From contig JAAZKV010000012.1 in NCBI GenBank assembly GCA_012799645.1, positions 1-46,704 on the forward strand: a DNA stretch of 46,704 nucleotides, given 5' to 3'. Below the pieces are notes generated by a model. The model ran no database searches. It worked only from the letters and a program-made list of their open reading frames with translations, and was not told the DNA's origin. Shown in pieces: positions 1 to 46,704 of the stretch. The number at the start of each line of letters is the position of its first letter. The stretch's first letter is position 1. The translations under genes were made by a program, and so were the position numbers. Origin of the DNA: Candidatus Iainarchaeum sp. (GTDB lineage Archaea > Iainarchaeota > Iainarchaeia > Iainarchaeales > JAAZKV01).

Positions 1-10
1 CAATTATTAT

Positions 11-580
11 TCAATTATTCACTCCGTTTTTTTCAAGCAGTTCTTTTAATTCACTCACTCTTTTCACAATTCCTTTTGCTTCCATTTCTTCATCATGCAT
101 TGTGGTATAACCAATATAGTTTTGTAATTCTTTCTTGTCAGCACCAACTAGTGCTGCTGCTTGCGAAATACTCAACCCATAACTATAAGCCAATGAGGCT
201 TGTTTTACTTTTGCTTTATCATAAATACTCGAAGCATAATACCCAAGATTAGAATCAGCTTCATTAATACTCCCAATTATTTTTTTCAAATAAGACAAAA
301 GCAAATCGGTTTTTTTTTGTTTCGAAGCAAAAATAGCTGATTCAATATTTTTGAAAACACTTGCTTTAATTTTTCCCCAAATAGGACTATTAACAAAGTG
401 ACTCTTTGATTCAATTTTGTGAAGAGCATAAGCAATAACACCCAACTCCGCTTTCACATAATCATTTTCAGCAGCGGCCTCTCTAATAAGTCTATTACTA
501 AGCCCCCTAAGTTCAAGTGTTCTTTTTTCTCTAAAAAGAACCAAAACCTCGTTTAAATCATAATCCATTGGTTTGAACAT
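11..580 (-). CDS. Hypothetical protein with C-terminal HTH-like segment
   Basis: I do not recognise this 189-residue protein. It is soluble and mostly helical. Residues about 130-155 (LAYSYGLSISQAAALVGADK) read like a helix-turn-helix, and a charged helix follows. There is no signal peptide or membrane segment. An ATG opens the frame at 580; a second in-frame ATG lies at 568. A TATA-like ATTAAATAC sits about 20 bases upstream on the minus strand with no ribosome binding site, so a leaderless mRNA is likely. It is divergent from the USP-like gene at 689. A DNA- or RNA-binding role is inference from the HTH-like pattern only. Confidence 0.7.
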   Translation of the reverse strand: MFKPMDYDLNEVLVLFREKRTLELRGLSNRLIREAAAENDYVKAELGVIAYALHKIESKSHFVNSPIWGKIKASVFKNIESAIFASKQKKTDLLLSYLKKIIGSINEADSNLGYYASSIYDKAKVKQASLAYSYGLSISQAAALVGADKKELQNYIGYTTMHDEEMEAKGIVKRVSELKELLEKNGVNN

Positions 581-688
581 GAAAAATAAAAGAATTAGAA
601 GTATTTAATAATTCCTTTGAAATAAAATAACAAAAAAACACTAAAAGTAGGTTTTTTTAACTAAATTAACCATAGTATTTGTGATAAG

Positions 689-1117
689 ATGAATATTCTA
701 GTGCCCCTACTTAGTGGAAAAGAAGATAATCCGGAATTCATTAAAGCAATAACCACGAACGGAAAAAAAATAATACTCTTACAAATAGTGGATAAAGAAT
801 TTTTGACAAAAACAAGCACCGCAATGGGAGAAGTAATGCAAAACCAAGCACTATTAACAAAAGTGAAAAAATCAATCCAAGCCAAGAAAAAAAAAGTGGA
901 GGAAATCACTGAATGGGGAACAACAATCAAAAAAATACTATCAATCGCGATCCTACAAAAAGTGGACAAAGTATTTTTAGTAAAACAAGACAACCAATTC
1001 TTTGGAGACATACTAAAAGCAATGAAAAAAGAAAAAATCCCTTACGAAATAATTGAAGTAAAAGATGAAGAAAAAAAAGAAAAAGGATTTAATTTCCTAA
1101 ACAAATTAAATAAATAA
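689..1117 (+). CDS. Universal stress protein (UspA)-like small protein
   Basis: 142 residues. The start MNILVPLLSG, an early strand-helix-strand pattern (KKIILLQIVD) and a later strand (KVFLVKQDN) resemble the alpha/beta fold of UspA domains, which bind nucleotides in many members. The usual G-x2-G-x9-G(S/T) ATP motif is not evident, so nucleotide binding is doubtful. The ATG follows GTGATAAG, a partial match to the archaeal anti-Shine-Dalgarno complement. It is followed at 1235 by the endA homologue on the same strand. The assignment is a weak fold-level resemblance. Confidence 0.6.
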   Translation: MNILVPLLSGKEDNPEFIKAITTNGKKIILLQIVDKEFLTKTSTAMGEVMQNQALLTKVKKSIQAKKKKVEEITEWGTTIKKILSIAILQKVDKVFLVKQDNQFFGDILKAMKKEKIPYEIIEVKDEEKKEKGFNFLNKLNK

Positions 1118-1234
1118 AAATGAATAAAAATAATGATAAAAACAAAAATAAAAAAATGATAGAAAATTAAAATAATGGAACAAATTAAAGAATAAAAAAT
1201 TAAAAAAATAGTAAAAAATAATAGGAGTGAAAAA

Positions 1235-1759
1235 ATGAACAAAAATATTGAACCCACTTTGATTGAAAACAAAATCATTATTGGGAATTCTACACTAAAA
1301 GGAACACTTGTTGAAAAAGGATTTGGAGAAAGCAAAGGAAACAAACTAATCCTTGATTTATTTGAAGCAATATATTTGATGGAAAAAGAAAAAATAAAAA
1401 TAATTGATGTTAAAGGAAAAAAAATCTCTACAAAAAAAATATTCGAAATTGGAATAAAAGGAGATAAACAATTTTATTCAAAACAAAAAGTTCACGAAGA
1501 TCTACGCGAAAAAGGATACTGTATCAAAACTGGTTTAAAATTTGGTTTTGATTTTAGAGTATACCCTAGAGGAAAAAAAATGGGGGAAGCACACTCACAA
1601 TACGGAATCCATGTTGCTTGCGAAAACGAAAAAACATCAATGACTCAAATAAGCAGAATGACACGCTTAGCAGGAAACATCCACATTCGCGCAATAATTG
1701 CAGTAGTTGATAGAGAAGATGAAATAAATTATTACGAAATTAATAGAAAACTATTATAA
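1235..1759 (+). CDS. endA: tRNA intron endonuclease homologue (catalytic Lys position altered)
   Basis: 174 residues, the size of homotetrameric or (alpha-beta)2 archaeal EndA subunits. The enzyme cuts tRNA introns at bulge-helix-bulge motifs. The C-terminal nuclease domain is clear: KTGLKFGFDFRVYPRG, with catalytic Tyr at 110, and AHSQYGIHV, with catalytic His at 120. The final helix (TRLAGNIHIRAIIAVVD) aligns with the family A-x2-V-R-K-K-L-x3-IVD pattern, but the catalytic lysine falls on Ile151, followed by Arg152. The protein could therefore be a structural subunit needing a partner encoded elsewhere, or it could use Arg152. The ATG is preceded by GGAGTG. Two intron-bearing tRNAs lie in this window. 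Confidence 0.88.
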   Translation: MNKNIEPTLIENKIIIGNSTLKGTLVEKGFGESKGNKLILDLFEAIYLMEKEKIKIIDVKGKKISTKKIFEIGIKGDKQFYSKQKVHEDLREKGYCIKTGLKFGFDFRVYPRGKKMGEAHSQYGIHVACENEKTSMTQISRMTRLAGNIHIRAIIAVVDREDEINYYEINRKLL

Positions 1760-1814
1760 GAACAAAAAATACTCACTTTCAAAAATCTTTTAACAAAAAA
1801 AATAAAAAAAAGAA

Positions 1815-1845
1815 GTTTTTGGAGATTTTTACATCCCCAAAACAA
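1815..1845. terminator. Hairpin between convergent endA and histone genes
   Basis: An imperfect inverted repeat pairs GTTTTTGGAGAT with ATCCCCAAAAC around a TTTTAC loop, about 10 pairs with one bulge and one A-C mismatch. It lies midway between two converging stop codons and is flanked by A/T-rich runs. A bidirectional transcript end is the simplest reading. The pairing is seen; the function is inferred. Confidence 0.4.
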
Positions 1846-1867
1846 AAAACTAAAAACCTTAGAAAAT

Positions 1868-2044
1868 TTAGAAATCAATTCCTCTAACTGTTTTTCTTCC
1901 ATTTTCTTTAGCTCTAGCAGCAGCTTCTTTCACCATTTTAGATACTTTGATACTTAAAGCATCAACAGCATCACTTGCAGTGTTACATCCTTCTGCTTTA
2001 ATAGCTTCTTTTATTTTTGATGTTACAACTAATATTTCAGCCAT
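1868..2044 (-). CDS. Histone-fold DNA-binding protein (DUF1931-like)
   Basis: 58 residues from the ATG at 2044, which is chosen because GGGGG lies about 8 bases upstream; a TTG at 2059 would add five residues and put the GGGGG inside the gene. The sequence MAEILVVTSKIKEAI...TASDAVDALSIKVSKMVKEAAARAKENGRKTVRGIDF is a single histone fold of the short type found in DPANN archaea and some bacteria, ending in the typical RKTVR loop before the last short helix. It should compact DNA as a dimer or higher oligomer. It is convergent with endA and divergent from the sRNA/ligase unit. Confidence 0.88.
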   Translation of the reverse strand: MAEILVVTSKIKEAIKAEGCNTASDAVDALSIKVSKMVKEAAARAKENGRKTVRGIDF

Positions 2045-2127
2045 AATATATTCCCCCAAAATAAAAAATCAAAAAAACCAACTAAATGATTTTCTTGATT
2101 TTCCTAAAAAAAGCAAAGAAAAAAAGG

Positions 2128-2175
2128 TATATAAAGCAAATGGTTCAAAATCGCTATTTTAAAGCATTTTATAAG
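2128..2175 (+). promoter_or_regulatory. Two TATA-like boxes upstream of the C/D sRNA and lig
   Basis: An AAAAAGG purine stretch followed by TATATAAAG (about 2128-2137) is a strong BRE/TATA match. A second, TTTTATAAG at 2167-2175, lies 22-30 bases before the predicted sRNA 5' end at 2197, the archaeal spacing. The first box also reads as TTTATATA on the minus strand, so it could serve the histone gene. Confidence 0.5.
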
Positions 2176-2196
2176 GTTTTTTGCCCAAAAACTATG

Positions 2197-2268
2197 TGCC
2201 GGTGATGACAAAACATTATTCTGATAGTTCTACACGGACAAATGATGAATGATGGGCGAACTGAGGCA
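2197..2268 (+). ncRNA. C/D box guide sRNA
   Basis: All four boxes are present in order: C box GTGATGA (2202-2208), D' box CTGA (2221-2224), C' box ATGATGA (2242-2248) and D box CTGA (2261-2264). A terminal stem TGCC (2197-2200) with GGCA (2265-2268) closes it. Each guide is 12 nt, directly upstream of D' and D. The D' to C' spacer is 17 nt, longer than usual. The D guide ATGATGGGCGAA can pair with UUCGCCCAUUA, which I recall as the archaeal 23S rRNA sequence just 3' of the A-loop; the D+5 rule points to the C after UUCG. No target was recognised for the D' guide. Nop5 and fibrillarin genes are at 39533 and 40458. Confidence 0.82.
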
Positions 2269-2269
2269 A

Positions 2270-2288
2270 AAATGGATTTTTTCCATTT
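2270..2288 (+). other. 7-bp hairpin directly 3' of the sRNA
   Basis: AAATGGA (2270-2276) pairs perfectly with TCCATTT (2282-2288) around five T residues. It begins two bases after the sRNA terminal stem. It could be a processing signal or a partial terminator between the sRNA and the lig coding region; no oligo-T run follows, so read-through into lig seems likely. Confidence 0.4.
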
Positions 2289-2337
2289 ACACACTACACA
2301 CACTACAGGGAATAGTAAATAATTGGCGAGGGGTTTA

Positions 2338-4161
2338 ATGTTATTCAAAATTGTTGCAAATTGTTTTGACAAAATAGAGAACACTCCTTCTCGACTCACC
2401 ACCACTGATTTTTTGGTAGAATTATTTGAAAACACTGACTCTGAAGATACAAAAAAAATTGTTTATTTACTACAAGGAAGAATCGCCCCCCAATTTGAAG
2501 GAAAAGAAATTGGTTTTGGAGAAAAACTAATAATTGAAGGAATAGTAAAAGCAAGCGGATACAAAAAAGAAGAAGTTGAAAAAAACTATAAAAAAACAGG
2601 AGATCTTGGAGAAACCGCGCAAAAATTAATCGAAGAAAAAAAACAAAACACTCTATTCACACAAGAACTATCCCTAGAAAAAGTTTTTCAAAATTTGGAA
2701 AAAATGTCAATACTAGAAGGAACAGGATCACAAGAACAAAAAAAGAAACTACTAGCAGAATTATTCAATTACGCAACACCAATAGAAGCAAAATACATTG
2801 CAAGAATTCCCTTAGGAAGCATTAGACTTGGAGTAGGAGATCCAACAATAATGGATGCTTTTGCAATAATTTTAGCAAAACAAGAAAATAAAAATTATTT
2901 AGAAAAAAGTGAAGAAGAGAGAAGAAAAATAAAAATTGAGTTAAGAGAAAAAATAGAAAACGCATACAATGTTGATTCTGATCTTGGAGAATTATGCAAA
3001 ATTTTGCAAGAAAAAGGAATTAAAGGATTAAAAGAAATAAAAATAAAACCAGGAAAACCAATAAGACCAACCGCTGCAGAAAGATTACCGAACGCAAAAG
3101 AAATAATAGAAAAACTAGGAAAGTGCGCAGTAGAAGCAAAATATGATGGGTTCAGATTACAATTATCAAAAGATGGAGAAAAAATAAAAATATTTTCAAG
3201 ACAAAGCGAAGACATTACTCAAATGTTTCCTGAAATAATTGAAGCTGCACAAAAAGAAATCAAAGCAAAAACTTGTATAATAGAAGGGGAAGCACTAGCA
3301 TTCAATGAAAGCACACAAGAATACTACCCCTTCCAAATAACAATCCAACGAAAAAGAAAATACGAAATAGAAAAAAAAGCACAAGAATATCCACTCAAAC
3401 TTTTTTTATTTGATGTAATGTATGCTGATGGAATAAATTATATGGAAAAACCATTAATAGAAAGAAGAAAAAAATTAGAAACACTCGTAAAAGAAGAAAA
3501 TGAAATAATAAAATTAAGTGAATACATCATCACTGATTCAGCTACTGAACTAGAAAACTTTTTTGAAGAAAAAATATCACAAGGACTTGAAGGAATAATA
3601 GCAAAAGACCTCTCTGCACCCTACATTGCAGGGGCAAGAAAATTTGCTTGGATAAAACTAAAAAGATCCTACAAAGGAAACCTAAATGATACACTTGATT
3701 TAGTAATTATAGGATACTATAAAGGAAAAGGAAAAAGAACAGAGTTTGGACTCGGAGCACTACTAGTAGCAACATACAACAACACCAATGACACTTTTGA
3801 AAGTGTAGCAAAAATTGGAACAGGAATGAGCGAAGCAGATCTAACAGAACTCAAAGAACTATTAACAAAAATTGTGACAAAAAACAAAAACCCAAGAATT
3901 GTTTCAGAAATAGAACCTGATTACTTTGTAGAACCAAAATACATAATTGAAGTGAATGCAGATGAAATCACAAAAAGCCCAATGCACACTTGTGGAAAAA
4001 CAAAAACAGAAACAGGATATGCACTACGGTTCCCAAGAATGTTAAAACTAAGAATTGATAAAAAAGCAGAAGAAGCAACAACAAGTAAAGAAGTAAAAAA
4101 ACTACACGCAATGCAAAAAAAAGTATCACTAGAAATGAAGGATTATTTGAAAAAAGAATAA
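2338..4161 (+). CDS. lig: ATP-dependent DNA ligase
   Basis: 607 residues from the ATG at 2338, preferred over the in-frame TTG at 2323 because GAGGGG lies just upstream of it. It has the archaeal ligase I layout: N-terminal helical DNA-binding domain (about 1-225, with ARIPLGSIRLGVG), adenylation domain (about 240-430) and OB domain. The nucleotidyl lysine is K268 in EAKYDGFR; EGEALAF, EGIIAKD and WIKLKRSY match later nucleotidyltransferase motifs. It seals nicks in replication and repair using ATP. No TATA box is evident between the sRNA and the ATG, so lig is probably expressed on a transcript that starts upstream of the sRNA. Confidence 0.95.
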   Translation: MLFKIVANCFDKIENTPSRLTTTDFLVELFENTDSEDTKKIVYLLQGRIAPQFEGKEIGFGEKLIIEGIVKASGYKKEEVEKNYKKTGDLGETAQKLIEEKKQNTLFTQELSLEKVFQNLEKMSILEGTGSQEQKKKLLAELFNYATPIEAKYIARIPLGSIRLGVGDPTIMDAFAIILAKQENKNYLEKSEEERRKIKIELREKIENAYNVDSDLGELCKILQEKGIKGLKEIKIKPGKPIRPTAAERLPNAKEIIEKLGKCAVEAKYDGFRLQLSKDGEKIKIFSRQSEDITQMFPEIIEAAQKEIKAKTCIIEGEALAFNESTQEYYPFQITIQRKRKYEIEKKAQEYPLKLFLFDVMYADGINYMEKPLIERRKKLETLVKEENEIIKLSEYIITDSATELENFFEEKISQGLEGIIAKDLSAPYIAGARKFAWIKLKRSYKGNLNDTLDLVIIGYYKGKGKRTEFGLGALLVATYNNTNDTFESVAKIGTGMSEADLTELKELLTKIVTKNKNPRIVSEIEPDYFVEPKYIIEVNADEITKSPMHTCGKTKTETGYALRFPRMLKLRIDKKAEEATTSKEVKKLHAMQKKVSLEMKDYLKKE

Positions 4162-4239
4162 TTTGTAGAAAAACTATTCAAAACCCCTTATTTTTGTAAT
4201 ACAAAAAGATTAATTAAGGAAAAAGAACTAACCTAATTA

Positions 4240-4452
4240 ATGAAATTAATAAACATCATAATATTATTCCTATCATTTTGTTTCCTCGCATACATATCAA
4301 TAAAACTGCATTTTTGGTCAATGGAATACAAAAACATGTTTTTTTATCTTGACGATTACACAAGTTTGATATTTGTGTTTCTTTTAATAATATCAATAAC
4401 AGGAATACTAAAATGGTTATACAAATGGGAACTAAGAAGTTTATTGAGATAA
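4240..4452 (+). CDS. Small two-TM membrane protein, unknown
   Basis: 70 residues with hydrophobic segments at about 4-22 and 42-59 joined by a short polar loop (KLHFWSMEYKNMFFYLDDYT), and a basic C-terminus (KWELRSLLR). I do not recognise a family. The ATG follows an A-rich leader (GGAAAAAGAACTAACC) without a clear ribosome binding site. It sits between lig and another membrane-anchored unknown on the same strand. It is probably a real gene, but short size and low complexity leave doubt. Confidence 0.5.
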   Translation: MKLINIIILFLSFCFLAYISIKLHFWSMEYKNMFFYLDDYTSLIFVFLLIISITGILKWLYKWELRSLLR

Positions 4453-4569
4453 ATATCTTATTGAAATAAAAAATTTATTGGGATAAGAAGTTGATTGAAA
4501 TAAAAAGTTTATTGAGAAAATAATTTTATTGAAATAATTAACAAAATTTAAAAAATTGGGTTGAGAAAA

Positions 4570-5556
4570 ATGAAGGTTTTTGAATTACTAGTGTATGCAA
4601 TAGTTGCAATTGCTTTAATTTTTATTGTGCTAACCCTTTTTAATATACCAAACGAAAATAACCTTATTCAAGAACTAAAAGAAAGCATTATTGTTGCACA
4701 AACAAAAGATTTTATGGGAAAAACAGTAAAACTTGAAACCGAATTAATTGAAAAAGATTTTTATTTAAGTAAAAATGCGTTTGAAGATGCATTAATATCA
4801 GTAGCACTTGAATGTAACAACCCAAACCTTTGTTGTATAAGAAAAGCAGAACAAATCGAAAACCAAATTTGCACAAAAAATATTAGTTGGGATTATGATT
4901 TTATGAAGTTGGAAAATGAAACAACCCTAAAAATAAGTGTTAGGTGTTTGAACGATTTAAAATTACCTATTTGTAGAATATACTTTGGATCATACCCCGC
5001 ACAAGCAGAAATTGTTGAAATAAACAAATCAACAAATGAACAAAATGGAAAAATAATTTCAACAATAATTGTAAAAAATAATGGTGAAACACAACTAAAT
5101 GCAGGGCGATTACAACTAACTCTGCAAAAAAATGTTGTTGGAGAATGGGAAGATATTATTGATGCTATCCAATACGAAATACAAGAAGTGCAATACCTTC
5201 TCCCACAACAAGAACACACATTTACTCAAGAAATAAACATCACCACTAGTGGAAAATACAGGTTGTTATACAAATTTTCTGGAATAAATGCAGGGTTTGA
5301 TGAAAAATATTTGGAAATAGAACACTCCCAAAATCTTTGCACAATAATTGAAGAAACAAATTATGAAATACAAACCATTGAAGATGGAAAACTTTATAGA
5401 GAAATAAAAAAATGCGAAAACTGTAATTATGCTTATGAATGTGCAACAAAATGGCAAACAAAATACCCAAATGTGGATTACCAAATATTAACAAAAGACA
5501 AAACTTATTGTGAAAAAACAAACGAATTTAGTACTTGTGAATCAGAAGCAAGCTAG
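4570..5556 (+). CDS. Membrane-anchored extracytoplasmic protein, unknown
   Basis: 328 residues from the ATG at 4570; a TTG three codons earlier is less likely. One N-terminal hydrophobic segment (about 5-26) should anchor the protein, with the rest outside the cell. The middle (about 150-250) has beta-strand and Asn/Gly patterns of an Ig-like or CARDB-like domain (KIISTIIVKNNGETQLNAG). Cysteines cluster in two groups: CNNPNLCC near 80, and about 255-325, including the CENCNYAYEC segment, consistent with disulfides. No enzyme motif is visible. It is followed at 5596 by gatD. Confidence 0.7.
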   Translation: MKVFELLVYAIVAIALIFIVLTLFNIPNENNLIQELKESIIVAQTKDFMGKTVKLETELIEKDFYLSKNAFEDALISVALECNNPNLCCIRKAEQIENQICTKNISWDYDFMKLENETTLKISVRCLNDLKLPICRIYFGSYPAQAEIVEINKSTNEQNGKIISTIIVKNNGETQLNAGRLQLTLQKNVVGEWEDIIDAIQYEIQEVQYLLPQQEHTFTQEINITTSGKYRLLYKFSGINAGFDEKYLEIEHSQNLCTIIEETNYEIQTIEDGKLYREIKKCENCNYAYECATKWQTKYPNVDYQILTKDKTYCEKTNEFSTCESEAS

Positions 5557-5595
5557 GATTTAAGGTTTATTAAAACATTGTAAGAGTGAATAGTT

Positions 5596-6900
5596 ATGGA
5601 TTTGAAAGAGTTTTTAAAAACCAACAAACTAAAAGAAGGTCAAACAATAACTTTTGATTATTGTGGAAATTCAATAGAAGGAATAATTATTCCTTCAAAA
5701 ACTGATCTTAATTTAAAACTAAACTCTGGGTATAATGCTGGTTTTAAATTAAATAAAATAAAAAATATCAAAATAATGAGTGAGAATAAAAATGTTGGAA
5801 AAGCAAAAACAATTCAAATAACAAAAAATCCAAAACTCCCAACAGTCACAATACTGCACACTGGAGGAACTATTGCATCAAGAATAGATTACACTACTGG
5901 TGGAGTTTATGCAAATTTTGACACACAAGATATTTTGACAATGTTTCCTGAACTCGCAAAAATAGCGAATATTGAATCAGTATTTGTTTCAAATATGATG
6001 TCAGAAGATATGAGCATTGATGATTTTAAAAAAATAGCAATTGTTGTTAGTGAGCAAATAAAAAAAGAAACAAAAGGAATAATTATCGGACACGGAACTG
6101 ACACTCTTGGATACAGTGCTGCTGCATTATCTTTCCAACTAGAAAATTGTCCAATCCCAATACTATTTGTTGGATCACAAAGAAGTTCAGATCGTGGATC
6201 AAGCGATGCAGGAATGAATTTAATTTGTGCAACAGAATTTGTTTCAAAAACAAATTTTAAGGGAATAGCAGTGTGTATGCACAATTCTACAAATGATGAT
6301 GATTGTGCAATACTAATTCCCACAAAAGTAAAAAAAATGCACACCTCAAGAAGAGATGCATTTAAACCAATTAACGAAACACCAATCGCGTTAGTAAATC
6401 CCAAAACCAAAGAAATAAAGTGGATAAAAGAAAAAAAAGAATTCGAAAAAACAAGTGGAGAATTCAAATTATTGAACAAATTTGAAAAAAAGGTTGGATT
6501 AATAAAAATGCATCCACTAATCACTGAAAAAGAAATTGAATTTTATAAAAAAGAAAAATATTTAGGATTAATTATTGAAGGAACTGGGCTTGGACACACT
6601 CCAATTAGAGAAAATGATTCATTCATAAAAACAATAAAAGAACTAATTGATTCCGGATGTGTTGTAGGGATGACATCCCAATGCATAAACGGAAGAGTGC
6701 ATCCAAATGTATACACAAATTTAAGAAAACTAAGTTCAATTGGAGTAATTTATTGTGAAGATATGCTTTCAGAAACAGCACTAATAAAATTATCTTGGTT
6801 GCTTGGAAATTATTCCAAAAATGAAACAAAAGAAATGCTTTCAAAAAATTTACGCGGAGAAATAACTAATTTTACAAAAATAAATACATTTGAATACTAA
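5596..6900 (+). CDS. gatD: Glu-tRNA(Gln) amidotransferase subunit D
   Basis: 434 residues. GatD is the asparaginase-like glutaminase of the archaeal GatDE enzyme; it releases ammonia that GatE uses to convert Glu-tRNA(Gln) to Gln-tRNA(Gln). An N-terminal small beta domain (about 1-60) precedes the L-asparaginase fold. HTGGTIAS at 88-95 and GHGTDTLGYS at 165-174 carry the catalytic Thr/Asp motifs, and MHTSRRDAFK follows near 250. Length and motifs are complete. Its partner gatE starts 668 bases downstream, with a secreted protein gene between them. tRNA-Gln(TTG) at 12600 is the expected substrate species. Confidence 0.96.
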   Translation: MDLKEFLKTNKLKEGQTITFDYCGNSIEGIIIPSKTDLNLKLNSGYNAGFKLNKIKNIKIMSENKNVGKAKTIQITKNPKLPTVTILHTGGTIASRIDYTTGGVYANFDTQDILTMFPELAKIANIESVFVSNMMSEDMSIDDFKKIAIVVSEQIKKETKGIIIGHGTDTLGYSAAALSFQLENCPIPILFVGSQRSSDRGSSDAGMNLICATEFVSKTNFKGIAVCMHNSTNDDDCAILIPTKVKKMHTSRRDAFKPINETPIALVNPKTKEIKWIKEKKEFEKTSGEFKLLNKFEKKVGLIKMHPLITEKEIEFYKKEKYLGLIIEGTGLGHTPIRENDSFIKTIKELIDSGCVVGMTSQCINGRVHPNVYTNLRKLSSIGVIYCEDMLSETALIKLSWLLGNYSKNETKEMLSKNLRGEITNFTKINTFEY

Positions 6901-6977
6901 AAAATTGAAACAAAATTCACAAAAAAAAACCAAACAAAACAAAAATCAAACTAAATAAAAATTAAAACAAAAAAGAA

Positions 6978-7021
6978 CCACCACACCACCCCCCTCCTCC
7001 TTACTTCCCTCACCCAAACCC
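6978..7021 (-). other. C-rich tract; potential G-quadruplex on the minus strand
   Basis: An isolated C-rich patch in an otherwise AT-rich gap. On the minus strand it reads GGG-TTT-GGG-TGA-GGG, then a 12-base spacer and a run of six G. Four G-runs satisfy a loose quadruplex pattern. It lies between the gatD stop and the strong promoter at 7045. Confidence 0.5.
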
Positions 7022-7044
7022 TAAATTAACTCATTCACGTTAAA

Positions 7045-7058
7045 GAAAGGTTTATATA
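7045..7058 (+). promoter_or_regulatory. Strong BRE/TATA promoter of the Tyr-rich secreted protein
   Basis: GAAAGG (BRE-like, 7045-7050) is directly followed by TTTATATA (7051-7058). The predicted start is near 7080, a few bases before the GGTGAG ribosome binding site at 7085-7090 and the ATG at 7095. It is the cleanest protein-gene promoter noticed in the window. Confidence 0.65.
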
Positions 7059-7094
7059 TGTCTTCGGGAGCAATACTTGTATTGGTGAGAGCTT

Positions 7095-7529
7095 ATGAAG
7101 TTCAAATTAATTGGAGTAATGACTCTAATATTGGTGCTTTTTTTGGGCACTGTGTCAGCGTATGCTGGATTTAGTGGATATAATAAGTATTATTACACTG
7201 ATTATTACGCTCCAACTGTTTATTACCCTACTCCTTACCACACCCCTACTACTTATTACACTTCTTATTATAGCACAAGTTATCCAACAAATTATTACTC
7301 TACAAGCTACTATTCATACCCTTCTTATTCAACATACCCTTCTTATTCATCAACTTACTTTTACCCCGCATACACTCCAACAACATACACCACTTATGTT
7401 TACCCATCGTATAGTTATTACACTCCTGCCGTAGGAAATTATAGCGGACTATCAGTATACAAAAATGATGCTGGGTGGGGTTTCTCAATTTCAAGAGGAA
7501 ATGTTTGCGGAATTTACGGATACTGCTAA
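7095..7529 (+). CDS. Secreted tyrosine-rich low-complexity protein
   Basis: 144 residues. A classical signal peptide (MKFKLIGVMTLILVLFLGTVSAYA, cleavage near 22-24) is followed by about 80 residues made almost only of Tyr, Thr, Ser and Pro in irregular YYxP / TSYY / SYP units. I count 36 Tyr in the roughly 122 mature residues. A short, more ordered C-terminus follows (about 112-144), with two Cys in the last seven residues (VCGIYGYC). It has its own strong promoter and GGTGAG site. I recognise no family. Adhesive, cell-envelope or fibre-forming roles are guesses from composition; tyrosine cross-linking or O-glycosylation at Ser/Thr are possible. Confidence 0.8.
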   Translation: MKFKLIGVMTLILVLFLGTVSAYAGFSGYNKYYYTDYYAPTVYYPTPYHTPTTYYTSYYSTSYPTNYYSTSYYSYPSYSTYPSYSSTYFYPAYTPTTYTTYVYPSYSYYTPAVGNYSGLSVYKNDAGWGFSISRGNVCGIYGYC

Positions 7530-7536
7530 AAAAATC

Positions 7537-7545
7537 TATTTAAAA
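7537..7545 (+). promoter_or_regulatory. TATA box for leaderless gatE
   Basis: TATTTAAAA lies 24-32 bases before the gatE ATG at 7569 and there is no ribosome binding site in between, the pattern of a leaderless archaeal mRNA. It begins 8 bases after the stop of the Tyr-rich gene, so gatE is expressed independently of it. Confidence 0.5.
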
Positions 7546-7568
7546 CCCTTTAACTATTAAAATTTGTA

Positions 7569-9470
7569 ATGAAAAAAACAGAAGAAAAAATGGATTATTC
7601 TAAACTTGGTTTAAAGTGCGGACTTGAAGTACATCAACAACTTGACACTGATAAATTATTTATACGAACACCAAGCACCCTAACTGACGAAATTAATTTC
7701 ACGATTGAAAGAAAACTCCGACCGGTTGCAAGCGAAATGGGAGAATATGATAAAACAGCACTAGAAGAATTCAAAAGAGGAGAAACTTTTTTTTACTCCG
7801 GAAACAGTGCAAATATTTCACTAGTGGAACTTGATGAAGAACCACCACAACCACTTGATAGAGAAGCACTAAAAACAATACTTGAAGTATCAGCTCTATG
7901 CAACAGCACTACAGTATCAACAATAATACCAATGAGAAAAACAATCCTTGATGGAAGCAACACAAGCGCATTCCAAAGAACCTGCCTCGTATCCATAGGA
8001 GGAGAAATAAAAATAAACACCCAAAAAAACGAAAAAAAAATCCGAGTGCAAACAATAGTGCTTGAAGAAGATTCTGCACGCCCAATAAAAAAAGAAGAAG
8101 GAAAAATATTCTACAACCTTGACAGATTAGGGATCCCACTAATTGAATTAGCGACAGAACCCGACATTACTACCCCACAAGAAGCAATACTCACAGCAAA
8201 AAAAATTGGGGAAATAATGCGACTCACTTGTAAAACAAAAAGAGGAAAAGGAACAATCCGCCAAGACATAAACATTTCAATAAACGAAGGAGCAAGATGT
8301 GAAATAAAAGGATGCCAAGAACTAGAAATGATAGGAACAGTAATTGAAAAAGAAGTGGAAAGACAACTTGATCTAATAAAATTAGCAAAAGAAATCAAAA
8401 CAAAATTTGTTGAAAAAGAAGAACTAAAAAAAGCAACAAACAATGAAATAAAAAATGTCACAAAAATATTTCAAAACACAGAAGCAAAATTCATTAAAGG
8501 AAAAGAAGTGTACGGATTAAAATTATCAAAAATGAAAGGGCTATTAGGACAAAAAGTAGGGGCAAAAAGATTCGGAAGCGAACTCTCAGCATACGCAAAA
8601 GCAAGCGGAGTAAGCGGAATACTACACAAAGATGAATTACCAAATTACGGAATAAGCGAAAAAGAAGTAAAAGAAACCACAAACATACTCGAATGTAAAG
8701 AAGAAGATAATTTTGTTCTAATCGTAACAAACGAAGAAAAAGCAAAAAAAGCATTTGATGCAATAAAAAACAGAATAATACTAGCTTACGACGGAGTAGT
8801 AAAAGAAACAAGAGGAGCACTAGAAGATGCTTCAAGCGAATACCAACGACCAATCTCTGGAGAAACAAGAATGTACCCCGAAACTGACATCCCTTACGAA
8901 AAAATTGATGAAAAATACTTAGAACAAATAAAACAAAACCTACCAAAAAGCGTAAAAGAAAGAGAAGAACTATACAAAAAACTCGGGCTAAGCACAAACC
9001 ATATCGAAGAGATGAAACTAAACAACTATGCAAGATTTTTTGAAGAACTAGTAAAAAAAGGAACAAACCCAACAGTAACCGCAACCACCCTACTACAAAC
9101 CCTAACAGAACTAAAAAGAGAAAATATTGACATTGAAAAAATTCAAAAAAAAGAAATAGAAAAACTATTAATAGCAGAAGCAAAAAACAAAATAAACAAA
9201 TCCCTAATAAAAAAATCACTAATTGAAATAAGCACAGGAAAAAGCGTGGAAAAAATACTATCATCTCAAAAAACAATCAACACAAAAGAAATAGAACCAA
9301 TCATTGAAAAAATTGTTTCAAAAAACGAAACACTAATAAAAACACGAGGACTCGGAGCAATAGGCCCACTAATGAGTGATGTGTTAAAAGAAAAAACACT
9401 AAACACCATTGATAAAAAAACACTAAGTGAAATACTAACAAAACAAATAAAAGAAAAAATGAAAAAATAA
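7569..9470 (+). CDS. gatE: Glu-tRNA(Gln) amidotransferase subunit E
   Basis: 633 residues, normal for GatE. GatE phosphorylates Glu on Glu-tRNA(Gln) and amidates it with ammonia tunnelled from GatD. The opening LGLKCGLEVHQQLDTDKLF is the GatB/GatE signature. The kinase-like cradle domain runs to about 300 (ETRMYPETDIPY near 438 marks its return), a GAD-type insertion occupies about 285-430, and a helical YqeY-like tail (about 490-633) contacts tRNA. The ATG is leaderless behind the TATA at 7537. It is not adjacent to gatD, being separated by the Tyr-rich secreted protein. Confidence 0.96.
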   Translation: MKKTEEKMDYSKLGLKCGLEVHQQLDTDKLFIRTPSTLTDEINFTIERKLRPVASEMGEYDKTALEEFKRGETFFYSGNSANISLVELDEEPPQPLDREALKTILEVSALCNSTTVSTIIPMRKTILDGSNTSAFQRTCLVSIGGEIKINTQKNEKKIRVQTIVLEEDSARPIKKEEGKIFYNLDRLGIPLIELATEPDITTPQEAILTAKKIGEIMRLTCKTKRGKGTIRQDINISINEGARCEIKGCQELEMIGTVIEKEVERQLDLIKLAKEIKTKFVEKEELKKATNNEIKNVTKIFQNTEAKFIKGKEVYGLKLSKMKGLLGQKVGAKRFGSELSAYAKASGVSGILHKDELPNYGISEKEVKETTNILECKEEDNFVLIVTNEEKAKKAFDAIKNRIILAYDGVVKETRGALEDASSEYQRPISGETRMYPETDIPYEKIDEKYLEQIKQNLPKSVKEREELYKKLGLSTNHIEEMKLNNYARFFEELVKKGTNPTVTATTLLQTLTELKRENIDIEKIQKKEIEKLLIAEAKNKINKSLIKKSLIEISTGKSVEKILSSQKTINTKEIEPIIEKIVSKNETLIKTRGLGAIGPLMSDVLKEKTLNTIDKKTLSEILTKQIKEKMKK

Positions 9471-9556
9471 AACAAAAAAACAAAACAAAAACCATTAATT
9501 AAAAAAACAAAAAAACAGCGACCCCAATTTTTGTGTATTAACAAATCTCTTTTATA

Positions 9557-9636
9557 TTTTTCAACAAATTTATTTTTCAACAAATTTATTTATCAACAAA
9601 TCTGTTTTTCAACAAATCTGTTTTTCAATAAATAAA
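9557..9636. repeat. 16-bp tandem repeat, about 5 units
   Basis: Five imperfect copies of TTTTTCAACAAATTTA in exact 16-bp register; the last is most diverged. They lie in the gap after gatE, before the small membrane protein gene. No spacers, so not CRISPR. Confidence 0.8.
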
Positions 9637-9681
9637 TTAATCTTATTAAGGGGTTTTTACTAAATTAAATAAGGTGATTTG

Positions 9682-9987
9682 ATGGGAGTACCATGGGAAT
9701 TTTTAAAAGAACCAATATATGCACTAAATGAATTCCAAATGTATTTTGCAATATTGTTTCTAATAGTCGCTTTTGTATTATTTGTAATATCCATTCTTGC
9801 GCTTAGAAAAAAAACTTCAAAAAGATTAATGGTGGTGAGTGCAACGTTTGGTTTATTTTTCACCAAATCAATTTTAGTCACCCTTGATTATTTTTTTTCA
9901 CCAGGGTATTTTATGAATTACACAGTACAAGTATTTTTTGATCTAACAATATTAACAACATTATTTATTGCATTATTAAAAAAATAA
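9682..9987 (+). CDS. Small three-TM membrane protein, paired with regulator
   Basis: 101 residues from the ATG at 9682; GGTGAT ends four bases upstream, and the in-frame TTG just before it is rejected. Hydrophobic segments lie at about 20-42, 50-70 and 79-99, separated by a basic cytoplasmic loop (LRKKTSKR). The layout resembles small archaeal membrane proteins often found next to winged-helix regulators (DUF7521-type), and the next gene, at 10134, is indeed a winged-helix protein. The function is unknown; a membrane sensor or co-regulator of the neighbour is inference from adjacency. Confidence 0.65.
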   Translation: MGVPWEFLKEPIYALNEFQMYFAILFLIVAFVLFVISILALRKKTSKRLMVVSATFGLFFTKSILVTLDYFFSPGYFMNYTVQVFFDLTILTTLFIALLKK

Positions 9988-10133
9988 TTAAAAGAAATAA
10001 AAAAATTAGAAAAGTAATTAGTTAAAAAATAATTAATTAAAAAAAATAAAAAATAAGTAAAAAAATAATTAAGAAATAATTAATTAAAATTAGTTAATTA
10101 TTTAAAAAAATAAAAAATTGGGAAGGATTTATT

Positions 10134-10670
10134 TTGGATAAAATGATTGAAGAATCAATTATACTCACTCCGAGAGATAAAGTGTATTCTGAAATAGTAA
10201 AAAGTCCAGGACTGCATTTTAGAGAAATACAAAGAAGAACAAACCTTGCAACAGGAGCACTCCAATACCACATTGATTATTTGAAGAAAAAAAATTTTAT
10301 TTTTGACAAAAAAGAAGGAAAATTTTCCAGATTTTATTCAAGCCAAGAAACAAACCAAATAGATCTGGAACTAATGAATTTATTAAGACAAGACCAAGTT
10401 AGAAAAATTATTTTAATCATTTTACAAAAAAAAAGAATATCATTAATTAATTTAAAAAAAGAAACAAATATGAACACAGCCACCCTCAATTTTCACTTAT
10501 CAAAACTAATTAGTTCAAAAATAGTTGAACAAAAAAAAATCAATTCAAAAAATTATTATTTAATAAAAAACAAATTACCAATAATTGAAATGCTTTATTG
10601 TTACAGAAAAAGCTTTTTGGATTCTTTAGTAGATAATTTTTTGGATATTTGGGAAAAAGATTTAAGATGA
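10134..10670 (+). CDS. Tandem winged-helix transcriptional regulator
   Basis: 178 residues from TTG at 10134, or 175 from ATG at 10143. GGAAGGA at 10121-10127 is spaced better for the TTG. Two winged helix-turn-helix domains follow one another: residues about 15-72 (GLHFREIQRRTNLATGALQYHIDYL, a typical recognition helix and wing) and about 90-150 (ISLINLKKETNMNTATLNFHLSKL). This two-wing layout is common among archaeal ArsR/MarR-like regulators. It follows a three-TM protein and precedes a histidine phosphatase. It has no visible effector domain, so the signal is unknown. Confidence 0.8.
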   Translation: MDKMIEESIILTPRDKVYSEIVKSPGLHFREIQRRTNLATGALQYHIDYLKKKNFIFDKKEGKFSRFYSSQETNQIDLELMNLLRQDQVRKIILIILQKKRISLINLKKETNMNTATLNFHLSKLISSKIVEQKKINSKNYYLIKNKLPIIEMLYCYRKSFLDSLVDNFLDIWEKDLR

Positions 10671-10688
10671 TTGGTGCGGAGTGATATT

Positions 10689-11255
10689 ATGGAACTAGCA
10701 ATTTATTTGTTTAGACACGGACATGTCACTGATAAAAATATTTTTTGTGGATGGCTTGATTTACCTTTAAGCAAAAAAGGAATTAAAGAAGCACAAACCC
10801 TCGCAAAAAAACTTTCAAAAGAAAAAATTGATGTTGGTTTTTGTTCTGATCAAATAAGGGGAAAACAATGCTTAGCAGAGGTACTAAAATATCACAAAAA
10901 CGCTAAAGTAATTGTTGATGTTAGAATATGTGAAAGAAATTATGGAGAATTGACAGGACACAAAAAAGAAGAATTTAAATCAAAATTTCCTAAAGAATAC
11001 GAAGAAATCCACAGAGGGTATAACGCAAATATTCCTTCAGGAGAAAACTTTAGTGATGTGTCAAAAAGAGTATTTTCATTCATGAATGATTTGTTTGAAT
11101 TTATGCAAAAAGAAAAATGCAATGTTGCAATAAGTGCTCACACTAATTCTTTAAGATTAATTCAAGAATATATGGAAAACTTGAGTAAAGAAGAAGCTAC
11201 AAAACTTGAACACAAACCTGAAAACTATAAAAAATATGTAATAAATTTTGAATAA
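10689..11255 (+). CDS. Histidine phosphatase (phosphoglycerate mutase-like)
   Basis: 188 residues from ATG 10689, which has GGAGTGAT just upstream. The RHG motif (LFRHGHVTD) at about residues 9-11 supplies the phosphorylated His. An arginine matching the second phosphate pocket Arg is in SDQIRGKQ, the acid-base Glu region is ICERNYGELTG, and the second catalytic His is in AISAHTNSLR. The family includes mutases, phosphoserine phosphatase and sugar-phosphate phosphatases; the substrate cannot be read from the sequence. It is probably co-transcribed with the regulator that ends at 10670. Confidence 0.85.
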   Translation: MELAIYLFRHGHVTDKNIFCGWLDLPLSKKGIKEAQTLAKKLSKEKIDVGFCSDQIRGKQCLAEVLKYHKNAKVIVDVRICERNYGELTGHKKEEFKSKFPKEYEEIHRGYNANIPSGENFSDVSKRVFSFMNDLFEFMQKEKCNVAISAHTNSLRLIQEYMENLSKEEATKLEHKPENYKKYVINFE

Positions 11256-11263
11256 CTTGTTAG

Positions 11264-12397
11264 TTATTTTAGTTTGAAACCTGCCGCGATTAGTATTGGG
11301 AAAGTTATTGTTGCTTCCCCCCAAATTTTTACATTATTATCATCAGCAGTAGCTTTTCCCCAACTCTTTGCTTCGTTAGGGTTTGCACCAGCATTACTTC
11401 CTTCCCCTTCATACCCAGTATTCAAATACACTGTATAATCTGCCCCTTCTCTTGTCATACAAGCATTCATTATAAAGTGTTTTGGCACACTCCCCCCAAT
11501 AATTATTGCCCCAATTTTATCTTGGTTTAAAACAAAATCGTACATTTTTTCTACTTCACGAGTCATATCAATTACAAAATCCTTGTGATCTTTTTTGAAA
11601 AAATAAATATGATCCCCTATCGCTCCATCATTTAGTGGTTCGCAAAATAAAGGAATATTATTTTTGTAACACCAATAAGTGAAACTCGATTCTGCTCCTT
11701 TTTTTCCTTCCAAGTTTTTTCCTAATTCGTAAATTATTTTTTCCCCAGTAATTGTTTCATTATTTTTTTTGTTATCCGCATACACTTTTTTTAGTACTTC
11801 GCCACAATATTTTTCAAACCAAATATATCTTTCGTTTGGAACAAAAATGTTTCCTGTTCTATTCACTCCTGCTTCTCTTAATTTTCCACCATCAGCATCA
11901 AAATCTCCGTGTAAAAAATCACCATAAGTTTTGATTATATCCTCTTCAAGACCACCAGTGCTTGTAACAACACAATGCACTAATTTGTTTTTCACAAGAT
12001 AAGTGATTATGTCCCTCACCCCACTTGTACCCATATTTGAAGTGAAACCAACAATTATTGTCGCTTTTTCTTTTTGCATTTGTTTAACAAGATCAATTCC
12101 TTTACCTAAATTAGTTGCTTGAAAACCAATATTTTTGTAAGAATCAAAAAATTCTTTTGGATTAAATTCTTTTTCAAAATCAGGACCAACAATTTTTCCA
12201 TACCCGATCTCTTTACTTTTTTTCATAAAAATATTTTTTATATTTTTTGAACACATTGTATTTTTTGGAAAACTCTCAGAATTTGTATAGGTTTTTTTAG
12301 AACATTTTTTAGAATCTTTTTTATAACCTTTTTTAGAATTTTTATTAGAATTTTTATTAGATTTAGAAAAAAATTTTTTGGGTTTTTGATTTCGCAT
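11264..12397 (-). CDS. dys: Deoxyhypusine synthase with repetitive N-terminal extension
   Basis: 377 residues from ATG 12397. It transfers the aminobutyl group of spermidine, with NAD, to a lysine of aIF5A. The catalytic lysine is in KSWGKAT near the C-terminus; GFTSNMGTSG, TSTGGLEED and GGSVPKHF match NAD and spermidine pocket segments. The family norm is about 310-330 residues; the excess is an N-terminal Lys/Ser/Asn tail with six tetrapeptide units (see repeat). In-frame ATGs at 12259 and 12226 would remove it, the latter giving 320 residues, so the start is uncertain. The 12397 start lies only 20 bases after the 3' end of tRNA-Ile on the same strand. Confidence 0.92.
   Translation of the reverse strand: MRNQKPKKFFSKSNKNSNKNSKKGYKKDSKKCSKKTYTNSESFPKNTMCSKNIKNIFMKKSKEIGYGKIVGPDFEKEFNPKEFFDSYKNIGFQATNLGKGIDLVKQMQKEKATIIVGFTSNMGTSGVRDIITYLVKNKLVHCVVTSTGGLEEDIIKTYGDFLHGDFDADGGKLREAGVNRTGNIFVPNERYIWFEKYCGEVLKKVYADNKKNNETITGEKIIYELGKNLEGKKGAESSFTYWCYKNNIPLFCEPLNDGAIGDHIYFFKKDHKDFVIDMTREVEKMYDFVLNQDKIGAIIIGGSVPKHFIMNACMTREGADYTVYLNTGYEGEGSNAGANPNEAKSWGKATADDNNVKIWGEATITFPILIAAGFKLK
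12290..12361 (-). repeat. 12-bp coding minisatellite in dys N-terminus
   Basis: Six 12-bp units encode tetrapeptides SNKN, SNKN, SKKG, YKKD, SKKC and SKKT. The reading frame stays open throughout although the other frames contain stops. Translation depends on the uncertain dys start. Confidence 0.7.
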
Positions 12398-12417
12398 ACT
12401 TTCACGCTTTACAAAAG

Positions 12418-12507
12418 TGGGCAGGATGAGATTTGAACTCATGACCGCACGATAACTACCCCATTCAGGATATCAGTCGTGTGCTCCACCAACTAAGCTA
12501 CCCGCCC
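12418..12507 (-). tRNA. tRNA-Ile(GAT) with 17-nt intron
   Basis: On the minus strand the acceptor GGGCGGG pairs with CCTGCCC (one G-U), followed by discriminator A (12418). The D arm GCTT...AGC, T8, and T arm ATGAG/CTCAT with TTCAAAT loop are standard. The anticodon stem CACGA/TCGTG leaves loop CTGATA plus A once a 17-nt insertion (12454-12470) after position 37 is removed. Anticodon GAT is at 12474-12472. The canonical 37/38 position marks it as an archaeal intron, although I could only draw a relaxed bulge-helix-bulge. A TATA-like TTTAAAGC lies about 25-35 bases upstream on the minus strand. Confidence 0.93.
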
Positions 12508-12557
12508 GTTACAAAAATCACTTTAGGAAAAGCTTTAAATGTCTACTCCTTCAAGAA

Positions 12558-12567
12558 TTTATATAAT
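12558..12567 (+). promoter_or_regulatory. TATA box of tRNA-Gln
   Basis: TTTATATAAT is centred about 38 bases before the mature tRNA 5' end at 12600, leaving room for a short leader. Confidence 0.55.
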
Positions 12568-12599
12568 ACATATTGCTAAAATTAGTGTATTACGGTTTT

Positions 12600-12672
12600 A
12601 GCCCCTTCGTCTAGTGGCCAAGGATACAGGCCTTTGAAGCCTGGGACCCCAGTTCAAATCTGGGAGGGGCTA
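12600..12672 (+). tRNA. tRNA-Gln(TTG)
   Basis: 73 nt, no intron. Acceptor AGCCCCT/AGGGGCT, D arm GTCT/GGAT, anticodon stem CAGGC/GCCTG with loop CTTTGAA (anticodon TTG at 12634-12636), T stem CCCAG/CTGGG with loop TTCAAAT, and discriminator A. The first pair is A1-U72, the form I know for archaeal tRNA-Gln, which is charged with Glu and then amidated by GatDE, also encoded here. A T-rich stretch follows the 3' end, a plausible transcript end. Confidence 0.97.
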
Positions 12673-12821
12673 TTATTCTTTCTTTACTTTCCCCAATTGA
12701 TTTTTTTATTTTGATTTTATTTCTTTTAATTATTTTTTTCTTTTATTTTTTTGATTAACTTTTTCCAAATTTACTTCTCCCATATCTTCTCAGTTTATTT
12801 TTTAAAAAATTTCAGTTACTA
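12673..12821. other. T-rich gene-free stretch
   Basis: Very T-rich on the plus strand with several T5 or longer runs directly after tRNA-Gln; consistent with archaeal termination. No other structure was seen before the guaD promoter. Confidence 0.4.
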
Positions 12822-12828
12822 ATATAAA
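12822..12828 (+). promoter_or_regulatory. TATA box of leaderless guanine deaminase gene
   Basis: ATATAAA lies 25-31 bases before the ATG at 12853 with no ribosome binding site between, pointing to a leaderless mRNA. Confidence 0.5.
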
Positions 12829-12852
12829 CCCCAACTTCATTATTTTTTCACT

Positions 12853-13320
12853 ATGGTTAATATGAATTTTGTTTACGAAGCGAGAAAAGAAGCAATTAAG
12901 GGAGTAAAAAAAGGACAAGGAGGGCCTTTTGGTGCAGTGATTGTTAAGAACAACAAAATTATTGCAAAAGCACATAATACTGTAGTTAGTGGGAACGATC
13001 CCACCGCTCATGCTGAAATGAATGCTATTAGGAAAGCCGCAAAAAAACTAAAAACTTTTAATTTAAGTGATTGCGAATTATATTCCTCTTGCGAACCTTG
13101 CCCGATGTGTTTTTCTGCAATTTATTGGGCGAGAATAAAAAAAGTGTATTATGTTGCTACTAGAAATGATGCAGCAAAAGCTGGTTTTGATGATGCGAAT
13201 TTTTACGAAATATTAAGTGGAAAAAAGAAAGCATCCACAAAAATGATTAAAATAAATGATAAAAAAGAACTAGAAGAATTCAATATTTGGGCAAAAAAAC
13301 AAAACAAAAAACTGTACTAA
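12853..13320 (+). CDS. guaD: Guanine deaminase-like CDA-fold deaminase
   Basis: 155 residues. The zinc-dependent deaminase motifs are complete: HAEM (zinc ligand His53, proton shuttle Glu55) and PCPMC (Cys83, Cys86). The surrounding sequence (GGPFGAVIVKN, NDPTAHAE, LYSSCEPCPMCFSAIYWAR, DAAKAGFDD) closely resembles Bacillus-type GuaD, which turns guanine into xanthine. The TadA and cytosine deaminase families share the fold but not the AGFDD segment, so GuaD is preferred. It sits between tRNA-Gln and a Nudix gene; purine salvage or cleaning fits both neighbours loosely. Confidence 0.85.
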   Translation: MVNMNFVYEARKEAIKGVKKGQGGPFGAVIVKNNKIIAKAHNTVVSGNDPTAHAEMNAIRKAAKKLKTFNLSDCELYSSCEPCPMCFSAIYWARIKKVYYVATRNDAAKAGFDDANFYEILSGKKKASTKMIKINDKKELEEFNIWAKKQNKKLY

Positions 13321-13389
13321 AAACACATAAAAAAAAGTTTATTTTTGCCAAACAAATAGCTTTTAGTATCTTATTGTTTTAATTTTACT

Positions 13390-13845
13390 ATGACTAAAAG
13401 CAATCTTCAAAAAAGAGAAATAGTAGGACTCATTGTTTTTGATGGAGAAAAATTCTTATTACTCCACAGAAAATTAAATTGGAAAGGATGGGAATACCCA
13501 AAAGGAGGGATTGAAGAGGGAGAAAGTCACGAAGAAGCAATTAAACGAGAATTATGGGAAGAAACAGGACTAGAAAAGTATGAATTAATTGGAAAAATAA
13601 GCGAATTCGAGTTTGTTGACAGAGCACGAAACAAAAAAGGACACACACATAATTATTTACTAAGAGTACCAAGCACAGCAGTAGTAAAACTAAATAATGA
13701 ACACGTACTTGATAAAGAAGTAGTAATTGAACATGACGATTTTAAGTGGTGCTTACCAAAAGAAGCAATAAAATTACTAACCCACAAAGATATGAAAATT
13801 TCATTAAAAAAAGCGCTAAACCATTTAGGGATTGAAGCAAGTTAG
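13390..13845 (+). CDS. Nudix hydrolase
   Basis: 151 residues. The Nudix box G-x5-E-x7-REL-x-EETG-L occupies residues 39-61 (GGIEEGE...RELWEETGL), binding the divalent metals used to split nucleoside diphosphate-X bonds. The N-terminal KREIVGLIVFDGEKFLLLHR and WEYPKGGIEEGE resemble diadenosine tetraphosphatase-like members, but substrate cannot be decided. The mRNA is probably leaderless: an AT-rich TTTTAGTA lies about 20-27 bases upstream and no ribosome binding site is present. The next gene starts 8 bases after the stop, so the two form an operon. Confidence 0.92.
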   Translation: MTKSNLQKREIVGLIVFDGEKFLLLHRKLNWKGWEYPKGGIEEGESHEEAIKRELWEETGLEKYELIGKISEFEFVDRARNKKGHTHNYLLRVPSTAVVKLNNEHVLDKEVVIEHDDFKWCLPKEAIKLLTHKDMKISLKKALNHLGIEAS

Positions 13846-13853
13846 GTGAAAAC

Positions 13854-14072
13854 ATGATACCATTTTTTGGAAAAAAAGAAGAGAAAAAAGAAACAGCAGA
13901 AACAAAAACAAACAAAAATGAAGAAGAAAATAATGCTGATACAAATATTGGAAAATACAATGAACCTTGTGGATTATGCTCAAAAGCCCCCACTGATAAA
14001 AAATGGGGAGGACAATATTTTCACAAAAAATGTTTAAGAAAAATGAAAAAAATGGCAAAAGGAATGATCTAA
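13854..14072 (+). CDS. Small zinc-finger-like protein
   Basis: 72 residues. A charged Lys/Glu/Asn-rich N-terminal half (about 8-38) precedes a compact CGLC...FHKKC segment (C-x2-C about residues 43-46, H-x3-C about 61-65), a plausible C2HC zinc site like small RING- or LIM-derived knuckles. The ATG has GGTGAAAAC directly upstream, overlapping the end of the Nudix gene, so translation is coupled. The role is unknown; partner binding is a guess. Confidence 0.7.
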   Translation: MIPFFGKKEEKKETAETKTNKNEEENNADTNIGKYNEPCGLCSKAPTDKKWGGQYFHKKCLRKMKKMAKGMI

Positions 14073-14091
14073 CCCCTTCCCCACCCAACCC
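14073..14091 (-). other. Strong potential G-quadruplex in gatB 3' region
   Basis: The minus strand reads GGG-TT-GGG-T-GGGG-AA-GGGG, four G-runs with 1-2 base loops, starting 31 bases after the gatB stop codon and ending at the stop of the convergent zinc-finger gene. RNA from gatB would contain the G-rich strand. Confidence 0.65.
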
Positions 14092-14121
14092 AAACACATT
14101 AATTGTTTAAAAAAAAAGTAT

Positions 14122-15672
14122 TTAGTTCATTTTACTTTTCAATAATTCTTGAACTTTTTGTGGACTAGCAGTGCCTTTTGTTTCTCTCATAACAAGCCCT
14201 GCTAAAAAATTCAATGATTTTTCGTTACCACTCTTATAATCATCCACAGCTTTTTGATTATTTTTTAAAATAGTTTCAACAACCAAACCAAGATCAATGT
14301 TTTTAGAAATTAATAAATTGTTTTTATTCAAATAATCAACAGGAGAGGATTTGTCCCCACTAATATAATTAATGATTGATTGTTTTACATTTTTGTCAGA
14401 AACCATTCCACTCACAATTAATTCAACAAGTGAAACAATTTCTTTTGGATCAATATTTACTTCATTTAAATCTAGTGAATCGTGATTAATCACTGACATT
14501 ACTTCTCGTGTCAATATTCTTGCAGAAATTTTTTTATCAATACTTTTGTTAGTGTTAACAATTTCATCAAAAATTTTTGTTAAAACAAAATTTGAACACA
14601 AAATTTTTGAATCAAATTCGGGCAAACCATACTCACTAATATATCTTTTTGTTTTTTGGTTAGGAAGTTCTGGCAAATTTTCTTTTATTTCATTAACATA
14701 TTCTTCTGGAAGATTTACTTTTACTAAATCAGGATCAAAAATATATCCATAATCATCTTCTGTTTCTTTTTTCCTCAACTCTTTTGTTACACCAAGATCA
14801 GCATCAAACGCTCTTGTTTGTTGTTCAATTATATTACCCAAAGAAACTTCTTTTCTTTGTCTCAACAATTCATAAGAAAGCGCTTTTTCCGCTGCACTGA
14901 ATCCTGAAACATTTTTTATTTCAACTCTATTTCCATAATTAATTGAAATATTACAATCAGCTTTCATTGTTGTGTTTGGTTTTAACACTGATAAATAACT
15001 CAAAATATTTTCTAAAACCCCTAAAAATTCTCTTGCTTGTGCAGGACTTTCCAAATCAGGTTCTGTTACTATTTCAATCAACGGAAACCCTGATCGATTA
15101 TGATCAATTAAAACATAATTACTTTTACCCATTCCTTCAGGATGAATAAGTGCTGCGGGATCCCACTCAATATGAGCCCTCTTAATCCTAATTCTTTTAC
15201 CCTCACTAAGATCAACGAAACCTTTTTCTGCAATTGGGATTTCATATTGGGTTATTTGATAATTTGAACACATATCAGGATAAAAATAAGTTTTTCTTGA
15301 AAAGAAAAAATCCTTATTGATTGTGCAATTTAGTGCCAAACCAATTTTTGTGGCAAGCTCCACTGCTTTTTCATTCAACACAGGTTTTGATCCGGGATGA
15401 CCCAAACAAACAGGACAACACAAAGAATTTGGTTCAACCATTGTATCATCAGTAGAACAAGAACAAAACAATTTGCTTTTTGTATCAAGATAAGCGTGAA
15501 TTTCAAGACCAATCATTATTTTTTCATTAACCAATTTTGATTGAGAATCAACTTGAACATTTGATTGTGCAATTGATTGGGTATTTGATTTGGTATTTGA
15601 TTGCGCATTCGGTCGAGCATTAGCTTGTGCATTTGATTGTATATTTAATTGTGCATTTGATTGTTCAGTCAT
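14122..15672 (-). CDS. gatB: Asp/Glu-tRNA amidotransferase subunit B with repeat tail
   Basis: 516 residues. GatB activates the aspartyl (or glutamyl) group on tRNA and amidates it with ammonia from GatA. The normal protein begins at about residue 53 (IMIGLEIHAYLDTKSKLFCSCS); VCLGHPG and zinc-type Cys pairs (CSC, CC-x2-C) follow, and the YqeY-like tail is at about 380-516. Before it is an unusual tail of ten tetrapeptide units. That tail is very likely translated: its ATG overlaps the gatA stop as ATGA and has GGTGAT three bases upstream. The gene is last in gatC-gatA-gatB. Confidence 0.95.
   Translation of the reverse strand: MTEQSNAQLNIQSNAQANARPNAQSNTKSNTQSIAQSNVQVDSQSKLVNEKIMIGLEIHAYLDTKSKLFCSCSTDDTMVEPNSLCCPVCLGHPGSKPVLNEKAVELATKIGLALNCTINKDFFFSRKTYFYPDMCSNYQITQYEIPIAEKGFVDLSEGKRIRIKRAHIEWDPAALIHPEGMGKSNYVLIDHNRSGFPLIEIVTEPDLESPAQAREFLGVLENILSYLSVLKPNTTMKADCNISINYGNRVEIKNVSGFSAAEKALSYELLRQRKEVSLGNIIEQQTRAFDADLGVTKELRKKETEDDYGYIFDPDLVKVNLPEEYVNEIKENLPELPNQKTKRYISEYGLPEFDSKILCSNFVLTKIFDEIVNTNKSIDKKISARILTREVMSVINHDSLDLNEVNIDPKEIVSLVELIVSGMVSDKNVKQSIINYISGDKSSPVDYLNKNNLLISKNIDLGLVVETILKNNQKAVDDYKSGNEKSLNFLAGLVMRETKGTASPQKVQELLKSKMN
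15541..15660 (-). repeat. 12-bp coding minisatellite in gatB N-terminus
   Basis: Ten degenerate 12-bp units encode (S/x)-N-x-Q tetrapeptides: SNAQ, LNIQ, SNAQ, ANAR, PNAQ, SNTK, SNTQ, SIAQ, SNVQ, VDSQ. Residues 5-44 of GatB. Confidence 0.85.
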
Positions 15673-17072
15673 TGCATCACCTTTGCAAAAGAATATAATT
15701 TATTTTCGTTCAAATGTGAGGCCACCGCCATTAAACCCACAGGCATATTTTTACTAAACCCTGCATTAATACTAATGTGGGGCAACCCTGCTAAATTTAC
15801 TGGGATAGTGCAAAGATCAGTGGAGTAATTTTGTAGAGGGGACAGAGTTGAAATTTCACTAAATTTTGGAGAAATTATTGGCATAGTTGGACTAATTAAC
15901 AAATCGTATTTTTTGAACAAATTATTGAACTCTTCAATTAATTTAGTTCGCACCCTCATTGATTTTAAATAATAAGCATTCCTAAACCCTGACATTCTTG
16001 CAAATGTCCCTAAAATTATTCTTCTCTTGGCTTCTTCTGAAAATTCTTCACTTCTAATACTTGAAAAATATTCATCAAAATGTTTTCCTTCAACACTCCC
16101 TTGCACCCCATATCTTAATCCTGATAATTTTGCTAAATTTGTTGAAGCTTCACTAGAAGCAATAATGTGGTATGTTGGTAAAGAATAATTAAAATTAAGC
16201 GGGAGAGAAACTTCTTCAACAATAAAAAATTTTTTTAATTCATTAATTTTTTCTTGAATTATTTTTTTTACCTCAGGATCTGCTGAATCAAGTAATTCTT
16301 TAATCACACCAATTTTTTTTACTGGAGCTTCATCAACAACATATTTTTCTCCAATATTTGTTGAATCATTATCATCTTTTCCTGAAATCACTTCAAGCAA
16401 AAGAGCAGCATCCTCAATGTTTCTCCCAATTGCCCCAATTTTATCCAAACTATTTGCATAATCAATTAAGCCATATCTTGATACTCTTCCATAAGTTGGA
16501 GTAAATCCTGCCACTCCACAAAAACTTGCAGGACCAGCAATACTTCCGCCAGTACTTTCCCCAATGTTTATGTGATAATTTCTTGTAATTGCACAAAAAC
16601 CTGCTCCGCCCCCACTCGAACCACCACAACTTCTTTCATTATCAAAAGGATTTTTTGGAACACGTGAAGTGTTAGTTGAAAAAGTTCCAAACCCGAATTC
16701 ATCCTGCGTGGTTTTTCCTAAAATTATTCCACCCTCTTTTTTTACATTACTAACAACAGTTGCATCAAACACAGGAACATACCCTTTCAAAAATTTTGAC
16801 CCCGCAGTACTTTCAAGCCCCTTAACACAAATCGTATCCTTCACAGAAATAGGAACACCAAACAATTTTCCTGACAAATTAGCTTCTTGATTTTCTTTTA
16901 ATTTTTTTAATTGATTTAATACAAACTCTTCATCAAATTTTTCAAAATAATTCAATCCTTTATTTTGAGTGAATTTTACCTCTTCAATAACATTGTGCAA
17001 ATTTTCTTCAACAATTCTGAAATCTTTTTTTGCTTCACTAACAAAAAAATTAACTGTTTCTTCTTTTTTCAT
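15669..17072 (-). CDS. gatA: Asp/Glu-tRNA amidotransferase subunit A
   Basis: 467 residues from ATG 17072 (GTGAT lies just upstream; the GTG at 17081 is part of that site). GatA is the amidase-signature glutaminase. The Ser-cisSer-Lys triad is visible as K78 (VSVKDT-like, here ISVKDT), S153 in GGSSGGGA and S177 in STGGSI. SFCGVAGFTPTYGRVSRYGLI follows the nucleophile as in the family. It overlaps gatB by 4 bases. A 228-base AT-rich gap separates it from gatC upstream. With GatDE present, archaeal GatCAB is expected to make Asn-tRNA(Asn). Confidence 0.96.
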   Translation of the reverse strand: MKKEETVNFFVSEAKKDFRIVEENLHNVIEEVKFTQNKGLNYFEKFDEEFVLNQLKKLKENQEANLSGKLFGVPISVKDTICVKGLESTAGSKFLKGYVPVFDATVVSNVKKEGGIILGKTTQDEFGFGTFSTNTSRVPKNPFDNERSCGGSSGGGAGFCAITRNYHINIGESTGGSIAGPASFCGVAGFTPTYGRVSRYGLIDYANSLDKIGAIGRNIEDAALLLEVISGKDDNDSTNIGEKYVVDEAPVKKIGVIKELLDSADPEVKKIIQEKINELKKFFIVEEVSLPLNFNYSLPTYHIIASSEASTNLAKLSGLRYGVQGSVEGKHFDEYFSSIRSEEFSEEAKRRIILGTFARMSGFRNAYYLKSMRVRTKLIEEFNNLFKKYDLLISPTMPIISPKFSEISTLSPLQNYSTDLCTIPVNLAGLPHISINAGFSKNMPVGLMAVASHLNENKLYSFAKVMQ

Positions 17073-17300
17073 AAAAATCACAAATTAAAAAAACAATATC
17101 CAAATAAAAAAATAATACTCAAATAAAAAATAACACCTAAATAAAAAATAACACCCAAAAAAAAACCAACAAAAAAAACAATATTTGAATAATATTTTTT
17201 ATCATTAATCCAACATCTTCATCCAACCAAATATTTCCATCCAACCAAATATTTTCATTCAATTCAATATTTTTTACCACCTAATTTACAAAAATTAACA
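17073..17300. other. AT-rich repetitive gap inside gatCAB
   Basis: Degenerate short repeats of about 18-20 bp (AATAAAAAATAACACC-like) occupy 17085-17165, and CCAACCAAATATT-like units occupy 17215-17265. No ORF or hairpin of note was seen. A ribosome binding site for gatA lies at its edge. Confidence 0.5.
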
Positions 17301-17600
17301 TCACAAAACTTTTGGTCCTTTGAAATAATTTTCTTTTCTTAATTCTTTTGAAACATTACTAAAAACTTTTTCTATTGGAAGAGAGGGTTTTACTTCATCC
17401 CTTCTAAATTTATTTGATAACTCAATTGGTTGAAAGCTTGGTTTTTCATCAACCTCAATGCTGTCAAGTTTGCTAAAAGATTCCACAATTATTTCTTTTA
17501 TTTGTGGAACAAATTTTTCTAACTCTTCATCAGTCAAATTCAATCTAGCATTTGCCGCAACTTTTTTTATTAAATCCTTATTCACTTCAACCGCACACAT
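17301..17600 (-). CDS. gatC: Asp/Glu-tRNA amidotransferase subunit C
   Basis: 99 residues. GatC is the small belt subunit that wraps around GatA and GatB and stabilises them. VNKDLIKKVAANARLNLTDEELEKFVPQIKEII is the conserved two-helix start, and RRDEVKPSL and ENYFKGPKVL are the family's extended middle and terminal motifs. TTTAAAAA at about 17622-17630 on the minus strand lies 22-30 bases from the ATG without a ribosome binding site, so the operon's first gene is probably leaderless. Confidence 0.95.
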   Translation of the reverse strand: MCAVEVNKDLIKKVAANARLNLTDEELEKFVPQIKEIIVESFSKLDSIEVDEKPSFQPIELSNKFRRDEVKPSLPIEKVFSNVSKELRKENYFKGPKVL

Positions 17601-17665
17601 AATTATCTAAGGATTAAAAGGTTTTTTAAATGAAAATCAAAAAGAAACTATTGAAAAAAAACCCT

Positions 17666-18640
17666 TTAATATTCCCCAAGAACTCTTTGTTTGTGGTATT
17701 TTAGTGGTTTTGAATTAAAACCCAACCTGTTTAATTTTCTTGAAAAACTTTCACAAAACCCGTGATCAGTTAAAACAAGTTTTGGATTACTTTGTTTTAC
17801 ATACTCAATCAAATCATTATAATCTGCGTGATTACTTAGTGGAAAAGTTTTGTCAAAAACCCCTTTTCTCGCCCACCCGGAAACAATAGCTGAACTAATT
17901 TTTCTTTTATCAAAATTTTCAAGCACTGCAAACAAATTCCTATCCACAAGTTGAGGAGGCATAATTAATACACTAAAATCTTTCAAATTGTTATCAATTT
18001 TTGAGTACTCGCCCAAATTAATTCCATTACTTGAATAAATATTGTTCATATCAAAAATACTATCATGCACAACCGGTTCAAACCCTGCTTGATTACTAAT
18101 ATAAGTTAGTTCTTGTGCTTTTCCAAGAGAATACCCAGAAAGCAACACCAACCCACTCTTAGCATTTTTTTCTATCCAAGAAACCATACCAGAAACAACA
18201 TCCTCTTGTTTTGGAAAAACATATTGAGGATCACCAAAAGTTGTTTCAAGAACAAGAGTATCGGCTCGAATAGGAACAACCCCTTTAAAAAAAATTGAAT
18301 CCTGTAATCTAAAATCGGAAGTAACAACATAATCCAAATCGTTTGAAGAAATTTTTGTTTGAACAGAACCAAGAATATGACCATTATTTACTAATTCCAC
18401 TGAATAATCATCAAAATTAATTTTTTTATTAACACTAAGCTCTTCAAACTTGTACGATTCGGCATTATATCTTTTTTTTACAATTTCGTTAGTTTGTTTT
18501 GTTCCAAAAAAAGTTGATTTTTTTGATAACTTCACATGATCAGAATGAGCGTGAGTGAATAAAACTTTGTGTTCCTTAGGACTCCTAACAGGATCAATTA
18601 AAAGATCTTTAAAAAGAAGACCATTACTTTCTTTAAACAT
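17666..18640 (-). CDS. Beta-CASP metallo-beta-lactamase nuclease (mRNA 3'-end factor-like)
   Basis: 324 residues from ATG 18640. A longer frame to 18781 would add a hydrophobic, GC-tract-derived stretch and is rejected. Motifs: HAHSDH (metal site), NNGHILGS, TSDFRL, LLSGYSLGKAQEL (start of the beta-CASP part), SGWARK and LSNHADY, then a late DHG. This matches archaeal proteins annotated as exonucleases of the mRNA 3'-end processing factor family, related to SNM1/CPSF. It is expected to process RNA or DNA ends in the cytoplasm. It is divergent from the coiled-coil gene; a TATA-like TATATTTTTA lies about 30 bases upstream. Confidence 0.85.
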   Translation of the reverse strand: MFKESNGLLFKDLLIDPVRSPKEHKVLFTHAHSDHVKLSKKSTFFGTKQTNEIVKKRYNAESYKFEELSVNKKINFDDYSVELVNNGHILGSVQTKISSNDLDYVVTSDFRLQDSIFFKGVVPIRADTLVLETTFGDPQYVFPKQEDVVSGMVSWIEKNAKSGLVLLSGYSLGKAQELTYISNQAGFEPVVHDSIFDMNNIYSSNGINLGEYSKIDNNLKDFSVLIMPPQLVDRNLFAVLENFDKRKISSAIVSGWARKGVFDKTFPLSNHADYNDLIEYVKQSNPKLVLTDHGFCESFSRKLNRLGFNSKPLKYHKQRVLGEY

Positions 18641-18747
18641 AAATAAATAATACGCTCTAAGAATAAAAATATATGAGGTGGAAAAATAAAGAAAAATAAG
18701 AAAAAATAAGAAAAAATCACTCAAAAAAATAAAAAAATTAGACCAAA

Positions 18748-18760
18748 CCCCCCCACCCCC
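18748..18760 (-). other. Isolated C7-A-C5 tract between divergent genes
   Basis: On the minus strand it reads five G, T, seven G. It is one of several abrupt C-tracts in this AT-rich genome; its place between divergent promoters suggests a regulatory or structural role, but nothing else supports it. Confidence 0.35.
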
Positions 18761-18814
18761 AATAAGCGAAAATTTGGACAAGATAATTCTTTTAAATTAG
18801 AAACTGCTTAATTA

Positions 18815-19864
18815 ATGATGGAAAAACTAAAACAAAGAGTGGAAAACACAATAACTACAATCAACGACATTCACGATTCTTTAAATATAGTGATTTGGAA
18901 AAAACTTAACCAAAAAGGATTTGTTTTTGAACTTGAAAGAAGCGCTAAAAAAATAAAAAACCTCTTACTTGATATTGAAGAACTGAACAGAGAATTAAAA
19001 TTATTAATGGAAAAAAATACTCCCGAACTTGATACATTAATAATTGAAATCAATAAACAACTTGAAATAATTGAAACAAATTTGGCTCTTGAAAAAGCAA
19101 AAAAATTCAAAGAAGAAACACTAGATATTTTGGAAACACAAGAAGTGCCAGAACTTTATGATTCAATTCAACAAAAAATAATTATTTTAATGCTAAGAGC
19201 AAGGAACGAAATTGAAAAAGTAAAAACCTTTTTATTAGTAAAAGATGAGCCACCAATTAGAAAAGGAAACACTGCAAAAGCACTTGTTGAAATAATACAA
19301 AAACAAGAAAATGAACTAAGACAAGCAAAAGAAAGAAATTTAGAACTTAAAAGAAAAAACTTTTTTGGATCAATAGAAGAAATCAGCACCGCTGATATTG
19401 AAAAAGGATTACACGAAACCGACAAACTCTTAACAGAATCAGTTACTGAATCAAAAAAAGCACTAAAAAACCATTTAGCTCAACTAAATTATGTTGAAGG
19501 GAGTTTTATTCAACTAAAAAATGAAATAGAAAAAATTGAAGACCAACACAGTAGATTTACAAAAAAATCTCTTGAACTCATCAAGGATCTTAAAAAAGAA
19601 AGAGATTTTGCAAGAAAAATCGCTCTTGAAGTTGAACAAGAAACCATAGCTGTTAAAAATTCTTACACACACCAACTACTTGATTTTGAAAAAAGAAAAA
19701 GCGAAATAGAAGAAAAAATAAAACAAAAATACCAAAAAGAAACAGAAAAATTGAAAAACGAAATAGAAGAAAAAAGATTATCATCAGTTAATTTAATGAA
19801 AATTGTAGAAGAACAAGAAAAAGAAATAAAAATACTTAAACAAAAACTAGAAAAAGGAAAATAA
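18815..19864 (+). CDS. Long coiled-coil protein, unknown
   Basis: 349 residues, almost wholly charged helix. Heptad-like Leu/Ile spacing is obvious at about 1-110, 150-190 and 225-345, with breaks at about 125-150 (VKDEPPIRKGNT) and 180-200 (FFGSIEEIST). There is no signal peptide, membrane segment, P-loop or head domain, so it is not an SMC. The ATG at 18815 has a second in-frame ATG directly after it. The mRNA is probably leaderless behind TTTTAAATT near 18790. It may be a scaffold or cytoskeletal element; that is inference from shape only. Confidence 0.75.
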   Translation: MMEKLKQRVENTITTINDIHDSLNIVIWKKLNQKGFVFELERSAKKIKNLLLDIEELNRELKLLMEKNTPELDTLIIEINKQLEIIETNLALEKAKKFKEETLDILETQEVPELYDSIQQKIIILMLRARNEIEKVKTFLLVKDEPPIRKGNTAKALVEIIQKQENELRQAKERNLELKRKNFFGSIEEISTADIEKGLHETDKLLTESVTESKKALKNHLAQLNYVEGSFIQLKNEIEKIEDQHSRFTKKSLELIKDLKKERDFARKIALEVEQETIAVKNSYTHQLLDFEKRKSEIEEKIKQKYQKETEKLKNEIEEKRLSSVNLMKIVEEQEKEIKILKQKLEKGK

Positions 19865-19883
19865 AAAAAAACTAATTTAAAAA

Positions 19884-20300
19884 TCACAATCCAAAATCTT
19901 TTTCTTCAGGAACGAAAGCTCTTTCATTAAATAAAATCGAAACAATAATATCACAATAATATTCAACTAATTCATTTTTTGATTCCAAGAACTCTTCTTC
20001 ATCAAACCCTGATATTGTATCCTTTTCAATCGCTTTAAAAATTCTAACCCCGTTTTTTAATTCAACATCAATTAATTTTTCTTTAACTAACCTTATATCC
20101 ACTTCATCATCAACAAGAGCAAAAACAAAAATAAAATCACTATCTTTAGAACACTCTTGCGCTACAATAGGAAAATCTTCCAAAAAAGGAACAAACCTTT
20201 CTTCAAGTTCCAAACCTGATATTCTTTTTGACAAACAAACCGAAAGAGGAGCAAACAAATCAAAAGAATTTTCTTTCCACGCAATTAATGAAACTTTCAT
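19884..20300 (-). CDS. Hypothetical alpha/beta protein
   Basis: 138 residues from ATG 20300. The early MKVSLIAWKENSFD, then RFVPFLEDFPIVAQECSKDSDFIFVFALVDDE, weakly recalls lumazine/archaeal riboflavin synthase folds (a strand, then VPG-like loop and an IALG-like strand), but the family's catalytic His region is absent. It is acidic overall. It is convergent with the coiled-coil gene (19 bases apart). TATA-like ATTAAATTC lies about 25-30 bases upstream. No function should be assigned. Confidence 0.6.
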   Translation of the reverse strand: MKVSLIAWKENSFDLFAPLSVCLSKRISGLELEERFVPFLEDFPIVAQECSKDSDFIFVFALVDDEVDIRLVKEKLIDVELKNGVRIFKAIEKDTISGFDEEEFLESKNELVEYYCDIIVSILFNERAFVPEEKDFGL

Positions 20301-20330
20301 ACAAATTATATAAAAAAACAAGAATTTAAT

Positions 20331-20430
20331 TGTTTGTAATTGTTTGAAATTGTTTGAAATTGTTTGAAATTATTTTAAATTATTTAAAATTATTTAAAAT
20401 TATTTAAAATTATTTAAAATTGTTTGCAAA
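20331..20430. repeat. 10-bp tandem repeat, 10 units
   Basis: Ten units in exact 10-bp phase: TGTTTGAAAT variants on the outside and TATTTAAAAT in the middle. Ten bases equals about one helical turn, so the A/T runs are phased on one face, which is expected to bend DNA. It lies between divergent genes. Confidence 0.85.
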
Positions 20431-20578
20431 TTCAAACAATAAAAAAAAAGAAAAAACAATAAAAAAATTTAGAAAATTATTCAAAATTTAATAAAAAAGA
20501 AAGCTTTATAATGGAGAAAAATATTATTAACATACTTAAATTCCAAAAAATCTGTAAAAAAAAACAAAAAGTGATTTT

Positions 20579-22174
20579 ATGTATAGTGGGAATGATGATT
20601 ATAGTCCTGTTAGCGATTATTATGGTCAAGACCAACAACCCAAATCGTTCAGAGAATCTTTAAAAGAAACAGTTGAAAACATTGGGGGAAGCGCAGGAAG
20701 TTATGCAGGAGAAGCAGGAAGCGCAGGAAAAGAAATGGCAAAAAAATACTTGCCAATCGCAATAATCATAATTATATTATTAGTAATAATTCTTGGAGTA
20801 ATGTGGATACTAGGACAAAACGCTACTTTAACCTACACAATAAAAGCGCTTGATGGAGAACCCATTGATACAGCAAGAATAATGATTTTTTACGCGGATG
20901 ATCCAAACAAAACACCGCTCCCTTACAATGGAAAAGATACATCAAAACACACTTTTACTCTAAATTATGGGACATATACTTTAAGAGTAATTGGAGATAA
21001 TGAACACAAACCATACACAGAAGAAAGATTAGTCATAGATTCCGAAAGCAAAGATCGAACAATTGAATTAGTAAGAAATATTGATGCAAAAATTAAAAAA
21101 ATTGATTTTGATTCAGAAAGAATCTTTTCAGGACAAGAAAAAACAGGAATAATTACTATAGAAAATGAAAAAGATGAAGAATTGATTGGAGAAATAATAA
21201 CTGATAGTAAATTAGTTACAATAACAATGGATAAATCTTTCAAAACCCCAAAAGGAGAAAGACAACTACCATTCAACATTAAAGCAAAAGAAGTTACATC
21301 CGAAACTGAAGATGAAATAACATTTAGAATAAAAGGAACAAAGATTTCAAACAAAATAAAACTAAAAATATACCCGACAATAAATTCCAAAAAAGATTTA
21401 ACAATAAATGGAATAAAAAACCCTTATGTAAATGAAACTCTTGAGGCAGGAAATACTAAAGCACTAATAATACCAATCACCATTAAAAATAATAACAAAA
21501 AAATACCCTTAGAGAACTTAAAAATTACAATCACTCCCGAGTCAGGATATGAAGAACACTTAAATTGGTTTGAATTTAGTGATACTGGAAGTGATAAAAG
21601 CACGATAACAATTGAAAAAATTTCACCAACAACCGAAGAAAGAATAACACTAGCTATAAGTGTTCCAATAGAAAACGAAATAGGGGATGAATTCAAAGGA
21701 ACACTAAAAATGGAATCCCCAAGTATGGATGTCCCAATTACATATTCAACAATATTCAAAGTAAAAACAAAAAAAATCGCTGAAATAACATTCACTCCTG
21801 CATCAGTAACAGTTCAATGCACTGATTATGTTTGTAATTCAGTAAATAATCTAAACATTGGATCAATAAAAAATACAGGAAAACAAAAAATAGAGTCAAT
21901 AAAACTAAAATTGGCTGACGGACCAGTTGAAGGAATCATGGTTGATCCACTATGTCCAATATGGTTAACACTAACTAAAACAGAAATACCCGAAATAGAT
22001 ATTTCAGCTAGTGAATTAGTGTATGCAAATTTAACCCCTCACAGTGATTTTGAAGATAAAACATCAATACTTTGTGTACTACAATGGGAATTTACTGACC
22101 CAACTAACAACACCCAAGTAAATAAACAAAAAGAAATACTAATCAAAATTGCTAATAGAATATCAAATAAATGA
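20579..22174 (+). CDS. Single-pass membrane protein with extracellular Ig-like domains
   Basis: 531 residues. A Gly/Ser/Ala-rich, Tyr-containing cytoplasmic head (about 1-58, GGSAGSYAGEAGSAGKE) precedes one transmembrane helix (about 59-80). The outside part starts with a carboxypeptidase-regulatory-like beta domain (about 83-160, LTYTIKALDGEPIDTARIMI...YTLRVIGD), then two or three Ig/CARDB-like beta domains. Three Cys-containing strands lie at about 417-505. The ATG follows GTGATTTT, the recurrent ribosome binding site of this genome. Similar head-TM-beta architecture is seen at 36600. It is probably a cell-envelope protein; no enzyme motif is visible. Confidence 0.75.
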   Translation: MYSGNDDYSPVSDYYGQDQQPKSFRESLKETVENIGGSAGSYAGEAGSAGKEMAKKYLPIAIIIIILLVIILGVMWILGQNATLTYTIKALDGEPIDTARIMIFYADDPNKTPLPYNGKDTSKHTFTLNYGTYTLRVIGDNEHKPYTEERLVIDSESKDRTIELVRNIDAKIKKIDFDSERIFSGQEKTGIITIENEKDEELIGEIITDSKLVTITMDKSFKTPKGERQLPFNIKAKEVTSETEDEITFRIKGTKISNKIKLKIYPTINSKKDLTINGIKNPYVNETLEAGNTKALIIPITIKNNNKKIPLENLKITITPESGYEEHLNWFEFSDTGSDKSTITIEKISPTTEERITLAISVPIENEIGDEFKGTLKMESPSMDVPITYSTIFKVKTKKIAEITFTPASVTVQCTDYVCNSVNNLNIGSIKNTGKQKIESIKLKLADGPVEGIMVDPLCPIWLTLTKTEIPEIDISASELVYANLTPHSDFEDKTSILCVLQWEFTDPTNNTQVNKQKEILIKIANRISNK

Positions 22175-22223
22175 CCAAACAAAACCCAAACCATTAAAAA
22201 CAAAAAATACCCATTAATTGTTA

Positions 22224-22832
22224 ATGTTTGAAGAAAAAATTATTCTGGATGATTCAAGTTTTAAAGCACTTTCTTCAGAAAGCAGAGTGAATATACTCAA
22301 AAATCTAAACAATAGAAGAATGACATTAAGTGAGCTAAGCAAAAAATTAAAATTAGAAAACTCTACCATAAAAGAACACTGCACAATTTTAGTAAACGCT
22401 GATTTGATAAAACAAATTGATGAAGGAAGAAAATGGAAATATTACGAATTAACAAACAAAGGAAAAAACTTAATCCAACCAAACCTAACTGAACAAATAA
22501 AAGTTCTTGTAGTATTATGCTTAGGGGCCATTATTTTTGGAGGAATATTAACACTAATTCTACAACCAGAAATTTTATTTGGCGAAAGTATTTATTCTAA
22601 CCCAACAAATATTGAAATGCTTACAAAAAGCACTATTGCTCCAGCTATGAGTGAAAACAACTTTTTGATACAAGACACTTACAATGATATGACAATAAAT
22701 GATTATGGATTAAGAGAAGAAACAATTGGACAAATAGAAAACACAGTAACAAAAGAATTTTTTATTTTAGGAATAACCATATCAATAATATTTGGAATAA
22801 TTACTGGATGGGTTTTTGCGAAAAAATACTAA
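22224..22832 (+). CDS. Membrane-anchored winged-helix (ArsR-like) regulator
   Basis: 202 residues from ATG 22224; a TTG two codons earlier is unlikely. Residues about 8-90 form a winged helix (FKALSSESRVNILKNL, MTLSELSKKLKLENSTIKEHCTILVNADLI, WKYYELT wing). Two transmembrane helices follow (about 95-113 and 180-198) with a 65-residue loop between, which would be outside. Such one-component membrane regulators couple an external signal to DNA binding. It directly follows the surface protein gene ending at 22174, so the two may be co-regulated. Confidence 0.85.
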   Translation: MFEEKIILDDSSFKALSSESRVNILKNLNNRRMTLSELSKKLKLENSTIKEHCTILVNADLIKQIDEGRKWKYYELTNKGKNLIQPNLTEQIKVLVVLCLGAIIFGGILTLILQPEILFGESIYSNPTNIEMLTKSTIAPAMSENNFLIQDTYNDMTINDYGLREETIGQIENTVTKEFFILGITISIIFGIITGWVFAKKY

Positions 22833-22926
22833 ACCACAACCCTAACCCCACAACAAAATTAAAAACAAAAACAACAACACAAATTCTCAAAAACAAACTC
22901 TAAAAAACCAAAAAAGAAAAAAACAA

Positions 22927-22948
22927 TAATCATATTTAAAAATGATTA
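22927..22948 (+). promoter_or_regulatory. TATA box inside a perfect inverted repeat, trxB promoter
   Basis: TAATCAT (22927-22933), ATTTAAAA (22934-22941), ATGATTA (22942-22948): a perfect 7-bp inverted repeat flanks the TATA-like core, 24-31 bases before the trxB ATG at 22965. A dimeric repressor bound here would block TBP. Palindrome seen; operator role inferred. Confidence 0.5.
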
Positions 22949-22964
22949 GTGGCAATTTTATTTT

Positions 22965-23888
22965 ATGGAAGAAAAAATAAGAGAATATGATATTGCAATA
23001 ATTGGAGCAGGACCAGCAGGACTCACCTGTGGAATTTACGCGGCAAGATATGGACAAAAAACTGTAATAATAGAAAAAGCGCTTTATGGTGGAACAGCAA
23101 CCTTGGCAAACACTATACAAAACTGGCCGGGGGAAAAAAATATTAGTGGAATAGAATTAATGATGAAATTTAAGGAACACGCAGAGAAAAGCAATGCAGA
23201 ATTCATTATTAATACAGTAACTGAAATTAAAGAAGAAAATGATCTAAAAAGAATAATAATGCAAGGGGAAGAAATTTTGGCAAAAACTATTGTTGTTAGC
23301 GTGGGTTCAAAAAGTAAATGGCTGAAAGTAAAAGGAGAAAAAGAATTACTAAACAAAGGGGTTCATTTTTGTGCAACCTGTGATGGTGCAATGTATAATG
23401 AAAAAATTGTTGCAGTAATCGGGCAAGATAATAGAGCTGTTGAAGAAGCAATTTATTTAACAAACACTGCAAAAAAAGTTATTTTGATTTCTGAAAAAAA
23501 AGAACTAACCGCTGATAAAGCAAAACAGGATATTCTTTTTGGAAAAAAAATAGAAATAATTAAAGAAGCAAGTGTTGTTGAGTTTGTTGGAAAAGAAAAA
23601 CTAGAAAAAATGTTAATAAGAAAAAAAAATGGTGAGGAAGAAGAAATAACTCTTGATGCTGCTTTTGTTTATGTAGGAACTGATCCAAATACAGAATTTA
23701 TTGATGTGGAAAAAGATAAGAATGGAAGAATAATAGTTGATAAAAATATGAACACAAGTAATAGCGGAATTTTTGCTGCGGGAGATTGTATTAGTAAAGA
23801 ACTAATGCAAATAATTACCTCATCTTCTGAAGGAGCAATTGCAGCGCACAGTGCGACAAAATACATTCAAGAAAATTTTAAAAAATAA
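22965..23888 (+). CDS. trxB: Thioredoxin reductase-like flavoprotein, altered NAD(P) motif
   Basis: 307 residues, normal for low-molecular-weight TrxR. The FAD motif GAGPAG is at 14-19, the redox pair CATC at 136-139 and the second FAD motif GIFAAGDC near 266. In the pyridine nucleotide domain the expected GGGDSA is GQDNRA, and the basic HRR-type segment that binds the NADPH phosphate is replaced by ISEKKEL. NADPH use is therefore doubtful; NADH, or another donor as in ferredoxin- or flavin-type TrxR relatives, is possible. It is convergent with the DUF1858 gene. Confidence 0.9.
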   Translation: MEEKIREYDIAIIGAGPAGLTCGIYAARYGQKTVIIEKALYGGTATLANTIQNWPGEKNISGIELMMKFKEHAEKSNAEFIINTVTEIKEENDLKRIIMQGEEILAKTIVVSVGSKSKWLKVKGEKELLNKGVHFCATCDGAMYNEKIVAVIGQDNRAVEEAIYLTNTAKKVILISEKKELTADKAKQDILFGKKIEIIKEASVVEFVGKEKLEKMLIRKKNGEEEEITLDAAFVYVGTDPNTEFIDVEKDKNGRIIVDKNMNTSNSGIFAAGDCISKELMQIITSSSEGAIAAHSATKYIQENFKK

Positions 23889-24013
23889 AAAATAGTTCAA
23901 AAAACTAAAATAAATAAAAAATTAACAAACCAATTATTTCTTTTTCTTTTATTTTTTATTTTCTTTTTTAATTTATTTATGCACTTTTATTCACTTTTTT
24001 ATTTTTGGGTTTT
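23889..24013. other. T-rich convergent gap
   Basis: Between the trxB stop and the DUF1858 gene stop the plus strand is dominated by T-runs, suitable for terminating trxB. No further structure was seen. Confidence 0.35.
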
Positions 24014-24562
24014 TTAATTTTTTTTATTTAATTTTTTATTTACTTTTGCATTCACTTTTTTATTTTTGTTTTTAGTTTCTTTTTTTGTTTTAACTCTTTT
24101 TGCACTAAAATCTTTTAATTTTTTATCATAATCAATTTCTACCCCTCTAAGAATTCTTTCAACCCTTGGCTCCATCAACACCGAAATTTCTCTTTTAACC
24201 TCAATTTCGCCAACATTAATTTCTTTTGCTACTTCAAAATCAAATTCTCCGCCAAATTTTGCTACAATTCTTACAAAAGGAGTTTTACTTTTTTTCATTC
24301 TTTCATTCAATTCAACAATCGCTTTTTTTGTAAAAGAAATTTTTTCAAGATTATCATACTTATCAATTACTTGATTTGCTCTATCAACTAAATCATTTAT
24401 TTCTTTTTCACTTAACCCGTGAGATTTGCACCCATCCTCTAAAGATTCATACGCAGAAACATGACACCCAATACAATGAAGACCTGCTTGGGCAAGAAGA
24501 GGAACAACTTCAGGGTTAGTATTAATTATTTCTCCAAGAATACTTTTTCTAGAAATACTCAT
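24014..24562 (-). CDS. DUF1858 domain plus A-type (HesB/IscA)-like domain
   Basis: 182 residues. Residues 1-65 are a DUF1858 domain with GLHCIGCHVSAYESLEDGCKSHGL, whose C-x2-C is typical of redox or disulfide helpers. Residues about 75-155 follow the A-type Fe-S carrier pattern (ISFTKKAIVELNERM, then RIVAKFGG, then GVEIDY), but the three cluster-binding Cys are absent (GGEFDF replaces GGCSG). The C-terminal 30 residues are Lys/Asn repeats. GTGATTTT precedes the ATG. It lies beside trxB, convergent. It cannot bind a cluster in the usual way; the family link for the second domain is moderate. Confidence 0.72.
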   Translation of the reverse strand: MSISRKSILGEIINTNPEVVPLLAQAGLHCIGCHVSAYESLEDGCKSHGLSEKEINDLVDRANQVIDKYDNLEKISFTKKAIVELNERMKKSKTPFVRIVAKFGGEFDFEVAKEINVGEIEVKREISVLMEPRVERILRGVEIDYDKKLKDFSAKRVKTKKETKNKNKKVNAKVNKKLNKKN

Positions 24563-24609
24563 AAAATCACAAAAATTACTTAATTAATAACTCTTAAAAA
24601 AAGCACTGA

Positions 24610-24618
24610 TTATATAAA
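24610..24618 (-). promoter_or_regulatory. TATA box of the DUF1858 gene
   Basis: Read on the minus strand it is TTTATATAA, about 50 bases before the ATG at 24562, leaving a leader long enough to hold the GTGAT ribosome binding site. Confidence 0.45.
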
Positions 24619-24643
24619 AAAAACGTAATAAACAGCAAATAAT

Positions 24644-24653
24644 TATATTTAAA
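24644..24653 (+). promoter_or_regulatory. TATA box of the large secreted protein gene
   Basis: TATATTTAAA lies 22-31 bases before the ATG at 24675, with no ribosome binding site, suggesting a leaderless mRNA. Confidence 0.45.
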
Positions 24654-24674
24654 AACCAACCAATTCACAATCAT

Positions 24675-26828
24675 ATGGATATGAACCACAAAATATTAAA
24701 TATCAATCCAAATAGTAAATATGCTAATTCAAAAAGAATTACTACAATCTTAATTATTTTTATTTTTTTAATATCTTTTACTTATGCGACACTTTCAATA
24801 AACTCACAAAGCAATATTAACGTAATAATTAATAACAATTCAATAACAAATTTTAATTTAGATACCAATACAGATCAAAATAAAAATAATATAAAAATTT
24901 CAACAGATCTAAATATCCAAAACTTTATTAATAATTCAGAAATACTAAAAAGTGGACCCATGGTTTATGTCCCTGGAAAATCAATTAATGTAATTGATAG
25001 TAATAAACTTGAAATAGTTGGCCATATAACAAATGACGAAATTTTTGAAGAAAATGAAAACATTTGGAATGTACACTTATTCCAAGTAGCTGCATCACCT
25101 GATGGAAAATATGTTTATTTGGCAATTAATTATCAAGAGAAATCGAACAGTAAAGGTTATGGGGAACATATTTGCAAAACAATAATAGTTCAACTCGATG
25201 CTTCAACACAAAAAATAATTAATTGGACACATTTAAAAGACGAAATAATTGTAAAACATATTGAAGTTTCACCAGATTCAAGAGTTTATGTTTCATACCA
25301 ACCAAGTTGGGTTGATGGATATTCGGGATTTTACACACTTGATTTTAATCAAAAAAAAATATGGCATAACAGTATGAAACCAAATAACATATTGATAAAC
25401 GATTTTGCTTTTAGCGAAGATGGAACACAAGTGTATATGAATGGATATGGAAACGGGCCAAACCTAACAGAACTTAATTGGATGAAAAACAAAATATACA
25501 CTACTTGGATAAAAACTAGTAACAAAAATAATTCCGGATATATACGAAGCGTAGCTGCCGGAAAAGGTCAAGTTTATATCAATGTTCACAAAGCAAAAGA
25601 AATAATTGTAATAAATAATAAAACTGGAACAAAACAATCCCTTGCAATTAATTATGTGCCAATTCTATTCAAAACAAGTCCAAATAGAGAAACACTATAC
25701 ACATTAGGATATATTTCTTCTGAAGGAAAAACAACATATTTTCTTCACAAATACACTAATTTAAAATATTTAGATGCAGAAAGCGGAACTATCACAAACC
25801 CTTCTGATTTTTATAAAGGATTTGGCATAGCAACAATGACATACCCAAATGAAGTAAGACCATCAAATATGGAAATAAGTCCTGATGAAAAATGGGCATT
25901 TATCACAACAGCTAAAGGTGGAAGTTATGGTGAAACAGGAGGAACAGACTTGTTAATTTATGATTTAAAAACAATGAAAGAATTTAAAAGAATTAAAATA
26001 CCATACTCTGGTTGGGAAATATCAATTGCAAATGAAAAAATAAATTATGACCCGGAATTAAAACTTGACCTAACTGTAGCATTACCTAATTCAGTATTTG
26101 GTTTAATAAAAAAATTTGAAATTATTGAAGTTACACCAACAAAAAACTCTTTTGTGGAAGACTTTGATAATGGTTTAATCGTAACAGCAACTTTTACAAA
26201 AAATCTTGACAAAACAACAATAAACAATTCAACATTTAAAATAACCCAAATTGATGGAAACGAAATCATAGGAAAAATAACTATTATTGATAATAAATTA
26301 ATATTTGAATCAACTAACCCTCTTGAATCTGGAAAAGAATACAAAGCATTTATTTCAAACACAATTAAATCAAACTTTGGAGAAACTATAAATAGCCCCA
26401 TCAGTTGGACATTCAATACAAAACTTGATTATAATAACCCTCAAAAAATAGTGGCCATTCTACCTTCAATTAAAATAATTGGACACATATCCACAAATAT
26501 TACGATTACTGATAACAACATTACTGATAACAACAATACTAATAATATTATTGACAATAATAATAACACAACAGAATCTGAATCGAACCAAAATAATGAA
26601 AATTTAAATAACAATGTTGATTTAAATATAAAAGTCGAATATCAACATAAATCAAATCAAGAACACAACTTAAACACAAGTATTAATACAAATACTCAAA
26701 ACGAAATTAAAAATGAATATGACACACAAACAAAAGAAAATATTGATTCAAACACCAACAATCAAAATAACACACAAACAAACCTAATAAAATCAATCAT
26801 AAATTGGATACTAAGTTTCTTTAAATAA
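24675..26828 (+). CDS. Large secreted beta-propeller and Ig-like surface protein
   Basis: 717 residues. A signal or anchor helix is at about 22-38 (TTILIIFIFLISFTYA). Residues about 95-470 contain YVTN-type propeller strands (MVYVPGKSINVID, AASPDGKYVYLAI, EVSPDSRVYVSY, EISPDEKWAFITT). Residues about 490-590 match a Big_5/SbsA Ig-like domain (ATFTKNLDKTTINNSTFKI...GKEYKAFISNTIKSNFGE..SWTFNT). An Asn/Thr-rich linker (about 610-705) ends in an amphipathic hydrophobic tail (LIKSIINWILSFFK) that could anchor the protein. It resembles an S-layer or adhesion protein. Its last 8 bases overlap the convergent nth gene. Confidence 0.82.
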   Translation: MDMNHKILNINPNSKYANSKRITTILIIFIFLISFTYATLSINSQSNINVIINNNSITNFNLDTNTDQNKNNIKISTDLNIQNFINNSEILKSGPMVYVPGKSINVIDSNKLEIVGHITNDEIFEENENIWNVHLFQVAASPDGKYVYLAINYQEKSNSKGYGEHICKTIIVQLDASTQKIINWTHLKDEIIVKHIEVSPDSRVYVSYQPSWVDGYSGFYTLDFNQKKIWHNSMKPNNILINDFAFSEDGTQVYMNGYGNGPNLTELNWMKNKIYTTWIKTSNKNNSGYIRSVAAGKGQVYINVHKAKEIIVINNKTGTKQSLAINYVPILFKTSPNRETLYTLGYISSEGKTTYFLHKYTNLKYLDAESGTITNPSDFYKGFGIATMTYPNEVRPSNMEISPDEKWAFITTAKGGSYGETGGTDLLIYDLKTMKEFKRIKIPYSGWEISIANEKINYDPELKLDLTVALPNSVFGLIKKFEIIEVTPTKNSFVEDFDNGLIVTATFTKNLDKTTINNSTFKITQIDGNEIIGKITIIDNKLIFESTNPLESGKEYKAFISNTIKSNFGETINSPISWTFNTKLDYNNPQKIVAILPSIKIIGHISTNITITDNNITDNNNTNNIIDNNNNTTESESNQNNENLNNNVDLNIKVEYQHKSNQEHNLNTSINTNTQNEIKNEYDTQTKENIDSNTNNQNNTQTNLIKSIINWILSFFK

Positions 26829-27495
26829 AAAATAAAACATCAAATTTTTTACATAACTTTTTTTTGTTCAAAAAACAACTACTGCATTTTGGTTTTTTTG
26901 CGGTGCAAATTGCTCGCCCGTGAGAAATAAGCAACCCGTTTATTTTACTCCAATCTTTTTTATCAAAAATTTGCATTAAATCTTTTTCTACAAGAACTGG
27001 CGTTTTTGCTTTTGAAAAACCTATTCTTTTTGATAATCTAAAAACATGCGTATCCACAGCAATTCCTTCCACAATCCCTTTACTTGCGAGAACCAAATTT
27101 GCTGTTTTTCTACCCACACCAGGAAGAGAAATTAAATCACTCATAGAAAGAGGAACAATTCCACCATAATTTTTTTTAATTATTTTAAAACAACTAATTA
27201 TGTTTTTTGCTTTTGTTTTGTAAAAACCTGTTGAAAAAATTTCTTTTTCAAAAGTTTTTTGATTAGCTGATGCAAAATCATCAACTGTTTTATATTTCTT
27301 AAACAATTTCTCAGTAACCCTATTCACTTGTGCATCAGTACTTTGTGCAGAAAGAATTATTGCACAAAGCATTTGAGCATCAGTAGTATATTTTAAAAAA
27401 AGTTTTGGGACAGCAGGGTAATTTTTTTTAAGCAAAAAAATAACTTTTTTCCCACGCAATTTAATATCTTTTAAACTTTGTACTTTATCACCCAT
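26821..27495 (-). CDS. nth: Endonuclease III (Nth), DNA glycosylase/AP lyase
   Basis: 224 residues from ATG 27495, with GTGATTTT directly upstream. The helix-hairpin-helix motif with catalytic Lys is LPGVGRKTANLVL, and the catalytic Asp is in VDTHVFR. The [4Fe-4S] site is C-x6-C-x2-C-x7-C (CTAKKPKCSSC...LC), where the usual last spacing is x5. It removes oxidised pyrimidines and nicks at abasic sites. An extra C-terminal KKFDVLFFI follows the cluster. It lies downstream of dinB on the same strand, forming a small repair neighbourhood. Confidence 0.95.
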   Translation of the reverse strand: MGDKVQSLKDIKLRGKKVIFLLKKNYPAVPKLFLKYTTDAQMLCAIILSAQSTDAQVNRVTEKLFKKYKTVDDFASANQKTFEKEIFSTGFYKTKAKNIISCFKIIKKNYGGIVPLSMSDLISLPGVGRKTANLVLASKGIVEGIAVDTHVFRLSKRIGFSKAKTPVLVEKDLMQIFDKKDWSKINGLLISHGRAICTAKKPKCSSCFLNKKKLCKKFDVLFFI

Positions 27496-27600
27496 AAAAT
27501 CACTCAAAAAATATCAACAAAATCACTCAAAAAATTATTACACAAACAAAACACCATAATTCAAATAACCATCCAAATAACAATCCAAATTCTACAATTA

Positions 27601-27645
27601 AATAATCAACTAATTAATAATCAACTAATTAATAATCAACTAATT
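27601..27645. repeat. 15-bp tandem repeat, three exact units
   Basis: AATAATCAACTAATT three times without mismatch. The array covers the dinB stop codon (27629-27631) and encodes its last residues. Confidence 0.85.
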
Positions 27646-28705
27646 TTTTTTGATACCCCGAAACATCTTCAAAATTTGAAACCTTTACCCCAAGTCGTCT
27701 AATACTTGATACTGATTCGTTTAGAAAAGATCTTAGCAACTCATAACTTATTTCTTTTAATTTATCAATAGTCAATATTTTTTCAGGAATTGTTTTTGAT
27801 TTGGTTATTGTTTCATAACTAGGATTAACTATTATTATTGAAACAGTTTTGAATTGTTTATTTAATCTAAAAACTTCTTTGAAAACCAAATCTGATAAAA
27901 AATCAATTGTTTGTTTTGCTTCATCAAAATCACGCGTATCGTTTTTTAGTGTCATCATTCTTGATAATTGTTGTTTTTCCCTATTTGAAATAATTACTCT
28001 ATTATCTTGACCTCTTGAAAAATTAAATAATTGCACCCCTTTTGCCTCCCCAAATAAACCAATTAGTTTTTGAACCGAAACTTCTCTCAATTCCTTAATT
28101 GAAAAAATTTTTTCTTTTTCAAGAATTTCTCGCGTTTTTGAACCCACTCCAGGCAGTACTGATATTTTTTGTTTTAACAAAAAAGAATCAATTTCTTCCG
28201 GAACAATTGAAAAGAAACCATCAGGTTTTTTGTGTGATGCTGCAATTTTTGCAAGCATTTTATTAACACTTAAACCAACAGAACAAGTTAATCCAAGTTC
28301 GCTTTTTATTCTTTGTTTTATTTTCAAACAATTTTCTTTAGCAGAATCAAACCCTAAAGGATTTGTTAACTCAAAATAAGCTTCATCAATAGACACTTGT
28401 TCTACATTTTCTGAAAATGAATCAACGATTTGAAACACTCTTTCTGACAATTCTTCATAATATTTTTTATCAGCATTAATGAAAACTGTTGAATGATCAG
28501 CTAATTTTTTGGCTAAAGAAAAAGACATCCCTGATCTAATTTTTAGTGCTCGTGCTTCATAATTACAAGTAGCAATTGCACCAGAATTTTCCCTAATAGA
28601 AGGCATTACTATTACTACTGGTTTGCCCCTAAGAGAAGGATTCCTCAATATTTCACATTGCGCATAAAAATAATCCAAATCAAGAAGTGCAATGATTTTA
28701 TTCAT
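27629..28705 (-). CDS. dinB: Y-family DNA polymerase IV
   Basis: 358 residues, full length. Catalytic acids: Asp9 in LLDLDYFYAQCE and the Asp-Glu pair in VSIDEAYFEL. Tyr14 matches the steric gate of Dpo4. Palm/fingers (SGAIATCNYEARALKIRSGM), thumb with a helix-hairpin-helix-like segment (VLPGVGSKTREIL), and little-finger region (about 235-345) are all present. It copies past lesions. The C-terminus normally carries a PCNA-binding peptide; here the last residues lie in a tandem repeat (QKKLVDY) and no PIP box is evident. Confidence 0.95.
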   Translation of the reverse strand: MNKIIALLDLDYFYAQCEILRNPSLRGKPVVIVMPSIRENSGAIATCNYEARALKIRSGMSFSLAKKLADHSTVFINADKKYYEELSERVFQIVDSFSENVEQVSIDEAYFELTNPLGFDSAKENCLKIKQRIKSELGLTCSVGLSVNKMLAKIAASHKKPDGFFSIVPEEIDSFLLKQKISVLPGVGSKTREILEKEKIFSIKELREVSVQKLIGLFGEAKGVQLFNFSRGQDNRVIISNREKQQLSRMMTLKNDTRDFDEAKQTIDFLSDLVFKEVFRLNKQFKTVSIIIVNPSYETITKSKTIPEKILTIDKLKEISYELLRSFLNESVSSIRRLGVKVSNFEDVSGYQKKLVDY

Positions 28706-28839
28706 AAACTAATAATAAAAGGAGATTCTTTTAACCATTAGCAAATACTAAATAATTAATAAAAATTACAAAAATAATAAAAAAAACAAAAAATAAAAAA
28801 ATTATTAAAAAAAATAGAAAACTAAAAAAGTGAATAATA

Positions 28840-29679
28840 ATGAAAACAAAAACTGAAACAAAAAATAAAAGAAAAATTGAAACAAAAACAAAAAAACAAG
28901 AAACTACAGAAAAACTAGTAAAAGAACTGTATGAAAAATATCCCTATCCTTCAAGGGACTTTTTTTCAAAAGAAAGAGCAAAAAATTATGTTAAATGGGT
29001 TTCCAAAATTTTTGGAAAAACCGTGGATTTTTGGAAAGGAAAACAAATTCTTGAACTTGGTTGTGGGACTGGAGAGCTTGCAATAGGATTGTCACTAAGT
29101 GGAGCAAATGTTACTGCAATTGATTTTAGTAAAACTTCAATAAAAAAAGCTAAACAAAACGCAAAAAATTTGGGGGCAAAAGTAAATTTTTTGGAAAAAA
29201 ATATTTTAGAAACAAACCTAAACAAAAAATTTGATGTTGTTATTGCACTCGGAAGCTTACATCACACAATTAATGCAAAAAAAGGATTTGAGATAGGAGT
29301 AAATCACCTAAAAAATGAAGGAACAATAATTGTTGGTCTTTACAATAAATACTCAAGAGCAAGACACAGAGTAAAAAGAATAATTTTGCGTTTAATTGCT
29401 GGAAATAATATTGAAAAAAGAATTGAGGTTGGTGAAAAATTATTTAAAGGAAATAAATCAAAAGCATGGCTTGCTGACAAATATGGACAAGTGCATGAAA
29501 GTTATCATAGTATTAATGAAATTAATCAATGGTTCAAAGAACAAAAAATTAAGTTCATTGCATCAAATCCAAAATACAAATATCCAATAATTGATGAAAT
29601 TAAATGGCTAATTTTTAGGAAAAATGCTTTTTTTGTAATGATTGGAAAAAATGATGCTGCTCATTCCCCACCAAATTAA
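28840..29679 (+). CDS. Class I SAM-dependent methyltransferase
   Basis: 279 residues. A Lys/Thr-rich tail (1-28) precedes a conserved-looking ELYEKYPYPSRDFF segment and the Rossmann fold: motif I LELGCGTGELAIG (about 71-83), AIDFS acidic loop, and FDVVIALGSLHHT (about 135-147). The sequence YPYPS...W and LHHT recall methyltransferases acting on small molecules or lipids, but the substrate cannot be inferred. AAGTGA lies about 7 bases before the ATG. It is divergent from dinB; the gap holds only AT-rich sequence. Confidence 0.85.
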   Translation: MKTKTETKNKRKIETKTKKQETTEKLVKELYEKYPYPSRDFFSKERAKNYVKWVSKIFGKTVDFWKGKQILELGCGTGELAIGLSLSGANVTAIDFSKTSIKKAKQNAKNLGAKVNFLEKNILETNLNKKFDVVIALGSLHHTINAKKGFEIGVNHLKNEGTIIVGLYNKYSRARHRVKRIILRLIAGNNIEKRIEVGEKLFKGNKSKAWLADKYGQVHESYHSINEINQWFKEQKIKFIASNPKYKYPIIDEIKWLIFRKNAFFVMIGKNDAAHSPPN

Positions 29680-29819
29680 AACACAAAACACAACAAAAAA
29701 ACAATACACCCGCTAACTTATAATCGGAGAAAATAACAAAATTCAAGAAAAAAATTATATGTACAAAAAGTAACATTAAAACACAATCAATACTTATTAA
29801 TTAGAATAACCATACAATA
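29680..29819. other. Gene-free AT-rich stretch
   Basis: First part of a 377-base gap without an ORF worth calling. A TATA-like TTATTAAT near 29794-29801 would suit a transcript starting at about 29820. Otherwise nothing was noted. Confidence 0.35.
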
Positions 29820-29928
29820 GTCACATGAAAAGTGGGATCATGTAACTAAAGGTTGAGTTAAGGGGCACAGCCCGAACCAGGTTGATGGTTTTCCCAACAA
29901 TTGTTTTTGTGTGCTCCTTTTAACTCAA
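29820..29928 (+). ncRNA. Unrecognised structured RNA candidate
   Basis: Two adjacent hairpins. The first pairs ACATG (29823-29827) with CATGT (29839-29843), extended by GT/AC. The second has TTGAGTTAA (29853-29861) with TTAACTCAA (29920-29928), 9 perfect pairs, continuing after a TT bulge as GGGGCACA (29862-29869) with TGTGCTCC (29910-29917). The apical 40 bases can form GTTG[AT]GG-TTTT-CC-CAAC. A competing local hairpin GGGC-ACA-GCCC (29863-29873) would break the long stem, and TGGGA in loop 1 can pair with TCCCA at 29892-29896. It matches no riboswitch, sRNA or H/ACA form I know. Its G+C is well above that of the flanks. Confidence 0.6.
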
Positions 29929-30004
29929 AAGAAGTGCTTATTTTTTGGATTATAATTCTAATTTTATATTTATTAGTTGTTTTTATAAAAAACCAACAAT
30001 CAGA

Positions 30005-30018
30005 AAAGGAATATAAAC
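30005..30018 (+). promoter_or_regulatory. BRE/TATA promoter of the glutaredoxin gene
   Basis: AAAGGA followed by ATATAAAC (30011-30018), 39-46 bases before the ATG at 30057; the leader holds a GAGGTGGGAG ribosome binding site. It separates this gene from the structured RNA upstream. Confidence 0.55.
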
Positions 30019-30056
30019 TTAACAAATTAAAATATTTTTAATTGAGGTGGGAGATA

Positions 30057-30302
30057 ATGGCTAAAGTAATAGTGTATTCAACAACAACTTGTCCATATTG
30101 TGTTATGGTTAAGGATTGGTTAAAAGGAAAAAAAGTGGAGTTTGAGGATATTAATGTTGGAATAAATCAAGAAAAAGCTCGTGAAATGATTCAAAAAAGT
30201 GGACAAATGGGTGTTCCTGTTGTTGATGTTGCGGGAAGCATTATTCTTGGTTTTGATAGACTAAAAATTGAAGAAGCTCTTAAAAAAAATAAATTAATTT
30301 AA
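30057..30302 (+). CDS. Glutaredoxin-like protein (CPYC)
   Basis: 81 residues from ATG 30057, preceded by GAGGTGGGAG; the TTG at 30042 would place that site inside the gene. The active site TTCPYC (about residues 11-14) sits at the start of helix 1, the cis-proline loop is MGVPVVDV, and GFDRLKIEEAL ends the fold. It resembles NrdH/archaeal glutaredoxins that take electrons from TrxR-type or glutathione-like systems. A thiol partner for TrxB (22965) is a reasonable inference. Confidence 0.92.
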   Translation: MAKVIVYSTTTCPYCVMVKDWLKGKKVEFEDINVGINQEKAREMIQKSGQMGVPVVDVAGSIILGFDRLKIEEALKKNKLI

Positions 30303-30339
30303 TAATTAATTTAATAATTAATTTAACAATTAATTTAAT
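30292..30339. repeat. 12-bp tandem repeat, four units over a stop codon
   Basis: AATTAATTTAAT four times with one mismatch. The first unit contains the glutaredoxin stop codon (30300-30302). Confidence 0.8.
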
Positions 30340-30374
30340 TTTGAAAATTTTAAGAATTAAAAAATTGAAGAGGT

Positions 30375-31079
30375 TTAGATTTTTAGTTTGCCACTAAAAT
30401 ATTTTTGATAAACTAAACTAAACACTTCAATTACTATTAATAAAAATAACCAATCCTTGCTCAAATCAATTATTATTAGTCCTAAAACTTGTAACAAAAA
30501 TGTGAAAGCAAAAATTCCCAACCACCAAACCGCTCCCCAAAGTAAAGCTTTTTTCCACCAAACATTTGTGAATAGTCCCCTGCTTCTAAAATGGCCTTTT
30601 GGTGTAGCTCTAATAACATCTTCAGGCAATTCTTCAATTGGATCTTGATCTTCTGAATAATCTTCATCAGAAAATTCTTCATCACCCTCATCCACATACT
30701 CTTCTTCAATTGGTTCTTCTACTTCCCTTCTGCCCCTTAATCCTCTTCGTCTTCCACGAGTTTGTCCTTCAACTTCTCTTTCTGAATATTCTTCTTTAAA
30801 TTCATCCTCTTCTATTTCTCTTGGCCCTCTATTGTATCTACTTTCTTTTGCATCATAAACATCATCATATCCTCGGGCAGGAAATTTTTTATCAGAAGAA
30901 ATATACACTGGTCTTTCAACAATAAATGTTTTTACTCTCACTTCTTTTTCTTTAGGTCTAACTAAACGCTCAATGCTTCCCAAATATGATGAAGGCGCAG
31001 CCCGCTTATTTTTAACAACACTTCTCTTTTTACTCTTCACGGAAGTTGATTTCTTTTTTGATTTTATTTTCTTAGCCAT
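30375..31079 (-). CDS. Two-TM membrane protein with charged cytoplasmic domain
   Basis: 234 residues from ATG 31079. The first 30 residues are very basic (KKIKSKKKSTSVKSKKRSVVKNKR), then comes an Arg-rich segment (about 105-120, RGRRRGLRGRREV) and a long acidic run (about 122-150). Two hydrophobic helices at about 180-204 and 206-226 end the protein. The alternation of strongly basic and acidic blocks suggests nucleic-acid or polyanion contact at the membrane. I do not recognise a family. TATATATATT at 31101-31110 supplies a TATA box, giving a leaderless mRNA. Confidence 0.7.
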   Translation of the reverse strand: MAKKIKSKKKSTSVKSKKRSVVKNKRAAPSSYLGSIERLVRPKEKEVRVKTFIVERPVYISSDKKFPARGYDDVYDAKESRYNRGPREIEEDEFKEEYSEREVEGQTRGRRRGLRGRREVEEPIEEEYVDEGDEEFSDEDYSEDQDPIEELPEDVIRATPKGHFRSRGLFTNVWWKKALLWGAVWWLGIFAFTFLLQVLGLIIIDLSKDWLFLLIVIEVFSLVYQKYFSGKLKI

Positions 31080-31100
31080 GAACAAAAATGGAAAAAGGAG

Positions 31101-31110
31101 TATATATATT
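31101..31110 (-). promoter_or_regulatory. TATA box of the charged membrane protein gene
   Basis: AATATATATA on the minus strand, 22-31 bases before the ATG at 31079; no ribosome binding site between. Confidence 0.5.
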
Positions 31111-31126
31111 TTACTTATGAAGCATA

Positions 31127-31186
31127 ATTTGAATTATTTGAATTATTTGAATTATTTGAATTATTTGAATTATTGAATTATTTGAT
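31127..31186. repeat. 9-bp tandem repeat, 6-7 units
   Basis: TTTGAATTA repeated in 9-bp phase with one contracted unit near the end. It is followed to 31255 by further TTTGATTTA-like units. It fills the gap between scpA and the next gene's promoter. Confidence 0.8.
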
Positions 31187-31263
31187 TCATTGCCCCATTT
31201 AATCTATTTGATTTATTTGATTTATTGATTTATTTGATTTATTTATTAGTTGTTTTAGTTACT

Positions 31264-32064
31264 TTATTTTGCTTCAGGGGTAATTGGAATAGGTTCTCTT
31301 ATTAATTGAACAAAAATATCTCCAAAAAATTCGTTTTGATATGCTATTAATTTTCCACCATTCATTAAAAATAACACTGGTAAAAATGTATCAACTATTT
31401 CATCAGTGTTTTCATCCAAAATTAAATCTTTGAAAAGAACTATTCCTTGCGAATCAACTTTTTGTTTTATTAATTCAAAAACTGAACTCATTTTTTCTTC
31501 AATAGAAACAGAATCAAAATTAATCTCCATTCTTGGAACTACTCTTGAAGCACTTTTTTTCGGAGTGGTTCGATGAATTATATCTTCAATACTTGATACT
31601 AATTCATCAAGAGAAATTTTTCCTTCTCTAAAAGATCTGTTCGCTACAAGATCAGGTAATTCTTCTAAAAATAATGCTCTTTGTTCAGGAGAAATTTTTT
31701 GTTCCTCTTCCTCTTCATCAAGACTACTCAACTTCAAGTACTTGCTTTTTGTTTTTACAAGAATTGCACAAGCCAAAATCGCGTTTGCAGGAACTCTCAA
31801 ATTATTTGTTTCAAGATCATTGATTTTTTTTATGTATTTTTCAGCAAGAACAATCACATCAATATCCCAAGGATCCATTTTTTCTGATTCAACCAAATCC
31901 AACAAAATCGTTTTCCAAGCAGGTTGATCAATTAAATCAACCAAATCAATTTTTGAATAATCCCTTTCATACTCTACTTCAGATTCTGAAAAAGTTGAAT
32001 CCAACATTTCATCCTCTGGAAAATCCACAGGATACACATCTTTATTCGGCAAGATTTTAGGCAT
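31264..32064 (-). CDS. scpA: Segregation and condensation protein A (kleisin)
   Basis: 266 residues from ATG 32064; a TTG at 32085 is an alternative. ScpA bridges SMC heads in the prokaryotic condensin. The N-terminal signature is LIDQPAWKTILLDLVESEKMDPWDIDVIVLAEKYIKKI, followed by ANAILACAILVKTKSKYL; the acidic middle (SLDEEEEEQK) and C-terminal winged helix (VSIEEKMSSVFELI...FLPVLFLMNGGKLIAYQNEFFGDIFV) are complete. No SMC or ScpB gene is in this window. It runs divergent from the KaiC-like gene. Confidence 0.93.
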   Translation of the reverse strand: MPKILPNKDVYPVDFPEDEMLDSTFSESEVEYERDYSKIDLVDLIDQPAWKTILLDLVESEKMDPWDIDVIVLAEKYIKKINDLETNNLRVPANAILACAILVKTKSKYLKLSSLDEEEEEQKISPEQRALFLEELPDLVANRSFREGKISLDELVSSIEDIIHRTTPKKSASRVVPRMEINFDSVSIEEKMSSVFELIKQKVDSQGIVLFKDLILDENTDEIVDTFLPVLFLMNGGKLIAYQNEFFGDIFVQLIREPIPITPEAK

Positions 32065-32202
32065 AATAATTGAATGCTCATTCAAGTTTAATAATTTTTC
32101 TAAAAACCAAAAAAAAGAGTTTTTTGGTTAAAAATAAAAGAAAAGGTTAAAATACACCTTTATACTTAATCTAGAAAGAAAAGCGATTAAAAGGTGATTT
32201 AT

Positions 32203-32913
32203 TTGGAAAGAACAAAAACCGGAATCCCAGGACTTGATGAATTATTAAACGGAGGAATACCAAAAGGAAGCAATGTGCTTGTTTCTGGAGGGGCAGGAAC
32301 AGGAAAAACAATCCTAACCACCCAATATGTGTATAATGGTGCTGTAAATTATGGAGAAGCAGGATTGTTTGTTACACTTGAAGGAAATGTAAAAGATATT
32401 GCGTGGAATATGGAAAGTTTTCAATGGAACATAAAAGCACTACAAGAAAACAATATGCTAACAATATACAGATTAAATTTAGGTTTTTTAAAAGAAAAAA
32501 CAAAAATAGAAGACAGAATAGAAGAACAATTAAGTGAAATAGAAAGAGAAGTAAGAGAAATTAATGCGAAAAGATTAGTTATTGATTCAACAACAGTATT
32601 TGGAGCATACATTGAACCAAGCTTACTAAGAACAACATTATTTCAATTCTGTGATAAACTAAAAAGTATGGGATGCACTACTTTATTAACTTCAGAAACA
32701 CAACCAACAAAAACAACCTTCTCTGCTTTTGGAGTAGAAGAATTTGTAGCTGATGGAATAATAGCATTATACTTTTCACCACCAAACAGAAGTTTGTTTG
32801 TTAGAAAAATGAGAGGAACAAAACACGACAAAAACCCACACCCACTAGAAATAACACCACAAGGAATTGTGGTAAAACCACACGACAACATTTTGTGGGA
32901 AGCAATAAAATAG
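32203..32913 (+). CDS. KaiC-like RecA-fold ATPase
   Basis: 236 residues from TTG 32203. The TTG is chosen because GGTGAT (32193-32198) sits at the usual distance; a GTG at 32194 is part of that site. One KaiC domain: RTKTGIPGLDELLNGGIPKGS, Walker A GGAGTGKT (about 30-37), Walker B in RLVIDSTTVF, and the C-terminal RKMRGTKHD beta hairpin. Single-domain archaeal KaiC homologues are common and mostly uncharacterised; signalling or motility roles are known for some. It is not RadA, which has an extra N-terminal domain. Confidence 0.9.
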   Translation: MERTKTGIPGLDELLNGGIPKGSNVLVSGGAGTGKTILTTQYVYNGAVNYGEAGLFVTLEGNVKDIAWNMESFQWNIKALQENNMLTIYRLNLGFLKEKTKIEDRIEEQLSEIEREVREINAKRLVIDSTTVFGAYIEPSLLRTTLFQFCDKLKSMGCTTLLTSETQPTKTTFSAFGVEEFVADGIIALYFSPPNRSLFVRKMRGTKHDKNPHPLEITPQGIVVKPHDNILWEAIK

Positions 32914-33082
32914 TAAAAACAAAATCAAAACAACAAAGACAAAAAAAACAACAAAAAAATAAAAAAAACAATAAAACAGGAAAACAATAAAAAAATAATA
33001 TAAGAAAATAATAAAAAGAACAATAGTAAAAAGAGCAATAGTAAAAAAAATAACAAAATAATGCAAATAATATTAGAAAAGA
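32914..33082. other. A-rich convergent gap
   Basis: Long A-rich stretch with ACAATAGTAAAA-type short repeats around 33010-33050. No ORF or stable fold was seen before the hairpin at 33083. Confidence 0.35.
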
Positions 33083-33108
33083 TTGGTTGTTGGGATACAA
33101 CCAACAAC
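33083..33108. terminator. Two mutually exclusive 8-bp hairpins between convergent genes
   Basis: Form A: TTGGTTGT (33083-33090) with ACAACCAA (33097-33104). Form B: GTTGTTGG (33086-33093) with CCAACAAC (33101-33108). Both are perfect and they overlap, so only one can form at a time. It lies 45 bases beyond the adk stop and 170 beyond the KaiC-like stop, with a T-run on the plus strand after it. Confidence 0.45.
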
Positions 33109-33153
33109 TCATCTTAAAACAAATCAAACAATTTTTTTAAAAGTTCATCAAAC

Positions 33154-33822
33154 TTATTTTACAAATTTTTCAATTATTTTATTCGCTGCTTCTATTGATA
33201 ATGCTGGCGAAACATTACCATCATATTTGTAAAGAATATTTTCTTTTTCATAATAATTAATTAAAGGAAGTGTTTTTTCTAAAAAAGTATCATACCTTTT
33301 TGCAATAGTTTCAGGTTTATCATCATCCCTTTGAATTAATTTAGCCCCATCAACATCACAAATCCCATCAACTTTTGGTTTAAGAGAAACAGTGTTATAT
33401 ACTTTTTTGCATTTCTCACAAGTCCACCTTGAAGAAAGTCTTTTCACCACACTATCTTTTGATGATTCAATATAAATTACTGCAGTTAAATTTTGATTCA
33501 ATCTTTCAAGAATTCCTTTCAACATATCAGCTTGAGGAAGAGTTCTTGGAAACCCATCCAAAATAAACCCATTAAAATCAGGAGATGAAACTTTTTCTTT
33601 TAAGTACTTTTCAAACATTTGACCAATTAAATTATCTTCAACCAAATTACCTTTATTGATTACCGCTTCAATCTCTTTACCCAACGCAGAACCAGACGCC
33701 ACTTCCGCTCTAACTAAATCCCCCGTAGAAATTTGGATCAAAGAATACTTATCCATCACTGCTTGAGCAACAGTACCCTTACCCGCACCAGGAGGGCCTA
33801 AAAAAATTAAATTCAAAACCAT
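33154..33822 (-). CDS. adk: Adenylate kinase (long form, zinc-type LID)
   Basis: 222 residues from ATG 33822, with GGTGGG upstream. A longer frame that adds a hydrophobic stretch is rejected. P-loop GPPGAGKG at 9-16, AMP site STGDLVRAEV, DGFPRT, and LID with Arg pair (KRLSSRWT, RDDDKPETIAKR). The LID has C-x2-C (CEKC) and then C-x2-D (CDVD), a Cys3/Asp metal-site variant. It interconverts ADP with ATP and AMP. This bacterial-like long form differs from the short archaeal AdkA type, a distribution common in DPANN. Confidence 0.94.
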   Translation of the reverse strand: MVLNLIFLGPPGAGKGTVAQAVMDKYSLIQISTGDLVRAEVASGSALGKEIEAVINKGNLVEDNLIGQMFEKYLKEKVSSPDFNGFILDGFPRTLPQADMLKGILERLNQNLTAVIYIESSKDSVVKRLSSRWTCEKCKKVYNTVSLKPKVDGICDVDGAKLIQRDDDKPETIAKRYDTFLEKTLPLINYYEKENILYKYDGNVSPALSIEAANKIIEKFVK

Positions 33823-34084
33823 TAACAACCCACCAATAAGAAAAAAACTAAAAAACTTTAAAAACCCTCTCAAAATTAATAAAAATTCAAAACCCACACT
33901 AACACAAAATTGTCCAAGAATTTGAGTTTAAATTAGGACAAAGAATAAAACAGCGCAAAATCAAAAAAAATAAAATGAAACCAAAAATTAAAAACAAACA
34001 AAAAATAAAAAAAACACACAAAATGAACAAAAAAAAACCAAAAATTAAATAACACACTAAGGATATAATCAGGGTATAATCAAT
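33823..34084. other. Gene-free gap between trm5 and adk
   Basis: 262 bases, AT-rich. The adk promoter on the minus strand probably uses TTTTTAAAG near 33850-33860. A stem TTGTCC (33909-33914) with GGACAA (33935-33940), enclosing AATTT/AAATT, is the only fold noticed. Confidence 0.4.
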
Positions 34085-34930
34085 TTATTGAACTAAAATA
34101 TCAAACACTACTTGTTCTTTTGTTGGGGAAAAATCTCTTACTTTTGCTTTATAAATTATTTTAATTTTTTTCTTTGATTTTTTTGCTTCATCCATAATTT
34201 GTTTTTCTACAACCCCAAAATCCCCTTTGTGAATAATCTCATAAAAATGAACCACCCCTCCTTTTTTTATTGAATAAAATGCTTCTTTCAAAAACTGATA
34301 ACCAGTATGCGGAAGGGGCATCGCAATTCTATCAAAATAATTCTTGAATTTTTTTGATTGCTTTTTTACATCCCCCTTAATTAAAACTATTCGTTCTTCT
34401 CCTTTTCCACAACCCTTATTTGATTTATTTAATTCAACATTTTTTTTTGCATATTTGTGAGCAACAGGATTTAATTCAATCGCTATTGCTTTTTTCATTT
34501 TTGAGTGTTTTGCGAAAACTATTGGGTACGGAGCCACCCCACTAAACCAAGCACCAACCACTTCCCCTTCTTTAATAAGATTAGAAATTCTAAGCCGTTC
34601 CCCACTAAGCCTAGGAGAAAAAAACACTTCCCCAAGTGGAACAAAAAACGAACAAGCACTTTCCTTATAAAATGCAACTTTTTGTTTTTTTCCAGCAATA
34701 ACTTTTACTTTCTGCACACGGTATTTTCCTTCGTGATTACTCTCAATACTACAAACAGTTTCAAACCTTGGGTGCAATTTAATTAAAGTTTCACCAACCA
34801 ACTTTTTTTTCTTTGACAACTCTTTAGGAATTTCAATCAATGCAATATTTCCAAAAGAATCAAATGATTTAGGAGCAAATGGTTTTTCTTTTGTGGAAAG
34901 TCTAGGAATTAATGCTTCTTTTAAATTCAC
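34085..34930 (-). CDS. trm5: tRNA (guanine37-N1)-methyltransferase Trm5
   Basis: 281 residues from GTG 34930; the site GGAGTTGAT lies just upstream, and longer TTG/GTG starts are less fitting. Trm5/TYW2 motifs: RVQKVKVIAGKKQKVAFYKESACSFFV, VFFSPRLSGERLRI, the SAM motif VGAWFSGVAPYPIVFAK, AIELNPVAHKYAKKNVELN and the catalytic RIAMPLP. It makes m1G37, which keeps the reading frame. The conserved SGVAP has the family GCGPF-like position changed only mildly. It stands alone, minus strand, upstream of adk. Confidence 0.92.
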   Translation of the reverse strand: MNLKEALIPRLSTKEKPFAPKSFDSFGNIALIEIPKELSKKKKLVGETLIKLHPRFETVCSIESNHEGKYRVQKVKVIAGKKQKVAFYKESACSFFVPLGEVFFSPRLSGERLRISNLIKEGEVVGAWFSGVAPYPIVFAKHSKMKKAIAIELNPVAHKYAKKNVELNKSNKGCGKGEERIVLIKGDVKKQSKKFKNYFDRIAMPLPHTGYQFLKEAFYSIKKGGVVHFYEIIHKGDFGVVEKQIMDEAKKSKKKIKIIYKAKVRDFSPTKEQVVFDILVQ

Positions 34931-35065
34931 AAAAATCAACTCCACAAAAAAAATCAAATCAAAAACCTAAATAAAAACCCAAACAAAAACCAAAACAAAA
35001 TAAAAACATACAAAAATAAAAACAAAATCGATTCATAATATGTAAGAATTTGTTTTCAAAAACAA

Positions 35066-35074
35066 TTAAATATA
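35066..35074 (+). promoter_or_regulatory. TATA box of leaderless DUF63 gene
   Basis: TTAAATATA lies 22-30 bases before the ATG at 35096 and no ribosome binding site intervenes. Confidence 0.5.
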
Positions 35075-35095
35075 GTTCTTAACCCCATTTATCTT

Positions 35096-35959
35096 ATGGA
35101 AATTAGTGAAATAATCAACGAATATTTCATAAAACCAATAATATCCCCAGAAATACAAGGATACAATTTTGTTAATACCACAATTTTTATTATTCTTCTC
35201 ATTATAGCGTGCTTAATAATTTACAAAATTTTAAAAAACAAAATTACTTTCAATAATGATTTTTTTATTGCATTAACACCATACATACTGTTCGGAGTGA
35301 ATTTAAGAGTGATAATGCACCAAATTGAAGCTGGAAAATTAATTATTGAAGGAATCACAAAAACCGCAAACCCACTAGAACTTGGTTTTTGGTTCTTTAC
35401 CCCAGGGGTATGGATATTAACATTTTTAATGGTCATAGTTGGATTATTAATTGAAGGAATTTATAAAAAAAATAAAAAAATAAAAAATTTTAATAAATTA
35501 CTAATTTTTGGATTAATTATTACAACGCCAATAGTTCTATTCAATTTAATTAATTTCAATAATTGGATCGCATTCATCGGAACAAGTATTTTAATAATAT
35601 TAACAACAATTTTAGTAACAACAACAATTCATAAATTTACAAAATACAAAATTTTAGAGGACAAATTAAACTTTTTTATAATTTTAGGCCAAGCAATTGA
35701 TGGAATCGCTTCAACTATTGCTATTAGTTTTTTTAATTTCGCTGAACAGCATGTAGTTTCAAATTTTGTAATCAACATTCACCCCGCACTTTTTGTTTTA
35801 ATAAAATTAATTTTAGGAATATTGATTTGTTATAGTTTAGATGATTACGGAAAAGAAAATCCAAAAAACCAAAACTTAACAAAATTCATAAAAATAATTA
35901 TTGCAATACTTGGATTAGCAACAGGACTTGCTAGTTTAATAAAACTTGGAATAATTTAA
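35096..35959 (+). CDS. DUF63 family multi-pass membrane protein
   Basis: 287 residues with about seven or eight transmembrane helices. DUF63 landmarks are visible: YFIKPI near the start, GYNFVNT before helix 1, ALTPYILFGVNLRVI, TPGVWILTF and LGQAIDGIASTIAI (an acidic Asp inside a helix), then HPALFVLIKLILGI and GLATGLASL. The family is archaeal and of unknown function; the conserved intramembrane Asp and His hint at transport or a lipid enzyme, which is inference. It stands alone between divergent trm5 and the convergent peptidase gene. Confidence 0.88.
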   Translation: MEISEIINEYFIKPIISPEIQGYNFVNTTIFIILLIIACLIIYKILKNKITFNNDFFIALTPYILFGVNLRVIMHQIEAGKLIIEGITKTANPLELGFWFFTPGVWILTFLMVIVGLLIEGIYKKNKKIKNFNKLLIFGLIITTPIVLFNLINFNNWIAFIGTSILIILTTILVTTTIHKFTKYKILEDKLNFFIILGQAIDGIASTIAISFFNFAEQHVVSNFVINIHPALFVLIKLILGILICYSLDDYGKENPKNQNLTKFIKIIIAILGLATGLASLIKLGII

Positions 35960-36007
35960 ACTATTTTTTTCCAAAAATCATAAGATTTCAAAACTCGAAC
36001 AAATTCA

Positions 36008-36514
36008 TCAAAACCAATCAAAAAGTTTTATTAATTTTATTTTTTTTCGTTTAAATTTTCTTGGTTTTACATAAATACTTTTACCATTTTTTTCAAGTAT
36101 TTTGGGCCAATTTTGTTTTAACCATTTTTCAGAATTTTTCATTATTTCAGCCCAACCCAATCTCTCAATTTCTTTATCAACTAACCCTCCCCTATGTGGG
36201 TGTTTTGCTTTTCTTTCGTGATTACTCCCAAACCCTTGAAAATAATGAGTCAATTCATGCATCAAAACATAGTCAAGAACATACTCAGGAACTTCAATAT
36301 CTTTTAATAAAGAATTGATTTCAATAATTGAACCAAATTCAACATCAGAGTTCTTGTTATTTTTTAGTGGTTTAATATGACCGAGTTTTCTTGCCCATTT
36401 TCCTCCCCACTTAACTACAAGTAAATTTGTTACTCCTCTCTCTTGAAAATTTTCTCGAATTAAAGAAGCTGCTTTTTTTGCCAAATATTTATCATAATCA
36501 ATTGTTGAAACCAT
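36008..36514 (-). CDS. Zinc metallopeptidase-like protein (SprT/YgjP-type HExxH)
   Basis: 168 residues. The motif VLMHELTHYFQGFGSNHERKAKHPHRGG (about residues 83-110) holds HELTH, two zinc His plus catalytic Glu, and later His residues that could give the third ligand. The preceding strand order (LLVVKWGGKWARKLGHIKP, then SIIEINSLL, then PEYVLDYVLMHELTHY) fits SprT or WLM/YgjP-like proteins. The C-terminus is very basic (KPRKFKRKKIKLIK), in line with nucleic-acid contact. Proteolysis of DNA- or ribosome-bound substrates is inferred from the family, not shown. Confidence 0.8.
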   Translation of the reverse strand: MVSTIDYDKYLAKKAASLIRENFQERGVTNLLVVKWGGKWARKLGHIKPLKNNKNSDVEFGSIIEINSLLKDIEVPEYVLDYVLMHELTHYFQGFGSNHERKAKHPHRGGLVDKEIERLGWAEIMKNSEKWLKQNWPKILEKNGKSIYVKPRKFKRKKIKLIKLFDWF

Positions 36515-36599
36515 AAATAAAAAAAGAAAAAAAGAATTTAATAAACTAATTATAAAAATTATTTATTAAAGTTAGTTAGTTTAATTCACTTTAACAAAA

Positions 36600-37070
36600 T
36601 TATTTTGTTACAACTTGAAGAGTAGTGTTTGTTTCGCCAAGATTTGTTTTTATTTTCAAATCATATGTTCCAGCAAAAATTAAACTATCAGGATTTCTTC
36701 TAATTAAACACTTAACTTGTCGCTCTTTGCCCGACTCTACATTTTCAAATAAAACATAAGGACAAAACACAAGTATTTCGTTTGAAGGGGTGGTTACTTC
36801 AAGATTTAATGTAATCATTTCATCAGTGTTATTAATAAGAGTTAAATTAAGTTCAGCTGGTTCGGTCGGTTTTTCTTTTAAATTAAGTGGGTTATTTGTC
36901 CAAGAAACTCTTATTGGAGGATTCATCATTTGACCAATAACAGGAACAACAACAAAAAACAAAACCAATAAAACTACTAACAACACTATTCCCCAAATTA
37001 TTTTTGGATCAATATTTGTTTCAGGTAACTCTACTTTAGGTAGATTTATTTTAGGCCCATAGACTGACAT
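36600..37070 (-). CDS. Single-pass membrane protein with one Ig-like domain
   Basis: 156 residues. A Pro-rich cytoplasmic head (1-24) is followed by one transmembrane helix (about 26-49) and an outside beta domain (about 55-153) with alternating strands (LNLTLINNTDEMITLNLEV) and a Cys pair (CPY...CLI) that could form a disulfide. There is no catalytic motif. The architecture repeats that of the larger protein at 20579. It lies in a minus-strand run with DUF357 and dph5 but is separated by 66 bases. Confidence 0.65.
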   Translation of the reverse strand: MSVYGPKINLPKVELPETNIDPKIIWGIVLLVVLLVLFFVVVPVIGQMMNPPIRVSWTNNPLNLKEKPTEPAELNLTLINNTDEMITLNLEVTTPSNEILVFCPYVLFENVESGKERQVKCLIRRNPDSLIFAGTYDLKIKTNLGETNTTLQVVTK

Positions 37071-37136
37071 AGTAGAAATAGGAAATTAAGTTATTTAAAA
37101 CTTACTTTTTGGAAAGTTTTGAAAAATAAATCAATT

Positions 37137-37424
37137 TTAGGGAAGGGTGAATAATTGATCATCTTTTGTATCAAAAAGTTTTGCACGTACCCCTGCATCA
37201 AGCCAAGCGTGAGCATAAGAAAAAGCAGCGAGTGCAGTAAGTAGTTCTTTTTTTTCAACAAAATATTTTGCGTCATTGTAATAATTATTAGCCATTGATA
37301 AAAAATCTTGTGCAATTAGTTTTTCTTTATCTGATAACCCTTTAACTAATTTTACTCCAAGTGCTTTTTTTGTTAATTTTTCATATTTAGCAACTTTTTC
37401 AACCAAATCTTTTTCTAAACTCAT
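37137..37424 (-). CDS. DUF357 family protein
   Basis: 95 residues from ATG 37424, with GAGGTT upstream. A TTG at 37439 overlapping the dph5 stop is an alternative start. Helical, with the family signature SMANNYYNDAKYFVEKKELLTALAAFSYAHAWLDAGVRAKLF. The family is archaeal, of unknown function, and often encoded beside translation or RNA genes. Here its start region abuts the dph5 stop, so the two are surely co-transcribed. Confidence 0.87.
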   Translation of the reverse strand: MSLEKDLVEKVAKYEKLTKKALGVKLVKGLSDKEKLIAQDFLSMANNYYNDAKYFVEKKELLTALAAFSYAHAWLDAGVRAKLFDTKDDQLFTLP

Positions 37425-37435
37425 ACCCACAAACC

Positions 37436-38191
37436 TCAATACATTTTTTCTAAAAATTCTTTTTCTTTAGCATTTGTTTTTCCAAGAATAATTAAACTCT
37501 GTGGAAATAAATCATAAATTTCTTTAAAAGAAATTATTTTTTCTTTACCAAAAATTATTTTTTGTTTCAATGAAGACATTGCGAATAATCCTAAATATTC
37601 AAAATTATTTTTTTGATTTCTTTTATTTGATATTTTTTCCAAAATTTCTATTGCTTCTTTACAATTCATTAATCTTTTTGGGTTTTCATCTTTTTTAATA
37701 TCAAGCAAGCAAAGAGTGTGTAACCCAATTTTTTGATTTTCTAAAATTTGGTCAAAAAAGGTTTCGGGTTCAAAATTTTCTTGATGGTAACAAATTGTTA
37801 CGGTTCTACCAAACTTATATTCGTCGAGCCCGGTTTCTGCAATTGTATTAGTTATTGAAATACCTGGAATAACTTTATACTTAACATCATTTTCTTTTGA
37901 ATCAATTAATAACTGAATGTGGGTAGTCGCGGTTAAAGCATTACCAATAATCAATAACGCAATATTATTGCTTTTTGCTGATAAAAGAACAGAATCAAAT
38001 TTTTCTTCAACTCCCTTTCTTCCAAGAAGAATCACTTTTTTTCCAACCAATTCCTCAATTTCATTAATAGTTCCTTGAGAATACTCTGAAGTATACCCTT
38101 CTAAAAATACTGAATCGGAAGATTTGATTGCTTCAATTGCTTCAAGAGAAATTTGTTTAGAATTTAAACCAATACCAATCAAATACAACAT
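37436..38191 (-). CDS. dph5: Diphthine synthase
   Basis: 251 residues from ATG 38191; a longer frame adds 18 unlikely residues. A SAM-dependent methyltransferase of the tetrapyrrole-methylase fold that trimethylates the modified His of aEF2. Landmarks: MLYLIGIGLNSKQISLEAIEAI, VFLEGYTSEY, ALLIIGNALTATTH, VIPGISITNTIAETGLDEYKFGRTVTI and the C-terminal FAMSSLKQKI...PQSLIILGKTNAKEKEFLE. Full length. It is downstream of a DHH gene and upstream of DUF357. Confidence 0.95.
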   Translation of the reverse strand: MLYLIGIGLNSKQISLEAIEAIKSSDSVFLEGYTSEYSQGTINEIEELVGKKVILLGRKGVEEKFDSVLLSAKSNNIALLIIGNALTATTHIQLLIDSKENDVKYKVIPGISITNTIAETGLDEYKFGRTVTICYHQENFEPETFFDQILENQKIGLHTLCLLDIKKDENPKRLMNCKEAIEILEKISNKRNQKNNFEYLGLFAMSSLKQKIIFGKEKIISFKEIYDLFPQSLIILGKTNAKEKEFLEKMY

Positions 38192-38299
38192 TCTTATCAA
38201 ATAAATTTTGTCAAGAAAGGTTTTAATACTGCCTCTAACACCCACAACACAATTTAATAAAAAACTGGATATGGGTTATTTGATTATTTGATTATTCAA

Positions 38300-39433
38300 T
38301 TATTTTCTTTTTTTTGTTTTTTTGATTTTGATATTTTGTTTAGTGATTAATTCACCTTTATTTGATTTACTTCTTGGGATTTTTGTAGGGTGATTTTCTC
38401 TCAAATAAAACAATGTTTTTTCTTTCAATCTGGTTAAATAAGTTCTTGGAAAAGTGGCAGCAGCAGCAGGAATATGCCCTCCCCCTCTACCTTTTTTCGC
38501 TTCTTGTACTGCAAAAAAAGCCAATTTTCCACAATTTACTTTAAAGTCATTTCTTCTAAAAGAAGCCCCAAAATTTACTCCTTGATCTTCAAAAATCACA
38601 ATAGTGCTGCTAGACAATTCTTTTGAAATCAAATTACTTAATTTTGATCTAAAATTAGGTTTTGTTTCAAAAAAATAAACATTCGCGTCCTCAACAAATA
38701 TTGCTTCTGTATAAAATCTTTTCTTTTCACGCAAAAGAGCTTCATCAAATTCTTTTTTCAAATCACTAAACCAAGAATCAAACAAATCTCTTGGAGATTT
38801 TGCAGAACACAAAAACTCAAACAAATCAGTTATTTTTCTTGAATGTGCTGCAGAAATACAACCAACAATCCCTGCTAACTCGTGCAACTCTTCTTCGCTA
38901 ATAGAATGATTTTTTGAAACTTGTTTAATAAACCTAGCCCATTCTTTAAATGCATAATCCCCAATAACTCCAATTGCACAAACCCAATCAATTCCACCAA
39001 AAATATCATAAACCATTTTTGAGGCAGGATAATGCGAAGGAGTAACTTTTGAAAAATCCCAAGGTTTTATAGAAAAATACTCTGTTTGTACAAAATTTAG
39101 TGGCAAAGTTTCGTGATGATCAATCACCAAAAATTTTCCAACATTTTCTCCAACATGTTCCAAAACATCAGAAATAAAACTTTCATTCAAATCCAAAAAT
39201 AAAGTTCTATCAAATTTTATTTTATTAAAATCATCAAAAAATCTTGCTTGTTTCATACTATGATCATAGAAAAAAATTTTTGATTGCGCTCCACTCATAT
39301 CAACAAATAATTTAGCTTGAACAGCCGAGGCCAATCCATCCTCATCATTATCCGAAACAATAGCAATATTCATTCCGGGCTCAATTGCAAGAAAATCAAA
39401 AACCTCTCTTCTAATTGTACTAATAGATTTCAT
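38300..39433 (-). CDS. DHH/DHHA1 phosphoesterase (RecJ/NrnA-like)
   Basis: 377 residues. Metal motifs are in order: DNDEDG (about 28-33), LDLN (about 80-83), DHHE (about 105-108) and a further Asp in GVIGDYAF; the DHHA1 substrate motif GRGGGHIPAAAA is near 330. This is the archaeal RecJ-like/oligoribonuclease group, which degrades single-stranded DNA or short RNA from an end; members in archaea also bind GINS. A Lys-rich tail (about 350-377) follows. The ATG has GGGGAGT upstream and AATATAAGG as TATA. It is divergent from nop5. Confidence 0.9.
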   Translation of the reverse strand: MKSISTIRREVFDFLAIEPGMNIAIVSDNDEDGLASAVQAKLFVDMSGAQSKIFFYDHSMKQARFFDDFNKIKFDRTLFLDLNESFISDVLEHVGENVGKFLVIDHHETLPLNFVQTEYFSIKPWDFSKVTPSHYPASKMVYDIFGGIDWVCAIGVIGDYAFKEWARFIKQVSKNHSISEEELHELAGIVGCISAAHSRKITDLFEFLCSAKSPRDLFDSWFSDLKKEFDEALLREKKRFYTEAIFVEDANVYFFETKPNFRSKLSNLISKELSSSTIVIFEDQGVNFGASFRRNDFKVNCGKLAFFAVQEAKKGRGGGHIPAAAATFPRTYLTRLKEKTLFYLRENHPTKIPRSKSNKGELITKQNIKIKKTKKRK

Positions 39434-39532
39434 ACTCCCCAGCTCTCGAATAAATAAAGAAAAACACCCTTATATTCTTTTCTAAACACTTGATAATTAG
39501 CAAAATAACGAATTTTAAAGGTAAAGAGATTT

Positions 39533-40411
39533 ATGAATCAAAGAGAATTTTTGAGAAAACAAATGCTAAAAAAAACAAGAGAACAAATAGAAGAAAAATT
39601 TGCTGGAAAAGAAATACACATAATTAAAGCAATAAATTTACTAACTGATCTTGAATCAATAAATAACTTAATGACAGAAAATTTAAACGAGTGGAAACTA
39701 AGACAACCCACAGGAGAAGCCGAAAAAGAATTTTTGAATTTAGAAAAAAATGTTAAAAATATTAATGAACAAAAAGAAAAACTAATAGAATTTATTGAAA
39801 AAGAAATGAGTACAGAATTCCCTAATTTTTCAACAATTGCAACACCAATAATTGGGGCAAAATTACTTGCAAGTGCAGGATCTAAGAAAAAACTATGCTT
39901 TGCTCCAGCATCAACAATACAAGTATTAGGAGCAGAAAAAGCACTATTCAACCACATAAAACACAAAACAAGATGCCCAAAACACGGACACATATTCAAC
40001 CACCCACTACTGCAAAGGTTACCAAAACAAAAAAGAGGAAAAGCAGCAAGAGTAATAGCAGGAAAATTATCAATCGCACTAAAACAAGATTATTTTGGTG
40101 GAGAAAATAATTCAAAAATGGTTTTTAAAGAACTTGAAAAAATAATTGAAAAAATTTCAAACGAACCAGAAAAAATAAAAAAACCAAATCAACCTTCACA
40201 AAAAAATAAACCCGAACACCGAACATTTACTCCCGAAGAAAGAAGAGCATTTTTTGAAAAACAAAATAAAGAAAAAACTTTTTACAAAAACAACAAAACA
40301 ACTAACCAAACAACACCACAAAACTCAAATAATAAAAAAACAACCAATAAAAAAGATTTCAAAAAATTTAATAAATTTAAAAAATTCAAAAAGTTCAAGA
40401 AAAGAAACTAA
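39533..40411 (+). CDS. nop5: Nop5-like C/D sRNP core protein lacking the N-terminal domain
   Basis: 292 residues, against roughly 370-420 in the archaeal family. Residues 1-60 correspond to the start of the coiled-coil region of normal Nop5, a shortened coiled coil (about 60-95) follows, then the NOP domain (about 95-205) with LASAGSKKKLCFAPASTIQVLGAEKAL, a K-turn RNP binder. The fibrillarin-binding N-terminal domain (about 110 residues) is missing, and the 99-base gap upstream leaves no room for it. The tail is Lys/Asn/Phe-rich (FKKFKK units). GAGATTT precedes the ATG. flpA follows 46 bases later. Confidence 0.88.
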   Translation: MNQREFLRKQMLKKTREQIEEKFAGKEIHIIKAINLLTDLESINNLMTENLNEWKLRQPTGEAEKEFLNLEKNVKNINEQKEKLIEFIEKEMSTEFPNFSTIATPIIGAKLLASAGSKKKLCFAPASTIQVLGAEKALFNHIKHKTRCPKHGHIFNHPLLQRLPKQKRGKAARVIAGKLSIALKQDYFGGENNSKMVFKELEKIIEKISNEPEKIKKPNQPSQKNKPEHRTFTPEERRAFFEKQNKEKTFYKNNKTTNQTTPQNSNNKKTTNKKDFKKFNKFKKFKKFKKRN

Positions 40412-40457
40412 TTTGCCAAAAAAATAATATAACAATTAATGTTTTTGGGTGAAAAAA

Positions 40458-41114
40458 ATGAAAAAACTTTTTGAAGGAATATATTCTGATTCAAAATCAA
40501 TTTACACAAAAAACCTAAACAAAGGAAAAAAAGTGTATGGAGAAAAAATAATCAATAAAAATAATGAAGAATACAGAGAATGGAATCCTTACAGATCAAA
40601 ATATTGTGCAGGAATAAAAAATGGGTTGAAAAAAAATATTTTTTTTGAAGGATGCACTGCACTATATTTAGGAAGTGCAGAAGGAACAACAGTAAGCCAC
40701 ATCTCAGACATTGTTGAAAAAAACGGGGCAATATTTTGTGTTGATTTGAGCGAAATAGCAATGCACAAATTAACCAAACTTGCAGAAGAAAGAGAAAACA
40801 TTTACCCCATACTTAGTGATGCACAAAGAATTGAAAATTATAAAGAATTTTTAGAAGAAAAAGTAGATGCACTATTTCAAGATATTTCACAAAGAAATCA
40901 AGCAGAAATATTTTGCAAAAACGCAGCATTTTTAAAAAAAGGATCTTATGGATGCTTGTCATTAAAAACCAAAAGTATTTCCCAATCAAAAACCAAACAA
41001 GACATACTAATTGAAGAAAAAAAAATATTAGAAAAAGAATTTATGATTGAACAAATACTATCAATCGAGCCATACGAAAAAGAACATTACTTAATATTAG
41101 TTAAGAAAAAGTAG
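40458..41114 (+). CDS. flpA: Fibrillarin-like rRNA/tRNA 2'-O-methyltransferase
   Basis: 218 residues from ATG 40458 (GGGTG upstream). The methyltransferase of C/D box sRNPs. Landmarks: VYGEKIINKNNEEYREWNPYRSKYCAGI, SAM site ALYLGSAEGTTVSHISDIV, CVDLS, ILSDAQRIENY, ALFQDISQRNQAEIF and LSLKTKSIS, which supply the catalytic Asp and Lys positions. The family usually has AVEFS and a D after K-x-R-S-I; those positions are diverged here. It pairs with nop5 upstream and with the guide RNA at 2197. Confidence 0.94.
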   Translation: MKKLFEGIYSDSKSIYTKNLNKGKKVYGEKIINKNNEEYREWNPYRSKYCAGIKNGLKKNIFFEGCTALYLGSAEGTTVSHISDIVEKNGAIFCVDLSEIAMHKLTKLAEERENIYPILSDAQRIENYKEFLEEKVDALFQDISQRNQAEIFCKNAAFLKKGSYGCLSLKTKSISQSKTKQDILIEEKKILEKEFMIEQILSIEPYEKEHYLILVKKK

Positions 41115-41124
41115 TTTGATTTTT

Positions 41125-41694
41125 ATGAAAAAAGAACTTGTAAGAAAATTTTTTCACATATTTTTTGGAACACTAATTTTATTCATAATTTATTTACTGG
41201 ATACTGAAAAAAGTTTTTACTTATTACTCGCAATAACCACTATTGGAATAGTTCTTAGTTATTTAATAAAAATAGGAGTAAAAATAAAACCACTAACAAC
41301 AATAATTAATTATGTCCAAAGAAAACAAGAAAAAAACACACCGGGAAAAGCTGCAATAATGTTTTTTTTATCCAGCATCATTATTTTATTTTTATTCCAA
41401 CAAGAAAAAATGATAATAATTGCGATTTTAGCAGTCCAAATTTATGCTGATGGTTTTGCAGCGATTTTTGGAAAAAAGTTTGGGAAAATTAAAATATTTG
41501 AAAAAAAAACTTGGGCAGGAACAAGTACTTTTTTTATTATTAGTTTTTTTTGTTTAATTCATTTTTTTGATCCAATATACACACTAATATTATCTCTAAT
41601 TGCAACAATTATTGAAGTGCTACCAATTGATGATAATTTGGGGGTCCCACTAGGACTTGGAATTGTAATTAAATTAAACCAATTTATTCTATAA
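41125..41694 (+). CDS. Dolichol kinase/cytidylyltransferase-like membrane enzyme
   Basis: 189 residues from ATG 41125 (a TTG three codons earlier is rejected), with about six transmembrane helices. The motifs RKFFHIFFG, TPGKAAIMFFLSS, YADGFAAIFGKKFGK, KKTWAGTSTFF and EVLPIDDNLGVPL match the CTP-dependent polyprenol/diacylglycerol kinase group (SEC59/DGK1) related to CdsA. It would phosphorylate a prenol or other lipid for glycosylation or membrane lipid recycling. It starts 11 bases after flpA, probably in one operon, with no functional link apparent. Confidence 0.85.
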   Translation: MKKELVRKFFHIFFGTLILFIIYLLDTEKSFYLLLAITTIGIVLSYLIKIGVKIKPLTTIINYVQRKQEKNTPGKAAIMFFLSSIIILFLFQQEKMIIIAILAVQIYADGFAAIFGKKFGKIKIFEKKTWAGTSTFFIISFFCLIHFFDPIYTLILSLIATIIEVLPIDDNLGVPLGLGIVIKLNQFIL

Positions 41695-41732
41695 TAAATC
41701 ACAAAACTATGTTGCTTTTCAACACCAATTAT

Positions 41733-41783
41733 TTTTCACTATTAATGATTTTTCACTATTAAGGATTTTTCATTATTAATAAC
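41733..41783. repeat. 17-bp tandem repeat, three units
   Basis: TTTTCACTATTAATGAT and two variants in exact 17-bp phase, ending just before the TATA box of tRNA-Arg. Confidence 0.8.
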
Positions 41784-41784
41784 T

Positions 41785-41795
41785 AATATAAAACC
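41785..41795 (+). promoter_or_regulatory. TATA box of tRNA-Arg
   Basis: TAATATAAAAC, 29-39 bases before the tRNA 5' end at 41824. Confidence 0.5.
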
Positions 41796-41823
41796 TAACT
41801 TAGAAAAATTGTTTAGAATTACT

Positions 41824-41934
41824 AGCCCCGTAGTATAGTGGATAGTATAGCGCACTCCTAAAATCATTTTATTTGAGCAAAAATATTATGATTGAAGATA
41901 GGCGTAGACTCGGGTTCAATTCCCGACGGGGCTG
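41824..41934 (+). tRNA. tRNA-Arg(CCT) with intron of about 39 nt
   Basis: Acceptor AGCCCCG/CGGGGCT, T8, D arm GTAT/GTAT (with G-U pairs) around AGTGGATA, T arm TCGGG/CCCGA with TTCAATT loop, discriminator G. The anticodon stem GCGCA/GGCGT has one G-U and an A-G mismatch next to the loop. Loop CTCCTA gives anticodon CCT (41857-41859). An insertion at about 41861-41899 follows position 37; inside it AATCAT and ATGATT form a 6-bp helix. I could not draw a canonical bulge-helix-bulge, so the exact splice sites are uncertain. Confidence 0.88.
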
Positions 41935-42002
41935 TACTTTTTACTGAAATAAAAAATAACCACCAAAAAGAATAAAAATAACTACAAACCATATTTGTTT
42001 AT

Positions 42003-42485
42003 ATGAGAAAAAGAATACCTCAATCAGGAATGACTCCAGGAATGAAAGTAAATGCAAAAAGAATGAGGACAACTAAAGGAGTTAGAAACAAAATTGCGCG
42101 TAAAACTCTTGCTGGATCAATTTCAAATGCTACAACAATTAATTTAAATACTCACTTAATGACTTCCCTTGCCAGAAAATATAAAGTAAACACTGCTAAC
42201 GGAACTCAGTTTGCAGAATTAATGGAAGCAATAAAAACAAACAGAGTATCAATTTATACCCCTTATGGACAAAGCGAAATCGCAAGAGTTTTTTTAGGGC
42301 CGAATCCCTCAATGGCACAAATTGAAGAATTGAGAAACATACTTTCGGATTACAGAAAACAAATGAATATACAAAGGGACTTAAAAAACGCGACTAGTGG
42401 GATAAGAGAAATGTCAGTGAGTGTTAGTAGTGGGCGAGTTTATGTTAAAGAGAAAGGTTTTTTGGCAAAACTATTAAGAAGATAA
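42003..42485 (+). CDS. Hypothetical basic protein
   Basis: 160 residues, not recognised. The first 40 residues are strongly basic and lack acidic residues (MRKRIPQSG...KRMRTTKGVRNKIARK), like ribosomal or nucleic-acid-binding tails. A mixed domain follows (about 45-125, with IYTPYGQSEIARVF) and a basic end (VKEKGFLAKLLRR). No signal peptide or membrane segment. It lies directly downstream of tRNA-Arg with a leaderless-looking start (AATAAAAATAA about 25-30 bases upstream). RNA or DNA binding is inferred from charge only. Confidence 0.7.
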   Translation: MRKRIPQSGMTPGMKVNAKRMRTTKGVRNKIARKTLAGSISNATTINLNTHLMTSLARKYKVNTANGTQFAELMEAIKTNRVSIYTPYGQSEIARVFLGPNPSMAQIEELRNILSDYRKQMNIQRDLKNATSGIREMSVSVSSGRVYVKEKGFLAKLLRR

Positions 42486-42597
42486 ACACCAAAAAAATAT
42501 TAAGAAAACAAATACCAAAAAAAATAAATATTGAGAAAATAAACACTGTGAAGATGAATACCAAGAAAATAATAAACCCCATTAAAACTAATATTTA

Positions 42598-42625
42598 TTG
42601 ACAGTTGTCGAAACGCTTTTTAATC
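42598..42625 (+). promoter_or_regulatory. Inverted repeat abutting the TATA box of the XRE regulator gene
   Basis: TTGACAGTTGTCGAA (42598-42612) contains GACA-GT-TGTC, a near-perfect palindrome, directly before CTTTTTAATC (42616-42625), the likely TATA box 21-30 bases from the ATG at 42646. This is a good place for autoregulation by the encoded HTH protein. Palindrome seen; operator role inferred. Confidence 0.45.
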
Positions 42626-42645
42626 GGTTGGAGTAATAATGTATT

Positions 42646-43362
42646 ATGGATAAATTATCAATGACCATAGCTGGAGAAATTGCACTCTCTTCTGATCCTG
42701 GTGGATCAATGAAAAAATGGAGAGAAATATTTGCTGTACATCAAACCGAACTAGCTAATTTTTTGAAAGTATCTTCATCAACAATTAGTGATTATGAAGG
42801 GGGACGAAGAAAAAACCCAGGAATTAATGTTGTTTCAAGACTAGTTAATGCATTAATAGAAATTGATAAAACCCGAGGAGGAAAAGTAGTTAAACAACTT
42901 GAAAAAGATTTTAAACAAGATGAATCAACCGCATTTGATAGTCACGAATTTGCCAGTGGAATAAAAGCAACAGATCTTGTAAAAAAAATCAATGGTAATA
43001 TTATTTGTTTACCACACAAATTAAAAGAAGAACAAGTTTTTGGTTACACAATAATTGATTCAATAAAAGTAATTCTTGAAGTTCCAGTTCATGAATACAT
43101 GATGCTTTATGGTAAAACACCAAACAGAGCACTTGTTTTTAGACATGTAGAAAATGGTAGAAGCCCACTAATCGCAGTAAAAATTGGTAGATTTTCTACT
43201 GATATGAAACCAAGTATGATAATTTTACACGGACAATTTAATGAACAAAAACCAGTAGACCCAATTGCAATCAAAATCGCTGAAAGCGAAAAAATCCCAC
43301 TAGTAACAACAGGAATAGCAATAGAAGAACTAACAAAAGCACTATCAGAATATGAAAAATGA
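42646..43362 (+). CDS. XRE-type HTH transcriptional regulator (archaeal)
   Basis: 238 residues. Residues about 22-75 are a lambda-repressor-type HTH (KKWREIFAVHQTELANFLKVSSSTISDYEGGRRKNPG, then VVSRLVNALIEID). The C-terminal part (about 100-235) with EFASGIKATDLVKKINGNIICLP and LVTTGIAIEELTKAL matches archaeal regulators that pair an XRE HTH with a conserved domain possibly sensing a ligand. Probably leaderless. An inverted repeat next to its TATA box suggests self-control. The gene is convergent with nmd3. Confidence 0.88.
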   Translation: MDKLSMTIAGEIALSSDPGGSMKKWREIFAVHQTELANFLKVSSSTISDYEGGRRKNPGINVVSRLVNALIEIDKTRGGKVVKQLEKDFKQDESTAFDSHEFASGIKATDLVKKINGNIICLPHKLKEEQVFGYTIIDSIKVILEVPVHEYMMLYGKTPNRALVFRHVENGRSPLIAVKIGRFSTDMKPSMIILHGQFNEQKPVDPIAIKIAESEKIPLVTTGIAIEELTKALSEYEK

Positions 43363-43433
43363 ACATTCATTAAAAAAAATTAAAAAAACAAAAAAATAAA
43401 AATCAAAAAAATAAAAAAACATTAAATCATTTT

Positions 43434-44144
43434 TTATTTTTTCTTTAAACAAAAAGTAAATCTGAACACAAAATTTCCTCTTCCACCATCTTCCCCTATT
43501 AGTTTTTTTGAAGTGGTAACTTTCATATCAAACATTTTTGAAATGGCTCTAACAATTCTTGCCGCTGCTTTTTTATCACCGATCCAAAGATCATACCCTT
43601 GTGGAATTTCAATTATTTTTGAAGTTCCTGCAAGAGAATTTGTTTCTCTTTCTTTATCCAACATTGACATTGCAGTATCATAAATTTTTTTTGCTTCTGA
43701 CTTTTCTGCCCTAATTTGAACCACTGCTTCTCTATAATTAGCATTAAGTTTTGTACACGCATCACAAGTAGTTGGTTTAATTTTAAACACAATTTCTTTT
43801 TCTTGACTAACCAAAACATTCTCAATAAACCCTTCAACTTTTATTAAAACCTCATACATCAAAACATCAGAGTTAAGTACTTGAGTAACTTCAACAAAAG
43901 GTTTAGGAGAATTAAGTTCAGGAGCATATTTTATTTTTGCTAAAATTTTTTCACTAATTGTTGTTTCACTCAAAGGAAACCATTTTTGGTTAAAAATAAA
44001 TTTTCCACAAATTTTACAAACACTAAAAGTTGGTTTTTCTATTGTGAATAATTCTTTTTTTCCTAAATAACAATCACTACAATGTCCTTTAATCAAAGCG
44101 GAAGTATCTTTTCCACACTTTGCACAAAATTTGTTAAAACTCAT
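43434..44144 (-). CDS. nmd3: NMD3 family protein
   Basis: 236 residues, the archaeal length (eukaryotic NMD3 is about twice as long). Zinc-binding pairs: CAKCG, CSDC, CKICG and CDACTKLN. The middle and C-terminal segments (NANYREAVVQIRAE, GYDLWIGDKKAAARIVRAISKMF, TSKKLIGEDGGRGNFVFRFTFCL) are characteristic. Eukaryotic NMD3 escorts the large ribosomal subunit; the archaeal protein presumably binds it during assembly. There is no obvious operon partner. Confidence 0.93.
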   Translation of the reverse strand: MSFNKFCAKCGKDTSALIKGHCSDCYLGKKELFTIEKPTFSVCKICGKFIFNQKWFPLSETTISEKILAKIKYAPELNSPKPFVEVTQVLNSDVLMYEVLIKVEGFIENVLVSQEKEIVFKIKPTTCDACTKLNANYREAVVQIRAEKSEAKKIYDTAMSMLDKERETNSLAGTSKIIEIPQGYDLWIGDKKAAARIVRAISKMFDMKVTTSKKLIGEDGGRGNFVFRFTFCLKKK

Positions 44145-44192
44145 AAAAATATAATGTAAAACAACAACACATCAATACAACAAAATGAATAT

Positions 44193-44262
44193 AATTTAAC
44201 CAAAACAATTTAACTAAAACAATTTAACTAAAACAATTTAACTAAAACAATCCAACCAAAAC
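44193..44262. repeat. 14-bp tandem repeat, about five units
   Basis: AATTTAACTAAAAC in 14-bp phase; the outer units are mutated toward AATCCAACCAAAAC. Located upstream of nmd3, downstream of the beta-CASP gene. Confidence 0.8.
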
Positions 44263-44336
44263 AACCCAAAAACCAAAATAATTCAACCAAAATAATTTAA
44301 TTATCACAATTTAATTATCACGACAAAATATAATGC

Positions 44337-45611
44337 CTAATCAAATTCTATTTTTTTGCCCATTTGTAAAACCACTGTTTCTATTCCAAGAGTTGATTCT
44401 ATTTTTTTCTTAAAAACAGGCATCACTTTTTTGTCGCCGTGAACCAAAAATACTTTTTTTGGATCCCACGCTTTTAATGATTTTAGCATTTCTTCTTGAG
44501 AAGGATGTGCAGAAAACTCAAACTTCTCATATTTACACAATGGTTTTATTATTGAACCATCTTTTCCAAACGGAACTTTCCCTTCATCCATCAACATTCT
44601 TCCAGGAGTTCCTTCGGCTTGGTATGAAGTTAAATGAATCTTGCTCCGTGGATCATTAATTAATTTTTCTAAATATCCTACAACAGGCCCTCCTTTCATC
44701 ATTCCTGAAGTCGTTACAATTATGCAAGGTTTTTTTAGTGCTTTCTTTCTACCACTTTGTCCCTTTACCCATATAGCATCATTTAATGCTCGTTTTAGTT
44801 GCTTAGGATCTTTAATCAAATCAGAGTGTTTAATATAAATCTCGGCCATTTGTTTGCCCATCCCATCCAAATAAATATCCGCATCAATGTGATAATTACT
44901 CAACACATCAAGCACTTCTTGACTTCGCCCAACTGCTAAAACAGGAACTATTGCCCATCCACCAGAATTGATTGTTTCTTGAACTGATTCACAAAATCTT
45001 TTTTCAACATCTTTTCTGTTAGGGTGAATTCTATCCCCATAAGTTGATTCAATCATAACATAGTCAACTTTACCAACACTCATATCACACCCTTTGTGCA
45101 ATCTTGTTTCTTCCAACTTATAATCACCAGTGTATAAAAATGATTTATCATTAAAAGTTAATTTTGTTAAAGCAGAACCCAAAATATGTCCTGCGTCAAA
45201 AAACTCTAAAGAAACTTCTTTTGTTAAATGAAGTTCCTTTTTGTAAGGTGCCACAAAATTATATCTGTGTGTTCGTTCTATTTCTGCTTTATTATATTTT
45301 GGAGCCATTCCTTCAAACTCGGCTATTTTTATTGAATCTTTCCACAAAACATCACTAATATCAAGGGTTGGTTGAGTCATAAAACTCAAACACTCTGATT
45401 TTTTATAAAAATAAGGAAGTAATCCTGAATGATCAAGATGAGCATGAGATAAAATTACTGCTTTAACGTGTTCATTAATTTCTAGTGGATAATCAACCGA
45501 TTCTGGATTTAATTTGATTCCATAATCAAGCAAAAATTTTTCTCCAAAATCAAGTACAAAAGCACTTCTTCCAACTTCTTCTGCCGCTCCATGCGCGGTT
45601 AAACTAAACAC
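44337..45611 (-). CDS. Beta-CASP ribonuclease, aCPSF2-like
   Basis: 424 residues from GTG 45611; AGGTG lies upstream at the usual spacing, and the earlier GTG is part of that site. Motifs: HAHLDHSG (motif 2), DAGHILGSA, LYTGDYKLE, VMIESTYGDR, VPVLAVGRSQEVL, VTTSGMMKGGP, HLTSYQAEGTPGR, FEFSAHPSQ and LVHGDKK. There are no KH domains before the lactamase fold, which places it with aCPSF2 rather than the termination factor aCPSF1. It should trim or cut RNA using two zinc ions. Confidence 0.94.
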   Translation of the reverse strand: MFSLTAHGAAEEVGRSAFVLDFGEKFLLDYGIKLNPESVDYPLEINEHVKAVILSHAHLDHSGLLPYFYKKSECLSFMTQPTLDISDVLWKDSIKIAEFEGMAPKYNKAEIERTHRYNFVAPYKKELHLTKEVSLEFFDAGHILGSALTKLTFNDKSFLYTGDYKLEETRLHKGCDMSVGKVDYVMIESTYGDRIHPNRKDVEKRFCESVQETINSGGWAIVPVLAVGRSQEVLDVLSNYHIDADIYLDGMGKQMAEIYIKHSDLIKDPKQLKRALNDAIWVKGQSGRKKALKKPCIIVTTSGMMKGGPVVGYLEKLINDPRSKIHLTSYQAEGTPGRMLMDEGKVPFGKDGSIIKPLCKYEKFEFSAHPSQEEMLKSLKAWDPKKVFLVHGDKKVMPVFKKKIESTLGIETVVLQMGKKIEFD

Positions 45612-45711
45612 AAAAAACACCTAACCATTTTATTATATCCTATTAACTAACAATAAAAAGGCTTTATATTATTTTGCTTTACTGCAAAAATTAACACTAA
45701 AACAATTTGTT

Positions 45712-45749
45712 AAAAAAAAAGAAAAAAAGAAACCGCAAAACACGGCTTC
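45712..45749 (-). terminator. Stem-loop plus oligo-T terminator of the thioredoxin-like gene
   Basis: On the minus strand GAAGCCG-TGTTTTG-CGGTTTC (45749-45729, one A-C type mismatch) is followed by a T7-C-T9-type run. It lies 37 bases after the stop at 45786 and looks like an intrinsic terminator. Confidence 0.6.
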
Positions 45750-45785
45750 TTTTCAAATTACTTAACTACCTAATTAACTATGTAT

Positions 45786-46598
45786 TTAACTACAAGAACC
45801 TGTTGTTGTTTTTTGATTAACGCTTGGTGCATCGCATCCTGTTAATTTTGCGAAACCGGAAATTGTTCTTTCAGGATCTACTTTCACTCCGTTCAAAAAC
45901 ACTGATGGGTAACCAGTAACACCAACGCTTTGGCAATAATCTTCCTTACCAACACATTCAAAATAAATTGGTTCTACAACACTAAATCCACCAAGGTTAC
46001 TAACCAATGCATTTGTGTATCCACACCAATTAGCTCCATAAATAACAACATTTTTGTCAGCCAAACAATTCATAAAAGAACCTAAAGCTTCAATTTCTTC
46101 TGCGGAAAGTTCGCTAACCTCTTGTGGTTGTTCTTGTTCTTGGGATTCGGTTTCTGGAATTTCAAGAGGTTTTGTTATATCAAGAACTGGTAATTGTGGT
46201 AAAATCAAATTATTTCCACTCATATAAAATAAACCAGCACCAACCACTTGGTCACTTTGATAAATCTCATATTCTAATTCAAACAAACTATTACCCAAAT
46301 CATTTACATCAGTAACTTTTGCTGAAAGAGAACTATCAAGAATCAAATTTTTGTTAACATAATTTTCTACATTACTTTTCAATAAAACTAAATCAACACT
46401 ACTATTTGAATCAGATATTTTTTCGTTATTCCCAGTTATTGCAAAATAACCAAATACCAAAAAAGCACCTAAAAGTAATCCAATAATTAAAACCACTACT
46501 GATACCAGTATTAATTTTTTTGAATCATTTGAATTACTAGAATTGCTTTGCTCTACTTGTTGGTTCTTAGAACCACGATGTTTAATATGCTTAGCCAT
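45786..46598 (-). CDS. Membrane-anchored thioredoxin-like protein, single active-site Cys
   Basis: 270 residues from ATG 46598, preceded by GGAGTGTG. A basic, Asn/Ser-rich head (1-27), one transmembrane helix (about 28-54) and an extracytoplasmic region. A first beta domain (about 60-130) is followed by a Glu/Gln-rich linker, then a thioredoxin-like domain (about 165-270) with VVIYGANWCGYTNALV and the cis-Pro loop VTGYPSVFLNG. The usual C-x2-C is C-G-Y-T, so only one Cys is in place; other Cys (NCLAD, FECVGKEDYC) could act instead. A secreted thiol-disulfide role is likely. Confidence 0.8.
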   Translation of the reverse strand: MAKHIKHRGSKNQQVEQSNSSNSNDSKKLILVSVVVLIIGLLLGAFLVFGYFAITGNNEKISDSNSSVDLVLLKSNVENYVNKNLILDSSLSAKVTDVNDLGNSLFELEYEIYQSDQVVGAGLFYMSGNNLILPQLPVLDITKPLEIPETESQEQEQPQEVSELSAEEIEALGSFMNCLADKNVVIYGANWCGYTNALVSNLGGFSVVEPIYFECVGKEDYCQSVGVTGYPSVFLNGVKVDPERTISGFAKLTGCDAPSVNQKTTTGSCS

Positions 46599-46620
46599 AA
46601 TACACACTCCTAAAAATAAA

Positions 46621-46685
46621 ATTCACTAATTAAATCCACTAACTAAATTCACTAACTAAATTCATCAACTGAATTTTCTAACTAA
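46621..46685. repeat. 13-bp tandem repeat, five units
   Basis: ATTCACTAACTAA-like units in exact 13-bp phase upstream of the thioredoxin-like gene. Confidence 0.8.
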
Positions 46686-46704
46686 AAACTTATTAAATCA
46701 ATAA

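What the first reader, a model, noticed from the sequence alone, without database searches (positions are those of the whole stretch)
39533..40411. Nop5 without its fibrillarin-binding N-terminal domain
In archaeal C/D sRNPs, the Nop5 N-terminal domain holds fibrillarin and the coiled coil dimerises the particle. This protein starts at what corresponds to the coiled-coil region, has a shortened coiled coil, and keeps an intact NOP domain with the ASTIQVLGAEKAL signature. The upstream gap is only 99 bases and then a divergent gene, so a lost domain cannot hide there. Fibrillarin is next door and looks active, so it must be recruited in another way: directly by the short coiled coil, by the Lys-rich tail, or by a separate protein. 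This would be a minimal C/D methylation particle.
Basis: partly seen in the sequence, partly recalled or inferred. Interest (0 to 1): 0.62.

Follow-up and report, generated by a model that had tools for sequence, protein, structure and literature searches.

The report
Phylum-wide Nop5 lacking fibrillarin-binding domain
In a whole phylum of small archaea (Iainarchaeota/Diapherotrites), the scaffold protein of the RNA-guided rRNA methylation machine has lost the domain that elsewhere holds the methylating enzyme, yet the guide RNAs still evolve in step with their rRNA targets, so the enzyme is probably held some other way.

Summary
The 292-aa ORF at 39533-40411 is a Nop5 that begins at the coiled coil; a confident AlphaFold model is all-helical with no N-terminal domain (NTD). 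It is not peculiar to this genome: Nop5 starts at the same point in the loci read across the phylum Iainarchaeota (Nop found in 79 of 87 genomes, 25 of 25 that are at least 90% complete). An NTD profile from 22 other archaea finds nothing credible in the 87 genomes, but finds the domain in 12 of 16 controls. Only the shortened coil is specific to the window's family, and it has precedents (A. fulgidus, Thermoplasmata). The particle looks active: fibrillarin is the next gene; the genome carries box C/D guide RNAs, one inside the window (2196-2270); another has two 12-nt guides fully complementary to own 23S rRNA, and its A-loop guide co-varies with the rRNA between families. Published NMR says fibrillarin binds exclusively through the Nop5 NTD. 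Best reading: fibrillarin docks elsewhere, perhaps on the newly conserved N-terminal helix (LRKxL..K..V.E); the docking site is inferred, not shown. The Lys-rich tail is excluded as a general recruiter, because the sister genus lacks it.

The parts
39533..40411 (+). nop5 gene: Nop5 without NTD, 292 aa
39539..39601 (+). N-terminal helix (residues 3-23) with the signature LRKxL..K..V.E; candidate fibrillarin-docking element (inferred)
   Evidence: helix in model; L7 90%, R8 90%, E21 84% in NTD-less proteins against 27%, 55%, 32% in NTD-bearing ones
39611..39817 (+). shortened coiled coil (helices 27-57 and 62-95)
39821..40162 (+). NOP domain (about residues 97-210), with ASTIQVLGAEKAL
   Evidence: matches 3gqx/3gqu, TM-score to target 0.86-0.92
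40175..40408 (+). Lys/Asn-rich C-terminal tail, mostly low confidence; absent in the sister genus
40449..41114 (+). fibrillarin (FlpA), full length, Glu in SAM motif I (YLGSAEGTT)
   Evidence: PF01269 2.7e-69 over residues 4-220
39434..39532 (.). 99-base divergent intergenic gap, no hidden NTD
2196..2270 (+). box C/D guide RNA 'sR2': C, D', C', D boxes and GCC/GGC ends; D guide pairs over 9 nt with own 16S
   Evidence: pattern absent in 20 shuffles; 16S pairing alone p 0.11

Best explanation
The gene is the genome's only known Nop5, reduced to an N-terminal helix, a short coiled coil and the NOP domain. It belongs to a phylum-wide form (Iainarchaeota) that lost the fibrillarin-binding NTD. The particle probably still guides 2'-O-methylation: the NOP domain sits on L7Ae and the box C/D K-turns, the coil sets the dimer, and canonical guide RNAs select sites in 23S (A-loop and peptidyl-transferase region) and probably 16S. 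Fibrillarin is recruited without the NTD, most likely by direct docking on the N-terminal helix and base of the coil, with matching changes in fibrillarin. Shown here by computation: domain loss, its phylum-wide extent, full-length fibrillarin, guide RNAs, guide-target covariation. Inferred: methylation itself, the dimer, L7Ae, and the docking site.
For: NTD absent in the Nop5 loci read across the phylum; NTD profile negative in 87 genomes and positive in 12 of 16 controls; all-helical model. Fibrillarin in 85 of 87 genomes, usually the next gene. sR1 guide RNA in own genome (E 3.9e-14) with both guides fully paired to own 23S; A-loop guide co-varies with rRNA between families. First-helix signature strongly conserved only in NTD-less proteins; fibrillarin motif-I residue differs between NTD-less (E/Q/H) and NTD-bearing (S/A/T) archaea.
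Against: No direct evidence of a Nop5-fibrillarin contact: the complex could not be modelled. The helix conservation could serve dimerisation or RNA binding. The fibrillarin correlation rests on two independent events. L7Ae was not searched for. Published NMR found fibrillarin bound exclusively through the NTD in Pyrococcus (PMC7089733).
Confidence: 0.55

Rival explanations
1. A separate, unrecognised protein replaces the NTD in trans and bridges fibrillarin to Nop5.
For: Published archaeal structures need the NTD contact (PMC7089733; PMC3608112); a very divergent domain would escape a sequence profile.
Against: NTD profile negative in 87 genomes with good control sensitivity; no conserved small gene beside nop5-flpA in 27 loci.
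Confidence: 0.2
2. Fibrillarin is not tethered to Nop5 at all: it recognises the guide-target duplex held by L7Ae and Nop5, or acts on its own, and changes around its active site compensate.
For: Changes concentrated around the SAM and active-site loops (motif I S to E; AQP to SQ[KR]; SIDVT..P to SISQ in many members).
Against: nop5 and flpA stay adjacent throughout the phylum; a new helix signature in Nop5 suggests a protein contact.
Confidence: 0.17
3. The Nop5-sRNA particle has become a methylation-independent RNA chaperone, in the manner of Prp31, and fibrillarin works elsewhere.
For: Foldseek also matches Prp31; guide pairing alone would also keep covariation.
Against: The 5th nucleotide before box D' points exactly at the A-loop position equivalent to 2552, and fibrillarin remains the neighbouring gene.
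Confidence: 0.06
4. Artefact: a frameshift, wrong start or assembly error hides the NTD.
For: None found.
Against: Same start in genomes of many families, including single-contig assemblies; no NTD in any frame of the fetched Iainarchaeota loci.
Confidence: 0.02

Closest known systems
Archaeal Nop5 (aNop56/58) of box C/D sRNPs, e.g. Pyrococcus furiosus (3nmu, 4by9) and Sulfolobus solfataricus (3pla)
   Same: NOP domain with the GAEKALF signature, coiled coil, gene next to fibrillarin, canonical C/D guide RNAs in the genome
   Different: No NTD; coil shorter by roughly 55 residues in the window's family; conserved N-terminal helix signature
Archaeoglobus fulgidus Nop5p (1nt2)
   Same: Short coil of the same length by alignment
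   Different: Keeps about 47 further N-terminal residues and was crystallised with fibrillarin
N-terminally truncated Nop56/58 construct (3nvi)
   Same: Nearly the same domain make-up, coil plus NOP domain; per its title bound to L7Ae and box C/D RNA
   Different: A laboratory construct, not a natural protein
Prp31 of the spliceosome
   Same: NOP domain and coil fold; works without fibrillarin (partner statement from general knowledge)
   Different: Eukaryotic, no methylation guides, no fibrillarin neighbour

Membership tests
NOP-domain superfamily (PF01798) | NOP domain with curated-threshold match | tested here: met
   125.1 bits against cut-off 25.4
Canonical three-domain archaeal Nop5 | Coiled coil leading into the NOP domain | tested here: met
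   helices 27-57 and 62-95, shorter than usual
Canonical three-domain archaeal Nop5 | Fibrillarin-binding N-terminal domain | tested here: not met
Archaeal box C/D methylation guide sRNP | Fibrillarin gene, full length | tested here: met
Archaeal box C/D methylation guide sRNP | Box C/D guide RNAs with two guides and rRNA complementarity | tested here: met
   sR1 in own genome, both guides; sR2 in window
Archaeal box C/D methylation guide sRNP | L7Ae | not tested
Archaeal box C/D methylation guide sRNP | Nop5-fibrillarin complex | not testable with these tools
Archaeal box C/D methylation guide sRNP | 2'-O-methylation at guided positions | not testable with these tools
   needs RNA from the organism or reconstitution

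The most novel reading that the evidence does not exclude
An entire archaeal phylum runs RNA-guided 2'-O-methylation with a Nop5 that has no fibrillarin-binding domain, recruiting fibrillarin through a new interface on the N-terminal helix and coil; a similar loss occurred separately in at least one other archaeal lineage (L118).
Probability: 0.5. Interest if true: 0.75.

Novelty: new variant of a known kind. Interest (0 to 1): 0.62.

Why it matters
Structural work on archaeal C/D RNPs holds that fibrillarin is recruited through the Nop5 NTD (PMC7089733 says exclusively; PMC3608112 and PMC8413462 give it the same role). A phylum that lost it while guide RNAs and rRNA targets kept co-varying is a natural deletion experiment: it suggests that the NTD is dispensable, points to a replacement interface that can be tested by reconstitution, and offers a very small natural Nop5 (206-207 aa in the sister genus) for structural work.

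Tried and rejected
Free-standing NTD: none by profile; five weak hits in the phylum (best E 0.003) cover only parts of the profile, four of them inside long frames. Conserved small partner gene near nop5-flpA: none; the recurring neighbours are a tRNA-synthetase-like gene and a small protein of about 190 aa. Lys-rich tail as recruiter: rejected, absent in the sister genus. Shortened coil as the novelty: rejected, precedents in A. fulgidus and Thermoplasmata. The fibrillarin motif-I correlation has only two independent events, so it is kept as a lead. The sR2 D' guide has no convincing target, and its D guide's pairing with 16S is not significant alone. My first target scan used the wrong strand for some rRNA loci and was redone. 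Rfam gives only sub-threshold C/D snoRNA matches for sR1. Literature searches for Diapherotrites or DPANN Nop5 found nothing on this; the library is open-access only.

Full report
Observation. The ORF at 39533-40411 is real, 292 aa, and the only NOP-domain gene found in the genome. It matches Pfam Nop from profile position 78 onward, aligns to solved Nop5 proteins only from the coiled coil on, and a confident model (mean pLDDT 86.8, pTM 0.72) holds helices only: 3-23, 27-57, 62-95 and the NOP domain. The best structural matches are Nop5 chains, among them 3nvi, a construct cut at the N terminus. A relative with a long coil (L112) is likewise modelled without any strand. The gap upstream is 99 bases and holds nothing.

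Extent. The window belongs to Iainarchaeota: its nearest named relatives are labelled Candidatus Diapherotrites or ainarchaeum in public records (phylum name by inference from these titles). Nop was found in 79 of 87 genomes of the phylum and in 25 of 25 that are at least 90% complete. In the 60 loci whose protein I read, nearly all nearest start codons lie about 8-25 residues before the same anchor in the first helix; in a few the frame is open further upstream, but no locus holds an NTD. Nop5 of the other archaea sampled carries roughly 60-130 residues before that anchor, mostly with a recognisable domain. A profile of this domain (A2, 22 sequences) found it in 12 of 16 control genomes and nothing credible in the 87. 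Of the four controls missed, two bear an NTD-less Nop5 (L118, L134) and two a short or unclear one (L137, L121). The NTD is therefore absent across the phylum and not split off in recognisable form. The family of the window (two genera, ten genomes) has in addition lost roughly 55 residues of the coil. That second trait is not new: A. fulgidus Nop5 (1nt2) aligns without net gap over the coil, and several Thermoplasmata show a short coil.

Is the particle in use? Fibrillarin is found in 85 of 87 genomes, usually as the next gene, and here is full length. A strict C-D'-C' pattern is frequent in the class relatives f21 (4-15 per genome against 0-1 control hits), whose Nop5 equally lacks the NTD, and finds a recurring RNA elsewhere in the phylum. 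A sequence model of that RNA (sR1) finds it in the window's own genome at G000:C22:62186-62255, E 3.9e-14. Both sR1 guides pair over all 12 positions (two G-U pairs each) with own 23S rRNA, at LSU 2580 (A-loop) and 2609, 29 nt apart; random 12-mers of the window reach such a score in 0.5% and 1.5% of cases. By the N+5 rule the first points at the nucleotide equivalent to E. coli 2552 (numbering by my own alignment); modification at U2552 and/or G2553 is reported as always present in the species studied (PMC7994747). The A-loop itself differs between families (GAGGGGUUUACU here and in G074, GAGGUGUUAACU in most others), and the guide differs with it: own pairing scores 21-22 of 24 in G000, G055, G067 and G008, while cross pairing between the two types in these four falls to 15-18. 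G036 and G074 pair less well with their own rRNA (19 and 18), and one cross score is 20. This is good evidence that guide-target pairing is maintained. A second guide RNA lies inside the window at 2196-2270 (none in 20 shuffles). Its D guide core (GATGGGC) recurs in several genomes of the phylum and pairs over 9 nt with own 16S at what I take to be the C1402 equivalent, though this pairing alone is not significant (p 0.11) and some relatives' versions pair less well.

How fibrillarin is held. Published work places the fibrillarin contact on the NTD; one study states that fibrillarin interacts exclusively with it (PMC7089733). So another contact must exist, or the tether is dispensed with. The tail is excluded as a general answer: the sister genus has none. 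The first helix is the best candidate: in NTD-less proteins it carries L7 (90% against 27% in NTD-bearing), R8 (90 against 55, the rest Lys) and E21 (84 against 32), a constraint absent from the equivalent helix elsewhere. Fibrillarin has changed too: the residue after the alanine or serine of motif I is Glu in all Iainarchaeota sampled, Gln in L132 and L134, His in L118 and in the two lineages with a short or unclear NTD, and Ser, Ala or Thr in the 22 NTD-bearing archaea. The tree allows only two independent losses, so this is a lead and not a proof. I could not model the complex.

Verdict. A real and phylum-wide variant of the archaeal C/D RNP scaffold, not reported in the literature I could search. 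The domain loss and the maintained guides are well supported; the new recruitment route is inferred.

Noticed in passing
window 2196-2270 (+): A box C/D guide RNA lies in the window; its D guide recurs across the phylum and may target the 16S C1402 equivalent.
   Followed up: partly
L255 (G000 LSU rRNA) about 4080-4125 and relatives L254, L256, L267: The 23S A-loop reads GAGGGGUUUACU in the window's family and in G074, so the position equivalent to U2552 would be a G; the guide RNA changes with it.
   Followed up: partly
window 40449-41114 (fibrillarin residue 78) and relatives: SAM motif I carries Glu in all Iainarchaeota fibrillarins sampled, Gln or His in other lineages with lost or short Nop5 NTD, Ser/Ala/Thr elsewhere.
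   Followed up: partly
L005, L027, L046, L047, L054, L056, L057: Several Iainarchaeota Nop5 proteins have long repetitive R/G/F/P-rich C-terminal tails (RGDFKPRGEF and the like) that recall GAR domains.
   Followed up: no
L118 (Nop5 at about 4746-5489), L132, L134: NTD-less Nop5 also in a record labelled Nanoarchaeota and in two further archaeal MAGs; L118 looks like an independent loss on the tree.
   Followed up: partly
L041-L045 (G011-G014, G060): Two other divergent families have very short Nop5 and fibrillarin matching its profile only from position 22-41, as if its N-terminal part were reduced too.
   Followed up: no
L061-L079, L088, L112 and others: A tRNA-synthetase-like gene recurs beside nop5 in 22 of 27 loci searched (24 of them Iainarchaeota in label or kinship); it is not beside nop5 in the window.
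   Followed up: no
L066 and L078: Records titled Parcubacteria and Chloroflexota encode Iainarchaeota-type Nop5, so these contigs or titles look misassigned.
   Followed up: no
window 12417-12507 (-): ARAGORN reports a tRNA of undetermined identity (anticodon 'ga') beside tRNA-Gln.
   Followed up: no
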